From Acidobacteriota bacterium (lineage in GTDB: Bacteria; Acidobacteriota; Thermoanaerobaculia; Multivoradales; JAGPDF01), in the NCBI GenBank assembly GCA_014584695.1, contig JACTMI010000048.1, positions 1 through 51,009 on the forward strand: 51,009 nucleotides of DNA, written 5' to 3'. Positions 1-51,009 of this stretch are shown here, in pieces; position 1 is the stretch's first letter; every line of letters begins with the position of its first letter. A program made the position numbers and the translations under genes. The notes beneath the pieces are model-generated. The model searched no databases and had not been told where the DNA came from. It was given only the letters and a program-made list of their open reading frames with translations.

Positions 1-1
1 C

Positions 2-466
2 CTGCTGCCGAAGAACGCTCCCTGGCTCGAGGTGCACCTGATCGAAGGCCAGCCTGGCGAGCTCATGGTCAACGACTCGCTGGAGGCCCGTCAACGGCCG
101 GTGCGCCTGCCAGTCGAGTTCGATCCGCGACTCAAGGTCAAGGTTCATTCGCGCTCGACCTTCGACCTGCTCGATCACGAGCGCGGCGACCGGCAGATCG
201 CTCGCTTTCGCGGTTACATGAACTGGCTGGACCCGCGCACGGCCACCATTTCTCCTGACGGCAGCCAGATCGGCATCACGGTGGGAAGAGAGGCCTTCGG
301 GAACAACGGACCCCGAGGAATGATGCTGGATCGCAGGTCTGGTAGCCGCCGACTGCTAGCCGACTGGGTCGTGTCGGGCGTCAGGTGGCACCCTTTCCGC
401 CCGGAGGCCTTTGGTATCTCGAAAGAGGTCGACGGCGGTACCGTGCTGATGCGGTGGCGGTACTGA
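2..466 (+). CDS. C-terminal part of a beta-propeller-like protein (5' end outside window)
   Basis: The reading frame is open from the left edge of the window to a TGA at 464-466, so this is the last ~154 codons of a longer gene; a GTG at 32 is an internal codon rather than a convincing start. The segment ISPDGSQIGITVGR, followed by a charged turn and a tryptophan-containing strand (VVSGVRWHPF), looks like a WD40/PD40-type propeller blade. No catalytic motif is visible. A periplasmic or surface role is typical of PD40 proteins but cannot be shown without the N-terminus. It is followed after 8 nt by a small hairpin and then by a long gene-free stretch. Confidence 0.5.
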   Translation: MLPKNAPWLEVHLIEGQPGELMVNDSLEARQRPVRLPVEFDPRLKVKVHSRSTFDLLDHERGDRQIARFRGYMNWLDPRTATISPDGSQIGITVGREAFGNNGPRGMMLDRRSGSRRLLADWVVSGVRWHPFRPEAFGISKEVDGGTVLMRWRY

Positions 467-474
467 TCGACGTT

Positions 475-498
475 CCTCGCCGTAACGAGGAGGCGAGG
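475..498 (+). terminator. Possible hairpin terminator after the first gene
   Basis: CCTCGCC (475-481) and GGCGAGG (492-498) form a perfect 7-bp stem with a 10-nt loop, 8 nt after the upstream stop codon. There is no T-run, so it could equally be a processing or Rho-associated structure. Confidence 0.35.
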
Positions 499-577
499 CA
501 AGCAGTAGGTATTGCGTGCCTGTCCCCGTTTCTTGGCACCCCACCGACGAGAGCGCCGGGACGTGGGTCGCGATGTC

Positions 578-758
578 TCCCCGCAGCGCAGCGCGAGGGG
601 TCCCCACACCACAAGAATTCAATCTAACCGTGGGGTGTCGCGGGCGCGAGGAGAGCCGGCGCGAGCCACGTCCCGGCGCGGCGCAGGCCACAAACGAGGC
701 CCTCGCGCGAGGTTACGGGAACGGAAGTCGGGGGGCCCCTCGCGCTGCGCTGCGGGGA
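578..758. repeat. Inverted repeat, 23-nt perfect arms
   Basis: Arm 578-600 is the exact reverse complement of 736-758; the core reads CCCCGCAGCGCAGCGCGAGG on the plus strand in the left arm. The arms are 135 nt apart and flank unremarkable GC-rich DNA. It may be a mobile or repetitive intergenic element. Confidence 0.7.
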
Positions 759-999
759 CGCGATCCGAGCGCCGGTCCGGCGCTACCGACGGTGGTCGCG
801 GCCAAGCTCACCAGGATCCGAAGAATCGGCGAGTGCATGCTGAGGCTCGATTGAAGCAGGACGGAGGAGGTATCTCATTCCGTCGAGCTCGTGATCCGTC
901 GCCTGCGACTCGGTTCCCACCGACACGCTCCCAGTGTCCTCGCTGGCGTGACTTACCCCCGGGGCGATTCGCACGCTTGGTTGCCGGCGCGGCGTCTGG

Positions 1000-1005
1000 T
1001 AGTTT
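1000..1005 (+). promoter_or_regulatory. -10-like element TAGTTT of prfB
   Basis: TAGTTT lies 11 nt before the prfB ATG; no TTGACA-like -35 and no Shine-Dalgarno sequence is seen between it and the start. It fits the TAGNNT pattern found before most operon-first genes in the window. Confidence 0.4.
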
Positions 1006-1016
1006 GGTTCTCCGCC

Positions 1017-2139
1017 ATGCAAACCACCGACCTGCAGCAGCGCCTTTCGCGTCTCGGCGACCAGCTCGCCGTGATCCGGGGGTATCTTTGAGGACGCCGG
1101 CGTAGAAGAGCAGTTGCGCGACATCGACCGGCAGATGGAGATGCCGGGCTTCTGGGACCGTCCGACGGAGTCGGCCGGCCTGATGCAGAAGCGGCGCGAG
1201 CTCGAGCGCCGCGTCGAGACCCTCCAGCGCCTGCGCACCGATGCCGACGAGCTTTCGGCCTGGCGGGAGCTGCTCGGCGACGACGGTCTGGCCGATCCGG
1301 ACGCCGTCGTGTTCGCCGAGCGGCTGGGCGCCGCGCTGGAGCAGCTCGACCTCGAGCTCAAGCTCGCCGGCCCCGACGACGACAAGAGCGCCATCGTGGC
1401 GATCAACTCGGGCGCCGGCGGCACCGAGAGCCAGGACTGGGCGGAGATGCTGCTGCGCATGTACGTGCGCTGGGCCGAGCGCAAGGGTTTCGAGCTCGAG
1501 CTGATCGATCGCCAGGACGGCGAGGAGGCGGGGATCAAGAGCGCCACCGTGGCGATCCGGGGCGCCTACGCCTACGGCCTGCTGCACGGCGAGGCAGGCG
1601 TCCACCGGCTGGTGCGGATCAGCCCGTTCGATTCCCAGGCGCGCCGCCACACTTCGTTCGCCTCCGTCGACGTGGTGCCCGAGGTCGACGACACGATCGA
1701 GATCGAGATCGCCGACAAGGACCTCAAAGTCGACGTCTTCCGGGCTTCGGGCGCCGGCGGCCAGCACGTCAACCGAACCGAGTCGGCCGTCCGCATCACC
1801 CATCTGCCGACCGGCATCGTCGTCCAGTGTCAGAACGAGCGCAGCCAGCACAAGAACCGCGCCACCGCGATGAAGGTCCTGCGCTCGCGGCTCTACGAGC
1901 GCGAGCTGCGCAAGCGGGCGGAAGAGCAGGCCAAGAAAGAGGGAGAGAAGATGGACATCGGCTGGGGGAGCCAGATCCGGTCGTACGTCCTGCAGCCCTA
2001 CCGGATGGTCAAGGACCACCGCACCGGCGAGACGGTGGGCGACGCCGACTCGGTGCTCGCCGGCGAGATCGACCCCTTCCTCGAAGCCTTCCTGAAGGGC
2101 AAGATCGCCAGCCCGGGGGATGCCGGGCTGACGATCTAG
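1017..2139 (+). CDS. prfB: Peptide chain release factor 2 (programmed +1 frameshift)
   Basis: Release factor 2 reads UGA and UAA stop codons in the ribosomal A site and triggers peptide release. Translation starts at ATG 1017 and reads 24 codons ending RGYL, then meets an in-frame TGA at 1089-1091; the rest of the protein continues in the +1 frame (GAG at 1090) to the TAG ending at 2139, giving about 373 residues, the usual RF2 length. The downstream part has the SPF stop-recognition tripeptide (RISPFDSQARR) and the GGQ hydrolysis motif (SGAGGQHVNRTESAVR). The CTT-TGA slip site and the preceding G-run match the classic autoregulatory site. This is one functional gene, not a pseudogene. The neighbours are unrelated. 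Confidence 0.96.
1077..1091 (+). promoter_or_regulatory. prfB: prfB programmed +1 frameshift site
   Basis: CGGGGGTATCTTTGA: an anti-Shine-Dalgarno-pairing G-run, 3-nt spacer, CTT slippery codon and in-frame TGA. When RF2 is scarce the peptidyl-tRNA slips from CUU to UUU and translation continues. The stop is followed by G rather than the C of the E. coli site. Confidence 0.93.
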
Positions 2140-2169
2140 CCACCGCGCCAGGCTACCGCCGCCGAGCCC

Positions 2170-3627
2170 TCACGGCGCGGCCTGGCTCCAGGCGGCGAAG
2201 CTCCCGCTCTCGAAACCGTCGGCGAAGAGAAACTCCACCACCTGCGGTACCCGGACGACGACGCCTTCGCTGCCGACGAGTGGGTGGCGGATCGCGGCGG
2301 GCACGCCGAGCGCGAGATCGCGTCCGGCGGCGAACGGAGTGGGCAGGCTGGCGACGCCGTTGCGGTAGCCGCCGAAGCGGACGTTCGCCTGCTCGAGCAG
2401 GCCGGCGTCCGCGGGTCGGAGGATCAGCGCGGTGGCGAGGTCGAGGCCGCCCGTCGCGCGCAGCACCAACACGCTGCCGGCGGGCGGATCGCTGCCGAAC
2501 GCCTCACCTTCGGCGCCGACGACGACGTCCTGGCGCGGGTTGCCGTCGAGGTCGAAGCCAGAGACCATCGAGCCGAAGCGGTCGCCAGCCTCGGCGGAGA
2601 AGCCGAACTGCGATTGATCGCGGTTCCAGACCGTTTCGAGGACGGGGCCATCGCCCGTCGCGCGGAAGCGCAAGAGCGCCAGTCGGCCTGCCTCGACCCT
2701 GCCGTTGACGGTGGCGTAGGGCTGGCCGACGGCGATCTCGGATGCACCGTCGCCGTCGATGTCGACGGCCGCGAAGACCTCGCCGAAGCGCGAGTATCCT
2801 TCGCCGTCCGGAGCGGGGAACAGAGTGCGCTCGACCCGGTCGGGGAAGACCTGGAACGCGGCCAGGGCGTTGGCTCCGGCCGCGCTCGCGAAGAGCGTAG
2901 GAGAGCCGGCGAGCTTGCCGACGCCGAGGGTTTCTCCACACCGGCTGTCCGCGGTGGGCTCCGGAGTGCACCGCCGCTCGAAGAATTGCGGGGGGCCCAG
3001 CAGGGGGTTGTCGCGGATGTAGAGCAGTCCAGCGTTCGAGTGTCCTTGCAGGGTCCGGCCCGGTGCCGATGCGACGACCACGAGCTCGCCATCGCTCCGG
3101 GGAACGATCGCCACGCTCGCGCCGTAGGAGTCGCCGGTCGCCGCCCCGATGATGGGATTCTCGCCGCGGACGAAGGTCATCCCCCCGGCGCCGCCCCGGA
3201 AGTAGCTGACGAGACCCTTCGCGCCGTTACGCCCAGGCTCGCCGACGACGAGGTCGTCGCAGCCGTCGTCGTCGAGGTCGATGGCGGCCAGACTGAAACC
3301 GAACAGCGCCGCGGGTCTCGTACCCAGGCCGCTCTCGAGGACCTCTGCGAAGCCTGGTCGCTGGATGATCACCGCACCCGCCGTGGGCTGGTCGCCGAGG
3401 CCGGCGAAGGGGGCTCCGATCGCCAGCTCTTCTCGGCCGTCGCAGTCGAAGTCACCGCTGACGACGGCGACACCGAGCCGCGCGCCCGGCTCCGTGGTCA
3501 GCCCCAGCTCGGGCCAGCCGACGAGCGTGATCGCCGTGGGATCGAGCACGGTGCCGGGAAGCGGGGATGGATGAATGAAGACGGCGAGAGCGAGCGGAAT
3601 CAGGAAGCTTGAACGCGGCAGTCGCAT
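2170..3627 (-). CDS. Secreted FG-GAP repeat protein with DGFESG...W C-terminal tail
   Basis: A 485-residue exported protein. The ATG at 3627 is chosen because it starts a signal peptide (MRLPRSSFLIPLALAVFIH) and has a GGAGGA Shine-Dalgarno about 8 nt upstream. The mature part is built from repeated FG-GAP/integrin-type blades with calcium-loop-like patterns such as DFDCDGREELAIG, DLDDDGCDDLVVG, DIDGDGASEIAVG and DLDGNPRQDVVVG, which should fold into a beta-propeller. The extreme C-terminus reads FLFADGFESGSFAAWSQAAP, a short tail of a kind I recognise from other secreted proteins of Acidobacteria and Xanthomonadales, possibly for sorting or anchoring. The ligand is unknown. It is divergent from the sigma factor gene. 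Confidence 0.85.
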   Translation of the reverse strand: MRLPRSSFLIPLALAVFIHPSPLPGTVLDPTAITLVGWPELGLTTEPGARLGVAVVSGDFDCDGREELAIGAPFAGLGDQPTAGAVIIQRPGFAEVLESGLGTRPAALFGFSLAAIDLDDDGCDDLVVGEPGRNGAKGLVSYFRGGAGGMTFVRGENPIIGAATGDSYGASVAIVPRSDGELVVVASAPGRTLQGHSNAGLLYIRDNPLLGPPQFFERRCTPEPTADSRCGETLGVGKLAGSPTLFASAAGANALAAFQVFPDRVERTLFPAPDGEGYSRFGEVFAAVDIDGDGASEIAVGQPYATVNGRVEAGRLALLRFRATGDGPVLETVWNRDQSQFGFSAEAGDRFGSMVSGFDLDGNPRQDVVVGAEGEAFGSDPPAGSVLVLRATGGLDLATALILRPADAGLLEQANVRFGGYRNGVASLPTPFAAGRDLALGVPAAIRHPLVGSEGVVVRVPQVVEFLFADGFESGSFAAWSQAAP

Positions 3628-3808
3628 GGTCGGTTTCCTCCAGGTCGAATGAGGAGCCGGGTGGGAGCGCGCAGGGACGCGCTCGAACCCGCTCGAATTT
3701 GCTAGCGGATTCGGCGGCCGAAGAGCGCCATCGCGGCCGCGGCGCGGCGCTTCGAGCGCCCGCGTCGGGTACAATCCGACGCGCTAACGACCGGAAACGA
3801 CAGGGGAT
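3628..3808. promoter_or_regulatory. Divergent intergenic region, FG-GAP gene / ECF sigma gene
   Basis: The 181-nt region separates two divergent genes. A TACAAT hexamer on the plus strand (3770-3775) is the likely -10 of the sigma-kinase operon. On the minus strand a TAGCAA-type sequence near 3699-3712 may serve the FG-GAP gene. No clear operator palindrome was found. Confidence 0.35.
3770..3775 (+). promoter_or_regulatory. -10-like element TACAAT of the sigma/kinase operon
   Basis: TACAAT in otherwise GC-rich DNA, 33 nt before the GTG at 3809; no convincing -35 box at normal spacing. Confidence 0.4.
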
Positions 3809-4426
3809 GTGGCGGCCGTGACCCAGGGCGACATCACTTCGTTGCTCGTCGAGTGCCGCGACGAGGCGCGACGCGGGGCGGCGTTCGACCGCTTGGTGGC
3901 GCTGATCTACGACGATCTGAAGCGGCTGGCGCGCGGGCAGCTGCGGCGCTGGCGGCCGGGCTCGACGCTCGACACCACCGCGCTCGCCCACGAGGCCTAC
4001 CTGAAGCTCGCCGGCCGCGAGGGTCTCGAGCTCGCCGACCGTCAGCACCTCTTCCGCAGCTTGGCGCAGGTGATGCGGCGGCTGGTCGTCGACCACGCGC
4101 GCGAGCGGCGGGCGCGCAAGCGCGGCGGCGACGTCGAGGTCCAGCCGCTGCCCGACGACGACGCGCTGCCGCCCGAGGCGGCCGTCGCCTGGGATCCCGA
4201 CCTCGTGCTCGGCGTCGACAGCGCGCTGCGCACGCTCGCCGCCGCCGACCCGCGCGCGGTCGAGGTGATCGAGTGCCGCTACTTCGCCGGACTGACCGAG
4301 GACGAGACCGCGACGGCGCTGGGCCTGTCGCGCCGCACCGTGCAGCGCGAATGGCTCAAGGCCAAGGCGTGGCTGCGCGGCGAGCTCGGCGGGACGCCCG
4401 CGGCGGCCGTCCACCCGGGAGCATGA
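3809..4426 (+). CDS. ECF RNA polymerase sigma factor (TIGR02999/SigX6-like)
   Basis: About 205 residues with region 2 (AFDRLVALIYDDLKRLARGQ, then LAHEAYLKL and LFRSLAQVMRRLVVDHARE) and region 4 (IECRYFAGLTEDETATALGLSRRTVQREWLKAKAWL, helix-turn-helix). The combination is characteristic of the acidobacterial/planctomycete ECF group that is encoded beside protein kinases rather than anti-sigma factors. The start may be GTG 3809 or GTG 3818; the AGGGGA at 3802-3807 is properly spaced only for 3818. The stop overlaps the kinase start (ATGA), so the two are translationally coupled, and the kinase is the likely regulator of this sigma factor by inference. Confidence 0.9.
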   Translation: MAAVTQGDITSLLVECRDEARRGAAFDRLVALIYDDLKRLARGQLRRWRPGSTLDTTALAHEAYLKLAGREGLELADRQHLFRSLAQVMRRLVVDHARERRARKRGGDVEVQPLPDDDALPPEAAVAWDPDLVLGVDSALRTLAAADPRAVEVIECRYFAGLTEDETATALGLSRRTVQREWLKAKAWLRGELGGTPAAAVHPGA

Positions 4427-6930
4427 CGCCCTTCCCGCGCGAGGCGCTCGACCGTCTGCTCGACGCCGCGCTCGAGCGCCCGGCGACGGAGCGCGCGGCG
4501 TTCGTGCGCGCGGCGACGGCCGACCCCGAGCTGATCGCGGCGGCGCTCGATGTGCTCGACGCCGGGGCGGCCGGCCCGACGCTGGTCACGGGTGGCGCCT
4601 TGCCGCCGCGCGCGGTCGACGAGGCGTTGGCGCCCGGCACCGTGGTCGGGTCGTTCCGCGTCAGCGCGGAGCTGGCACGCGGTGGCATGGGGGTGGTGTA
4701 CCTCGCCGCGCGCTGCGACGGCACCTTCGAGCAGGAGGTCGCGCTCAAGGTGCTCAAGCGCGGGCTCGACACGGACGACGTTCTGCGCCGCTTCCGGCGC
4801 GAGCGTCAGATTCTCGCCCGCCTCCGGCATCCGGCGATCGCGAAGCTCCTCGACGGCGGCGCGGCGCCGGACGGACGACCGTACTTCGTCATGGAGAGGA
4901 TCGACGGGCTGCCGCTCGACGAGTTCTGCGCGGCGAGCGGTCTCGATCTCGAGGCCCGGATCCGCCTCCTGATCGAGATCGCCGCGGCGGTTGCCCACGC
5001 GCATCGCAACCTGGTCGTGCACCGCGACCTCAAACCGTCGAACATCTTGGTCACCCCCGACGGCCGGCCGCACCTGCTCGACTTCGGCATCGCCGGGCTG
5101 CTCGACCCCACGGGGGAGCTGGCGGCGACCCGGAGCGACGGCCATTTCTTGACCCCGCAATGGGCGAGCCCGGAGCAGCTCGCCGGGGAGCCCGCGACGA
5201 CCCTCTCCGACGTCTTCCAGCTCGGCCTCCTGCTCTGCTCGCTCGTCACCGGCGAGCCGCCGGCGGTGAACCGCGGCGGCGCCGGCGGGCGGGGCGGCGC
5301 GGCGCGCACGCCACCGCCGCCGAGCGCGGTGATCACCGGGCGTGACGGCGCGGCCAGCCCGCGCGCCCGGCGCGTGCGCGGCGACCTCGATCGCATCGCC
5401 TTGCGCGCCCTCGCTCCCGACCTCGAGGGCCGCTACCCGTCGGCCGACGCGCTCGCCGAGGATCTCGAGCGATTCCTCGATGGCCGGCCGGTGCGGGCGC
5501 GGCGCCCGACGGTCGCCTACCGGCTGGGCAAGCTGATCCGCCGCCACCGGCTCGCCGCCGCGCTCTCCGGCCTGGTCGCTCTCTCGCTGCTCTCCGGCGT
5601 CGCCGGCACGCTCCATCAGGCGGCCGCCGCGCGCCGCGCCGCGGAAGCGGCCGCCCGCGAAGCGCAGGTGGCGCGCGAGGTGCGCGACTTCATGCTCGGG
5701 TTGTTCGCCGCCGGCGATCCGATGCTCGCTTCCGAGGTCGAGCCGACCGTCACCGAGCTCCTGGAGCGAGGTGCCGCGCCGCTGCTGGCGGGCAGCCCGC
5801 GGGAGCCCGCCGTGCGGGCCGAGCTGCTGACCGCTGTCGGCGGCGCTTTCGTCGAGTCGGGCCGATTCGATCGCGCCGAGCCGCTGCTGCGCGAGGCCGT
5901 CGCGTTGCTCGAACGGAGCTTCGGCGGCGGCGATCCGCGCCTCGCCGAGCCCGTGTCTCGCCTCGGCGACGCCGCGCTCTACCTCGGCCGGCCGGCCGAC
6001 GCCGAGCCGCTGTACGAGCGGGCGCTGGCGCTGCGCGAGCACTCGCTGGCTGCCGACGATCCCGAAGTCGGGATCGCGCTGACCGATCTCTGCGTCGTCC
6101 GGATCGAGCTCGACCGCCTGGACGAGGCGTCCCAGGTCTGCCCGCGGGCGGCGGCGGTGCTCGAGCGCGCCGGGCCCGAACGTCGGCGGGATCTGGCGGC
6201 GGCCCTGGATCCGCTCGCGCAGCTCCACCTGCTGCGCGGCGCGCCCGAGGAGGCCGCGAGGGTCAGGCACCGAGCCGTGGAGCTCACGGAGGCCGTGTTC
6301 GGCCGCGACCACCCGGCGACCGGCCTTCGCCTCAACAACTACGGGATGCTCCTGCTGCGATCGGACGCACGAGCGGCGGAGGAGGTGCTCTCGCGCGCGC
6401 TGGCCGTGCTCGCTGGCGCGCTGGGGAGCGACCACCCGCGCGTGGCGACGGTGTGGAGCAACCTCGGCAGCGCCCACACGCGGCTCGGCCGGCACCAGGA
6501 GGCTGCCGCCGCCTACGAGCAGGCGCTCGCGATCCGCCGGCAGCGCTTGGGCGAGACCAGCGTCCGGACCGCGTACGCGCAGAGCAACCTCGCCAACGCC
6601 TACCACGCGCTCGGCCGTTCGGGCGCCGCCGAGGAGCTGGCCCTCGCCGCCGTGGCGACGGAGGAGGCGCTGCTCGGTCCGGAGCACCCGAGCCTCGGTC
6701 CCGCCCTGCGCATCCTCGGCCAGATCCGCCGCGACCGCGGCGACTTCGCCGAGGCCGAAGTCCTGCTCCGGCGCTCGCTCGCCATTCAGGAGACGAGCGT
6801 GGGCGCGCGCGAGCACCTGCCCGGGTTGCTCGAGGAGCTGGCCGATCTCGCCGAACGCGCCGGCCGGAACGACGAGGCGACGACACTGCGCGCGCGCGCC
6901 GAGCTCGTTGCCGGCGCGCCCCCGACCTGA
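4423..6930 (+). CDS. Serine/threonine protein kinase with transmembrane segment and TPR repeats
   Basis: An 835-residue Hanks-type kinase. The kinase domain (about residues 75-365) has the glycine loop (ARGGMGVVYLA), catalytic Lys109 (VALKVLKR), HRDLKPSN with Asp202, and LDFGIAG. A Gly/Ala/Pro-rich insert lies in the C-lobe. One membrane helix follows (LSGLVALSLLSGVAG, about residue 385), then a coiled stretch and many tetratricopeptide repeats to the C-terminus (patterns such as LNNYGMLLL, WSNLGSAHTRLGRHQEAAAAYEQAL). The start overlaps the sigma gene stop. Phosphorylation of the coupled sigma factor or of a TPR-bound partner is inferred. The 104 nt to the next gene hold no terminator I can see. 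Confidence 0.92.
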   Translation: MTPFPREALDRLLDAALERPATERAAFVRAATADPELIAAALDVLDAGAAGPTLVTGGALPPRAVDEALAPGTVVGSFRVSAELARGGMGVVYLAARCDGTFEQEVALKVLKRGLDTDDVLRRFRRERQILARLRHPAIAKLLDGGAAPDGRPYFVMERIDGLPLDEFCAASGLDLEARIRLLIEIAAAVAHAHRNLVVHRDLKPSNILVTPDGRPHLLDFGIAGLLDPTGELAATRSDGHFLTPQWASPEQLAGEPATTLSDVFQLGLLLCSLVTGEPPAVNRGGAGGRGGAARTPPPPSAVITGRDGAASPRARRVRGDLDRIALRALAPDLEGRYPSADALAEDLERFLDGRPVRARRPTVAYRLGKLIRRHRLAAALSGLVALSLLSGVAGTLHQAAAARRAAEAAAREAQVAREVRDFMLGLFAAGDPMLASEVEPTVTELLERGAAPLLAGSPREPAVRAELLTAVGGAFVESGRFDRAEPLLREAVALLERSFGGGDPRLAEPVSRLGDAALYLGRPADAEPLYERALALREHSLAADDPEVGIALTDLCVVRIELDRLDEASQVCPRAAAVLERAGPERRRDLAAALDPLAQLHLLRGAPEEAARVRHRAVELTEAVFGRDHPATGLRLNNYGMLLLRSDARAAEEVLSRALAVLAGALGSDHPRVATVWSNLGSAHTRLGRHQEAAAAYEQALAIRRQRLGETSVRTAYAQSNLANAYHALGRSGAAEELALAAVATEEALLGPEHPSLGPALRILGQIRRDRGDFAEAEVLLRRSLAIQETSVGAREHLPGLLEELADLAERAGRNDEATTLRARAELVAGAPPT

Positions 6931-7019
6931 ATCGCGCCGCCCGCCCGCCGTCCCGGTGCTCGAGAGCGCGGGTCGGACTCCGCGGTGGCGCGGGGGGACC
7001 GGGCGACGGAGGCGGGGTC

Positions 7020-7025
7020 TAGAAT
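7020..7025 (+). promoter_or_regulatory. -10-like element TAGAAT of the glycosyltransferase operon
   Basis: TAGAAT ends 9 nt before GTG 7035, implying a transcript with almost no leader. No Shine-Dalgarno sequence lies between. Confidence 0.45.
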
Positions 7026-7034
7026 GCGGGCGCC

Positions 7035-8618
7035 GTGACGCTCCGCCTCGACTATCTCTCGCCGCTGCCGCCGGTGCGGTCGGGGATCTCCGACTACAGC
7101 GTGGATCTGCTGCCGCACTTGGCGGCGGTCGCCGACGTGCGGGTGATCCAGCTGCCCGACCTGCCGCTGGCACCCGAGATGGTGGCGCGTTGGCGGCCGG
7201 CCGCGATCGAGGAGACCGGCCGCGGCGGCCGGGTGCCGCTCTACCACATGGGCAACAACAGCTACCACGCCGCGATCGCGGCCGTCGCCGCCGAGCGGCC
7301 GGGGGTCCTGGTGCTGCACGATCTCGTGCTCCACCACTTCCTGCTCGACCGCACGGTCGGCCAGGGCCGGTTCGAGCCCTACCGGGCGGCGCTCGAGCGC
7401 GACCACGGCTGGATCGGCGAGGCGGCCGCGCGACCGGTACGGTGGGGCGCCTTCGGGCGCGCGGCGCAGTTCTTCCTGCCGGCGCACAGGACGCTGCTGC
7501 GCCGGCAGCGGGGCGTCCTGGTCCACGGGCATTGGGCGGCGGCGGTGCTGGCGGAGGAGGACGCCGAGATCCCGGTGCGCGTCGTGCCGATGGGGATCCC
7601 GCTGCCGCCGGCCGCCCACCGCGCGCGCGGGCTGGCCTTCCGCAGCGCCCACGGCATTCCGGCCGGCGCTCCGGTCGTCGGCTCCTTCGGCTTCCAGACG
7701 CCGATCAAGCGGACCGAGGTCGCCATCCGGGCGCTCGCCGCGCCGGGTCTCGAACAGGTCCAGCTGCTGGTCGCCGGCGAGCTGTCGCCGTACGCGAACT
7801 ACGCCGAGCTGGCCGCCGAGTTGGGCGTCGCCGCGCGCGTGCACGTCACCGGCTTCCTGCCCTTCGAAGAGCTCGACGCCGCGATCGCCGCGACCGACGT
7901 CTGCCTGAATCTCCGCTACCCGTCGGCTGGCGAGACCTCCGCGTCGTTGCTGCGGATCCTGGCGGTCGGCCGGCCGGTGCTGGTTTCGGAGTACGCCGAG
8001 CTCGGCGACCTGCCGGAGGAGGTCGCGCGGCCGATCCCGCTCGGCGGGCGGGAGGAGGCGGCGCTCGCCGCGGCGCTCACCGACTGGCTGCTGGGACCCG
8101 AGAAGGCGCGCGCGGAGCGCGGAGCAGCGGCCCGACGATTCATCGCCGAGCACCACGAGCCGGCGCGCGCGGCGGCGGCGATCGTGGCGGCGGTGCGCGA
8201 GCTGGCCGAGCGCGAGCCACCGGGAGATCGCCCCCCGGCGGTGCCGCCGCGCAGCTCGGCGATCCACGTGCGGCTGCCGGGGCGGCTCGAGGTCGCGGGG
8301 CTCGAGGGCTGGCGACCCGGTGAGCGACGCGAGCTGGTCGTCACCGTGACGAACATCAGCCACTGCCGCTGGCTGCCCAGCCACGAGCTGCCCGGCGGCC
8401 TGATCTTCGAGGTCCAGCACCACGCCGGCGAACGCGACCTCTTCCGCGGCCGCTCCTGGCTGTCGCTCGCTTCCGCGCTCGATCCGGGTCGCTCGGTCTC
8501 GTTCGAGCTCGAGCTGCGCAAGCCGCTCGGCCCGTCGCGCCTGCTGATCAAGCCGACGGTCCAACTGACCAACGGCCATCGGCCGTTCGGGGATTGGGCA
8601 TGGGATCGATGGCTGTGA
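7035..8618 (+). CDS. Glycosyltransferase (GT4-like, GT-B) with C-terminal Ig/carbohydrate-binding-like domain
   Basis: A 527-residue protein starting at GTG 7035. The N-terminal part (LDYLSPLPPVRSGISDYSVDLL, then LYHMGNNSYHAAI, VLHDLVLHHFLLD) and the nucleotide-sugar part (GSFGFQTPIKRTEVAIRAL, LNLRYPSAGETSASLLRIL) are those of a GT-B family 4 enzyme, with the glutamate of GETSAS in the place of the usual C-terminal catalytic Glu. Residues from about 410 form an extra beta-rich domain (LVVTVTNISHCRWLP...RSWLSL) that resembles immunoglobulin-like sugar-binding modules. It is a clear paralogue of the enzyme at 47883-49271, which lacks this domain. It starts a tightly coupled operon; the next start lies inside its 3' end. 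Acceptor and donor sugars are unknown. Confidence 0.85.
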   Translation: MTLRLDYLSPLPPVRSGISDYSVDLLPHLAAVADVRVIQLPDLPLAPEMVARWRPAAIEETGRGGRVPLYHMGNNSYHAAIAAVAAERPGVLVLHDLVLHHFLLDRTVGQGRFEPYRAALERDHGWIGEAAARPVRWGAFGRAAQFFLPAHRTLLRRQRGVLVHGHWAAAVLAEEDAEIPVRVVPMGIPLPPAAHRARGLAFRSAHGIPAGAPVVGSFGFQTPIKRTEVAIRALAAPGLEQVQLLVAGELSPYANYAELAAELGVAARVHVTGFLPFEELDAAIAATDVCLNLRYPSAGETSASLLRILAVGRPVLVSEYAELGDLPEEVARPIPLGGREEAALAAALTDWLLGPEKARAERGAAARRFIAEHHEPARAAAAIVAAVRELAEREPPGDRPPAVPPRSSAIHVRLPGRLEVAGLEGWRPGERRELVVTVTNISHCRWLPSHELPGGLIFEVQHHAGERDLFRGRSWLSLASALDPGRSVSFELELRKPLGPSRLLIKPTVQLTNGHRPFGDWAWDRWL

Positions 8619-10240
8619 GCCGCCCGCGGCTCCTGCTCGGAGCTCTCGGAGTCGCCCTGCTCGCGGGTGCGCTGTCGGGAGCGCCGGCGCGGCCCCCCGC
8701 GCCGGGAGCGGCGACGACCTTCTGGCTGACAGCCAACAGCCTGGCGGCGGATCGGGACCTGGCCTACGCGGCGACCGATGCCAATCGCTACGAGGCCCTC
8801 TTCGGCGCGCCGCCCGCGGAGGTCGCGGTGGACCGGCAGGGGCGTCTCCAGACACCGGTGCTGCCGGCGTTGACGGCGGCGCTGGGGGCCGCGGTCTCAC
8901 CGCGCCGCGGGCCCTACCTGGTCCAGGCGCTGTTGCTGGTGATCGCGGCCTGGGCGCTCCAACGCGTTCTCCGGTCTCGGCTGGGGAGCTCGGCTCCCGC
9001 CTGGGTCGCCGCCCTGCTCGTGGGCTCGGTCGCTTTTCGCTTCGCCTTCGACCTCGCGCCGGAGACATTCGCCTGCGCCGCGGTCGCGGTGGCCTACGCG
9101 TGGATCTGGGGAGAACGGGGAGCGCTGCCGACGGTCGTGCCGGACGAGATCTACCGCGGCGAGCTCACACCGCGCTCCTCGGCGGGCCGCTGGCTGCTCG
9201 CCGGCGCGGCCGTGGGCGCGGCCGCGACGGTCGCCCCGGCCTACCTGCTGTTGGGCCTGCCGCCGTTGGGAGCGCTGCCGGCGCTCCGGCGCGCCACCTC
9301 CGGCCTCCTTTACGGCGGCGGCGCGGCGCTCGCGCTGGTCGGCGCGGTGGCGCTGGGAGGGGCGCCGTGGGAGCCACCGCAGCTGGTCGGCGACGCGCGG
9401 CTCCTGGGGTGGAACCTGGTCTACGCGGCGGCGGGCCGGCACGTCGGCATCCTGCCGTACTACTTGCCGGTGCTCTGGGCGTTGGCGGCTCCCGCAAGGG
9501 AAGCGGGGCGGCGCTGGATCGTGCCCGCGGCGGTCGGAGCCGTCCTGGTCCAGGTCGGCCTGGCGCCGTTCGACTTCGCGGGCGCTGCCGCCGGATGGGG
9601 GAGCGCGGCCTTTCTGCCGATCTACGCTGCCCTCGCCACCCTCTGCGGGGGCTCGGCGCGGAGCGGTCGGCCCTGGCTCGCCGTCGCCCTCGCGGCGCCC
9701 TTCCTGTTGCCCGTCTGGCTGGCCCCCTTCGGCGGGGCGCCGGCCTTCGGCGGACCCGGCGTGCGCCAGCTCCTCGAGGTCCCGAGGCGGCTGCTGCCGT
9801 TCGAGACCTCCCTGCGCGAGGTTCCCGGCAGCGTCGAGATGCGCCGCGGTGCCTGGACGGTGCGGACGGTGGACACCACGGTCTTCGCGGCGGCCGGCGC
9901 GGAGAGCTTCCGCTTCTTCGGCCGGCGGGGCCGGGTGCTGGTGGCGAGCCCGCGCCCGCTCTCTTCGGTGCGGCTGGCCTTCGGCGCCGATGCCCCCTCG
10001 ACGCTCGAGGTCCGCGGCGGCGAGGTCGGCAGCACGACGTTCCGGCCCTCGGGGGAGGTCGCCTTCGACGTCGCGCTCGGGCGACCGCTGCGCCGCCACC
10101 CGCTCTGGTGGAGCCGCGAGCCGGTGGCGATCTATGCCCTCGACTTCGACCTCGGCAAGCCCCCCACGGCGCCCCTCACTTTCGACCTCGAGCTCGCCCG
10201 CCCCGTGGTGCCGGAGTCTCCGGAAGGCGACTCGCGGTGA
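8600..10240 (+). CDS. Multi-pass membrane protein of unknown function
   Basis: About 546 residues from ATG 8600 (GGGGA 8 nt upstream; ATG 8609 is the alternative). It begins with an export-like hydrophobic segment, a short extracytoplasmic stretch, then about eight to nine hydrophobic helices between residues 95 and 375. The last ~150 residues are soluble and beta-rich (RVLVASPRPLSSVRLAFGAD, STLEVRGGEVGSTTFRPSG). The layout of loop, many helices and a terminal soluble domain recalls GT-C-type glycosyltransferases or polysaccharide membrane proteins, but I see no diagnostic DxD/ExD motif in the first loop. It overlaps the glycosyltransferase upstream by 19 nt and the Nudix gene downstream by 4 nt. 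Confidence 0.75.
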   Translation: MGSMAVSRPRLLLGALGVALLAGALSGAPARPPAPGAATTFWLTANSLAADRDLAYAATDANRYEALFGAPPAEVAVDRQGRLQTPVLPALTAALGAAVSPRRGPYLVQALLLVIAAWALQRVLRSRLGSSAPAWVAALLVGSVAFRFAFDLAPETFACAAVAVAYAWIWGERGALPTVVPDEIYRGELTPRSSAGRWLLAGAAVGAAATVAPAYLLLGLPPLGALPALRRATSGLLYGGGAALALVGAVALGGAPWEPPQLVGDARLLGWNLVYAAAGRHVGILPYYLPVLWALAAPAREAGRRWIVPAAVGAVLVQVGLAPFDFAGAAAGWGSAAFLPIYAALATLCGGSARSGRPWLAVALAAPFLLPVWLAPFGGAPAFGGPGVRQLLEVPRRLLPFETSLREVPGSVEMRRGAWTVRTVDTTVFAAAGAESFRFFGRRGRVLVASPRPLSSVRLAFGADAPSTLEVRGGEVGSTTFRPSGEVAFDVALGRPLRRHPLWWSREPVAIYALDFDLGKPPTAPLTFDLELARPVVPESPEGDSR

Positions 10241-10854
10241 GCGGGGAAGCGGCGAGTTGGATCGCGGAGGTCCGCGCGCGCCTGGCGAGCCCGCCGGCGG
10301 GGCGGTTGCCGGCGAGCGAGAGCCGGCAGGCGGCGGTGCTGGTGCCGCTCTACGTCGAGGCCGGTGAGCTCTGGACGCTGCTCACCCGCCGCAGCGAAGC
10401 GCTGCCCCAGCATCGCGGCCAGGTCGCCTTCCCGGGCGGCGGGCGCGAAATCGGCGAGGACGCCTGGGCGGCGGCGTTGCGCGAGAGCGAGGAGGAGATC
10501 GGCCTCGATTCGCGTCTGGTGCTGCGCTTGGGCGAGCTCGACGAGGCGGCGACGCCGAGCGGCTTCCGCATCGTCCCCTGCGTCGGCGCGATCCCGGCGA
10601 CCTTCCGCCCACGTCCCGACCCCGGGGAGATCGACGAAGTCTTCGCGGCGCCGATCTCGGCGCTCGCCAACCCCCGTCTGGTCGAAGATCGCGAGGTCCT
10701 GATCAATGGTCAGCGGCGGTCTCTCCGTCTCTACCACGTCGGCCGCCATCTGATCTGGGGCGTGACGGCGCGGATCGTCCAGAACCTGCTGATCCGGCTC
10801 GGGATCGAAGGCGGCGAGGCCTACGGCGCTCGAGCGCCGCGGGATGGCGAGTGA
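10237..10854 (+). CDS. Nudix hydrolase, CoA pyrophosphatase (NudL/YeaB)-like
   Basis: A 205-residue protein starting at a GTG that overlaps the previous stop (GTGA). It carries the CoA-diphosphatase signature LLTRRSEALPQHRGQVAFPG just before the Nudix box (GGREIGEDAWAAALRESEEE then IGL), with all acidic metal ligands present. Family members hydrolyse CoA, or oxidised CoA, to 3',5'-ADP and phosphopantetheine. The next gene overlaps by 4 nt and is a PnuC-like nicotinamide riboside transporter, so action on a pyridine dinucleotide is also conceivable; the sequence motif favours CoA. Confidence 0.9.
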   Translation: MSGEAASWIAEVRARLASPPAGRLPASESRQAAVLVPLYVEAGELWTLLTRRSEALPQHRGQVAFPGGGREIGEDAWAAALRESEEEIGLDSRLVLRLGELDEAATPSGFRIVPCVGAIPATFRPRPDPGEIDEVFAAPISALANPRLVEDREVLINGQRRSLRLYHVGRHLIWGVTARIVQNLLIRLGIEGGEAYGARAPRDGE

Positions 10855-11504
10855 GGGGGCGCGACCGCCTCGCGCTGTCGCTGCTGCTGCTCACCGCGGG
10901 GACCTACGCGCTCACCTGGGTGTCGCCCTGGACCGAGGCGCTCGGCGCCACGACCGGGGCGCTCTGCGTCTGGCTGGCGGCGCGCTCGGATCCCTGGACC
11001 TGGCCGCTCGGCATCGCCAACAACCTGCTCTACCTGGTCGTCTTCTGGCGCTCCCGCCTCTACGCCGACGCGCTGCTCCAGCTCGTCTACGTGGCGATCT
11101 CTCTCTACGGCATCTGGCGCTGGCGCTCGGGGCGCGGCGCCGCGCGGGTGCGCCCGGTCGAGCGGGCCGGGGCGGCGGAGCTCGCCCTGGTGGGCGGCGC
11201 GGCCGCGGCGCTCGCCGCGCTGCTCTATTCCACGCTCGCGCGCCACACCGACAGCGACGTGCCGGCGCTCGACGCCATCACCACGGCCACCAGCCTCGCC
11301 GCGCAATGGCTGATGAGCCGCCGCTTGCTCGAGAACTGGTGGGTCTGGATCGCGGTCGACCTGGTCTACGTGCCGCTCTACGTCTACAAGGGGCTGCACG
11401 TCACCGCCGTCCTCTACGGCGTCTTCCTCCTGCTGTGCATTTCGGGCCTCGCCGGCTGGCGCCGCGAGCTCGAGGCGGCGCGCGCCACGACTCCCGCGGC
11501 CTGA
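10851..11504 (+). CDS. pnuC: PnuC-family nicotinamide riboside (or related vitamin) transporter
   Basis: A 217-residue integral membrane protein from GTG 10851, overlapping the Nudix stop. It has the PnuC pattern: GALCVWLAARSDPWTWPLGI, NNLLYLVVFWRSRLYADALL, and ISLYGIWRW, with about seven membrane helices. PnuC proteins carry out facilitated diffusion of nicotinamide riboside, and relatives PnuT and PnuX carry thiamine and riboflavin; the exact vitamin cannot be fixed from sequence alone. No NadR-like kinase gene, NiaR site or THI-element is visible nearby. It is the last gene of the operon and converges on the anion transporter with a 4-nt gap. Confidence 0.85.
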   Translation: MRGRDRLALSLLLLTAGTYALTWVSPWTEALGATTGALCVWLAARSDPWTWPLGIANNLLYLVVFWRSRLYADALLQLVYVAISLYGIWRWRSGRGAARVRPVERAGAAELALVGGAAAALAALLYSTLARHTDSDVPALDAITTATSLAAQWLMSRRLLENWWVWIAVDLVYVPLYVYKGLHVTAVLYGVFLLLCISGLAGWRRELEAARATTPAA

Positions 11505-11508
11505 TTCG

Positions 11509-12738
11509 TCACAGGAGCGCGAGAGCGACGGCCGCCAAGGCGAGCGAGACGAGGGCCACCGGCAACCCGATTCTCGAGTGGTCGCGAAAGCCGATCTGGA
11601 TGCCGAGCCGCGAGGCCTGTTCGACCACGATCAGGTTGGCGATGGAGCCCACCAGTACCGCGTTGCCCGCCAGCGTGGAGGCCAGCGCCAAGGCGTAGCC
11701 CACCTCGGCGGCGGCAGGCAGAAAGCGGAGCAGGATCATCACGGCGGGCACGTTGCCGACGAGAGTCCCGAGCAGCGCCACCGCCGGCACGAGCACCGAT
11801 CCCTCGGTCAGCGCGAGGCCTGCGCGCGCGAGCGATTCGGCGGCGAGCGCGGTCCAGCCGGAGAGCTCGAGCCCGCGCGTGACCACGAACAGGCCGACGA
11901 ACAGCGCCAGCATCTGCCAATCGACCAGTCCCAGCATGGTGCGGGTGTGCATTCTGCGGCTGGTCAACACCAGACCCGCGATCAGCGCCGCGGTGAGGTA
12001 GGCCGGCACCGGCGACAGGAACAGGACGATGGCAATCGCGGTGAGCGCGAGCGCCTTGCCCGCTTGCCAGCGATCGAGCGTCACAGATTCGATCGCCAGG
12101 GTCTCCGAATCCGGCAGCGGCGCTGGCCGGGCGCGAAGCCGCCGCGCCAGGATGCCGTAGGCGGCGACGAGCGAGAGCAGAACCGTCGGCGCGCAGAAGG
12201 CCACGAAGGAGGAGAAATCCAGGTCGAGCTGCTGCGCGATCAGGATGTTCTGCGGGTTGCCGATCGGGGTCAGCGCCGAGCCGATGTTCGTTCCCACCGC
12301 GACGGCGAGCAGGAAGGGGACGGGATCGAGCGGCGAGGCGCGCAGCGCGACCGCCAGCAGCGGGGTCAGCGCGAAGGCCACGACGTCGTTGGTCAGCACC
12401 GCGGCGAGCAGCGCGCTGACGCCGAGCGTCCCGGCGAGCAGCCGGCGCGGGCTCGCGACCCGGACCAGGCGGCGGCTGATGGCGCCGTAGAGCCCAGAGA
12501 GCTGATACTGCGCCGACAGCAGCATCATGGCGAAGAGCACGGTCAGGGTCGGCGCGTCGATCGCGGCCTTCGCCTGCTCGAGCGAGATGGCGCCGGCCGC
12601 CAGGAAGGCGAGGGCGCCCAGGAGGGCGAAGCCGGTCCGGTCGATGGCGAGACCCGGCAGCCGGCCGAGGGCGAGAAAGAGGTAGGTGGCCCCGAAGAGG
12701 AGCAGCGGCAGCAGCTCGGGTGCCGTTTCGGGCGCCAT
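11509..12738 (-). CDS. SLC13/ArsB-like anion transporter
   Basis: A 409-residue membrane protein with 10-12 hydrophobic helices. The ATG at 12738 is chosen because it leads directly into the first helix (ELLPLLLFGATYLFLALG); upstream in-frame sequence is low-quality arginine-rich coding. Motifs of the ion-transporter superfamily are visible: TNDVVAFALTPLLAV and GTNIGSALTPIGNPQNILIA in the first half, and LVGNVPAVMILL plus AGNAVLVGSIANLIVVEQA in the second, corresponding to the two substrate/Na+ hairpins. Substrate could be a dicarboxylate, sulfate or arsenite-like anion. CAGAAT on the minus strand (12750-12755) sits 11 nt before the start and may be its -10. Confidence 0.85.
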   Translation of the reverse strand: MAPETAPELLPLLLFGATYLFLALGRLPGLAIDRTGFALLGALAFLAAGAISLEQAKAAIDAPTLTVLFAMMLLSAQYQLSGLYGAISRRLVRVASPRRLLAGTLGVSALLAAVLTNDVVAFALTPLLAVALRASPLDPVPFLLAVAVGTNIGSALTPIGNPQNILIAQQLDLDFSSFVAFCAPTVLLSLVAAYGILARRLRARPAPLPDSETLAIESVTLDRWQAGKALALTAIAIVLFLSPVPAYLTAALIAGLVLTSRRMHTRTMLGLVDWQMLALFVGLFVVTRGLELSGWTALAAESLARAGLALTEGSVLVPAVALLGTLVGNVPAVMILLRFLPAAAEVGYALALASTLAGNAVLVGSIANLIVVEQASRLGIQIGFRDHSRIGLPVALVSLALAAVALALL

Positions 12739-12801
12739 GGCGGGCGCCGATTCTGGAACAAGGCGGCGGCGATTCCCAGAGGCCCTCGGGGGGCCCCGTG
12801 C

Positions 12802-12807
12802 TAGGCT
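12802..12807 (+). promoter_or_regulatory. -10-like element TAGGCT of kup
   Basis: TAGGCT ends 10 nt before the kup ATG and is followed by TTTTCTCCGC. There is no Shine-Dalgarno sequence. The region is shared with the divergent transporter gene (79-nt gap). Confidence 0.4.
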
Positions 12808-12817
12808 TTTTCTCCGC

Positions 12818-14770
12818 ATGAGCAGCTCCAGGTCTCCGAGCGGCTCCCTGGAGCTCAGCCAGATCTCCCACGCGCCGGTGATCCGCGGCCCGCGCGACCT
12901 GCTCAAGCTCTCCCTGGGCGCGCTCGGAGTCGTCTACGGCGACATCGGGACCTCGCCCCTCTACGCCATCAAGGAGTGCTTCGGCGCCGAGTACGGAGTC
13001 ACGCCGACTCTGGCCAACGTGCTCGGGGTCTTGTCGCTGGTCTTCTGGGCGCTGACCCTGGTGGTGGTCGTCAAGTACATCGTCTTCGTGCTGCGCGCCG
13101 ACAATCACGGCGACGGAGGCATCCTGGCGCTGCTCGCTCAAGTCACCGAGCAGCGGAGTCACCCGCAGCGGGGAGAGACCGGGCGCAAGCGCCACCTCCT
13201 CCTGCTGTCACTCGCGCTGTTCGGGGCCGCGCTCCTGCTCGCCGACGGCATGATCACGCCCGCGATCAGCGTACTCGGCGCCCTCGAGGGACTCGACGTC
13301 GCGACACCCTTCTTCCAGCCCTATGTGGTGCCGCTGGCGCTCGTCATTCTCGGCGGACTCTTCCTGCTCCAGCGGAGAGGAACGGAGGGCATCGGGGTCC
13401 TCTTCGGGCCGGCGATGATCGTCTGGTTCGGCTCCATCGCGGTGCTCGGAATCCCGGCGATCGTGCGCCATCCGGTCGTCCTCACCGCGCTCGATCCGAG
13501 CCATGCGGTGCGCTTCTTCGCCGCCAATGGTCTGCAAGGCTTCCTGATTCTCGGAGCGGTTGTCCTGTGTGTGACCGGCAGTGAAGCGCTCTACGCCGAC
13601 ATGGGCCATTTCGGTCGCAAGCCGATCCGGTTTACCTGGTTCGCGGTCGTCTTTCCGGCGCTGCTGCTCAACTACTTCGGCCAGGGCGCGCTGCTGGTGG
13701 GGGCCGGTGACCGCCGGATCGACAACCCGTTCTACGAGCTGGCGCCGGGTTTCTTCCTCTACCCGCTGGTGTTGATCGCGACCGTCGCGGCGGTCATCGC
13801 CTCGCAGGCCATGATCTCCGGCGCCTTCTCGCTCGCGCAGCAGGCGGTCCATCTGGGTTACCTGCCTCGCCTGTCGATCATCCACACCTCCGAGCGGGCA
13901 CGCGGGCAGATCTACGTGCCGGAGGTCAACACGCTGCTGATGTTCGCCTGCATGGCGCTCGTGGTGTCGTTCCGGAGCACTTCGAATCTCGCCGCGGCCT
14001 ACGGCATCGCGGTCATGGGCACCATGGTCTCGACCTCGGTGCTGATGTTCGCGCTGATGATCCGGCGCTGGAAGTGGCCGGTCTGGCGCGCGACGGCGCT
14101 GGCTGGACTCTTCCTCGCCGTGGAGATTCCTTTCCTGTCGGCGAACTTCCCCAAGATCGTTCACGGCGGCTGGTTCCCGCTGGTGATTGGTGCCCTCTTC
14201 TTCGCCGTGATGACGACCTGGAAGCGGGGCCGGGCGGCGCTGCGCCGGCAGCTCGAGGCTTCGACGCTGCCGATCGAGCAGTTCGTCGCCGACCTGCCGG
14301 TGCGCAAGCCGCACCGGGTCAAGGGCACCGCGGTGTTCATGACCTCGGCGATGGGCGGCGCGCCGCCCATCCTGCTCCACCACTTCAAGCACAACAAGGT
14401 CCTGCACGAGCGGGTCCTGCTGCTGACCATCGTCACCGAGGGCGTCCCCCAGGTGCCGAAGGGGGACCGGGTGCGGGTCCGGGCGCTGGGGGAGGGCTTC
14501 TTCGAAGTCATCGCCCACTACGGCTTCATGCAGACGCCGAACGTCCCCGAGGTGCTGCGGCGCTGCGGTGAGCAGGGGCTGCAGGTGCCGATCGAAACGG
14601 TCAGCTACTACCTCGGCCGCGAGACCCTGCTCACCACCGGCAGGTCCGGCCTGCCGATCTGGCGCAAGAAGCTGTTCGCCTTCCTGACCCGCAACGCCCG
14701 CCCCGCCAACGCCTTCTACCGCATCCCCCCGAACCGCGTGGTCGAGCTCGGCGCCCAGGTCGAGCTCTGA
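12818..14770 (+). CDS. kup: Low-affinity potassium transport system protein Kup
   Basis: A 650-residue KUP/HAK/KT-type potassium uptake protein, driven by proton symport in characterised members. The hallmark N-terminal motif LGALGVVYGDIGTSPLYAIKE is present, followed by about twelve membrane helices (e.g. LADGMITPAISVLGALEGL, SGAFSLAQQAVHLGYLPR) and a soluble C-terminal region of about 150 residues. ATG 12818 is chosen because upstream in-frame sequence is not protein-like and a -10-like TAGGCT lies just before. It is a single-gene unit followed immediately by a hairpin. Confidence 0.96.
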   Translation: MSSSRSPSGSLELSQISHAPVIRGPRDLLKLSLGALGVVYGDIGTSPLYAIKECFGAEYGVTPTLANVLGVLSLVFWALTLVVVVKYIVFVLRADNHGDGGILALLAQVTEQRSHPQRGETGRKRHLLLLSLALFGAALLLADGMITPAISVLGALEGLDVATPFFQPYVVPLALVILGGLFLLQRRGTEGIGVLFGPAMIVWFGSIAVLGIPAIVRHPVVLTALDPSHAVRFFAANGLQGFLILGAVVLCVTGSEALYADMGHFGRKPIRFTWFAVVFPALLLNYFGQGALLVGAGDRRIDNPFYELAPGFFLYPLVLIATVAAVIASQAMISGAFSLAQQAVHLGYLPRLSIIHTSERARGQIYVPEVNTLLMFACMALVVSFRSTSNLAAAYGIAVMGTMVSTSVLMFALMIRRWKWPVWRATALAGLFLAVEIPFLSANFPKIVHGGWFPLVIGALFFAVMTTWKRGRAALRRQLEASTLPIEQFVADLPVRKPHRVKGTAVFMTSAMGGAPPILLHHFKHNKVLHERVLLLTIVTEGVPQVPKGDRVRVRALGEGFFEVIAHYGFMQTPNVPEVLRRCGEQGLQVPIETVSYYLGRETLLTTGRSGLPIWRKKLFAFLTRNARPANAFYRIPPNRVVELGAQVEL

Positions 14771-14772
14771 AC

Positions 14773-14792
14773 GGGTGGGATCCGACCCACCC
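14773..14792 (+). terminator. Hairpin just after kup
   Basis: GGGTGGG (14773-14779) pairs perfectly with CCCACCC (14786-14792) around a 6-nt loop, starting 2 nt after the kup stop codon. There is no U-run, so intrinsic termination is uncertain; it may protect the 3' end. Confidence 0.45.
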
Positions 14793-14867
14793 CGCAGGGT
14801 CTGGCGCGCCTGCCGGCGCCGTGGCTCTGATCCTCCAAACGGTTCTTCCGGAGGTCGGAGGAGTGCC

Positions 14868-15884
14868 ATGAAGAGCTCTGGATCGATGGACACGACGCGA
14901 TGGCTCTTGGTGGCGGGGGTCCTCGCGGTAATTCCCGCGGGGCTCGGGGCGCAAGTGGGCCCCTTGGAGCTCGTCGTCGAGCGGCTGGAAGCGGATCCGG
15001 TCGGCGAGGTGGATCTGATCGTCCGCACCGCGACTGCCGGCGCGCTGGGATCCGGGGCCTTCACGCTGGAGGCGATCGACCGGGACGGTGTGGCGGCGGC
15101 TTTTTCCGCGGCGCTCTCCGCGATCGCTTACGCGTCCGCCGGGGACGCGACCGCGACAGCCGCGCTCGACCTCGCGACGCAGCGGATCGAGATCACGTTC
15201 GATTCGCCGAGCGGCACCCTCAACGAGGTTGCTGGTCCCTTGGTGATGATCCGACTGGCGCTCACGCCCGGTCTTCAAGAGGACATGCGATTCGAGCTTC
15301 GAATCATCCCGGGCACCGAAAACCTTTCCGACCCGTCGGGTGCCTGGGTGCCAGCGTTCTCGGAGCGGGGGCGGCTGCGGCTCAGGCCCGCCGACCCCGA
15401 GGCCGCCGACATCGGGCCGACCGGGGCCGAAGCTCCGGCGGGGGAGATCGCGCTGTTCGGACTGGTGACCGGGCGGCCCTTCGCCATCGGCTCCGGGACC
15501 GTCGAGGTCGTCTACGACCCGTGGTTGGCCGATGGGCCGGCGACGCTGGTGATCGACCCCCGCTACGGCTCGGTGACGATCGACTCGGTCAGCGAAGACC
15601 CGCCCGGCCGGATCGTCGCCACCTTCACCTCGCCCGACGGCGACCTCAACTCTCGACTCTATGGACTGGTCTTCGCGGTCTCGCTGCCGATCCGCGCCGA
15701 CGCCGAGGTCGGCCAGACCGCAGCCGTCGACCTCGGCGCCGGAACGGTGCTGTTCGATCCCGAAGGGAAACCGTTGGCGATCGAGCTCGAAGGTCCCGAC
15801 GCGATCGAGATCATCCCGGCGAACCTGGTGCTCGGAGCCGCGTTCGAAGACGGGGATCTGCTGGAGTTCACCCTCACCCAGTGA
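14868..15884 (+). CDS. Secreted protein with two cohesin-like domains
   Basis: A 338-residue exported protein. ATG 14868 has a strong GGAGGAG Shine-Dalgarno 6 nt upstream and starts a signal peptide (TTRWLLVAGVLAVIPAGLGAQ). The mature protein appears to hold two related beta-sandwich domains: the first ends around ITFDSPSGTLNEVAGPLVMI, the second has the parallel VATFTSPDGDLNSRLYGLVF. This pattern (edge strand, F-S/P-x-G, L, hydrophobic strand) is that of cohesin/Ig-like domains found in secreted acidobacterial proteins. No dockerin is seen in the window, so a partner, if any, is elsewhere. No TAGNNT box is seen in the ~95 nt upstream. Confidence 0.65.
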   Translation: MKSSGSMDTTRWLLVAGVLAVIPAGLGAQVGPLELVVERLEADPVGEVDLIVRTATAGALGSGAFTLEAIDRDGVAAAFSAALSAIAYASAGDATATAALDLATQRIEITFDSPSGTLNEVAGPLVMIRLALTPGLQEDMRFELRIIPGTENLSDPSGAWVPAFSERGRLRLRPADPEAADIGPTGAEAPAGEIALFGLVTGRPFAIGSGTVEVVYDPWLADGPATLVIDPRYGSVTIDSVSEDPPGRIVATFTSPDGDLNSRLYGLVFAVSLPIRADAEVGQTAAVDLGAGTVLFDPEGKPLAIELEGPDAIEIIPANLVLGAAFEDGDLLEFTLTQ

Positions 15885-15972
15885 CCACCTGACGCCCACG
15901 CTTTCCGTTCGCGTCGCACGGGGTGACCGGGGGGTGGTCCGCGCGCGGGCGTCCGAGACGCTCTTCCTCCCG

Positions 15973-15978
15973 TAGAGT
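15973..15978 (+). promoter_or_regulatory. -10-like element TAGAGT of the photolyase gene
   Basis: TAGAGT ends 11 nt before the ATG at 15990; no -35 box is visible. Confidence 0.4.
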
Positions 15979-15989
15979 TCGCTGAGAGC

Positions 15990-17495
15990 ATGAGCGGAGA
16001 GACCGAGTCCATCCGGTTGCGCCGGCGCGTCGTCGTCGATCGGCCGCCACGTCCCGAGGGCGAGCTGGTCGTCTACTGGATGACCTCGGCGCGGCGGCTG
16101 GGCTGGAACTACGGCCTGGATCGCGCGCTCGCGATCGCGCGCGAGCACCGGCGGCCGCTGGTCGTGCTGGAGGCGCTGCGCGTCGACTACCGCTGGGCTT
16201 CCGAGCGCTGCCACGCCTTCGTGCTCGACGGCATGGCGGAGAACGCCCGGCGCGCCGCGGAGAGCCCGGTGCTCTACTACCCGTATGTCGAACGGGCGGC
16301 GGGCGAGGGGAGGGGGCTCCTCGCCGAGCTCTCCCGCCGGGCGGTGGCGATCGTCACCGACGATTTCCCCTGCTTCTTCCTGCCGGGCCTGCTCGCGGCG
16401 GCGGCGCGGCGCGTCGAGTGCCGGCTCGAGGCGGTCGACTCCAACGGCCTGTTGCCCCTCGCCGTCGGCGACCGGGCCTTTCCCACGGCCTACGCCTTTC
16501 GCCGGTTCCTCCACGGCCAGCTCAAGCCCCACCTGTTCGAGCGGCCGGCGGCGGCGCCCCTCGCGCGCGCCGAGCTGCCCCCGCTCGGGCGGCTGCCCGC
16601 GGCGATCGAGCAACGGTGGCCGCCGGCGTCGCCCGCGCTGCTCGCCCGCGCCGCGGGCGAGCTGTCGGCGCTGCCCATCGATCACGGCGTGCCCCCCGTC
16701 CCCGGCATCGAAGGCGGGAGCGCGGCGGCAACGCGGCGGCTCGAAGCGTTCCTGGAACGGACGCTCTCCCGCTACGCCGAGGAGAGAAACGAGCCCGCGC
16801 TCGAGGCTTCGAGCGGCCTCTCGCCCTGGCTCCACTTCGGTCACCTCGCGGTCCACGAGATCCTCGCCCGCCTGGCCGAGCGCGAAGGTTGGGATCCGGC
16901 CGACCTGCCCGAGCGGGGAGACGGCGCGCGCGCCGGCTGGTGGCGGATGAGCGCGCCGGCGGAGGCGTTCCTCGACCAGACGGTCACCTGGCGAGAGCTG
17001 GGGTTCCACTTCTGCGCCCGGCGCCCGGACGACTACGACCGCTTCGAGTCGCTGCCGGACTGGGCCCGCGAGACGCTGGCTCGCCACGCCGCGGATCGCC
17101 GCGAGCCCTGCTACGAGCTCGCGACCCTGGAGCGCGCGGAGACCCACGACCCGCTCTGGAACGCCGCGCAACGCCAGCTCGTGACCGCAGGGCGGATCCA
17201 CAACTACCTGCGCATGCTCTGGGGCAAGAAGGTACTGGAGTGGTCGGCCACGCCGGAGCTCGCGGCCGAGCACCTGATCGAGCTCAACAACCGTTACGCG
17301 CTCGACGGCCGCGATCCCAACTCCTGCTCCGGGATCTTCTGGTGCCTGGGTCGCTTCGACCGCCCCTGGGGCCCGGAGCGGGCCATCTTCGGCACCGTCC
17401 GCTACATGTCGAGCCTGAACACCGCGCGCAAGCTCCGCCTCGAGCCCTACTTACGCCGGTACGGACCGAACGCGGCGCCACCCCTCGAGCCCTGA
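15990..17495 (+). CDS. phr: Class II CPD photolyase
   Basis: A 501-residue flavoprotein that splits cyclobutane pyrimidine dimers using blue light. The N-terminal alpha/beta domain begins VVYWMTSARRLGWNYGLDRAL, which is typical of class II enzymes. The FAD-binding C-terminal half has the class II signatures SSGLSPWLHFGHLAVHEILA, TAGRIHNYLRMLWGKKVLEW, ALDGRDPNSCSGIFWCLGRF and IFGTVRYMSSLNTARKL. The length is normal. ATG 15990 follows a -10-like TAGAGT. It stands alone, 88 nt before the zinc transporter operon, and there is no sign that the two are co-regulated. Confidence 0.95.
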   Translation: MSGETESIRLRRRVVVDRPPRPEGELVVYWMTSARRLGWNYGLDRALAIAREHRRPLVVLEALRVDYRWASERCHAFVLDGMAENARRAAESPVLYYPYVERAAGEGRGLLAELSRRAVAIVTDDFPCFFLPGLLAAAARRVECRLEAVDSNGLLPLAVGDRAFPTAYAFRRFLHGQLKPHLFERPAAAPLARAELPPLGRLPAAIEQRWPPASPALLARAAGELSALPIDHGVPPVPGIEGGSAAATRRLEAFLERTLSRYAEERNEPALEASSGLSPWLHFGHLAVHEILARLAEREGWDPADLPERGDGARAGWWRMSAPAEAFLDQTVTWRELGFHFCARRPDDYDRFESLPDWARETLARHAADRREPCYELATLERAETHDPLWNAAQRQLVTAGRIHNYLRMLWGKKVLEWSATPELAAEHLIELNNRYALDGRDPNSCSGIFWCLGRFDRPWGPERAIFGTVRYMSSLNTARKLRLEPYLRRYGPNAAPPLEP

Positions 17496-17544
17496 GGTCC
17501 GGGCCAGGGGCGGGAGAGGCGGGGCTCCTTTCCTGAGAATCGAG

Positions 17545-17550
17545 TATCAT
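17545..17550 (+). promoter_or_regulatory. -10-like element TATCAT in the znu promoter region
   Basis: The stretch 17531-17555 is AT-richer than its surroundings and contains TATCAT 33 nt before the znuA start. A Zur operator would be expected here, but I see no good TGATAATnATTATCA-type palindrome. Confidence 0.35.
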
Positions 17551-17583
17551 CTAAGGGTCCTCCGGAGGGAGGCGTCACCAGCC

Positions 17584-18462
17584 ATGATTTCCGTCCGACT
17601 CACCGCCAGCCTCCTCTTGCTGGCGCTCGCCGCCGCGGGCGCCGCCGCCGCGCCGTTGCGCGTCGTCGTCAGCGTCGCCCCGCAGGCCGAGCTGGCAACC
17701 AGGCTGGGCGGGGAGGCGATCGCGGTCACGGTCCTCGTGCCACCGGGCGCCGACGTCGAGACCTATGCGCCGACGCCGCAGCAGATGGCCGCCCTGGAGA
17801 GCGCCGGGCTGGTGTTCAAAGTCGGCCATCCTTCGTTCCCGCTCGAGCGGGCTTACCTCGAGCCCTGGCTGGAGCGCCACCGGGGCATTCGCCAGGTGAG
17901 CCTCGCAGCGCACGCGCGGGGCGTGCCCTCGGGCACCTCCGGTGGGCATCTGGAGGAGCACTCCGGCGAGCATGGCGATCCCCACCTCTGGGTCTCGCCG
18001 CGGACGATGCGGGGCGCGGCGCGCGAGCTGGCCGGCGCGCTGGCGCTGCTGCTCCCGGCCGAGACGGCCCGGATCGAGGAGCGTTGGCGCCGATTGGACG
18101 CCGAGATCGAGGGGCTGGACCGCGAGCTCGAGGCGCGCTTGCGCGCGGCGGCGGGCCGTGCCTTCGTGATCTACCACCCGGCGCTCGGCTACCTGGCCTC
18201 CGACTACGGTCTCGAGCAGTGGGCGATCGAGCACGAGGGCAAGGAGCCGAGCCCGGCGCGCCTGGGGCGCCTGATCGCGAGCGCCCGGCGGGAGCGGGTC
18301 CGCGTCGTGCTGGTGCAGCCCGGCATGCCGAAGCGCAGCGCCGAGCTGCTGGCGCGCGAGATCGGCGCGCGCCTGCTCGAGGTCGACCCGGTGGCGGCCG
18401 ACTGGTTGGCCAACACGCGCGCGCTCGGCGCGGCGCTCGAGGCGGCGCTCGACCGTGGTTGA
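17584..18462 (+). CDS. znuA: Zinc ABC transporter, periplasmic substrate-binding protein
   Basis: A 292-residue cluster A-I (ZnuA/TroA family) binding protein. A signal peptide (SLLLLALAAAGAAAA) is followed by VVVSVAPQAELATRLGG and the typical PPGADVETYAPTPQQM. A short histidine/glutamate-rich loop (GGHLEEHSGEHGDPHLW) ends in the DPHLW metal-site motif; further ligand regions are FVIYHPALGYLA and the C-terminal VDP. It captures Zn2+ (possibly Mn2+) in the periplasm. A GGAGGGAGG Shine-Dalgarno lies upstream of ATG 17584. It overlaps the ATPase gene by 8 nt. Confidence 0.93.
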   Translation: MISVRLTASLLLLALAAAGAAAAPLRVVVSVAPQAELATRLGGEAIAVTVLVPPGADVETYAPTPQQMAALESAGLVFKVGHPSFPLERAYLEPWLERHRGIRQVSLAAHARGVPSGTSGGHLEEHSGEHGDPHLWVSPRTMRGAARELAGALALLLPAETARIEERWRRLDAEIEGLDRELEARLRAAAGRAFVIYHPALGYLASDYGLEQWAIEHEGKEPSPARLGRLIASARRERVRVVLVQPGMPKRSAELLAREIGARLLEVDPVAADWLANTRALGAALEAALDRG

Positions 18463-19153
18463 GGCGGCGCTGGTCGCGGCGCGCGGCCTCGGCTTCCGCT
18501 ACGGCGGCGACGTCGTGCTGGCGGGAATCGACCTCGCGGTTCAGCCCGGCGACCGATTGGCGATCCTGGGCCCCAATGGTGGCGGCAAGTCGACGCTGGT
18601 GCGACTGCTGCTCGGCCTGCTCCGGCCGACGAGCGGGCGGGTGGTCTGGAGCCGCTCCCCGCGCGGGCGTCGTCTCGGCTACGTGCCGCAGTTTCCGGCC
18701 TTCGACCGCGGGTTTCCGTTGAAGGTGGCGGAGATGGTGCTGCAGGGGCGACTGCGGGAGCGCGGGCCGCTGCGGCGATTCCGTGCCGAGGATCTGGCGG
18801 CGGTCGACGCGATCCTGGCCGATCTCGACCTCGAGCCGCTGCGCGATGCCTTCCTGACCGAGCTCTCGGGCGGGGAGCTCAAGCGTGCCCTGATCGCCCG
18901 CGCGCTGGTGGGCGAGCCCGAGCTCCTGGTGCTGGACGAGCCCACGGCGTCGCTCGACGAAGCCTCGCGACGGAAGCTGTGGGCGCGCGTCGCCGCGTTG
19001 CCGGCCGCGTGCGCCGTGCTGCTCGTCACCCACGACCTCGGGCCCGGCACGTTCGCCCCCGGCCGGGCGGTGCTGGTCGACCGGACGCTCGAGCCCTTGT
19101 CGGTGCCCGACCTGCACCAGCACCCGCTGCTTTGCGGCCATGGACACGGCTGA
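18455..19153 (+). CDS. znuC: Zinc ABC transporter, ATP-binding protein
   Basis: A 232-residue ABC ATPase from GTG 18455. Walker A is GPNGGGKST, the Q-loop is GYVPQFPAFDRGFP, the signature is LSGGELKRALIARAL, Walker B is LLVLDEPTASLDE and the H-loop is LLVTHDLG. It powers metal import with ZnuA and ZnuB. It overlaps the genes on both sides (8 and 14 nt), so the three products are probably made in a coupled way. Confidence 0.93.
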   Translation: MVEAALVAARGLGFRYGGDVVLAGIDLAVQPGDRLAILGPNGGGKSTLVRLLLGLLRPTSGRVVWSRSPRGRRLGYVPQFPAFDRGFPLKVAEMVLQGRLRERGPLRRFRAEDLAAVDAILADLDLEPLRDAFLTELSGGELKRALIARALVGEPELLVLDEPTASLDEASRRKLWARVAALPAACAVLLVTHDLGPGTFAPGRAVLVDRTLEPLSVPDLHQHPLLCGHGHG

Positions 19154-19985
19154 AATGGACTCGATCGCCGGCATGTGGGAGCTGGGGTTCTTTCGTGACG
19201 CGCTGCTCGCGGGCGCGCTGGCGAGCGTGCTGTGCGGGGTCGTCGGGACGTTCGTCGTGCTGAAGCGCCTGGTCTCGATCAGCGGCGGGGTGGCGCACGC
19301 CGCTTTCGGCGGGCTCGGTGCCGCCTACTGGGCCGGCTGGGAGCCGCGCCTGGGCGCGGTGGCGGTGGCCGTTGCGTCGGCGGTCGGCCTCGGCTTCCTC
19401 GATGGCGACCGGGCGCGCCGGCAGGATGCGGCGATCGGCGTGCTGTGGGCGGTCGGCATGGCGATCGGGCTGGTTTTCCTCCACCTGACTCCGGGCTACG
19501 CACCGAACCTGCTCGGCTTCCTCTTCGGCAACATCCTCCTGGTCAGCGCAGCGGACCTCTGGCTGGCGGGTATCGCCGACCTGGCCGTGATCCTGCTGCT
19601 GGCGCTGTTCGGCCGGGAGCTCGTGGCGGTCGCTTTCGACGAGGAGTGCGCCCGTCTCCAGGGCGTGCCGGTGCGCCTCTTCTCGATCCTGCTGCTCGCG
19701 CTGGTGGCGCTGTCGGTCGTGGCGCTGCTGCAGCTGGTCGGCATCGTGCTGGTCATCGCCCTGCTGACCATCCCGCCGCTCGTCGCCCAGCGGCTGGTCC
19801 GCTCGCTGCGCGCCACGGTGCTGGTGTCGATCGCGATCTGCCTGGCCTTGACCAGTGGCGGGCTGGTGCTCTCCTACCTGCTCGACTGGCCGAGCGGCCC
19901 GACCATGGTGCTGCTCGGCGCGCTCGCCCTGGGCGCCGCGCAACTGCGGCGGCCGCGCGCGGTGCGGACCGCACTGGCAGGCTAG
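19140..19985 (+). CDS. znuB: Zinc ABC transporter, permease
   Basis: A 281-residue family 3 (ABC-3) permease with about eight to nine helices, starting near FFRDALLAGALASVLCGVVG and containing the conserved VLKRLVSISGGVAHAAFGGLG and QLVGIVLVIALLTIPPLVAQ. Its stop shares the palindromic CTAG at 19982-19985 with the stop of the convergent zur gene. Confidence 0.93.
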   Translation: MDTAEMDSIAGMWELGFFRDALLAGALASVLCGVVGTFVVLKRLVSISGGVAHAAFGGLGAAYWAGWEPRLGAVAVAVASAVGLGFLDGDRARRQDAAIGVLWAVGMAIGLVFLHLTPGYAPNLLGFLFGNILLVSAADLWLAGIADLAVILLLALFGRELVAVAFDEECARLQGVPVRLFSILLLALVALSVVALLQLVGIVLVIALLTIPPLVAQRLVRSLRATVLVSIAICLALTSGGLVLSYLLDWPSGPTMVLLGALALGAAQLRRPRAVRTALAG

Positions 19986-20404
19986 GAGGCGGTCCGGTCG
20001 CGGAGGCGCTGCGTCTCGGGCGCCGAGCACCGGGAGCAGCGGCCGACCAGGGTGATGTCGTGCTCCTCGAGGCGGAATCCGGCCGGGATCAGCTGACGCA
20101 GGTCCGGCGGACAGGCCTCGACTTCGAAGACGCGGTCGCAGATTCGACAGCGGAAGTGGTGGTGGTGGTGCTTGCCGGCCACCTCGTATCGGCTGGGCGA
20201 GCCGGGCAGCGGCACCTCCGCGAGCCAGCCCTCGTCGACGAGATGGCGAATGTTGCGGTAGACGGTGGCGATGCCGAGGCCGGGGACCTCGTGCTGCGCG
20301 GCGGCGAGGGCCTCGGCCGGCGACAGCGGCCGCGAGGCCGTTTCGAAGGCGCGGCGCAACGCGCTGCGCTGGACCGTGTTGCGGGCCGGGGCCGATGTCG
20401 TCAC
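19982..20404 (-). CDS. zur: Fur-family transcriptional regulator, probably Zur
   Basis: A 140-residue winged-helix metalloregulator starting at GTG 20404. The DNA-binding part has VPGLGIATVYRNIRHLVDEG; the dimer/metal part has KHHHHHFRCRICDRVFE and a second cysteine pair CSRC, which would form the structural CxxC/CxxC zinc site. Convergent and abutting znuABC suggests that it represses zinc uptake when zinc is replete (inferred from context). A TAGAAT hexamer on the minus strand (20411-20416) lies only 6 nt before the start codon, so the mRNA is probably leaderless. Confidence 0.85.
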   Translation of the reverse strand: MTTSAPARNTVQRSALRRAFETASRPLSPAEALAAAQHEVPGLGIATVYRNIRHLVDEGWLAEVPLPGSPSRYEVAGKHHHHHFRCRICDRVFEVEACPPDLRQLIPAGFRLEEHDITLVGRCSRCSAPETQRLRDRTAS

Positions 20405-20410
20405 GGTCGA

Positions 20411-20416
20411 ATTCTA
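20411..20416 (-). promoter_or_regulatory. -10-like element TAGAAT of zur
   Basis: On the minus strand TAGAAT is followed by TCGACC and then the GTG start, the distance expected if transcription begins on the start codon itself. Confidence 0.45.
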
Positions 20417-20501
20417 TCGGAGCCGGTCGCGGCGCGGTGGCGACGCCGGCGGTCATGGCGCGCGCGGCGGGTGGGCGCTGGAGCTGGGCGTCGCGCCCCG
20501 C

Positions 20502-20507
20502 TAGCAT
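20502..20507 (+). promoter_or_regulatory. -10-like element TAGCAT before the BtuF-like gene
   Basis: TAGCAT lies 26 nt upstream of GTG 20534; a GGAGAGG Shine-Dalgarno sits just before that GTG, so this gene has a conventional short leader. Confidence 0.4.
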
Positions 20508-20533
20508 TCCGGCATGGCGCATCCGGAGAGGTC

Positions 20534-21289
20534 GTGAGGATCGTTTCGCTCTGTCCGTCGCTGACCGAGCTGGTGTTCGACCTGGGGGCCGGAGCCGACC
20601 TGGTCGGCAGGACGCGGTTCTGCGTTCACCCCGCCGACCGGGTGCCTGGGGTCGCGATCTGCGGCGGCACCAAGGACCCGCGCCTGGAGCGGATCGTCGA
20701 GCTCGCGCCCGATCTCGTGCTGATGAACGAGGAGGAGAACCGGCGTCAGGACGCGGACGCGCTGCGTCGGGCCGGTCTCGCCGTCCACGCCTCGCTGCCG
20801 CGCACCGTCGCCGAGACCGCCGCGATGGTGCGCTCGATCGGCGCGGCCCTCGGCCGCCCGGAGGCCGCGTCGCGGATCGCCGTCGACATCGAAGCTCGCG
20901 CCGAGCGCGCGCGCGCCACAGCGGCATCGCGCCATCCCTGGAGCTACGCCTACCTGATCTGGCGCCGGCCCTGGATGAGCGTCTCCGACGACACCTTCAT
21001 CGCCGCGCTGCTCGGGTTGGCCGGCGGCACGAACGTCTTCGGAGGCGCCGCCGAGCGCTACCCGACCGTGACCCTGGACGAGCTCGAGCGGGCCGCCCCC
21101 CGCGTCGTCTTGCTCTCCTCGGAGCCCTATCCCTTCGACGAGCGACACGCGGGCGAGCTCGGCGAGGCGCTCGGCTGGTCCCGCGAGCGATTCCGCCGGG
21201 TCGACGGCGAGCTGCTCAGCTGGCACGGCTCGCGGACGCCGCGCGGCATCGACTACGCCGACCAGCTGGCGCGCGACCTGACCGGCTAG
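20534..21289 (+). CDS. BtuF/FhuD-like helical-backbone metal receptor protein without signal peptide
   Basis: A 251-residue protein from GTG 20534, supported by GGAGAGG just upstream. It shows the COG0614 periplasmic-binding fold: VRIVSLCPSLTELVFDLGAG at the N-terminus, ICGGTKDPRLERIVELAPDLVLMNEEENR, a long linking helix, then WRRPWMSVSDDTFIAALL and ERAAPRVVLLSSEPYPF. Family members bind cobalamin, haem or siderophores for ABC import. Here there is no signal peptide and no permease or ATPase gene beside it, so a cytoplasmic or atypical role is likely. The stop codon TAG (21287-21289) lies within the left arm of the palindromic element that follows. Confidence 0.75.
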   Translation: MRIVSLCPSLTELVFDLGAGADLVGRTRFCVHPADRVPGVAICGGTKDPRLERIVELAPDLVLMNEEENRRQDADALRRAGLAVHASLPRTVAETAAMVRSIGAALGRPEAASRIAVDIEARAERARATAASRHPWSYAYLIWRRPWMSVSDDTFIAALLGLAGGTNVFGGAAERYPTVTLDELERAAPRVVLLSSEPYPFDERHAGELGEALGWSRERFRRVDGELLSWHGSRTPRGIDYADQLARDLTG

Positions 21290-21494
21290 CCCGACCTTCT
21301 CACCAGGTTTCGTCGCGAGGCGTCGCAGATGCCTGTGGCTGCAAGGCGTCGCGACCGAGGCGCGCGCAGGCGGGCCCTACGGCCCGTCGAGCACGCCGAC
21401 CGAGCGCAACCCCCCATACAGCGGGGGGCACAGCGCAGCAGACATGGGCAGATGCGGCGCCGCAGCAGGAAGCTGGTGAGAAGGTCGGGCTAGC
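21285..21494. repeat. 210-bp palindromic element with perfect 22-nt terminal arms
   Basis: Positions 21285-21306 are the exact reverse complement of 21473-21494; both ends begin GCTAG at their outer edges. Inside are further pairings: CCCCCC/GGGGGG around ATACAGC at 21410-21428, a GGGCCC-centred palindrome near 21376-21390, a direct repeat of GGCGTCGC near 21319 and 21343, and imperfect complementarity between the two inner flanks. The whole can fold into a long branched hairpin. It has no coding capacity and looks like a dispersed non-autonomous element or structured RNA, placed exactly at a gene end. Confidence 0.75.
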
Positions 21495-21594
21495 ACGCCG
21501 CCCCCCCGTTCGGGCGGGGGCCGCCCGGTCGCCGGTCTCTACAATGAGAGGCGCGGGAATCCGACGACGCCCGACGCGTCCGGGGGCCCGATCG
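21290..21594. other. Gene-free gap: palindromic element, GC hairpin, acpS promoter
   Basis: Besides the palindromic element, the gap holds a C-run/G-run hairpin around GTTC (21501-21520) and the TACAAT box of the acpS operon (21540-21545). No further coding sequence is seen. Confidence 0.6.
21540..21545 (+). promoter_or_regulatory. -10-like element TACAAT of the acpS operon
   Basis: TACAAT directly follows GGTCTC, 49 nt before ATG 21595. An in-frame ATG at 21544 would add 17 residues, but it lies within this box and upstream of any transcript start, so the start at 21595 is preferred. Confidence 0.4.
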
Positions 21595-21996
21595 ATGATC
21601 GTCGGTATCGGGATCGACCTCTGCGAAGTCGCGCGCGTGGAGCGCGAGCTGCGCGGTGGCGGCGCCGAGTTCGCGCGGTCGCTGTTCACCGAAGCCGAGC
21701 TGGCGAGCTACCTCGGACGCGCGCGGCGCGCGGACCATCTCGCCGCGCGGTTCGCCGCCAAGGAGGCGGTCGCCAAGTCGCTGGCCCTCGACGGCTCGTG
21801 CGGGGCGGCGTGGCGGCTGATCGAGATTCTCGACGCGCCCGCGGGCGCTCCTTCGGTGCGCCTGAACGGCGCCGTCGCGACGGCGGCGGAGCGCCTGGGA
21901 GTTCGATCGATCCGCGTCGCGCTGGCAGGCGACCGCCGGCTCGCGGCGGCCACCGCGATCGCCGAAACCGAGTCGGGAGAGCGAGGGAGCGAGTGA
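21595..21996 (+). CDS. acpS: Holo-[acyl-carrier-protein] synthase
   Basis: A 133-residue phosphopantetheinyl transferase that moves 4'-phosphopantetheine from CoA to the serine of an acyl carrier protein. It begins with the canonical MIVGIGIDLCEVARVE, with Mg2+-binding Asp8, and has RFAAKEAVAKSL with Glu57. The length matches AcpS-type enzymes. It heads a run of five closely spaced genes that includes an ACP (Ser39 present), so it may serve that dedicated carrier as well as, or instead of, the fatty-acid ACP. One nucleotide separates it from the ligase gene. Confidence 0.92.
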   Translation: MIVGIGIDLCEVARVERELRGGGAEFARSLFTEAELASYLGRARRADHLAARFAAKEAVAKSLALDGSCGAAWRLIEILDAPAGAPSVRLNGAVATAAERLGVRSIRVALAGDRRLAAATAIAETESGERGSE

Positions 21997-21997
21997 C

Positions 21998-23698
21998 ATG
22001 AGCGACGGAACCGCGGGCAGCCTGGCGGTGCGGGTGGAACCCTGGACGGCGGCAGCCGCCGAGCTGGGTCTGGAGCCGGAGGGGCGGGTCAACATCGGCT
22101 GGCACGCCAGCGATCGCCACGTCGCCCTCGGCCGCGGCGCGCATAAGGCGCTGCTCTGGGAGGACTTCCAAGGCCGGGAGCGCAGCTACGACTTCGCCGC
22201 GCTGGCGCGCCTGTCGAGCACCTTCGCGGCCTACTTTTCGGGCCTCGGTCTCGGCGCCGGCGACCGCGTCTGCCTCTTCCTGGATCGCGTGCCCGAGCTC
22301 TACTTCGGTTTCCTGGGGGTGCTCAAGCTCGGCGCCATCGTGCAGCCTCTGTTCTCGGCCTTCGGCGAGGATTCGCTGCACACCCGGCTGGAGGACGCCG
22401 GCACCGCCGCCGTGGTGACCCAGCGCAAGCACCTGGCCAAGGTCCGCGCCCTGCGGGACCGCCTGCCGCGGCTGCGCCACGTCGTCGTCATCGACGCCGG
22501 CGGGCTCGCGCTCCGCGCCGGCGAGTTGGCGCTCGACCTGGAGCGCCTGGCGCCGGTCGAGGACTTCCCGGTCGCTGCCACCGGCGCCGAGACCCCCTCC
22601 GTGCTCCACTACACCTCCGGGACCACCGGCCAGCCGAAGGGCGTGCAACATGTCCACGGCTCGCTGCCGGGCCAGTACCTGACCGCCAAAGTGGCGCTCG
22701 ACCTGCGTCCGGACGACGTCTACTGGTGCAATGCCGACCCGGGCTGGGTCACCGGCACCTCGTACGGCATCATCGGTCCCTGGGCCAACGGCGTCACCCA
22801 GGTGGTGCTCGATTCCGGGTTCAGCGCGGAGCGCTGGTACCGGTTCCTGGAGAAGCACCGGGTGACGGTCTGGTACTCGGCGCCGACCGCCATCCGTCTG
22901 CTGATGCGCGAGGGCGCGGAGCTCGCCCGGCAATTCGACCTCGGCGCACTGCGCCACCTGGCGAGCGTCGGCGAGCCCTTGAATCCGGAGGCGGTGGTCT
23001 GGTCGCGCGAGACGTTCGGGCGGCCCTTCCACGACACCTACTGGCAGACCGAGACCGGCTGCATCGTGATCACCAACCGCCCGGGCCTGCCGATCAAGGC
23101 GGGCTCGATGGGCCAGCCCTTCCCGGGCATCACCGCCACCGTGGTCGACCCGCACGGCTTCGAGCCAGTCGACCGTCCGGGGCGGATCGGGCTGATCGCG
23201 CTGCGGCCCGACTGGCCGGCCCGCATGCGCGGCTACTGGGGCCGCCAGGAGGCCTTCGACGCCCGCTTCCGCAACGGCTGGTACCTGACCGGCGACCGTG
23301 CCTCGATCGACGCCGACGGCTATTTCTGGTTCGTCGGGCGTGACGACGACGTGATCAACACCGGCGGTCACCTGGTCGGACCGTTCGAGATCGAATCGGC
23401 GCTGCTCGAGCATCCGGCGGTCGCCGAATCGGCCGCGGTGGCCAAGCCCGATCCGATGATGATGGAGGTGGTCAAGGCGTTCGTGGTGCTGAAACCGGGC
23501 TTCTCGCCCTCGGCGGATCTCGAGCTGGAGGTCATGAACCTCCTGCGCAAGCGGCTGTCGCCGCTCGCGATGCCGCAGGAGATCGAATTCACCCCGTCGC
23601 TGCCCAAGACGCGCAGCGGCAAGATCGTGCGCCGCGTGCTGCGCGCGCAGGAGTGGGACGAGCCGCTCGGCGACGTCTCCACCCTCATGGACGAATAG
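21998..23698 (+). CDS. AMP-forming acyl ligase (acyl-CoA/acyl-ACP synthetase, Acs-like)
   Basis: A 566-residue ANL-superfamily adenylating enzyme. Motifs: phosphate loop HYTSGTTGQPKGVQHVHGS, aromatic/adenine motif DTYWQTETG, the hinge aspartate in WYLTGDRASIDADGYFWFVG, GRDDDVINTGGH, and the C-terminal catalytic lysine in PKTRSGKIVRRVLRA. The overall pattern, including WCNADPGWVTGTSYGIIGPW, is closest to acetyl/propionyl-CoA synthetases, suggesting a short acyl substrate. Because an acyl carrier protein gene follows after 9 nt, loading of that carrier rather than CoA is a reasonable inference. Substrate length cannot be read from sequence alone. Confidence 0.88.
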   Translation: MSDGTAGSLAVRVEPWTAAAAELGLEPEGRVNIGWHASDRHVALGRGAHKALLWEDFQGRERSYDFAALARLSSTFAAYFSGLGLGAGDRVCLFLDRVPELYFGFLGVLKLGAIVQPLFSAFGEDSLHTRLEDAGTAAVVTQRKHLAKVRALRDRLPRLRHVVVIDAGGLALRAGELALDLERLAPVEDFPVAATGAETPSVLHYTSGTTGQPKGVQHVHGSLPGQYLTAKVALDLRPDDVYWCNADPGWVTGTSYGIIGPWANGVTQVVLDSGFSAERWYRFLEKHRVTVWYSAPTAIRLLMREGAELARQFDLGALRHLASVGEPLNPEAVVWSRETFGRPFHDTYWQTETGCIVITNRPGLPIKAGSMGQPFPGITATVVDPHGFEPVDRPGRIGLIALRPDWPARMRGYWGRQEAFDARFRNGWYLTGDRASIDADGYFWFVGRDDDVINTGGHLVGPFEIESALLEHPAVAESAAVAKPDPMMMEVVKAFVVLKPGFSPSADLELEVMNLLRKRLSPLAMPQEIEFTPSLPKTRSGKIVRRVLRAQEWDEPLGDVSTLMDE

Positions 23699-23707
23699 GA
23701 GAGTGCG

Positions 23708-23968
23708 ATGGACGAGCTCCAGAAGATGATCCTCGACTACGTGCGGAGGGAGTACCTCGAGGAGGAGGACGACCGGGAGATCGGCCTCGACACCCCGCTG
23801 ATCACCGGCGGCATCGTCGACTCGTTCTCGATGGTGTCGCTCAAGCGCTTCCTCGAGCGCAAGTGCGAGATCCAGATCCCGGATGCCCAGGCGACGCCGG
23901 CGGCGTTCGACAGCGTGCGCTCGATCGCGGGTCTGGTCGAGCGGATCCGCGGCCCGGTGGCCGTCTAG
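23708..23968 (+). CDS. Acyl carrier protein
   Basis: An 86-residue acidic carrier protein with the phosphopantetheine site at Ser39 in GGIVDSFSMVSLKRFLE. The helical pattern and length fit a stand-alone ACP. It lies between an acyl-activating ligase and an alpha-oxoamine synthase and close to acpS, so it is probably a pathway-specific carrier rather than the fatty-acid synthase ACP. AGGAGAG upstream is the ribosome binding site. Confidence 0.9.
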   Translation: MDELQKMILDYVRREYLEEEDDREIGLDTPLITGGIVDSFSMVSLKRFLERKCEIQIPDAQATPAAFDSVRSIAGLVERIRGPVAV

Positions 23969-23991
23969 CGACGGGGCCCGAGGAGGCAGCC

Positions 23992-25239
23992 ATGGCCTAC
24001 GACGTGCGGACGCGGCAGCACTATCGCGACGAGCTCGGCGCCATCGAGGCGGCCGGGCTGTTCAAGCAGGAACGCTTCATCCATGGTGCGCAGGGGGTCG
24101 AGATCGAGGTCGAGTTCCCGGCCGGCCAGCCGGCGCGGCCGGTGATCAACCTCTGCGCCAACAACTACCTCGGCCTGTTGAGCCATCCCGACGTCGTCGC
24201 CGCCGCGCACGCGGGCCTCGACGCGCGGGGCTACGGCATGTCCTCGGTGCGGTTCATCTGCGGCACCCAGGATCTCCACCGCGAGCTCGAGGGCCGGCTG
24301 TCCGGCTTCCTCGGCACCGAGGCGACGCTGCTCTTCCCCTCCTGCATGGACGCCAACGCGGGAGTCTTCGAGGCGCTGTTCGGCGACGCCGACGTGCTGA
24401 TCGCCGACCGGCTGGTGCATGCCTCGATCGTCGACGGCATGAGGCTGTCGAAGGCGCAGCTCGACACCTTCAAGCACTCCGACATGGCGCATCTCGAGGA
24501 GAAGCTCGCCGAGCACATGGACAAGCGCTTCCGGGTCATCGTGACCGACGGCGTCTTTTCGATGGACGGCGATCTCGCCAAGCTCGACGAGATCGTGGCG
24601 CTCGGCGACAAGTACGACGCGCTGGTGTTCGTCGACGATTCGCACGCCACCGGCTTCATCGGCGCCGGTGGGCGCGGCACGCACGAGGCGAAGGGCGTGC
24701 TCGGGCGGATCGACCTGATCACCACGACGCTCGGCAAGGCCCTGGGGGGCGCCTCCGGAGGCTGCGTCTCCGGGCGCGCGGAGCTGATCGAGATGTGCCG
24801 TCAGCGCGCCCGGCCCTACCTGTTCTCGAACTCGGTGCCGCCGGTGATCGCCGCCGCGGCGCTACGGGTGCTCGACCTGATCGAGCAGTCGACCGAGCGG
24901 CGCGACCGGCTGGAGGAGAACGCCCGGTATTGGCGGAGACTGCTCGGCGAGGCCGGTTTCGACGTCCGCCCGGGCGACAGCCCGATCGTGCCGGTGATGC
25001 TCTACAACGCCCGCCTCGCCCAGGACATGGCGCGGGATCTGTTCGCGCGCGGCATCTACGTGGTCGGTTTCTTCTTCCCGGTCGTGCCGAAGGGGCAGGC
25101 GCGCATCCGGACTCAGCTTTCGGCGGCGCACGAGAAGCGCCACCTCGACCGCGCGATCGAAGCCTTCGTCGAAGTGGGCGACGAGCACGGCGTCCTGGGT
25201 CTCGGCAAGCAGCAGATCGTCGAGCGCTTCGGCGCCTGA
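23992..25239 (+). CDS. Kbl-like alpha-oxoamine synthase (glycine C-acetyltransferase family, PLP)
   Basis: A 415-residue fold-type I PLP enzyme. It closely follows 2-amino-3-ketobutyrate CoA ligase: NLCANNYLGLLSHPDVVAAA, YGMSSVRFICGTQDLHREL, TDGVFSMDGDLAKLDEIVAL, VDDSHATGFIGAGGRG, the PLP lysine Lys249 in TTTLGKALGGASGG, and FFFPVVPKGQARIRTQLSAA. Such enzymes condense an amino acid, usually glycine, with an acyl thioester. Threonine dehydrogenase, the usual partner of Kbl, is absent; instead the gene sits after an acyl ligase and an ACP. This favours a biosynthetic condensation with an acyl-ACP. An AGGAGG Shine-Dalgarno precedes ATG 23992. Confidence 0.9.
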   Translation: MAYDVRTRQHYRDELGAIEAAGLFKQERFIHGAQGVEIEVEFPAGQPARPVINLCANNYLGLLSHPDVVAAAHAGLDARGYGMSSVRFICGTQDLHRELEGRLSGFLGTEATLLFPSCMDANAGVFEALFGDADVLIADRLVHASIVDGMRLSKAQLDTFKHSDMAHLEEKLAEHMDKRFRVIVTDGVFSMDGDLAKLDEIVALGDKYDALVFVDDSHATGFIGAGGRGTHEAKGVLGRIDLITTTLGKALGGASGGCVSGRAELIEMCRQRARPYLFSNSVPPVIAAAALRVLDLIEQSTERRDRLEENARYWRRLLGEAGFDVRPGDSPIVPVMLYNARLAQDMARDLFARGIYVVGFFFPVVPKGQARIRTQLSAAHEKRHLDRAIEAFVEVGDEHGVLGLGKQQIVERFGA

Positions 25240-25253
25240 GGAGAGGAGGCGGC

Positions 25254-25481
25254 ATGGCCGATCTCGTCATGGCACCACCGGCGACGACCGCCGAGCCGTC
25301 CTGGCGGGCGATCGAGCGCGAGCTCACGGCGCGCGGCTGGGAGATCCGGGCGCGCGAGGTGTGGGCGATCGAGGCGCGGCGGGGCGGCGACTTCGAAGAG
25401 GTCCTCGGCACCAGCCGCGAGCAGGCGTACGCGCGGCTGCGCGAGCTGCTGCGCGCCCACGAAGCGGCCCACCTGCCCTGA
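25254..25481 (+). CDS. Small protein of unknown function, last gene of the acyl/oxoamine operon
   Basis: A 75-residue protein from ATG 25254, with GAGAGGAGG just upstream and only 14 nt after the oxoamine synthase stop. It has no membrane segment or signal peptide. The central part (WRAIERELTARGWEIRAREV then WAIEARRGGDFEEVLG) suggests a small alpha/beta unit, and the C-terminal TSREQAYARLRELLRAHEAA a helix. I do not recognise a family. Codon pattern and ribosome binding site support a real gene, and its position suggests an accessory role in the pathway. Confidence 0.65.
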   Translation: MADLVMAPPATTAEPSWRAIERELTARGWEIRAREVWAIEARRGGDFEEVLGTSREQAYARLRELLRAHEAAHLP

Positions 25482-25519
25482 GCCGGCGCGACTCGTCGCG
25501 CGCACCGGTGCCGGTGACA

Positions 25520-25525
25520 TAGGCT
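25520..25525 (+). promoter_or_regulatory. -10-like element TAGGCT before the phytase-like/nuclease gene
   Basis: TAGGCT in GACATAGGCTTC ends 19 nt before ATG 25545; a GGAGGG ribosome binding site lies between the two. Confidence 0.4.
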
Positions 25526-25544
25526 TCGGGTCGGAGGGCTGCGG

Positions 25545-28451
25545 ATGAAGCGGAGGCGGCGTCGGTGCGGGCGCGCGTGGGTGGTCTGCGCGCTGGTGGT
25601 GTGCTGGAGCTGGGGTGGCGGGCGCGCGGCCGCGGCCGATCAGCTCGCCTTCGGTGGCCTCGAGTTCCTGGGCAAGGCGGAGCTGCCGCGGGGGACGAGC
25701 TTCGACGGCCTGCCGGTCGGCGGCCTCTCGGCATTGGCGTGGGACGACGGAGAGGGCGTCTGGCTGGCGCTCTCGGACGATCGCGCCGAGCTCGCGGCGC
25801 CGCGCGTCTACCGGCTGCGGATCGACCTGGCAGATGGAGGGCTCGTCGACGGCGACGTCACCGTGGTGGGCGCGCTCGAGCTCACGGATGTCAAAGGGCG
25901 CCCTTTCAGCCGCCGCGCGGTGGATCCGGAGGGTCTGGCGGTACTGGGCGACCGGCTCTTCCTCTCCTCGGAGGGCGAACCCTTCCTCGATTTCCCGCCG
26001 TTCGTGGCCGAGCTCGGTCGCGACGGCATCGTACGGCGCTACTTCGACCTTCCAGCCCACTTCCTGCCCCGGGGCGAGGCGAGCGGCATCCGCTTCAATC
26101 TGGGCTTCGAGAGCCTCGGTGTCACCCCCGACGGGCGCTACCTGTTCACCGCCACCGAGAACGCGCTGGCCCAGGATGGGCCGGTGGTGGATTTCGGCGT
26201 TTCGAGCCTGGCGCGCCTGCTGCGGTTCGATCTCGCAGCCGGGGGGGCGCCTTCGGAGTTCGCCTACCGGGTCGAAGGGGTTCGGGCCACGCCGCCGACC
26301 GCCACCGCGTTCCGGATCAACGGGATCTGCGACCTGTTGCCGCTCGGCGCCGATCGGTTGATCGCGCTCGAGCGGCAGTTCGTCGACGGGGTCGGCAACG
26401 AGGCGCGGCTCTATCGGGTCTCGCTCCACGGGGCCACCGAGGTCTCCGCGGTCGAGAGCCTGGCGGCGACGCCGGTCGAGCCGGTGGCCAAGGAGCTGCT
26501 GCTCGACTTCTCGCGACTCGGCTTCCGCGTCGACAACTTGGAGGGGCTCGCGGTGGGTCCCCGGCTCGCCGACGGCCGCCGCGTGCTGCTCGTCGTTTCC
26601 GACGACAACTTCAACGAGCGCTGGCAGACGACCCAGTTCCTCGCCTTCGCGATCGATCCGGAGCCGGCGACCATCGCCCGCATTCAGGGGGCCGCCCACC
26701 GCTCGCCGCTCGAAGGGCGCTGGGTCTTCGACGTCGAAGGGGTGGTGACCGCGATCGTCGACCGCCGCGACCGACGCGGCTTCTGGATGGAGTCCGAGCG
26801 GCCGGACGGAGACCCCGCGACCTCGGAGGGGATCTTCGTCGATTGGGAGGGGGCGGTCACGCTCTCGCCGGGGCGCCGTGTTCGTGTCCACGGCCGGGTC
26901 GCCGAGGTGGCCGCCAACGAGCGCCAGCTGCCGGTCACCTCGCTGCAGCTCGAAGCGCTGGTGGAGCTGGAGGGTGAAGGTGAGCTGGCGCCGCCGGTAC
27001 GGCTCTTCCGCGACGGGCGGCGGCCACTCGACGTCGACGATGATGGTCTCGCCCACTTCGACCCGGAAGAGGACGCGCTCGATCTCTGGGAGAGCCTCGA
27101 GGGGATGCGGGTCGAGGTGGATGCGGGGACCGTGATCGGCGCCACGACCGCGTACGGCGAGCTGGTTCTCTTGCCCGACGGTTCGGAGCCGGGGGCCAGG
27201 ACTTCCCGCGGCGGACTGCTGCGCGCGCCAGCGGGCCCGCCGCTCGAGCGGGCGATCGTCTCCGGCCGGCTGCTCGGCGAGCTGCCGGTGCTCGACGTCG
27301 GCGCGCGCATCGACGCGCCGGTCCATGGCGTGGTCGACTACTCGTTCTCCAACTACAAGGTGCTCGCGACCGAGCCGCTCGCCAGCCGCCCGGCGCAGCG
27401 TCCGTGCGCGGATCCGACGACGCTGGCATCCGATGCGCGCCACCTGACGATCGGCACCTTCAACGTCGAGAACCTCTCGGTGGCCGGCCCCGCCGAGCGC
27501 TTCGAGCAGCTCGGACGCCAGATCGTCGAGCAGATGGGGGCGCCGGCGATCCTCGCGCTGCAAGAGGTCCAGGACGACAGCGGTCCGGCCAACGACGGCG
27601 TGGTGACCTCCCGCGCGACCCTCGAGGCGCTGGTGCGGGGCATCGCGACCGCGGGCGGTCCCCGCTACGAGGCCGCCTGGATCGATCCGGAGGATGGCCG
27701 CGAGGGGGGACAGCCAGGGGGCAACATCCGAGTCGCCCTGCTGGTCGATCGACTCCGCGCCAAGCTCGAGCGGCGCGGTGATCCGGGGGCACGCGACGAA
27801 GCGCGCCTCGAGGAGCGCGGGCGATCGGTGCGGCTGTCGCCGACGCCGGCGCGCGTGGCGCCAGGCTCGCCAGCGTTCCGACTCCCGACCGGGGAGGGGG
27901 TCCGGCGCTCCCTGGCGGCGGAGCTCGAGGTGGACGGCCGGCCCCTCTTCGTCGTGGTCAACCACTGGTCCTCGAAGTTCGAGGACGACCGCGACTACGG
28001 CGCGCGCCAGCCGCCGGCGCGGCCGACCGGTGCTCTGCGCGAGGCCCAGGCGGCCGCGATCCGTGCCTGGGTCGACGAGCTCCTTCGCCTCGACCCCGCG
28101 GCGCGAGTCGTCGTCCTGGGCGACTTCAACGACTACGAGTGGTCCCCCGCGCTCGCGAAGCTCGCCGCCCCGCCGCTCGAGAACCTGGTGCTCAAGCTGC
28201 CGGAACCGGAGCGCTACACCTTCGTCTTCGAGGGCGCCGCGCAGGCGATCGACCACATCGTCGTCTCGCCGTCGTTGCGGGAGGGGGCCGCGATCGACGC
28301 GGTCCACGTCAATGCCGACTGCGCCGACATACGGCGGGCCAGCGATCACGACCCGCTGGTGGCCCGGCTGCGCCTGCGCCCGGAGCGGGAGCAACGCCGC
28401 CCGGAAGGCCGCCGCGAGGGCGGTGGCCCATCGCCGTCGCCGCGGCCCTAG
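25545..28451 (+). CDS. Secreted fusion: phytase-like esterase domain, OB-like domain and EEP nuclease/phosphatase
   Basis: A 968-residue exported protein with an arginine-rich signal peptide (WVVCALVVCWSWGGGRAAAA). Residues ~35-375 match the esterase-like-activity-of-phytase propeller family (DPEGLAVLGDRLF, GFESLGVTPDGRYLFTATEN, INGICDLLPLGADRLIALER, DNLEGLAVGP). Residues ~395-620 look like the OB-fold region of ExeM/YhcR-type extracellular nucleases (GVVTAIVDRRDRRGFWMES). Residues ~630-945 form an endonuclease/exonuclease/phosphatase domain with complete motifs: TFNVENLS, LQEVQDD, NHWSSKF, LGDFNDYEWS, IDHIVVS, ASDHDPLVARL. It may release phosphate from extracellular DNA or phosphoesters. The joining of the phytase-like part to an ExeM-like nuclease is unusual. 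Confidence 0.85.
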   Translation: MKRRRRRCGRAWVVCALVVCWSWGGGRAAAADQLAFGGLEFLGKAELPRGTSFDGLPVGGLSALAWDDGEGVWLALSDDRAELAAPRVYRLRIDLADGGLVDGDVTVVGALELTDVKGRPFSRRAVDPEGLAVLGDRLFLSSEGEPFLDFPPFVAELGRDGIVRRYFDLPAHFLPRGEASGIRFNLGFESLGVTPDGRYLFTATENALAQDGPVVDFGVSSLARLLRFDLAAGGAPSEFAYRVEGVRATPPTATAFRINGICDLLPLGADRLIALERQFVDGVGNEARLYRVSLHGATEVSAVESLAATPVEPVAKELLLDFSRLGFRVDNLEGLAVGPRLADGRRVLLVVSDDNFNERWQTTQFLAFAIDPEPATIARIQGAAHRSPLEGRWVFDVEGVVTAIVDRRDRRGFWMESERPDGDPATSEGIFVDWEGAVTLSPGRRVRVHGRVAEVAANERQLPVTSLQLEALVELEGEGELAPPVRLFRDGRRPLDVDDDGLAHFDPEEDALDLWESLEGMRVEVDAGTVIGATTAYGELVLLPDGSEPGARTSRGGLLRAPAGPPLERAIVSGRLLGELPVLDVGARIDAPVHGVVDYSFSNYKVLATEPLASRPAQRPCADPTTLASDARHLTIGTFNVENLSVAGPAERFEQLGRQIVEQMGAPAILALQEVQDDSGPANDGVVTSRATLEALVRGIATAGGPRYEAAWIDPEDGREGGQPGGNIRVALLVDRLRAKLERRGDPGARDEARLEERGRSVRLSPTPARVAPGSPAFRLPTGEGVRRSLAAELEVDGRPLFVVVNHWSSKFEDDRDYGARQPPARPTGALREAQAAAIRAWVDELLRLDPAARVVVLGDFNDYEWSPALAKLAAPPLENLVLKLPEPERYTFVFEGAAQAIDHIVVSPSLREGAAIDAVHVNADCADIRRASDHDPLVARLRLRPEREQRRPEGRREGGGPSPSPRP

Positions 28452-28510
28452 CCGCTCACGAAAGGACGTCCTCCCGCGCGGGGGAGTTGTCCCCGGAGCC
28501 GAAGATCATC

Positions 28511-28516
28511 TAGGGT
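28511..28516 (+). promoter_or_regulatory. -10-like element TAGGGT of the dicarboxylate symporter gene
   Basis: TAGGGT is followed by CGCGGG and then ATG 28523, a 6-nt gap that implies a leaderless mRNA. An imperfect hairpin (CTCCCGCGCGGGGGAG, about 28472-28487) just upstream may end the nuclease transcript. Confidence 0.45.
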
Positions 28517-28522
28517 CGCGGG

Positions 28523-29824
28523 ATGCACCTCGAAGCGAACGGCCGGCCCTGGTACCGGAGGCTCCACTGGCAGATCCTCGTCGCGCTGGTGGCCGGCGTG
28601 GTCGCCGGCGCGCTCGGGGGAGCGGAGATGGCGGGGCGCGTCGGCTGGCTCGGCACGCTGTTCATCACGCTGCTCAAGATGGTGGTGGTGCCGCTGGTGC
28701 TGGCCTCGATCATCTCGGGTGTCGCCTCGGTCGGCAGCGGTTCCGCTTTCGGCCGCCTGTTCGGCAAGACCCTCGGCTTCTACGTGCTGTCGAGCCTGCT
28801 GGCGATCCTGACCGGTCTGGTGCTCGCCAACCTGATGCGGCCGGGGGACGGCATCGATCTCGGCAGCGCCAAGGGCCAAGCCTTGCCCGAGGGTCTGTCG
28901 ACGCCCTCGAGCGTGCCCGACCTGCTGCTCTCGATGGTGCCGGAGAACATCGTCGCGGCCGCCGCCCGCGCCGACCTGCTGGCGGTGATCGTCTTCTCGA
29001 TCCTCCTCGGCATCGCGGTGAGCGGCTTGCCCGACGGGCCGCGAAGCACGCTGATCTCGTTCTTCGAGGCGTTCTTCCAGGCGATGCTGCGCCTGACCGG
29101 CTTCGTCCTGGCGATCGCGCCGATCGGAGTGTTCGGCCTCGTCACCCGCGCGGTGGCGACCTTCGGGCTCGGCGCCTTCCGCTCGATGGCGCTCTACATG
29201 GCGATGATCGCCTTCGGTCTGGCGATCCACTTCTTCGTCACTCTGCCGGTGCTGCTGCGCTTCCTGGGGGGCATCCGGCCCACGGTCCACTACCGGAGGC
29301 TCACGGAGCCCCTGACGATCGCTTTCTCCACCAGCTCGTCGGCGGCCACGCTGCCGGCCACGATCGCGGCGGTCGAGGGCAAGGTCGGTGTCTCGCGCAA
29401 GGTCTCCTCCTTCGTGCTGCCGATGGGAGCGACCGTCAACATGGACGGCACGGCGCTCTACGAGTGCGCCGGGGTGCTGTTCATCGCCCAGGCGCTGGGC
29501 GTCGACCTGACCATCGCCCAGCAGGCGATCGTGGTGCTGACCGCGCTTTTGGCCTCGATCGGCGCGGCGGCGGTGCCCTCGGCCGGCCTGGTGATCATCT
29601 TCATCGTGCTCGAAGCGGTCGGCCTGCGCGGGCCGGAGGTCGAAGCGCTGGTCGGCTTCATGCTCGCGGTCGACCGCCCCCTCGACATGGCCCGCACCGC
29701 GGTCAACGTCACCAGCGACACCTGCGCCGCCGCCATCATCGCCCGCAGCGAGGGCGAGACCGGCGTCGACATCGAGGACGAAGACGAAGACCAGCGCGAC
29801 ACCAGGCCAGGTGCTGAAGGCTGA
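28523..29824 (+). CDS. Dicarboxylate/amino acid:cation symporter (DAACS family)
   Basis: A 433-residue GltP/DctA-type secondary transporter. Signature elements: FSTSSSAATLPATIAAVEG in the first hairpin, the substrate and Na+/H+ site MGATVNMDGTALYECAGVLF, and MLAVDRPLDMARTAVNVTSD near the end. It imports a C4-dicarboxylate or acidic amino acid, and the sequence alone does not separate these. The last codons (GCT GAA GGC TGA) are the first units of a heptanucleotide repeat array, so the array supplies the stop codon. Confidence 0.92.
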   Translation: MHLEANGRPWYRRLHWQILVALVAGVVAGALGGAEMAGRVGWLGTLFITLLKMVVVPLVLASIISGVASVGSGSAFGRLFGKTLGFYVLSSLLAILTGLVLANLMRPGDGIDLGSAKGQALPEGLSTPSSVPDLLLSMVPENIVAAAARADLLAVIVFSILLGIAVSGLPDGPRSTLISFFEAFFQAMLRLTGFVLAIAPIGVFGLVTRAVATFGLGAFRSMALYMAMIAFGLAIHFFVTLPVLLRFLGGIRPTVHYRRLTEPLTIAFSTSSSAATLPATIAAVEGKVGVSRKVSSFVLPMGATVNMDGTALYECAGVLFIAQALGVDLTIAQQAIVVLTALLASIGAAAVPSAGLVIIFIVLEAVGLRGPEVEALVGFMLAVDRPLDMARTAVNVTSDTCAAAIIARSEGETGVDIEDEDEDQRDTRPGAEG

Positions 29825-29896
29825 GAGCCAAGAGCCAAGAGCCAGAAGCCAGAAGCTAAAGGCTAGAAGCTAAAGGCTAGAAGCTAAAGGCAAAAG
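29813..29896 (+). repeat. Heptanucleotide tandem array, 12 units, overlapping the symporter stop codon
   Basis: Twelve uninterrupted 7-nt units follow the pattern GCYRRAR, with one variant: GCTGAAG, GCTGAGA, GCCAAGA x2, GCCAGAA x2, GCTAAAG, GCTAGAA, GCTAAAG, GCTAGAA, GCTAAAG, GCAAAAG. The first begins inside the coding sequence at 29813. The AT-content is much higher than in the surrounding DNA. Such heptamer arrays (STRR-like) can change copy number by slippage, which here could alter the C-terminus of the transporter. Confidence 0.85.
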
Positions 29897-29991
29897 CCTC
29901 CATTGAAGGGGTTGGCAGTTCGGCGCCCGTGACTTCGGCGTGGCGCCTGGGGTGAGCGTTGCGCCCAGCACCCTGCTTCGGAGTCTCGCCT

Positions 29992-30018
29992 CCGCCGCGC
30001 CTGGCGGTCTTTCCTTCT
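29992..30018 (+). terminator. Possible intrinsic terminator of the symporter gene
   Basis: A 5-bp GC stem CCGCC-GCGCCT-GGCGG (29992-30007) is followed directly by a T/C-rich run, about 170 nt after the stop codon. The stem is short, so this is weak evidence. Confidence 0.35.
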
Positions 30019-30200
30019 ATGGGCTTTTTGCTTTTGCTTTTTTTTCCCCCCTTCTCCTTCTCCTTCTTCTCTTTCTCGTTCATCCTCTTCGGTTGCTCCG
30101 TCGGCCTCGAAGGTGTCGAGAGCGAAGGGCGCTCGGAGCAGGTTCCAGAGCTCGCTGGATTCGTAACCGGTCGGCGACTGACATGGTCACCGGCGGGGGG

Positions 30201-30206
30201 TAGGCT
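30201..30206 (+). promoter_or_regulatory. -10-like element TAGGCT of the sulfate transport operon
   Basis: TAGGCT after a G-run, 18 nt before ATG 30225. No CysB-like site or SAM riboswitch was recognised upstream. Confidence 0.4.
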
Positions 30207-30224
30207 GGCGGTGGGCGATCGGCG

Positions 30225-32030
30225 ATGGGGATCCGGCTCGAGCAGCTGACCAAGCGTTACGACGGCAAACCGGTGGTCTCCAACCTGACGTTGGAGGTCG
30301 CCACCGGAGAGCTCTGCGTGCTGCTCGGGCCGTCGGGGAGCGGCAAGAGCACCGTGCTGCGGTTGATCGCCGGCCTGGCGCCGCTCGACGGCGGACGGGT
30401 GCTGCTCGAAGGGCGCGATCTCGCGGACGTGCCCGCTCGCGCTCGCGACGTCGGTTTCGTCTTCCAGAGCTACGCCCTGTTCCGCCACATGAGCGTGGCG
30501 GAGAACGTCGAGTTCGCCTTGCGCGTGCGCGGCGAGAGCCGTGCCGATCGCCGGGCGCGGCGCGAGGAGCTGCTGGAGCTGGTCGGGCTCGCCGGCCTCG
30601 GCGGCCGCCTGCCGGCACAGCTCTCGGGTGGCCAGCAGCAGCGCGTGGCGCTCGCCCGCGCGCTCGCCCACCGGCCGAGCCTGCTGTTGCTCGACGAGCC
30701 CTTTGGAGCCCTGGATGCCAGGATCCGCCTCGAGCTCCGGCGTGCGCTGCTCCGGATCCAACGCGAGCTCGCGGTCACCACGCTGTTCGTCACCCACGAT
30801 CAGGAGGAGGCCTTCGAGCTGGCGGACCGGCTCGCGGTGATGTCGCACGGCCGCCTGGTCGAACAGGGTCCTCCGGAGGAGCTCTACCTGCGGCCGCAAA
30901 CCGAGTTCGTCGCGACCTTCCTGGGCGGCGCGAACCTGCTGGTCGGCCAGGCGTCGGAGCGCGGCGTGCGCATCGGCGCGGTGGAGCTCGAGCTGGCCGG
31001 AGCGGTCCGGGTCGAGGGGACGGGGCGGCGCGTGCAGGTGCTGATTCGACCCGAAGACGTCGCGCTGGGGACCGGCGATGGCACGGCCGGCCTGCCGACG
31101 CTCGGCGAGGGCGTGGTCGAGGAATCCGCGTTCGCCGGCGCCGGAGAGCGGCTGCGGGTCAAGCTGCCCAGCCCGCCCGGCGTGCGGGTGATCCACCCGC
31201 CGCGCGCGTTCGGCGATCCGAGCCTGCCGCTCGACGTCGCGCGCGGACAACACGAGGCACGCAAGCTGCCGCTGGCGCCCGGCGCGCGCGTCCGCGTCGG
31301 CATCCGGCGCCTCCATGCGCTGCTCCATCCGGGGCTGTCGATCGTGGTCGTCGACGACGGGCGGCCCGAGAGCGAGGCGGCCCGCACGGTGGCGGCCGAG
31401 TTGGCGCGCCTCTCCCAGGCGCGGATCGACCGGGTCGAGGCCGGCCGCTCGGACCGGGTCGCGGCGGTGCGGACCCGGCTCGCCCGTGAACCCGCCGATC
31501 TGGTGGTGGCGGCGCTCGCGGAGCGTGGCGGTGCCGGCGCCGCGGAGGAGCTGCTCGACCTGCCCGCCCACCTGCTGCTGGTCCGCGGGCAGCGGCCCCT
31601 GCCGCCGCGCCGTTTCCTGCTGGCCGTGGCGGTGGGGGAGCCGGGCAAGGAGGACGTCGCCTTCGCCGGCCGATTGGCGCGCCATCTGGGGGCGCCAGCG
31701 AGCGTGCTCTCCGTCTTGCCGCTGGCGGGGGGGCAGGTGGAGCGGGCCGCGGCGGAGCGCTTCCTGGCCGCCTGCGTCCAGACCCTCGAGGCTTACGGCG
31801 TTGCTGCGACGAGCGAGCTCGTGCGCGGCGAGCTCGCCCCGGCGTGGTCCCGCCGGATGGCCGAGGGTCACGACCTGCTCGTGCTGGGCGCGCCGCTCCC
31901 CGACGCCGCGGGCCGCCTGACCTGGGGCTCCGCTTCGCGAGCCCTGCTCGACCGCCCCGGCGATTTTCCGATCCTGGTCGTCCGCGCCACCCGGGGTGCG
32001 GGAGCCGAACCTCTGGGGGACCTGACATGA
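30225..32030 (+). CDS. cysA: Sulfate/thiosulfate ABC transporter ATPase fused to universal-stress-like domains
   Basis: A 601-residue protein, nearly twice the usual CysA length of about 350. Residues 1-235 are a complete ABC ATPase (Walker [10 protein letters not shown], signature [16 protein letters not shown], Walker B LLLLDEP, H-loop FVTHDQEEA). Residues ~240-365 resemble the TOBE/regulatory domain of CysA ([22 protein letters not shown]). Residues ~366-601 look like a UspA-type pair: [65 protein letters not shown] and DFPILVVRA. The extension may bind ATP and regulate uptake (inference). The stop overlaps the binding-protein gene (ATGA). Confidence 0.88.
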
Positions 32031-33031
32031 GACGGATCGCCATGGCAGCGCTGCTCGCCGCCGCCGCGCTCGCCCACACCGCCGGAGCACAGAAGCCGGT
32101 GACCCTCCTGAACGTCTCCTACGACCCGACGCGGGAGCTCTACCAGGAGCTCAACGAGTCCTTCGCCGCGGAGTGGAAGCGTGAGACCGGGCAGACGGTC
32201 ACCATCCAGCAGTCGCACGGCGGAGCGGGCAAACAGGCGCGGGCGGTGATCGACGGCCTCGAAGCCGACGTGGTGACGCTGGCGCTCGCTTTCGACATCG
32301 ACGCGATCGCCAAGGCTGGTCTGATTCCGGCCAACTGGCAGAGTCGGCTGCCGCACAACTCGACGCCCTACACCTCGACCATCGTCTTCCTGGTGCGCAA
32401 GGGGAACCCGAAGGCGATCCGCGACTGGGACGACCTCGCGAGACCCGGCATCTCGGTCATCACGCCGAACCCCAGGACCTCCGGCGGGGCGCGCTGGAAC
32501 TACCTCGCGGCCTGGGGCTACGCCCTGCGCAGGCACGGCTCCGAGGCGAAGGCGCGCGAGCTGGTGGCGGGGATCTTTCGCAACGTGCCGGTACTCGACA
32601 CCGGCGCGCGGGGCTCGACGATCACGTTCGTCGAGCGGGGCATCGGCGACGTGTTGCTCGCCTGGGAGAACGAAGCGCTGCTCTCGCTCCGGGAGCTCGG
32701 CACCGACAAGCTGGAGATCGTGGCGCCCTCGCTCTCGATCCTCGCCGAGCCGCCGGTGACCGTGGTCGACCGGGTGGTCGACCGGCGCGGCAGCCGCGCG
32801 GTCGCGGAGGCCTACCTGCGGTACCTCTACTCGCGGACCGGCCAGGAGCTCGCCGCCAAGCACTTCTACCGCCCACGCGACCCCGAGGTGCTGGCCGCGC
32901 ACGCCACGACCTACCCCGCGGTCGAGCTGTTCACCATCGACGAGATGTTCGGCGGCTGGGCGAGGGCGCAGCAGATCCACTTCTCGGACGGTGGCGAGTA
33001 CGACCGGATGCCGAAGGGGCGGAGGCGCTAG
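32027..33031 (+). CDS. Sulfate/thiosulfate ABC transporter periplasmic binding protein
   Basis: A 334-residue Sbp/CysP family protein. A signal peptide ([16 protein letters not shown]) is followed by [20 protein letters not shown], the family signature, then [40 protein letters not shown] and [11 protein letters not shown]. It binds sulfate or thiosulfate in the periplasm. It overlaps cysA by 4 nt and precedes the permease genes, giving the order ATPase, binding protein, CysT, CysW. Confidence 0.93.
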
Positions 33032-33045
33032 CCGGCGCGGTGAGG

Positions 33046-33903
33046 ATGGCGGTGACGATCCCAGCCCCGCCGAGCGGCCGCCGAGCGGAGCGCGGACCCC
33101 TGCCGGGCTTCGGCCTCGCGATGGGGACGACGTTGCTCTTCCTCGGTCTGATCGTGCTCGTGCCGCTCGCTGCGGTCGTGCTCAAGGCCGCGGAGATTCC
33201 GCTCGAGCGCTTCGGCGAACTGGTCGGCTCGCCACGCGCCCTGGCGTCGTTCCGGCTCACCTTCGGCGCCGCCTTCCTCGGCGCCTCGGTCAACCTGGTG
33301 TTCGGCGTGCTGGTGGCCTGGGTGCTGGTGCGCTACCGGTTTCCGGGCCGGAGGCTGATCGACGGGCTGGTCGATCTGCCCTTCGCGCTGCCCACGGCGG
33401 TCGCCGGCATCGCGCTCGCCTCCATCTACGCCGAGAACGGATGGCTCGGCGGGCCGCTGGCGAAGCTGGGAATCAAGGTCGCCTACACGCCGCTCGGGGT
33501 GGCGGTGGCGCTGACCTTCATCGGCCTGCCGTTCGTGGTCCGCACGGTGCAGCCCGTGCTGGCCGACCTCGAACCGGCGCTCGAGGAGGCGGCGGCGACG
33601 CTGGGCGCCGGCCGCTGGACCGCGATCCGCCGCGTCATCCTGCCCGAGCTGGCGCCAGCGGCGGCGACCGGCTTCGTGCTCGCCTTCGCGCGCGCGCTCG
33701 GGGAGTACGGCTCGGTGATCTTCATCGCCGGCAACATCCCGATGGAGTCCGAGATCACCGCGCTGCTGATCATGGTGCAGCTCGACCAGTACGACTACGC
33801 GGCGGCGACGGCCATCGCGCTCGTCTTCCTGCTCGTCTCCTTCGCGCTCCTGCTGCTGCTGAACCGGCTGTCGCGAGGGCGGCGGCAGAGGGGCCCGGGG
33901 TGA
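33046..33903 (+). CDS. cysT: Sulfate ABC transporter permease, CysT
   Basis: About 285 residues from ATG 33046 (GGTGAGG just upstream; GTG 33040 is the alternative). Six membrane helices are expected. Typical features are LPFALPTAVAGIALASIYAE, the EAA-loop sequence LEEAAATLGAGRWTAIRRVI LP, and ARALGEYGSVIFIAGNIP. It forms the heterodimeric membrane channel with CysW. Its stop overlaps the CysW start (GTGA). Confidence 0.92.
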   Translation: MAVTIPAPPSGRRAERGPLPGFGLAMGTTLLFLGLIVLVPLAAVVLKAAEIPLERFGELVGSPRALASFRLTFGAAFLGASVNLVFGVLVAWVLVRYRFPGRRLIDGLVDLPFALPTAVAGIALASIYAENGWLGGPLAKLGIKVAYTPLGVAVALTFIGLPFVVRTVQPVLADLEPALEEAAATLGAGRWTAIRRVILPELAPAAATGFVLAFARALGEYGSVIFIAGNIPMESEITALLIMVQLDQYDYAAATAIALVFLLVSFALLLLLNRLSRGRRQRGPG

Positions 33904-34733
33904 GGGCCCGCTTCGTCGACCCCCGCGGGGAGCCGGCCTGGGTGCGCTGGCTGCTGATCGCCACCGCGCTCGGTTTCCTCGGCCTCTTCCTGGCGGTGCC
34001 GCTCGCCGCGGTCTTCGTCCAAGCGTTCTCGAAGGGCTGGGAGACCTACCTCGCGGCGATCCGCGAGCCGGTGGCGCTCGCGGCGGTGAAGCTGACCCTG
34101 CTGGTGGCGGCGATCGTGGTGCCGGTCAACACCCTGTTCGGAGTGGCGGCGGCGTGGGCGGTGACCCGCTTCCGCTTTCGCGGTCGCGACCTGCTGGTGA
34201 CGCTGATCGACCTGCCCTTCAGCGTCTCGCCGGTGGTCGCGGGCATGCTGTTCGTGCTGCTGTTCGGCGCCCAGGGGCTGCTCGGACCCTGGCTCGTCGC
34301 GCACGAGGTTCGAATCCTGTTCGCTCTGCCGGGGATCGTGATCGCGACGCTGTTCGTGACCCTGCCGTTCGTCGCCCGGCAGCTCATTCCGCTGATGGAG
34401 GCGCAGGGGCGGGTGGAGGAGGAGGCCGCGGTCACTCTGGGTGCGCGCGGACCACAGCTGTTCGCGTGGGTGACGCTGCCCAAGATCCGCTGGGGGCTGC
34501 TCTACGGCGTGGTGCTGACCAGCGCGCGGGCGATGGGGGAGTTCGGCGCCGTATCGGTGGTCTCCGGCCACATCCGGGGCCGCACCAATACCATCCCCCT
34601 GCACGTCGAGATCCTCTACAACGAGTACCAGTTCGCGGCCGCCTTCGCGGTCGCCTCCCTGCTCACCCTGACCGCGCTCGGGACGCTCGCGGCCCAGGCG
34701 GTGCTCGGCCGCCGCCTCGGTCCTCGCACCTGA
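33900..34733 (+). CDS. cysW: Sulfate ABC transporter permease, CysW
   Basis: 277 residues from a GTG overlapping the CysT stop. It carries LIDLPFSVSPVVAGMLFVLL, the EAA-loop VEEEAAVTLGARGPQLFAWV and ARAMGEFGAVSVVSGHIRG, all characteristic of CysW, and about six helices. It is the last transport gene of the operon and is followed 14 nt later by a sensor kinase gene. Confidence 0.92.
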   Translation: MRARFVDPRGEPAWVRWLLIATALGFLGLFLAVPLAAVFVQAFSKGWETYLAAIREPVALAAVKLTLLVAAIVVPVNTLFGVAAAWAVTRFRFRGRDLLVTLIDLPFSVSPVVAGMLFVLLFGAQGLLGPWLVAHEVRILFALPGIVIATLFVTLPFVARQLIPLMEAQGRVEEEAAVTLGARGPQLFAWVTLPKIRWGLLYGVVLTSARAMGEFGAVSVVSGHIRGRTNTIPLHVEILYNEYQFAAAFAVASLLTLTALGTLAAQAVLGRRLGPRT

Positions 34734-34735
34734 GG

Positions 34736-34741
34736 TAGCGT
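34736..34741 (+). promoter_or_regulatory. -10-like element TAGCGT of the two-component system
   Basis: TAGCGT is followed by TTCACC and ATG 34748, 6 nt later. If active it would give a leaderless mRNA for the kinase, separate from read-through of the sulfate operon. Confidence 0.35.
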
Positions 34742-34747
34742 TTCACC

Positions 34748-36463
34748 ATGAGCGCGCTCGGGTTTCGCGGCGTGCTGGCGACCTGGACCCTGGCGCTCGT
34801 GTCGGCGTCTCTGGCCGCGGTGGGCGCGGTCGCCCTGGTCCAGACCCATCGCTTGGCGCGCGAGGAGGCCCTCGACCGCGCCCGCCGCGGATTGGCGCGC
34901 GGCTTCGAGGCGGTCCGGCTGGGGCTGCCGCCGGATGGATTCGAGGAGCCCGACGGCGTGGTGCTCTCGGTTCGCCTAAGGGACCAGGTGGACGCCGAGT
35001 ACGCGGACCCGCGAGTCGCCCTCTGGCGGCAGGCGCTCGACGGCGGTGTCGCGGCGGCGCTGCTCGGCGGCGACATCGGAGCCGTCGCCGTCCGGCCGCT
35101 GCCGGGAGATCCCTCGAGCGGCGTGCTCGAGGCACGCGTGCCGGCCGCTTCGATCCGCGCGCGGGTCGCCCGCTTCGCCACCCGCGCGGCGGTCGCGGCC
35201 GGGTTGCTGGCCGGGCTCTCGGTCCTCGCCTCTCTCGCGGTCGCGCGGCGGCTGGGGCGCCCCGTGGCGCGCCTGGCGGCCGCCGCGTCCGCGCTCGGAC
35301 GTGGCGACCTGCAGACCCCGCTGCCGGGCGGCGAGGCGGGGGAGGTCGGGGAGCTGGCGCGCACGCTCGAGAGCATGCGGCTCCAGCTGCTCGAAGTGAC
35401 CGGCGAAGCGGAGCGCAGTCGGTTCGAGCTCGAGTCGGTGCTGGCGAGCGTCTCGGAGGGGGTGTTCGCCGTCGATCGCGACCGCCGGATCCGGTATCTG
35501 TCGCCGCGGGCGGAAGCCCTCCTGGGCGTCGGGTCCGGCGCGGCGATCGGAGCCTTCTGCGGGGAGATCCTGCGGCCCGAGCCGGTGGCGGGCGAACCTC
35601 CGTGCGAGAGCCGTTGCCCGATTCTGCAGGCCCGCTTCCGGGGGCCCGTGCGAGCGAGCGAGGTCCTCCGCTGCGGCGCGGGCCCCTGGGTCGCGCGCCT
35701 GTCGAGCTCACCGCCGGTGGGCGCGTTGCAGGTCCAGATCCTCCGGCCCGAGACGGCCGAGGAAGCGGCGCGCCGGGCGCGCGACGCCGTGGTCGCCGAT
35801 CTGGCGCACGAGCTCAAGACGCCGCTCGCCGCGCAGCGCGCGTCGCTGGAGTTGCTGCGCGAGCGACTCTCCGCCGGCGATTCCGAATCGGCCGAGCTGG
35901 CGGCGGCGGTCGAAGCCGGCGCGCTGCGGCTGCAGCGGCTGATCGACAACCTGCTGGAGAGCGTCCGGATCGAGGCGGGCGAGCTGGCGATCCGGCGCGC
36001 TCCGCTGGAGCTCGACGAGGTGGTCGAGGAGGCGATCGGAACCATGGCGCCGTTGCTCGCCAAGCGCGGCCAGCGGCTGGAGCTGTCGCTGCCTCATCCC
36101 CTGCCCGGGCTGGTCGGCGACGCGCCACGGCTGGTCCAGGCGCTGGTCAACGTGGTGGCCAACGCCTCGAAGTTCGCCCCGCCGGGGAGCGAAGTGCGGA
36201 TCGGCGTCTCGCTCCGGCAGGAGGCGCTGGCGCTCTGGGTGGAGGACGAGGGTCCGGGCTTCGAGCCGGCGGAGCTGTCACGGTTGACGACCCGCTTCCG
36301 GCGCGGGGCCGGAGCCGCCGAGCCGCGCGAGGAGGGGAGCGGACTGGGGCTGTGGATCACCCGCTCGATCGCCGAGCGCCACGGCGGGGCGCTCGAAGTG
36401 GCACGGCTCGGCGGCCGGACGCGGGTCACGCTCGAGCTGCCTGTAGCAGAATCGGCGGCGTGA
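34748..36463 (+). CDS. Membrane sensor histidine kinase (HAMP-PAS-HisKA-HATPase)
   Basis: 571 residues. Two membrane helices (about 10-30 and 145-170) bracket a ~115-residue extracytoplasmic region. A HAMP linker (RRLGRPVARLAAAASALGRG) is followed by a PAS domain (ELESVLASVSEGVFAVDRDR, RIRYLSPRAEALLGVG) that contains an unusual cysteine set (AFCGE, PPCESRCPI, LRCGAG). HisKA has DLAHELKTPLAAQ with phospho-acceptor His354; the ATPase part has NVVANASKFAPPGSE, DEGPGF and GSGLGLWI. Its stop overlaps the response regulator start. The signal is unknown; the position after the sulfate transport genes hints at sulfur or oxyanion sensing, but PhoR-like phosphate sensing is equally possible. Confidence 0.9.
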   Translation: MSALGFRGVLATWTLALVSASLAAVGAVALVQTHRLAREEALDRARRGLARGFEAVRLGLPPDGFEEPDGVVLSVRLRDQVDAEYADPRVALWRQALDGGVAAALLGGDIGAVAVRPLPGDPSSGVLEARVPAASIRARVARFATRAAVAAGLLAGLSVLASLAVARRLGRPVARLAAAASALGRGDLQTPLPGGEAGEVGELARTLESMRLQLLEVTGEAERSRFELESVLASVSEGVFAVDRDRRIRYLSPRAEALLGVGSGAAIGAFCGEILRPEPVAGEPPCESRCPILQARFRGPVRASEVLRCGAGPWVARLSSSPPVGALQVQILRPETAEEAARRARDAVVADLAHELKTPLAAQRASLELLRERLSAGDSESAELAAAVEAGALRLQRLIDNLLESVRIEAGELAIRRAPLELDEVVEEAIGTMAPLLAKRGQRLELSLPHPLPGLVGDAPRLVQALVNVVANASKFAPPGSEVRIGVSLRQEALALWVEDEGPGFEPAELSRLTTRFRRGAGAAEPREEGSGLGLWITRSIAERHGGALEVARLGGRTRVTLELPVAESAA

Positions 36464-37137
36464 AGATCCTGGTCGTCGACGACGACGACGAGCTGCGGGC
36501 GATCGTCTGCTTTGCGCTGCGCAACGCCGGCCTGCTCGCGCTCGAAGCGGCCGGCGCCGCCGATGCGCTCGCCATGGCCGAGGCCGAGCGGCCGTCGCTG
36601 GTCGTGCTCGATCTGAATCTCGGCCGCGAGGACGGGCTGGAGCTGATCCCCCGGCTGCGCGCGACGAGCGCGGCGCCGATCCTCGTCCTCTCCGTCCGGG
36701 CGACCGAGGAGGACGTCGTGCGCGGCCTCGACCTCGGCGCCGACGATTATCTGACCAAACCGTTCAGCCCACGCACCCTGCTCGCGCGCGTGCGCGCGCT
36801 GCTGCGGCGCGCCGGCGTCGAGGCGGCGGCGCAGCCGCTGGTCGCGGGTCCGTACAGCCTCGACCTGGAGCGCCGCCTGCTGAGCGTCGCCGGCCGGACC
36901 GCCGTCCGCCTGACGCCGCTCGAGCTGCGCCTGATGCAGCTGCTGCTCGCGCACGCCGGCGAGACCGTGCCAGCCGAGCGACTGATCGCGCACACCTGGG
37001 GCGCGCGCGGCGACGGCGACCGCCAACTGCTCAAGCAGCTCGTCCACCGCCTGCGCCAGAAGCTCGAGGACGACCCCGCCGCCCCCGTCCGCCTGGTCAC
37101 CGCGAGCGGCGCCGGCTACGAGCTGCGTCTGGGCTGA
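36460..37137 (+). CDS. Response regulator, OmpR/PhoB family
   Basis: 225 residues from a GTG overlapping the kinase stop (GTGA). The receiver domain has the acidic pocket VDDDDE, phospho-acceptor Asp51 in VVLDLNLGREDG and Lys in YLTKPFSPRTLLARVRALL. The C-terminal winged helix has VRLTPLELRLMQLLLAHAGE and LKQLVHRLRQKLEDD. It is the cognate partner of the kinase. Its 3' end overlaps the convergent NhaC-like gene by 22 nt. Confidence 0.93.
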   Translation: MKILVVDDDDELRAIVCFALRNAGLLALEAAGAADALAMAEAERPSLVVLDLNLGREDGLELIPRLRATSAAPILVLSVRATEEDVVRGLDLGADDYLTKPFSPRTLLARVRALLRRAGVEAAAQPLVAGPYSLDLERRLLSVAGRTAVRLTPLELRLMQLLLAHAGETVPAERLIAHTWGARGDGDRQLLKQLVHRLRQKLEDDPAAPVRLVTASGAGYELRLG

Positions 37138-38612
37138 GCGGCCGGCTCGGGCTCGTCGCCGTCGCCGGGCTTCGAGCGCTCGATGGTGAAGCCGGTGAAG
37201 CCGTAGGTGGCGGAGACCAGGGGGTTGACCAGGTTGAAGAAGCAGAACGGCAGGTAGGTGAAGGTGGCGACGCCCAGGGTCTGGGCCATGAAGGCGCCGC
37301 AGGTGTTCCAGGGGACGAGGGCCGAGGTCAAAGTGCCGGCGTCCTCGAGCGCGCGCGACAGGTTCTTGGGGTGGAGGCCGCGCCGCGCGTACTCGGCGCG
37401 GAACATCCGCCCGGGCAGCACGATGGCGATGTACTGGTCCGAGGCGATGACGTTCATGCCCAGCGCCGTGCCGAGCGTCGCCGCGATCAGCGTGCCGGTG
37501 CCGCGCACCGCCGCCAGGATGCTGGCGGCGATCTTCGACAGCATGCCGGTGGTCTCCATCACCGCGCCGAAAGTCATCGCCGAGAGGATCAGCCAGATGG
37601 TGTTGAGCATGCTCGACATGCCGCCGCGCGACAGCAGGTCGTCGAGCGCGGCGTTGCCGGATTCGAGCTTGAAGCCATCGAAGAGCGCGATCCAGAAGCC
37701 CTTGAGGAGCGCCACCAGCCGCGGCAGGTCGTTCTCGCCGACGAAGGTGAGCACCGCGCGCTGCTGGAAGACGACCGCGAACAGGCCCCCGACCAGCGCG
37801 CCGATCATCAGCGCCGGAAAGGCCGGCATCCGCTTCACCACCAGCAGCAGCACCAGCGCCGCCGGTAGCAGCAGGTGCGGACCGATCTCGAAGCTCGAGG
37901 AGAGAGCGTCGAGGACGACGTGCAAGTCGGGCCGCTCGGTCGTGCTGGGGCCGATCCAGCCGGCGATCGCGAAGCCGATCAGGGCGATCACCAGGCTGGG
38001 CGTCGTCGTCCAGAGCATGTGGCGGATGTGCGTGAACAGGTCCGTGCCCGCCATCGCCGGGGCGAGATTCGTGGTGTCGGAGAGCGGCGACATCTTGTCG
38101 CCGAAGTAGGCTCCCGAGATGATCGCCCCGGCGGTCAGCCCGAGGCTCAGGTCCTGGGCCGCGGCGATGCCGACCAGCGCGATGCCGATGGTCGACGCCG
38201 TGGTCCAGGAAGAGCCGGTGGCGAGCGAGACGAGGCTGCAGATGATGCAGGCGGCGGCGTAGAAAATCGCGGGCGAGAGAATCTGGAGGCCGTAGTAGAT
38301 CATCGTCGGCACGACCCCCGAGAGGATCCAGGTGCCGATCAGCGAGCCGACCACCAGCAGGATCAAGATCGCCGCCATCGACAGTGAAATGCCGTGGACG
38401 ATGCCGCCCTCGAGCTCCTTCCAGCGATAGCCGAGGCGCAAGCCCACCACGATGGCGACGCCGGCGGCGAGCAGCAGCGCGATCTGATTGGGACCGCTCG
38501 AGGAGCCGTCGCCGAAGAGCGCGACCGACGAGGCGAGCAGACCGACCAGGACGACGACCGGCAGCAGCGCGGCGGCGAGGCCGGGCGTTCTCTTCTCGTC
38601 GGGGGCGGGCAC
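37116..38612 (-). CDS. nhaC: NhaC-family Na+/H+ antiporter
   Basis: A 498-residue transporter with about eleven to twelve helices, starting at GTG 38612. Family features include CIICSLVSLATGSSWTTAST, GAIISGAYFGDKMSPLSDTT and the C-terminal ALEDAGTLTSALVPWNTCGA. NhaC proteins exchange Na+ for H+; some relatives exchange malate and lactate or Arg/ornithine-like pairs, so the substrate is not certain. TACCAT on the minus strand (38622-38627) lies 9 nt before the start codon. Its 3' end runs 22 nt into the response regulator gene on the other strand. Confidence 0.9.
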   Translation of the reverse strand: MPAPDEKRTPGLAAALLPVVVLVGLLASSVALFGDGSSSGPNQIALLLAAGVAIVVGLRLGYRWKELEGGIVHGISLSMAAILILLVVGSLIGTWILSGVVPTMIYYGLQILSPAIFYAAACIICSLVSLATGSSWTTASTIGIALVGIAAAQDLSLGLTAGAIISGAYFGDKMSPLSDTTNLAPAMAGTDLFTHIRHMLWTTTPSLVIALIGFAIAGWIGPSTTERPDLHVVLDALSSSFEIGPHLLLPAALVLLLVVKRMPAFPALMIGALVGGLFAVVFQQRAVLTFVGENDLPRLVALLKGFWIALFDGFKLESGNAALDDLLSRGGMSSMLNTIWLILSAMTFGAVMETTGMLSKIAASILAAVRGTGTLIAATLGTALGMNVIASDQYIAIVLPGRMFRAEYARRGLHPKNLSRALEDAGTLTSALVPWNTCGAFMAQTLGVATFTYLPFCFFNLVNPLVSATYGFTGFTIERSKPGDGDEPEPAAQPRRSS

Positions 38613-38621
38613 GGCCGGCGG

Positions 38622-38627
38622 ATGGTA
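38622..38627 (-). promoter_or_regulatory. -10-like element TACCAT of nhaC
   Basis: On the minus strand TACCAT is followed by CCGCCGGCC and then GTG 38612, so the transcript would have almost no leader. Confidence 0.35.
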
Positions 38628-38665
38628 GCACGCCGGTGGCGCTCCCCGGTCGGCCCGTCAGCGCT

Positions 38666-38671
38666 TAGTAT
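38666..38671 (+). promoter_or_regulatory. -10-like element TAGTAT of cstA
   Basis: TAGTAT lies 16 nt before the ATG of a six-codon frame (38688) that ends by overlapping the cstA start at 38705. Confidence 0.4.
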
Positions 38672-38687
38672 CTTGCATCGGCCCGCC

Positions 38688-38708
38688 ATGAACCCGTGCC
38701 CACCATGA
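38688..38708 (+). other. Six-codon upstream reading frame MNPCPP overlapping the cstA start
   Basis: ATG 38688 opens a frame of six codons whose TGA (38706-38708) overlaps the cstA ATG (38705-38707) as ATGA. The proline-rich peptide could stall ribosomes or deliver them to cstA, which has no clear Shine-Dalgarno. It may be coincidence. Confidence 0.3.
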
Positions 38709-40381
38709 ACCTGGCCATCCTGGCGATCGCCTTCCTGGCGCTGCTCGTCAGCGCCTACCGGATCTACGGTGGCTGGATCGCTCGCCGCTTCGAGCTCGAC
38801 GATCGGCGGCCGACGCCGGCGCATCGGGTCGACGACGGCGTCGACTTCGTCCCGATCAAGCGCAGCTACCTGTTCGCGCAGCACTTCTCGGCCATCGCCG
38901 CGGCGGGACCGATCGCCGGACCGATCCTCGCCTGTCAGGCTTTCGGCTGGGGACCTTGTCTGGTCTGGATCGCCTTCGGCGTGGTGCTGATCGGATCGGT
39001 GCACGACTTCTCGGCGCTCACGGCGTCGGTGCGCCACGGCGGGCTGTCGATCGCCGAGATCACGCGCGGCGCGCTCGGCCCGCGCGCCGGCCGCGCGATG
39101 ATCGCTTTCATCTGGATCGCCCTGGTCTACGTGATCGTCGCGTTCGCCGACATCACCGCCGGGACCTTCGTCGCCGGCACCGAGGAGCTGCGCGGCGGCC
39201 GTGTCGAGTTCCACCCGGGCGGCGCGGTGGCGGCGGCGAGCGTGCTCTACCTCGGCCTCTCGATCCTGCTCGGCCTGGTCCAGCGCTTCCTGCGGCCGCC
39301 GCTGTGGCTGGCGACAGCGATCTTCGTCCCGGCGACTTTCGGCGTCTGTTGGCTGGGCACACGGATCTCGACCTGGCTGGTGGCGCCGCACGTCACTTGG
39401 GGGATCGCGATTCTCGTCTACTGCGCCGTGGCGTCGATGATGCCGGTCTGGTCGCTGCTACAGCCGCGCGGCTACCTGGGCGGCTACGTGCTCTACACCG
39501 CGCTCGCGCTCGGGGTGGTCGGCGTGCTGTTCGGCGGCTACGAGATCCAGCAGCCCGCCTTCAAGACCTGGGACTCGGGCGGGCTCGCTGGCGGGCTGTT
39601 CCCCTTCCTGTTCGTCACCATCGCTTGTGGCGCCTGCTCGGGCTTTCATGGCCTGGTCTGCTCGGGCACGACCTCGAAACAGATCGATCGCGAGAGCGAC
39701 TGCCGGGCCGTCGGCTATGGCGCCATGCTGTGCGAGGGGTTCGTGGCGCTGATCGCCCTGGTGACCATCATGATCGTCGCCCCCGAGGCCACCCGCGGCC
39801 TCTCTCCCGGCACGATCTACGGCAACGGCGTCGGCCGCTTCCTGGCGCTGCTGATCGGCGAGCAGTACCTGCCGTTCGCGATCACCTTCGGCGCCATGGC
39901 CTTCTCGACCTTCGTGTTCGACACGCTGGACGTTTCGGCGCGGCTGGGCCGCTACCTGCTCCAGGAGCTGTTCGGCTGGCCGGGGCGGCTCGGCGCGCTG
40001 GTGGCGACGCTGTTGACGGTGGCGCCGGCGGTCTACTTCGTCGCCGCTGGCGGGCAGGGGGCGTGGACCAAGTTCTGGACCCTCTTCGGTGCCTCGAACC
40101 AGCTGCTCGCGGCGTTGACGCTGCTGGTGCTGACCACCTGGCTGCGGCGACAGGGGCAGAGCGGCCTTTTCACCCTCCTGCCCATGCTGTTCGTCGCCAC
40201 GATCACGGTCTGGGCGCTCGGCACGCTCGCGCTCGGCAACTGGCGCGCCGCGGCGGGCATCGACGTCGCTTTCTGGAACGGCACCGCCGCGACCGCGCTG
40301 ATCGCCCTCGCGGCGTACCTGTTCGTCGTCGCCGGGCGCGCGGCCCGCGCGGCGCGGCTCGGAGCCGCCACGGACGGCTAG
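38705..40381 (+). CDS. cstA: Carbon starvation protein A (CstA-family pyruvate/peptide transporter)
   Basis: A 558-residue membrane protein with many helices. CstA-family sequence: SAYRIYGGWIARRFELDD, PIKRSYLFAQHFSAIAAAGP, IAGPILACQAFGWGPCLVWI, and HGLVCSGTTSKQIDRESDCR. Members take up pyruvate (CstA, BtsT) or peptides under nutrient limitation. The start is taken at ATG 38705; GTG 38696 in the same frame is possible. The gene stands alone and converges on the methyltransferase-like gene (11-nt gap). No BtsSR-type LytTR system is seen nearby. Confidence 0.92.
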   Translation: MNLAILAIAFLALLVSAYRIYGGWIARRFELDDRRPTPAHRVDDGVDFVPIKRSYLFAQHFSAIAAAGPIAGPILACQAFGWGPCLVWIAFGVVLIGSVHDFSALTASVRHGGLSIAEITRGALGPRAGRAMIAFIWIALVYVIVAFADITAGTFVAGTEELRGGRVEFHPGGAVAAASVLYLGLSILLGLVQRFLRPPLWLATAIFVPATFGVCWLGTRISTWLVAPHVTWGIAILVYCAVASMMPVWSLLQPRGYLGGYVLYTALALGVVGVLFGGYEIQQPAFKTWDSGGLAGGLFPFLFVTIACGACSGFHGLVCSGTTSKQIDRESDCRAVGYGAMLCEGFVALIALVTIMIVAPEATRGLSPGTIYGNGVGRFLALLIGEQYLPFAITFGAMAFSTFVFDTLDVSARLGRYLLQELFGWPGRLGALVATLLTVAPAVYFVAAGGQGAWTKFWTLFGASNQLLAALTLLVLTTWLRRQGQSGLFTLLPMLFVATITVWALGTLALGNWRAAAGIDVAFWNGTAATALIALAAYLFVVAGRAARAARLGAATDG

Positions 40382-40392
40382 TTCCGCTCGCC

Positions 40393-41391
40393 TTACGGTG
40401 CGGCGGGGGCGCCTTGGAGCTCGCCCAGGGCCGCGGCGGCCCGGCGCAGGTCGAGGCCGCGCAGGCCGAGCTCGCGAGCTCGAGCGAGGTGGCGGCGGGC
40501 GTGGTCGAGCCGGCCGCGGTCGAGCTCGAGCTTCACCCGCGCGGCCCAGACGTTGGCTCCCATCGGCGGAGTGACCAGAGAGAGCGCCCACTCGAACGCC
40601 GCGGCGACCTCGGCATCGTCGAGCGCTTCAGCCACGACGGGCCGTTCGAGCTCGGCGACCTCGAATGGCGCGGCGACGCGGAAGACCAGCGATCCGGACG
40701 CCGGCAGGTGCAGCAGTGGCTCGAGCGAGGCCCGCAGCCGGAAGCGGGAAAGGTGCACCCACGGCGCGAACCAGTGGGCGAAGTCCTGGTCGATGAGGAG
40801 CGAGCTGCCGGGAGAGAGGGCGGGAAAGAAGGCCCGGCGGACGGCGAGATCGAGCTCCGGGCTCTTGGCGGCATCGTGGAAGAGCAGGGCGATCTGTGCT
40901 CCCGGCGGCCGGGTCGCCGCCGCGAGGTCGCCCGCGTGCGGGGTCACGAGCGCGGCGAGATCTCCCAGTTGGCGCAGGAACAGGGGCTCGAAGCTGTCCC
41001 CTTCGTCGAGGCCGGCGTCCAGAAAAGCCGCCATCCAGCTCTCCCAGCGGAACCGATCGTAGGCGTGGACGCGGCCGCGAGGGTCCGAGCAACGCGGATT
41101 GTTGCGCACGCCGCGTGCCAGCGGGATCGCGGACGAGCCGAGCCAGCTGCCGAGATCCACGATCTCGCCCTGACCGTCCCAGGTGCGCTCCGCCCAGGCG
41201 CGCAGAAAGGCGCGCTCCTCGAGTGACGTCATTCCGATCGGAGTCGCGTCCTCGGGATCGAGCAGCAACCAGGGCAGAGCCGGCCGCCGCAGCGCGGGCC
41301 GGCGCAGCTCGAGCAGCACGCGGTCCAGCAGCGAGCGGAACCCCTCGCGCCGGAGCAGCCGCAGCGCGCGGTCGAAGCGATGGAGCTTCAC
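40393..41391 (-). CDS. Putative class I SAM-dependent methyltransferase of the polysaccharide locus
   Basis: 332 residues from GTG 41391. A glycine-containing motif I (GEIVDLGSWLGSSAIPLARG), a following acidic turn (GRVHAYDRFRWESWM) and a later FHDAAKSPELDLAVRRAFF and GSSLLIDQDFAHWF fit a class I methyltransferase of the macrocin-O-methyltransferase/Methyltransf_24 type. The last ~90 residues are helical with TPR-like character (LDHARRHLARARELGLRGLD). It lies 47 nt downstream of the sugar transferase gene in the same direction, so it may decorate the polysaccharide made by this locus (inference). Confidence 0.6.
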   Translation of the reverse strand: MKLHRFDRALRLLRREGFRSLLDRVLLELRRPALRRPALPWLLLDPEDATPIGMTSLEERAFLRAWAERTWDGQGEIVDLGSWLGSSAIPLARGVRNNPRCSDPRGRVHAYDRFRWESWMAAFLDAGLDEGDSFEPLFLRQLGDLAALVTPHAGDLAAATRPPGAQIALLFHDAAKSPELDLAVRRAFFPALSPGSSLLIDQDFAHWFAPWVHLSRFRLRASLEPLLHLPASGSLVFRVAAPFEVAELERPVVAEALDDAEVAAAFEWALSLVTPPMGANVWAARVKLELDRGRLDHARRHLARARELGLRGLDLRRAAAALGELQGAPAAP

Positions 41392-41438
41392 GGTGCCTCC
41401 GAGGGACCCGGACCGGGCACGCGAGGCTTCACCGCCAG

Positions 41439-42866
41439 TCAGTGGGCGTTGTGTCGGATGCCGTGGCGGACGGTCATCCAGAGGATCTTGAAGTCGAGGC
41501 CGAGCGACCAGTTCTCGATGTAGTAGAGGTCGTATTCGAGGCGCTTGCGGATCGAAGTGTTGCCCCGCCAGCCATGGACCTGTGCCCAGCCGGTGATGCC
41601 GGCCTTGACCTTGTGTCGGAGCATGTACTGGGGCAGCCGCTGCTTGAACTCGTGCACGAAAGTCGGCCGCTCCGGCCGCGGGCCGACCAGCGACATGTCA
41701 CCGACCAGGACGTTCCAGAGCTGCGGCAGCTCGTCGAAGCTCCAGCGGCGCAGGAAGCTGCCGAGGCGCGTCCGCCGCGGGTCGTCCTGGACCGCCCAGA
41801 CCGGGCCGGTGCTCGCCTCGGCGTCGACCCGCATGGAGCGGAACTTCCAGATCTTGAACACCCGGCCGTCGAGCCCCATCCGCTCCTGGCTGTAGAGGAT
41901 CGGGCCGCGGTCCTCGAGCCAGATGGCGAGGGCGAGCAGCGGGAGGAAGGGCGACAGCGCGAGCAGCCCGGCCGCCGAGAAGGCGAGGTCGAGAACTCGC
42001 TTGACCAGGCTGTTCCATCCCTGCAACGGGACCTGCGACAGGTTGATGATCGGCGTGCCGTCGAGGTCCTCCAACGTCGCCTTGAGCGTCGCGTACTGGA
42101 GGATGTCGGGGACCAGCTTGATCTCCACGCACTCGCTGCCGGCCGCCTGCAGCACCTTCATCACCTTCTTGTGCGCTTCGAGCGGCAGAGCGACGAAGAG
42201 TTGCTCGATGCCGCGCTCGGCGATCGTCGACTCGAGCTCTTTGAGGCTGCCCAGGACCGGCACGCCGCAGAAGCGGCGCCCGGCCTTGCCGGGATCGTCG
42301 TCGAGGAAGCCGACCACTTCGAAGCCCAGCTCGCGGTGAGCCTGGAGCTTCTGCGTGACCTCCAGCCCGAGCTTGCCCGCGCCCACGACCAGGATCCGCT
42401 GCAGCCGTCCGGCGTGGAGGCTGGCGCTGGCGAGCAGCAGCCGCAGCGCCAGCCGGAAAGCGACCACCAGGATCACCGAAAGCAGCGCGAACAGCGCCAG
42501 GAACGGGCGGCTGTAGGTGAAGGGCTCGGTGCTGCCGGGCGACTGGAGCGGCCGATACCAGGTGAAGAGGCCCGACAGCAGCACGGTGGCGAGCACCACC
42601 CCGAGCAGCACGGAGACCGCCTCGTCGACGCGGCTGCGGTTGCTACGGCTCTGATAGAGCCCGTGGAAGTAGAAGACGACGGGGAAGAGCAGGAGAACGA
42701 CCGGCAACAGCTCCAGATAGCGGCCGAACTCCGGTGTCCCCTTGGTCAGGGGGAGGACTTCGACCTCGAAACGGAGAAACCAAGCGCCGAAGAAGGCCGC
42801 CAGGGTTGCCAGGATGTCTCCGGCGAGATGGACCGCGGAAGCGATCCGTTGCCGTTGATGGATCAA
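41439..42866 (-). CDS. Undecaprenyl-phosphate glucose phosphotransferase-like initiating sugar transferase
   Basis: A 475-residue WcaJ/WbaP-type polyprenyl-phosphate sugar-1-phosphate transferase. The N-terminal half has four to five membrane helices and a Rossmann-like CoA-binding-type domain (RILVVGAGKLGLEVTQKLQA). The C-terminal catalytic part has LVKRVLDLAFSAAGLLALSP, YSQERMGLDGRVFKIWKFRS, RRWSFDELPQLWNVLVGDMS, LVGPRPERP and VKAGITGWAQVHGWRG. It starts lipid-linked repeat-unit synthesis for exopolysaccharide or capsule. The start is TTG 42866 overlapping the upstream stop (TTGA). It is the third glycan gene in a minus-strand operon. Confidence 0.93.
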   Translation of the reverse strand: MIHQRQRIASAVHLAGDILATLAAFFGAWFLRFEVEVLPLTKGTPEFGRYLELLPVVLLLFPVVFYFHGLYQSRSNRSRVDEAVSVLLGVVLATVLLSGLFTWYRPLQSPGSTEPFTYSRPFLALFALLSVILVVAFRLALRLLLASASLHAGRLQRILVVGAGKLGLEVTQKLQAHRELGFEVVGFLDDDPGKAGRRFCGVPVLGSLKELESTIAERGIEQLFVALPLEAHKKVMKVLQAAGSECVEIKLVPDILQYATLKATLEDLDGTPIINLSQVPLQGWNSLVKRVLDLAFSAAGLLALSPFLPLLALAIWLEDRGPILYSQERMGLDGRVFKIWKFRSMRVDAEASTGPVWAVQDDPRRTRLGSFLRRWSFDELPQLWNVLVGDMSLVGPRPERPTFVHEFKQRLPQYMLRHKVKAGITGWAQVHGWRGNTSIRKRLEYDLYYIENWSLGLDFKILWMTVRHGIRHNAH

Positions 42867-43975
42867 GCCAGGAGTCCCTCCGCGTCCGGCCAGTAGGAGA
42901 TCAGCAGCTCCCGAAGCCTGCGGGTGAACCGGTCGGCGGAGAAGGTCTCCGCACGCCCTCGTAGGTTCACGGAATTGAACTCCATCCGGCCCGCTTTGTC
43001 AATCGCGGCCGCTATAGCCTCGGGGGTGTCCTGGGCGAAGAAGACCCCGTGGTCGCCGTCGACGACGATGTCGAGGATTCCCCCAGCGCCCAGGGCGATC
43101 ACGGGCGTGCCGCAGGCGAGCGCCTCGACCGCGGCGATGCCGAAGTCCTCGACGCCCGGCTGCAGGAAGGCGCGGGCGCCCCGGTAGAGCGCGCGCAGCT
43201 CGTCGGCCTCGACGCGCCCTGCCAGCCGCACAGCTGGGCCCGCCAAGCGCTCCAGACGGCCCCGCTCCGGGCCCTCGCCGACCACCACCAAGCGGGCGCC
43301 TGCCCGTTCGCAAGCCTGAATCGCCACGTCCACTTTCTTGTAGGGAGCCAGGGCGGCTACCATCAGGAGGTAGTCCCCCCGGCTCCCGCCCGGCTCCGGG
43401 TGGAAGTAGTCGACTGCCACCGGGGGCGGCAGCACTGCCGCGTCGCGGCCGTAATAGCGCCGGATTCGCTCGGCGACGAAGGTCGAGTTGGCCAGGTAGT
43501 GGTCGACCCTCCCCGCCGTGGCCGCGTCCCAGCGGCGCAGCCCCGCCAGCACCCGCCGCTTCGCCCAGCCGAGCGGGCCGCGGTCGGCGCCGAAATAGGC
43601 GCCCTCCTGGTCCCAGGCATAGCGCATCGGGGTGTGGCAGTAGCAGATGTGCAGGGCGCCGCGACCCCTGCGGACGCTCTTGGCGACGCAGTGGCTGGTC
43701 GAGAGCACCAGCCGATGGTCGCCGACGGGAAGGTCCTCGACGGCGAGCGGAAAGAGCGGCAGGTAGTAGCGGTACCAGGTTTCGAGCCCCGGCGCCCGCT
43801 GCAGGAAGCTGGTGACGATCGGATGACGTTCGATCTCGGGGAGGACGGAGCCGGGAAAGTGGAACAGGGTGTACACCGGCGCCGCGGGGAACAGCTTCGC
43901 CATCGCCGCGAGGACGTTCTCGCCGCCGCGCTGACCGGTCAGCCAATCGTGCACGAGCGCCACCGGAGAGGTCAC
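42863..43975 (-). CDS. Glycosyltransferase family 4
   Basis: A 370-residue GT-B enzyme. GTG 43975 overlaps the upstream stop (GTGA) and begins the canonical VALVHDWLTGQRGGENVLAA. Further features: STSHCVAKSVRRGRG, YCHTPMRYAWDQEG (typical of WbaZ-like mannosyl transferases), LANSTFVAERIRRYYGRDA, LLMVAALAPYKKVDVAIQAC, and the C-terminal EDFGIAAVEALACGTPVIAL with the Ex7E pair. It probably transfers a mannose-like sugar from a GDP-sugar during repeat-unit assembly; the sugar identity is inferred only from family resemblance. Confidence 0.9.
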   Translation of the reverse strand: MTSPVALVHDWLTGQRGGENVLAAMAKLFPAAPVYTLFHFPGSVLPEIERHPIVTSFLQRAPGLETWYRYYLPLFPLAVEDLPVGDHRLVLSTSHCVAKSVRRGRGALHICYCHTPMRYAWDQEGAYFGADRGPLGWAKRRVLAGLRRWDAATAGRVDHYLANSTFVAERIRRYYGRDAAVLPPPVAVDYFHPEPGGSRGDYLLMVAALAPYKKVDVAIQACERAGARLVVVGEGPERGRLERLAGPAVRLAGRVEADELRALYRGARAFLQPGVEDFGIAAVEALACGTPVIALGAGGILDIVVDGDHGVFFAQDTPEAIAAAIDKAGRMEFNSVNLRGRAETFSADRFTRRLRELLISYWPDAEGLLA

Positions 43976-45114
43976 GCCGATGCCCCCGGCCCGGCCGTGG
44001 TGACTCCGAGCGCGCGGTCGTAGGCGGCCAGCGTCCGGCGGGCGACATCGCTCCACCGGTAGCGAGCCGCGCGCTCGCGGCCCGCCCTCGCGCGGGCGGC
44101 GCGCAGCTCCGGCTCGGCGAGCAGGCGGGCAATGCCGGCGGCAATCGCGGCCGGATCGCGCGGATCGACCAGCTCGGCGGCGCCCCCCGTGACCTCGCGG
44201 TGCACCGGCAGGTCGGATGTCACCACCGGTGTTCCCGCCGCGAGCGCTTCGGCGAGCGGCAGGCCGAAGCCCTCGGCCAGCGTGACGAAGACGAGCGCCA
44301 CGGCCCCCTGGTAGAGCGCGGGCAGCGCGTCCTCGCGGACGAAGCCGATCGAGCGCACCTGGTCGCCGAGGCCGCGGCGGCGCAGCTCGCGCTGCAGGCC
44401 GGCCGCGGCTTCGCCCCGCGCTCCGACGAGGACGAGGGGTGGCGGCGCGATCGGGCCGGCCTGTAGCCGCTGGTAGGCGTCGAGGAGCCGCGGCAGGTTC
44501 TTGTGACCCTTCGGATTGCCGACGAAGAGGAGATAGCCGGGCGCCAGCCCGAGCTCGGCGAGGTCGTCGCTCAGCCGTTCGACGGGCAGTGTCGCGCGGA
44601 AGCGCTCGTCGACGCCGTTGGGGATGACGCTCATCCGCCCCGGGGAGACGCCCAGCTCGGCGACCAGCTCGCGTGCGACGGTCTCCGAGACCGTGACGAC
44701 GCGGGCCGCGAGCCGGGCGGCGCGGGCGAGCATCACCCGCGCATAGGCGAGGGCGAGCGGCCGCGGCAGCAGCTCCGGATGAGCGAGGTGGATGAGGTCG
44801 TGCACCGTGACCACGACCGGGCAGGGCGGGCGCAGCGGTATCACGTAGTGGGGGGCGTGCAGCAGCTTCGCCCCGGCCTGCCGCGCCCGCCGGGCGACGG
44901 CGAACAGCTCCGCCAGAGAGTAGCCTGGGGCCGGTTCCTCGACCCAGCGGAAGCGCTCGGGCAGCTCGAGACCGGCCCGCTCGCCCGGCGGTGCGAGGAC
45001 GACGTAGCGGCGTTCCGGATCGATCTCGGCGAGCGCGCCCAGCAGGCCGCGCAGGTAGGTCCCGATGCCGTAGTCCGCCAGTTTGCGGGCGTCGATGGCG
45101 ATCGGGCCGTTCAT
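43972..45114 (-). CDS. Glycosyltransferase family 4
   Basis: A 380-residue enzyme from ATG 45114, which overlaps the upstream stop (ATGA) and opens with PIAIDARKLADYGIGTYLRG. It has HAPHYVIPLRPPCPVVVTVH, DLIHLAHPELLPRPLA, TVSETVARELVAELGV, PNGVDERF, GYLLFVGNPKGHKNLPRLLD and the C-terminal EGFGLPLAEALAAGTPVVTS with the Ex7E motif. It belongs to the same subfamily as the next gene upstream (45111-46298), suggesting local duplication. Donor sugar unknown. Confidence 0.92.
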   Translation of the reverse strand: MNGPIAIDARKLADYGIGTYLRGLLGALAEIDPERRYVVLAPPGERAGLELPERFRWVEEPAPGYSLAELFAVARRARQAGAKLLHAPHYVIPLRPPCPVVVTVHDLIHLAHPELLPRPLALAYARVMLARAARLAARVVTVSETVARELVAELGVSPGRMSVIPNGVDERFRATLPVERLSDDLAELGLAPGYLLFVGNPKGHKNLPRLLDAYQRLQAGPIAPPPLVLVGARGEAAAGLQRELRRRGLGDQVRSIGFVREDALPALYQGAVALVFVTLAEGFGLPLAEALAAGTPVVTSDLPVHREVTGGAAELVDPRDPAAIAAGIARLLAEPELRAARARAGRERAARYRWSDVARRTLAAYDRALGVTTAGPGASA

Positions 45115-46298
45115 CGCGCGGCCACCCCGGCGCCGGCGGCGGGAGCGCCGGCGCGCCCGAGCACGCGATCGAACAGGTCGGCCAAGCGGCGCGCCGCCAC
45201 CGGCCAGGAATAGCGCCGGGACCGCTCGACTCCCGCGGCCGCCAGGCGAGCGGCCAGGCCGCCCTCCTCGAGCAGGCGCTCGAGGGCGGCGACGAGCGCC
45301 TCCGCGTCCTCGGGGTCGACCGTGAGGCCGGCGTCGCCCACGATCTCGGGCAGGCAGGAGCGATCGCTGGTCACCACCGGCACGCCGCAAGCCATCGCCT
45401 CGGCGACCGGGAGCCCGAACCCCTCGTAGAGCGAGGGGTAGACGAAGATCGTCGCCGCCTGCATCACCTCGATCAGCTCGGTGGAGGTCAGGCGGCCGAG
45501 GCGTCGGACCCCGCGGGGCGCCAGAGCGGCGATCCGCGCCGCCGTTGCCGCGCTCTTCCAGCCGTCGGGACCGGCGAGAAGCAGGGGGAGGGTGGCATCC
45601 GGGGCGCGCAGCGCCAGGGTCTCCCAGGCGTCGAGCAAGAGCTCGACGTTCTTGCGCGGCTCGAGCGTGCCCGCGTACAGGAGGTATCCCCGCGGAGCGC
45701 CGAGGCGGGCGCGGATGGCCTCGACGCGCGCCGGATCCGCCGGCCGGAAGGCCGGATCGACGCCGTTGGGAATCGCCACCACTTTGCCGCGGGCCGCCGG
45801 AAACGCGGCCAACACCTCCGCGGCGACGGTCTCGGACACCGTGACGATCGCCGCCGCGCGCTCGATGGTCGTGCCCAGGAAGGGGAGCAGGCTCCAGCGC
45901 ACCTTCCAGGTCAGCGTTTCCGGCACGTGGAGCGCGGCCAGATCGTGCAGCGTCACCACGGCGGGAACCGGCGGCCGCAGCGGCAGCGTCAGCAGCGGCG
46001 ACCAGAACAGGTCGATGTCGCCGCGCGCCAGGCGGCGGGGCAGCACGGCTTGCTGCCAGAGGACGCCGAGTGGCGCCGGCTGGATCTCGACCGGGATCTC
46101 CAGCGCGCGCAGCGGTTCGGGCTCCTCGAGCGGGCGATGGGCGAGCCCGAGCAGCTCGAAGCGGCCGAGCCGCTTCAGCTCGCCGAGCAGCGCCAGCGTG
46201 TGGACGCCGATGCCGGTCGGACGCCGGACCAGGGCGCGCAGGTCGATCGCAACGCGCGGCGGCGGGGAGGGAGAGGATTCGGACACGAGAGGGCGCAC
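45111..46298 (-). CDS. Glycosyltransferase family 4, first gene of the minus-strand glycan operon
   Basis: About 395 residues from GTG 46298, chosen because TACACT on the minus strand (46311-46316) lies 12 nt upstream; GTG 46286 is possible and is nearer the conserved start PPRVAIDLRALVRRPTGIGV. Other motifs are HDLAALHVPETLTWKVRWSL, IVTVSETVAAEVLAAFPAAR, IPNGVDPAFRP, YLLYAGTLEPRKNVELLLDA and YEGFGLPVAEAMACGVPVVT. It is divergent from the coiled-coil protein gene, with an 86-nt shared promoter region. Confidence 0.9.
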   Translation of the reverse strand: MRPLVSESSPSPPPRVAIDLRALVRRPTGIGVHTLALLGELKRLGRFELLGLAHRPLEEPEPLRALEIPVEIQPAPLGVLWQQAVLPRRLARGDIDLFWSPLLTLPLRPPVPAVVTLHDLAALHVPETLTWKVRWSLLPFLGTTIERAAAIVTVSETVAAEVLAAFPAARGKVVAIPNGVDPAFRPADPARVEAIRARLGAPRGYLLYAGTLEPRKNVELLLDAWETLALRAPDATLPLLLAGPDGWKSAATAARIAALAPRGVRRLGRLTSTELIEVMQAATIFVYPSLYEGFGLPVAEAMACGVPVVTSDRSCLPEIVGDAGLTVDPEDAEALVAALERLLEEGGLAARLAAAGVERSRRYSWPVAARRLADLFDRVLGRAGAPAAGAGVAAR

Positions 46299-46310
46299 CG
46301 CGCCCGCCCG

Positions 46311-46316
46311 AGTGTA
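46311..46316 (-). promoter_or_regulatory. -10-like element TACACT of the minus-strand glycan operon
   Basis: TACACT on the minus strand, 12 nt before GTG 46298. It lies about 45 nt from the divergent TAGAGT box of the plus-strand glycan genes. Confidence 0.35.
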
Positions 46317-46361
46317 CGACAGCGCGCGGCGAGTGCCGGCGGTGAGAGCGAGCGCCGGTGC

Positions 46362-46367
46362 TAGAGT
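46362..46367 (+). promoter_or_regulatory. -10-like element TAGAGT of the plus-strand glycan genes
   Basis: TAGAGT in GTGCTAGAGTTCC, 17 nt before ATG 46385. Confidence 0.4.
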
Positions 46368-46384
46368 TCCGCCCGCTTCACGCC

Positions 46385-46843
46385 ATGTCCGAGACACCGC
46401 CGCCCCCCGCCGCTGAATCCGACGCCGAGCGCGCGCGGGTCGCCGCCGCGCTCGCGACCCTGCGCGCGGCCGTCCGGCAGCGCCAGGGCGAGCTGGCCAC
46501 CGCGCGAGGCGGCGAAGGCGACGACCTCGCGCTCGACCTGGCGGAGCTACGTCGACGCGAGTTCGTGGAAGAGCCGGTGCCGGTCTCGCCGCGCCGGTTC
46601 GGCCGCGGGCTGGTCCTGCTGCGCAAGCTCTTCTGGCACCTCGGCCTGAAGTGGCACGCGCGCGCGGTGTGGGCGCAGCAGAACGGCTTCAACCAGAGCT
46701 CCAGCCGCCTGCTGCAGGAGCTGGCGGAGCGCGAGCGCGCGGCCCGGCGGCGCGTCGAACAGCTCGAAGCTCGGGTGGCGAAGCTCGAAGCCGCGGCGGT
46801 CGAGCCGCCCGCGGCCGCTCCACCGGGAGACGAGCGGCGTTGA
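46385..46843 (+). CDS. Coiled-coil protein of unknown function in the glycan locus
   Basis: 152 residues from ATG 46385. No signal peptide or membrane span is evident. A helical N-terminal part is followed by a conserved-looking segment (VSPRRFGRGLVLLRKLFWHL, AQQNGFNQSSSRLLQELAER) and a C-terminal heptad-like coiled coil (RRVEQLEARVAKLEAAAVEP). The QNxFN...R.L.EL pattern resembles the helical stretch found ahead of methyltransferase domains or as separate small proteins in surface glycan loci. Its stop overlaps the TTG start of the next glycosyltransferase. It may be a scaffold or length-control helper (inference). Confidence 0.7.
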   Translation: MSETPPPPAAESDAERARVAAALATLRAAVRQRQGELATARGGEGDDLALDLAELRRREFVEEPVPVSPRRFGRGLVLLRKLFWHLGLKWHARAVWAQQNGFNQSSSRLLQELAERERAARRRVEQLEARVAKLEAAAVEPPAAAPPGDERR

Positions 46844-47886
46844 CGGCCTCGATCGTGATCTGCGCCGCGCAGATCCCGTTCGTTTCCGGCGGCGCCGAAG
46901 TCCTCTACGGCTCGCTGCGCGACGAGCTGCGGCGCCGCGGTCATGCCGCCGAGATCGTCTCGCTGCCGTTCAACTGGCGCACGCGGGAGGCGATTCTCCG
47001 GAGCGCGCTGGCCTGGCGCCTGGTCGACCTCGAAGAGGTCGCCGGCCGCCGGGTCGACCTGGTCATCGCGACGCGCTTTCCGTCCTACGTGGTCCGGCAT
47101 CCGCGCAAGGTGGTCTGGCTGATCCACCAGTTCCGCCAGGTCTACGAGCTCGAGGGGACGAGCTTCAGCGACTTCGGCGCTCGACCGGGAGACGACGAGG
47201 TGGCGCGCATGCTGCGCGAAATGGACCGCCGAGCGCTCGGCGAGGCGCGGGCGCGGTTCGCGATCTCGGACAACGTCGGCCGCCGCCTGGAGCGTTTCAA
47301 CGGTCTCTCGGCGCGCACCCTCTATCCGCCGCCGCCGCTCGCGCCCCGCCTGCGCGCCGGGCCTTACGGCGACGCCGTGGTCACCGTCGGCCGGCTGGAT
47401 CCGATGAAGCGCTTCGACCTGCTCGTGCGCGCGGTGGCGGCCGCGGCGACACCGGTGCGCGCGGTGATTGCCGGCGAGGGGCCGGAAGCCGACCGGCTCG
47501 CGCGGCTGGCCCGCGAGCTGGGCGTCGAAGAGCGGGTCGAGCTGCCCGGGCGGGTCGACGACCAGCGCCTGGCCGAGCTCTACGCGGACGCTCTGGCGGT
47601 CTACTACGCGCCGTTCGACGAGGACTACGGCTACGTCGCGGTGGAGGCGTTCCTGGCCGAGCGGCCGGTCGTCACGATCGCCGATGCCGGCGGCGTGCTC
47701 GAGTTCGTCGCCGACGGGCGGACCGGTCTGGTCGCCCCGGCGGCCTCGCCGCGCGAGCTCGCCAGCCGGATCGACCGGCTTTACGGCGACCGCGAGCTGG
47801 CGGCGCGGCTCGGGCGGGCGGCGCGGGCACGCGCGGCCGGGATCGGCTGGGACGAGGTGATCGACAACCTGCTGGGCGCGGGATGA
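46840..47886 (+). CDS. Glycosyltransferase family 4
   Basis: 348 residues starting at TTG 46840, which overlaps the upstream stop (TTGA); GTG 46855 is an alternative. Begins SIVICAAQIPFVSGGAEVLY, the GG-AE loop typical of family 4. Later motifs: DLVIATRFPSYVVRHPRKVV, FAISDNVGRRLERFNGL, AVVTVGRLDPMKRFDLLVRA, AVIAGEGPEADRLARLA and FDEDYGYVAVEAFLAERPVV. The stop overlaps the next start (ATGA), so the three genes from 46385 are coupled. Confidence 0.9.
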   Translation: MTASIVICAAQIPFVSGGAEVLYGSLRDELRRRGHAAEIVSLPFNWRTREAILRSALAWRLVDLEEVAGRRVDLVIATRFPSYVVRHPRKVVWLIHQFRQVYELEGTSFSDFGARPGDDEVARMLREMDRRALGEARARFAISDNVGRRLERFNGLSARTLYPPPPLAPRLRAGPYGDAVVTVGRLDPMKRFDLLVRAVAAAATPVRAVIAGEGPEADRLARLARELGVEERVELPGRVDDQRLAELYADALAVYYAPFDEDYGYVAVEAFLAERPVVTIADAGGVLEFVADGRTGLVAPAASPRELASRIDRLYGDRELAARLGRAARARAAGIGWDEVIDNLLGAG

Positions 47887-49271
47887 CCCCGTTGCGCCTG
47901 GCCGTCGCGACGCCGCTGCCGCCCTCGACCTCCGGCATCGCGGACTATGCCGTCGATCTCGTCGCCGGGCTCGTCGCCGCGGGCGCCACGGTCACCGCTT
48001 ACAGCGAGGCTGCCGCGCTCGCGCCCGCGGCTTGGGGCGGCAGCGTCCCCTGCCAGGACCTGGCACAGCTCGGCCCGGCGCTCGACCGGGGTGCCGTCGA
48101 TCTCGCGGTCTATCAGCTCGGCAACAGCGCGGATCACCACGAAGGGATCTACCGGCTGGCGCTCGAGCGGCCCGGCGTCGTGGTGCTCCACGAGTACATG
48201 CTCCATCACCTGGTCCGCGAGCTGACCCTGGCGCGTGGCGACGCGGCGGGATACCTGGAAGAGATGCGCTATGCCGCGGGGGCCACCGGTTGGCGGGCGG
48301 CCCGGCGCCTGCTCGACAGTCACTACCCGGTCGATGTCTGGTCGTTCCCGCTCTTCGAGCGTCTGGTCGACCGGAGTCTGGGTGTCATCGTCCACAGCGA
48401 GTTCGCGCGTCGGCGGATCTTGGCCAGCCGGCCGGCGACACCGGTCGAGGTGGCGCCCTTCCCCCTCGACCTCGACGCTCTGCGCCCGCCCACGGCGGCC
48501 GAGCGCGCCCGCGCCCGCGCGGCGATCGGGGTCGGAAGCGAGGAGCTGCTGGTCGCGACCTTCGGGTTCGTCACGCCACAGAAGCACCTCGAGCCGGCGC
48601 TCGCGGCGTTCGCGCGGCTGCGCGCCGAGCGCCCCGGCGCCCGCTTCGCGGTGGTCGGGGAGATCTCGCCCTACTACGATTTCCTCGAGTTGCTGCGGCG
48701 CACCGGCGACGCGGGCGTGCACGTCTCGGGGCGCGTGCCGCTCGAGCAGCTCCACGACTGGATGATCGGTTGTGACCTCGCGATCAACCTCCGCCATCCG
48801 ACCGGCGGCGAGACCTCCGCGACGCTGCTTCGACTGCTGGCGCTGGGGCGCCCGACGCTGGTCACCGACGCGGGCTCGTTCGCCGAGCTGTCCGACGGTG
48901 CCGTGGCGCGCGTCGCGGTGGGCGCCGACGAGGAAGCGCAGATTCTCGCCTTGCTCCGCCGGCTGGCCGACGACCGTGAGCTCGCGACGGCGCTGGGCGC
49001 CGCGGGTCGGCGCGAAGTGGAGCGCCGGCATGGCTTGGCCGCGGCGGCGGGGGCCTACCTCGATTTCTGCGTCCGCGTGCGGCGCGACATCAGCCCGCCG
49101 GAGACGCCAGTGCCGCCGCTCGCCCCCCACCGGCCGGACGATCCGCGCGTCGGGCTGGCATCGGCGCTCGGCGCGGCGCTGGCCGACCTGGGGGTGGGGG
49201 AGGGGGATCCGGCGCTGGCGGGCGTCGCCAGTGCCCTGGTCGAGCTCGGCCTCGACCCGGGAGCTGAGTGA
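47883..49271 (+). CDS. Glycosyltransferase, GT4-like, paralogue of the enzyme at 7035-8618
   Basis: 462 residues. It shares with the distant 7035 gene a set of motifs not typical of other family 4 enzymes: YQLGNSADHHEGIYRLALER, VVLHEYMLHHLVREL, ATFGFVTPQKHLEPALAAF and INLRHPTGGETSATLLRLLA. It lacks that protein's C-terminal beta-rich domain and instead ends in a short helical tail (VGLASALGAALADLGVGE). It overlaps the upstream gene by 4 nt and the downstream gene abuts its stop. Confidence 0.88.
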   Translation: MTPLRLAVATPLPPSTSGIADYAVDLVAGLVAAGATVTAYSEAAALAPAAWGGSVPCQDLAQLGPALDRGAVDLAVYQLGNSADHHEGIYRLALERPGVVVLHEYMLHHLVRELTLARGDAAGYLEEMRYAAGATGWRAARRLLDSHYPVDVWSFPLFERLVDRSLGVIVHSEFARRRILASRPATPVEVAPFPLDLDALRPPTAAERARARAAIGVGSEELLVATFGFVTPQKHLEPALAAFARLRAERPGARFAVVGEISPYYDFLELLRRTGDAGVHVSGRVPLEQLHDWMIGCDLAINLRHPTGGETSATLLRLLALGRPTLVTDAGSFAELSDGAVARVAVGADEEAQILALLRRLADDRELATALGAAGRREVERRHGLAAAAGAYLDFCVRVRRDISPPETPVPPLAPHRPDDPRVGLASALGAALADLGVGEGDPALAGVASALVELGLDPGAE

Positions 49272-50500
49272 TGGCGCGGTGGGGTCGCGGCCGGGTCCTC
49301 GGCCTCGCCGGGCTGGCGGTCGCCCTCCTCGCCCACGTCGCCTACTGGTATCTGCCGCGCTCCCGGGCCGGGGTGCCGCGACTCGAGCGCTCCCGCGAGC
49401 TCCTGGCGGAACCGGGGTGGAGTCTCGTCCTCTGGCTGCCCTACCCGCACCAGAACCTGGGCGCCCTCGAGCAGCGCGTGGGCGACGTGCGGGCCTGGCT
49501 GGCGTTGCTCGCCGAGTCGGCCGGTCATCCGGCGCCGAGACTGCCCCGCTTCGGTTTCTGGTCGGTGCCGCCGGCGCGCGAGTGGGTCGTCGCCTTCGGG
49601 CCCGCGGGCGAGCTCGAAGCGCAGGCGGCGGTCTATCCGACGGTGGCGGCGCTGGCGCGGCTGGCCGGTGCCGTGGCGGGCAACCCTTGGCTCGGCGGCG
49701 GGGAGGTCGCGATCTCCCGGGAGCGCCGGGCAAGGGTGGAGTGGCAAGGAAGAGTCTGGCGGCTGACCACGGAGAGATCGCCGTCGCCGAGCGCGCGTGC
49801 GGTGCCCGAGCTGCCGGAGGCGCTCGCGTGGGTGCGCTGGGAGGAGGCGACCGCGTCGCTCCCCGCGGGGCTCTGGCGGGTCCGCGGCACGCCCAACGGC
49901 GGCGCCACGGCGGAGCTGGGCTCGGTGCCGGCGCCTCTGAAGAGCGGCCCCCGAGGCGACGCTGTCCAGGTGCCAGCCGCTTGGATCGCGGAGACGGAGC
50001 TGGGGCCGATCGGGGGGCCGACCGCGCTCTGGATCTGGACGGAGGAGGGTGTCCTCGAGGGGCTGCCTCGCGCGGCCGTGGTCGAAGCGGATGGCCCCCG
50101 GAGGCTGCCGCGCCTCCCGGGTTCGTCGCTCGCCCGGTGGGCCAGGCTGGAGCCGCATCGGTCCTGGGTCGGAGGGGCGCGACTGTCGGCTTTCGACGCC
50201 TCGGCGCTCGAGTCCGCCGGCCGCCTCCAACCGTGGCTCGAGGCCAGCTTTCCGCAGCCGAGGGGCGGCGGTGGGCCGTGGCGCGGTTGGGCGGCGGGGG
50301 CCGACCCGGACCGCATCGTCGGCCCCCTGGAGCGACTGGCGCGGCATCTCGAGCGGCTGCCGGTGCTCGGGCCGCCGGAAGCGAGACGGTTGCGCGGCGT
50401 CATCGGGCTGCTCGCGCCCTGGCAGGGCTGCGGCGAGCTCCGGGTCGAGGTCTGGCGGGAGCCGACGAGCGCGCTGCTGACCGTCTGCGCCGGCGAGTAG
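49271..50500 (+). CDS. Membrane-anchored protein of unknown function
   Basis: 409 residues from ATG 49271 (stop and start share TGATG; GTG 49268 is possible). A single N-terminal hydrophobic helix (VLGLAGLAVALLAHVAYWYL) probably anchors it, with the rest outside the cytoplasm. It is rich in tryptophan and beta-type segments (WSLVLWLPYPHQNLGALEQR, LGPIGGPTALWIWTEEGVLE) without a motif I recognise. It is the last gene of the plus-strand glycan operon, so a role in export or modification is only guessed. Confidence 0.65.
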   Translation: MARWGRGRVLGLAGLAVALLAHVAYWYLPRSRAGVPRLERSRELLAEPGWSLVLWLPYPHQNLGALEQRVGDVRAWLALLAESAGHPAPRLPRFGFWSVPPAREWVVAFGPAGELEAQAAVYPTVAALARLAGAVAGNPWLGGGEVAISRERRARVEWQGRVWRLTTERSPSPSARAVPELPEALAWVRWEEATASLPAGLWRVRGTPNGGATAELGSVPAPLKSGPRGDAVQVPAAWIAETELGPIGGPTALWIWTEEGVLEGLPRAAVVEADGPRRLPRLPGSSLARWARLEPHRSWVGGARLSAFDASALESAGRLQPWLEASFPQPRGGGGPWRGWAAGADPDRIVGPLERLARHLERLPVLGPPEARRLRGVIGLLAPWQGCGELRVEVWREPTSALLTVCAGE

Positions 50501-50596
50501 TCCGCGGCGATCCGGCGGTTTGAGACATAGCGGCACGTCTGATAGAAGGATCTTCGGCAGCATTCGTCTTCGCCTTCTTCTTTCACGGGAGGCAAC
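50501..50596. promoter_or_regulatory. Intergenic region with possible promoter
   Basis: TTGAGA (50520-50525) and TAGAAG (50543-50548) are 17 nt apart and could be a -35/-10 pair for the next gene, which has a GGGAGG ribosome binding site at 50587-50592. Confidence 0.35.
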
Positions 50597-51009
50597 ATGT
50601 GCACGGCGTCGATCGCAGCAGTCTTCGTCCTCGAGGCGTTCGTCTCCGGCGGCGATCTCTTCGGGGCCTTGGGGCACGATGGCGTCGTCGGCCGGGTGAG
50701 CCAGGAAGGGGGCCTGGCCTCCGCCGCCACGACGCTGTTCGGCTTCCCGGATGGCATCCACCTCGGGATCCTCTTTCTCTCGCCCGGGAACACGGGGAGC
50801 GAGGCCTATTCCGCGCGAGTTCGGGAGCTGCTGGACACGCCGACGTCGAGCCCGGAGTGGGGCCTGCTCCCTGCGCCGGCGGCGCCGCTCGCCGTGCAGC
50901 CAAGCCAGACGCAGCCTGCGCCAGCCGGTGAAGCCCCGCCGAAGCCTGCCCGGAGCGGCGTCGCGGGGCCCGAGTTCGGCCTGACGATCACTTCGCCGGC
51001 GCCGGGGAC
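50597..51009 (+). CDS. Unrecognised protein with proline-rich linker (3' end outside window)
   Basis: ATG 50597 is preceded by GGGAGG at 5 nt. The frame stays open to the right edge (137 codons plus), so the gene is partial. The first ~85 residues look folded (VLEAFVSGGDLFGALGHDG, FGFPDGIHLGILFLSPGN), and the rest is rich in Pro, Ala, Ser and Gln (PAPAAPLAVQPSQTQPAPAG), a typical linker. There is no clear signal peptide. No family was recognised. Confidence 0.55.
   Translation, partial: MCTASIAAVFVLEAFVSGGDLFGALGHDGVVGRVSQEGGLASAATTLFGFPDGIHLGILFLSPGNTGSEAYSARVRELLDTPTSSPEWGLLPAPAAPLAVQPSQTQPAPAGEAPPKPARSGVAGPEFGLTITSPAPG

Follow-up and report, generated by a model that had tools for sequence, protein, structure and literature searches.

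A palindrome at 21285–21494 of the 51,009-nucleotide stretch of Acidobacteriota DNA analysed here (the window) belongs to what is probably, with odds of roughly two in three, a small (about 180–204 bp) non-autonomous transposable element that depends on a folded strand for its spread. The family is dispersed, two of its members are missing from matching sites of a relative, its copies lie at a TA within a CTAG-like (YTAR) target, and one of its strands is kept able to fold into an extended rod whose internal loops are purine-rich. Non-autonomous repeats are commonly regarded as decayed insertion sequences; here the fold of one strand has been preserved by evolution while the arm sequence drifts, even between phyla.

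The palindrome is near-perfect and 210 bp long, with exact 22-nt reverse-complement arms (21285–21306 and 21473–21494, plus strand) around a 166-nt core, as the sequence-only reading had described. Comparison of copies places the element proper (G...C) at 21289–21490, between two TA dinucleotides (21287–21288, the target dinucleotide, and 21491–21492), and its R strand is the plus strand of the window. The left arm includes the flanking GC and TA. The unit shared among copies is C-TA-G...C-TA-G; of the GCTAG that had been reported at both ends, the CTAG part holds and the outermost G/C is flank that varies among copies. The apical hairpin (21369–21388, plus strand) is the counterpart of GGCGTACT...AGTACGTC in other copies, and the tip of the window copy is a GC variant, GGCGGGCC...GGCCCGTC. 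The core also contains a 24-nt insert bearing a CCCCCC/GGGGGG side hairpin (21410–21428, plus strand), found in three of the five copies of the same genome and lacking in the other two. This palindrome is real and not the product of chance: its folding energy is –80.9 kcal/mol as DNA, compared with –51.2 (s.d. 3.3) for shuffled sequences (z = –9.1), and –146.6 as RNA (z = –11.1), and none of 200 shuffles equalled the real fold, either as DNA or as RNA. The separate GC hairpin said to follow the element is present at about 21499–21522. Rfam 15 covariance models gave no match at the element in the window copy (E up to 1), and Rfam gave none at the elements of 17 loci at the gathering cut-off. 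Being shorter than 500 bp, non-coding and bounded by terminal inverted repeats, the element has the size and ends of a miniature inverted-repeat transposable element (MITE).

The genome to which the window belongs holds five full copies and one left-end half copy. Four of them are 94.6–99.5% identical to each other and the window copy is 83–85% identical to those; nine pairs have changed on both sides among these copies with pairing kept. A further weak blast match (C16, L008) was judged to be no copy. The covariance model R1, built from the five copies, matches in 27 of 59 genomes sampled from the own genus up to the own order, own genome counted, and detects no element in three congeners (G001–G003) or in most genomes of genus g6. 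The same arms are carried by named Thermoanaerobaculia and other Acidobacteriota genomes, and the copy number in related bacteria ranges from a few to more than 100. Searched singly, G014 yielded about 47 full-length loci; the 74 rows of that search also contain weaker, partial matches and loci listed again on the reverse strand. In G043 there are 206 arm ends and in G040 217. Several contigs begin or terminate within copies. The resemblance to intergenic repeats of Acidobacteria-type genomes suggested earlier is thus supported, the element being multi-copy, MITE-like, structured and intergenic.

Several variants were encountered. G043 and G040 contain 67–91-bp derivatives consisting of arms only and still flanked by TA dinucleotides (L152, L153, L155), and in G043 (C121, L154) two end-to-end copies have one CTAG in common, one element being inserted at the edge of the other. 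Locus L134 of G014 (C1:365562–365755) combines the inner part of the family with outer arms that are perfect but of quite another sequence (GGAGTCTTAGG...), and it has no flanking TA. The copies L343–L352 of G100 are recent, near-identical and nested inside a larger palindromic repeat (AAACGGCGGTTT).

Comparison of related genomes indicates that the family is mobile. Both elements of an 18-kb stretch of G014 (L232) are missing from the collinear stretch of the congeneric genome G022 (67–80% nucleotide identity), so that the empty sites expected for a MITE are seen for two family members of G014, not for the window copy. One of these elements interrupts an ORF at its first codons, and the related ORF in G022 is uninterrupted; by our reading of the alignment, removal of this element with one TA would keep the ORF in frame. 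At the boundaries of 54 copies the inner G was found 53 times and the inner C 54 times, the T and A of the TA 46–51 times, the outer C 45 times and the outer G 41 times, and the next base was near random. CTAG/CTAG flanks occurred 29 times and TTAG on both sides never. The TTAG/CTAA and ATAG/CTAA sites seem to be better fitted by a TA duplication in a YTAR target than by a 4-bp duplication, and the argument against the latter would be drawn only from such rarer sites. The flank pattern of G308, a recent burst, looks more like a 4-bp duplication. The direct repeat of the window's family is a TA in CTAG of ambiguous length (TA or CTAG), because the repeat is palindromic and TA, CTAG or no duplication give the same sequence at CTAG. 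Of the 15 copies scored in a sister family from Syntrophobacterales (20 in the set, the edge not being located in five), 11 had the same 3-mer (TAA, TTA or TGA) on either flank, as compared with a shuffled mean of 3.9; none of 20000 shuffles reached 11.

The element is a structured nucleic acid under selection. Covariation, which it had been proposed to examine on copies, was found at 57 of 77 pairs changed on both sides among the 54 copies, and amounted to 516 cells as against 161.5 in shuffled controls, in an alignment that was fitted to the structure and hence favours the signal. When the partner was slid by one to three columns, at most 111 cells were obtained and most of the signal was gone. 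Covariation is no weaker among the inner pairs than among the outer ones, and the internal loops are conserved. Among the non-Watson–Crick cells of the 54 copies, G-T exceeded A-C (263 versus 63 cells, 42 pairs versus 8, p = 1e-6). This excess indicates that folding takes place on one strand, since neither mismatch would be favoured by a process that works on the DNA duplex, although strand-biased mutation could add to it. RNA of the R strand was more stable than its complement in 26/26 copies taken one per genome and 14/14 from other phyla, and the remaining four of the six sets gave 16/16, 18/20, 8/9 and 7/9; copies from one genome are not independent of each other, and those cut by contig ends were dropped. 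Such a strand-specific fold offers a testable case for structure-guided transposition, and the covariance model can be used to annotate many unexplained intergenic repeats.

The folded core extends well beyond the Acidobacteriota. An exact scan of 84,980 genomes for the tip core CGTACTNGANGTACGTCGAGGA, which does not reach the window copy (that copy was found by R1), returned 67 stretches in 21 organisms. An Actinomycetes match (L083) looks like a chance match in coding sequence and was omitted from later work; in all the other organisms the core forms the tip of palindromes of about 100–200 bp. Altogether, 20 named organisms from about seven phyla share the tip-and-loop module, which is carried on differing arms, the groups being Geobacter, Syntrophobacterales, Myxococcales, Archangium, Spirochaetaceae, Chitinivibrionia, Carboxydocella, Phascolarctobacterium, Synergistaceae and Acidobacteriota. 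Most of these genomes are metagenome bins bearing depositor names, the exceptions being Geobacter sp. AOG1 (23 core matches) and a complete Carboxydocella chromosome (three); four bins have 135, 118, 21 and 18. As the scan required the core, its conservation in the scanned set is by construction. The pairing of the helix below it is not: 28 core-bearing stretches were folded, and in 24 sequences 85.4% of the cells of this helix pair, with 23 changes on both sides versus 9.9 after shuffling. In Myxococcales SB9155 the outer arms of L328, L334 and L338 diverge widely from those of other copies and are still largely paired. A model of the core (R2) found it in 44 of 396 genomes of the own phylum. 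In Carboxydocella thermautotrophica (L065) a copy of the core (4027–4048) lies within a run of tRNA genes (tRNAs at 3897–3968 and 4159–4231). It is tempting, if at clearly less than even odds, to see here a phylum-spanning class defined by the tip hairpin and repeated GA/GCA-type purine loops on interchangeable arms, which would move as a folded strand (RNA or single-stranded DNA) via a new enzyme, neither a classical end-recognizing transposase nor a RAYT.

No partner transposase with the ends of the element was found among the loci checked. Searches for a parent element via paired ends produced three distant candidate pairs that enclosed ordinary ORFs, and a wider end pair was found neither in 40 G014 regions nor in 31 Syntrophobacterales loci. 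The TA/YTAR and TNA targets presumably recall those of the IS630 and IS5 groups, and a rather unlikely reading, yet the one that survives best beside our own, is that of a plain MITE, a deletion derivative of such an insertion sequence that is moved by its transposase, with inner pairing either incidental or maintained by template-switch correction of quasi-palindromes at replication. It agrees with the existence of arms-only short derivatives and with the IS630-type copies of related genomes, whose target is likewise CTAG and whose first base is G (CTAGTGGACTG..., L220, L221). The IS630-type domain PF13358 was also more frequent in element-bearing genomes (8 of 16) than in element-free ones (3 of 20, one of the three below the family cut-off). 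However, the ends of L220 and L221 differ from those of the element, as do those of all IS630-type and DDE_Tnp_1 (PF01609) loci checked, the ends of these and of Y1 loci having been compared at fetched loci, a subset of the matches. Neither PF13358 nor PF01609 was found in G014, which is 99% complete and has at least 45 copies. Strand-symmetric correction, moreover, predicts neither the covariation of inner pairs, nor the conserved loops, nor the large excess of G-T over A-C, and the presence of the same core on different arms in other phyla also argues against this reading. In G043 (C14, L391) a 531-aa DDE_Tnp_1 ORF directly adjoins an element-like end, CTAGCCTGACCTTCTCA.

Improbable in our view is that the element is REPIN-like and that a Y1 transposase (RAYT/TnpA-REP) moves it in the form of folded single-stranded DNA. 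Y1 chemistry is not expected to give 3-bp duplications such as those of the Syntrophobacterales family. The Y1 domain PF01797 was present in 31 of 36 genomes irrespective of the element and was not found in G040, with its 217 arm ends, or in G058, with at least 20 copies. None of the 30 Y1 loci fetched had a core within it, so that neither a link to RAYT nor the flanking repeats expected of one were found. The accessible part of PMC3116915 describes REPINs as doublets of hairpins that show compensatory changes and are presumably mobilized in trans, and GTAG, a hallmark of REPs in the accessible part of PMC8266576, occurs just inside the outer stem on the 3' side in 32 and on the 5' side in 21 of the 54 copies; the window copy has GTCG and GCAG at these positions. 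In keeping with the chromosomal habit of REPINs, no plasmid copy was found by blastn with three family members and no viral copy by the exact core. An arm motif of G308 matched 19 viral contigs; a convincing partner end was seen in none of them.

The element lies between a btuF-like gene (Peripla_BP_2; 20534–21289) and an acpS-like gene (ACPS, phosphopantetheinyl transferase; 21595–21996), both on the plus strand. The TAG stop codon of the former (21287–21289) does lie within the left arm, the left TA and G21289 rebuilding it at the edge of the element. The idea that insertion had defined the end of this gene was not upheld by comparison with element-free homologues, whose products, measured from the start of the match to the stop, are 259 (G019, 61% identical), 252 (G011, 53%) and 244 aa long (G007, 42%), the product here being 251 aa. 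Given this similarity in length the stop codon most likely predates the insertion and is probably native. Because the first base of the element, next to the TA, is G, a TAG or TAA stop that receives the element ends up as TAG, as in the window, and the element thus shows how landing on stop codons can occur without damage to the gene. Upstream, 17584–20404 is an ordinary zinc-uptake cluster with ZnuA-like, ABC ATPase and Fur-family regulator genes, assigned by domain scan, and a membrane ORF outside that scan.

Such contacts with genes could also reflect a cis-acting RNA (3'-UTR stabilizer, terminator or processing site) kept for host genes, a possibility that we consider slightly less probable still than a Y1-moved element. 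In Myxococcales SB9155 the predicted stop codon of a gene running into the element abuts the right end in 13 of 20 copies and the left end in two (six of the 20 have no left neighbour), but relative to these genes the folded R strand is the antisense one. Of 45 elements in G014, 14 (31%) have a stop exactly at the edge, near the 26% of non-coding CTAG sites that are in-frame stops (90/342 in 702 kb scanned, element edges included, with gene calls from a simple codon-usage script and no curated annotation), so that an apparent stop-codon preference is mostly accounted for by the distribution of CTAG sites. Orientation in G014 is against the flanking genes (22 versus 7 of 45; GC skew p = 0.004, coding p = 0.006), a trend that is weak in G061 (coding p = 0.08), absent in G062 and reversed in the own genome, where four of five copies are in sense; since orientation differs among genomes, we make no general claim about it. 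The sense orientation of those four copies and the two sites empty in G022 also speak against a cis-acting RNA, and a scan of 21100–21700 detected no terminator-like site (GC stem followed by a T run). Least probable of all is a bacterial SINE-like retroelement, in which a reverse transcriptase supplied in trans would copy the R-strand RNA for insertion at a nicked TA: the strand-specific RNA-type fold with G-U pairs and the short duplications would suit it, but the perfect arms would impede copying.

We therefore return to the non-autonomous element with a folded strand. A trans-acting enzyme would make a short staggered cut (at least 2 bp here; 3 bp, at TNA, in the sister family) and insert the element, and a single-strand fold, of DNA or RNA, would be needed by any lineage that is still moving. 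If required for movement in this way, the element would not be a passive leftover of an insertion sequence. As the mover was not found, this mechanism (enzyme in trans, staggered cut and need for a folded strand) is one that we infer, and the failure to find an autonomous partner with these ends, the arms without TA of L134 and the 4-bp-like pattern of G308 weigh against it.

RUP of pneumococcus is a MITE derived from IS630 with a TA duplication. This TA duplication and a similar size class liken RUP (named in PMC2267715) to the element, for which no IS630 with its ends was found here; for RUP itself, shared structure stayed below the threshold applied in the accessible part of PMC2267715. With REPIN/REP sequences and their RAYTs, as presented in the accessible parts of PMC3116915 and PMC8266576, the element has in common that it is short, palindromic, chromosomal, extragenic and non-autonomous, with a single-strand fold and compensatory changes. 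It differs in its length of 180–204 bp and its conserved tip and purine loops, REPINs having a conserved terminal 16-mer, and also in the short duplications of one family and the failure to find a link to RAYT. We found no description of such an element class in the literature surveyed, which included the accessible parts of PMC10969869, PMC2267715, PMC3116915 and PMC8266576; until its enzyme is identified, the element remains a non-autonomous palindromic repeat, a known kind. The Chunjie MITE of Geobacter uraniireducens, compared by its description in the accessible part of PMC10969869, is likewise 178–235 bp long, with inverted ends, direct repeats and tens of copies between genes. By that description, the element reported here would be set apart from Chunjie by its GC-richness, its strand-specific fold and a core common to many phyla.
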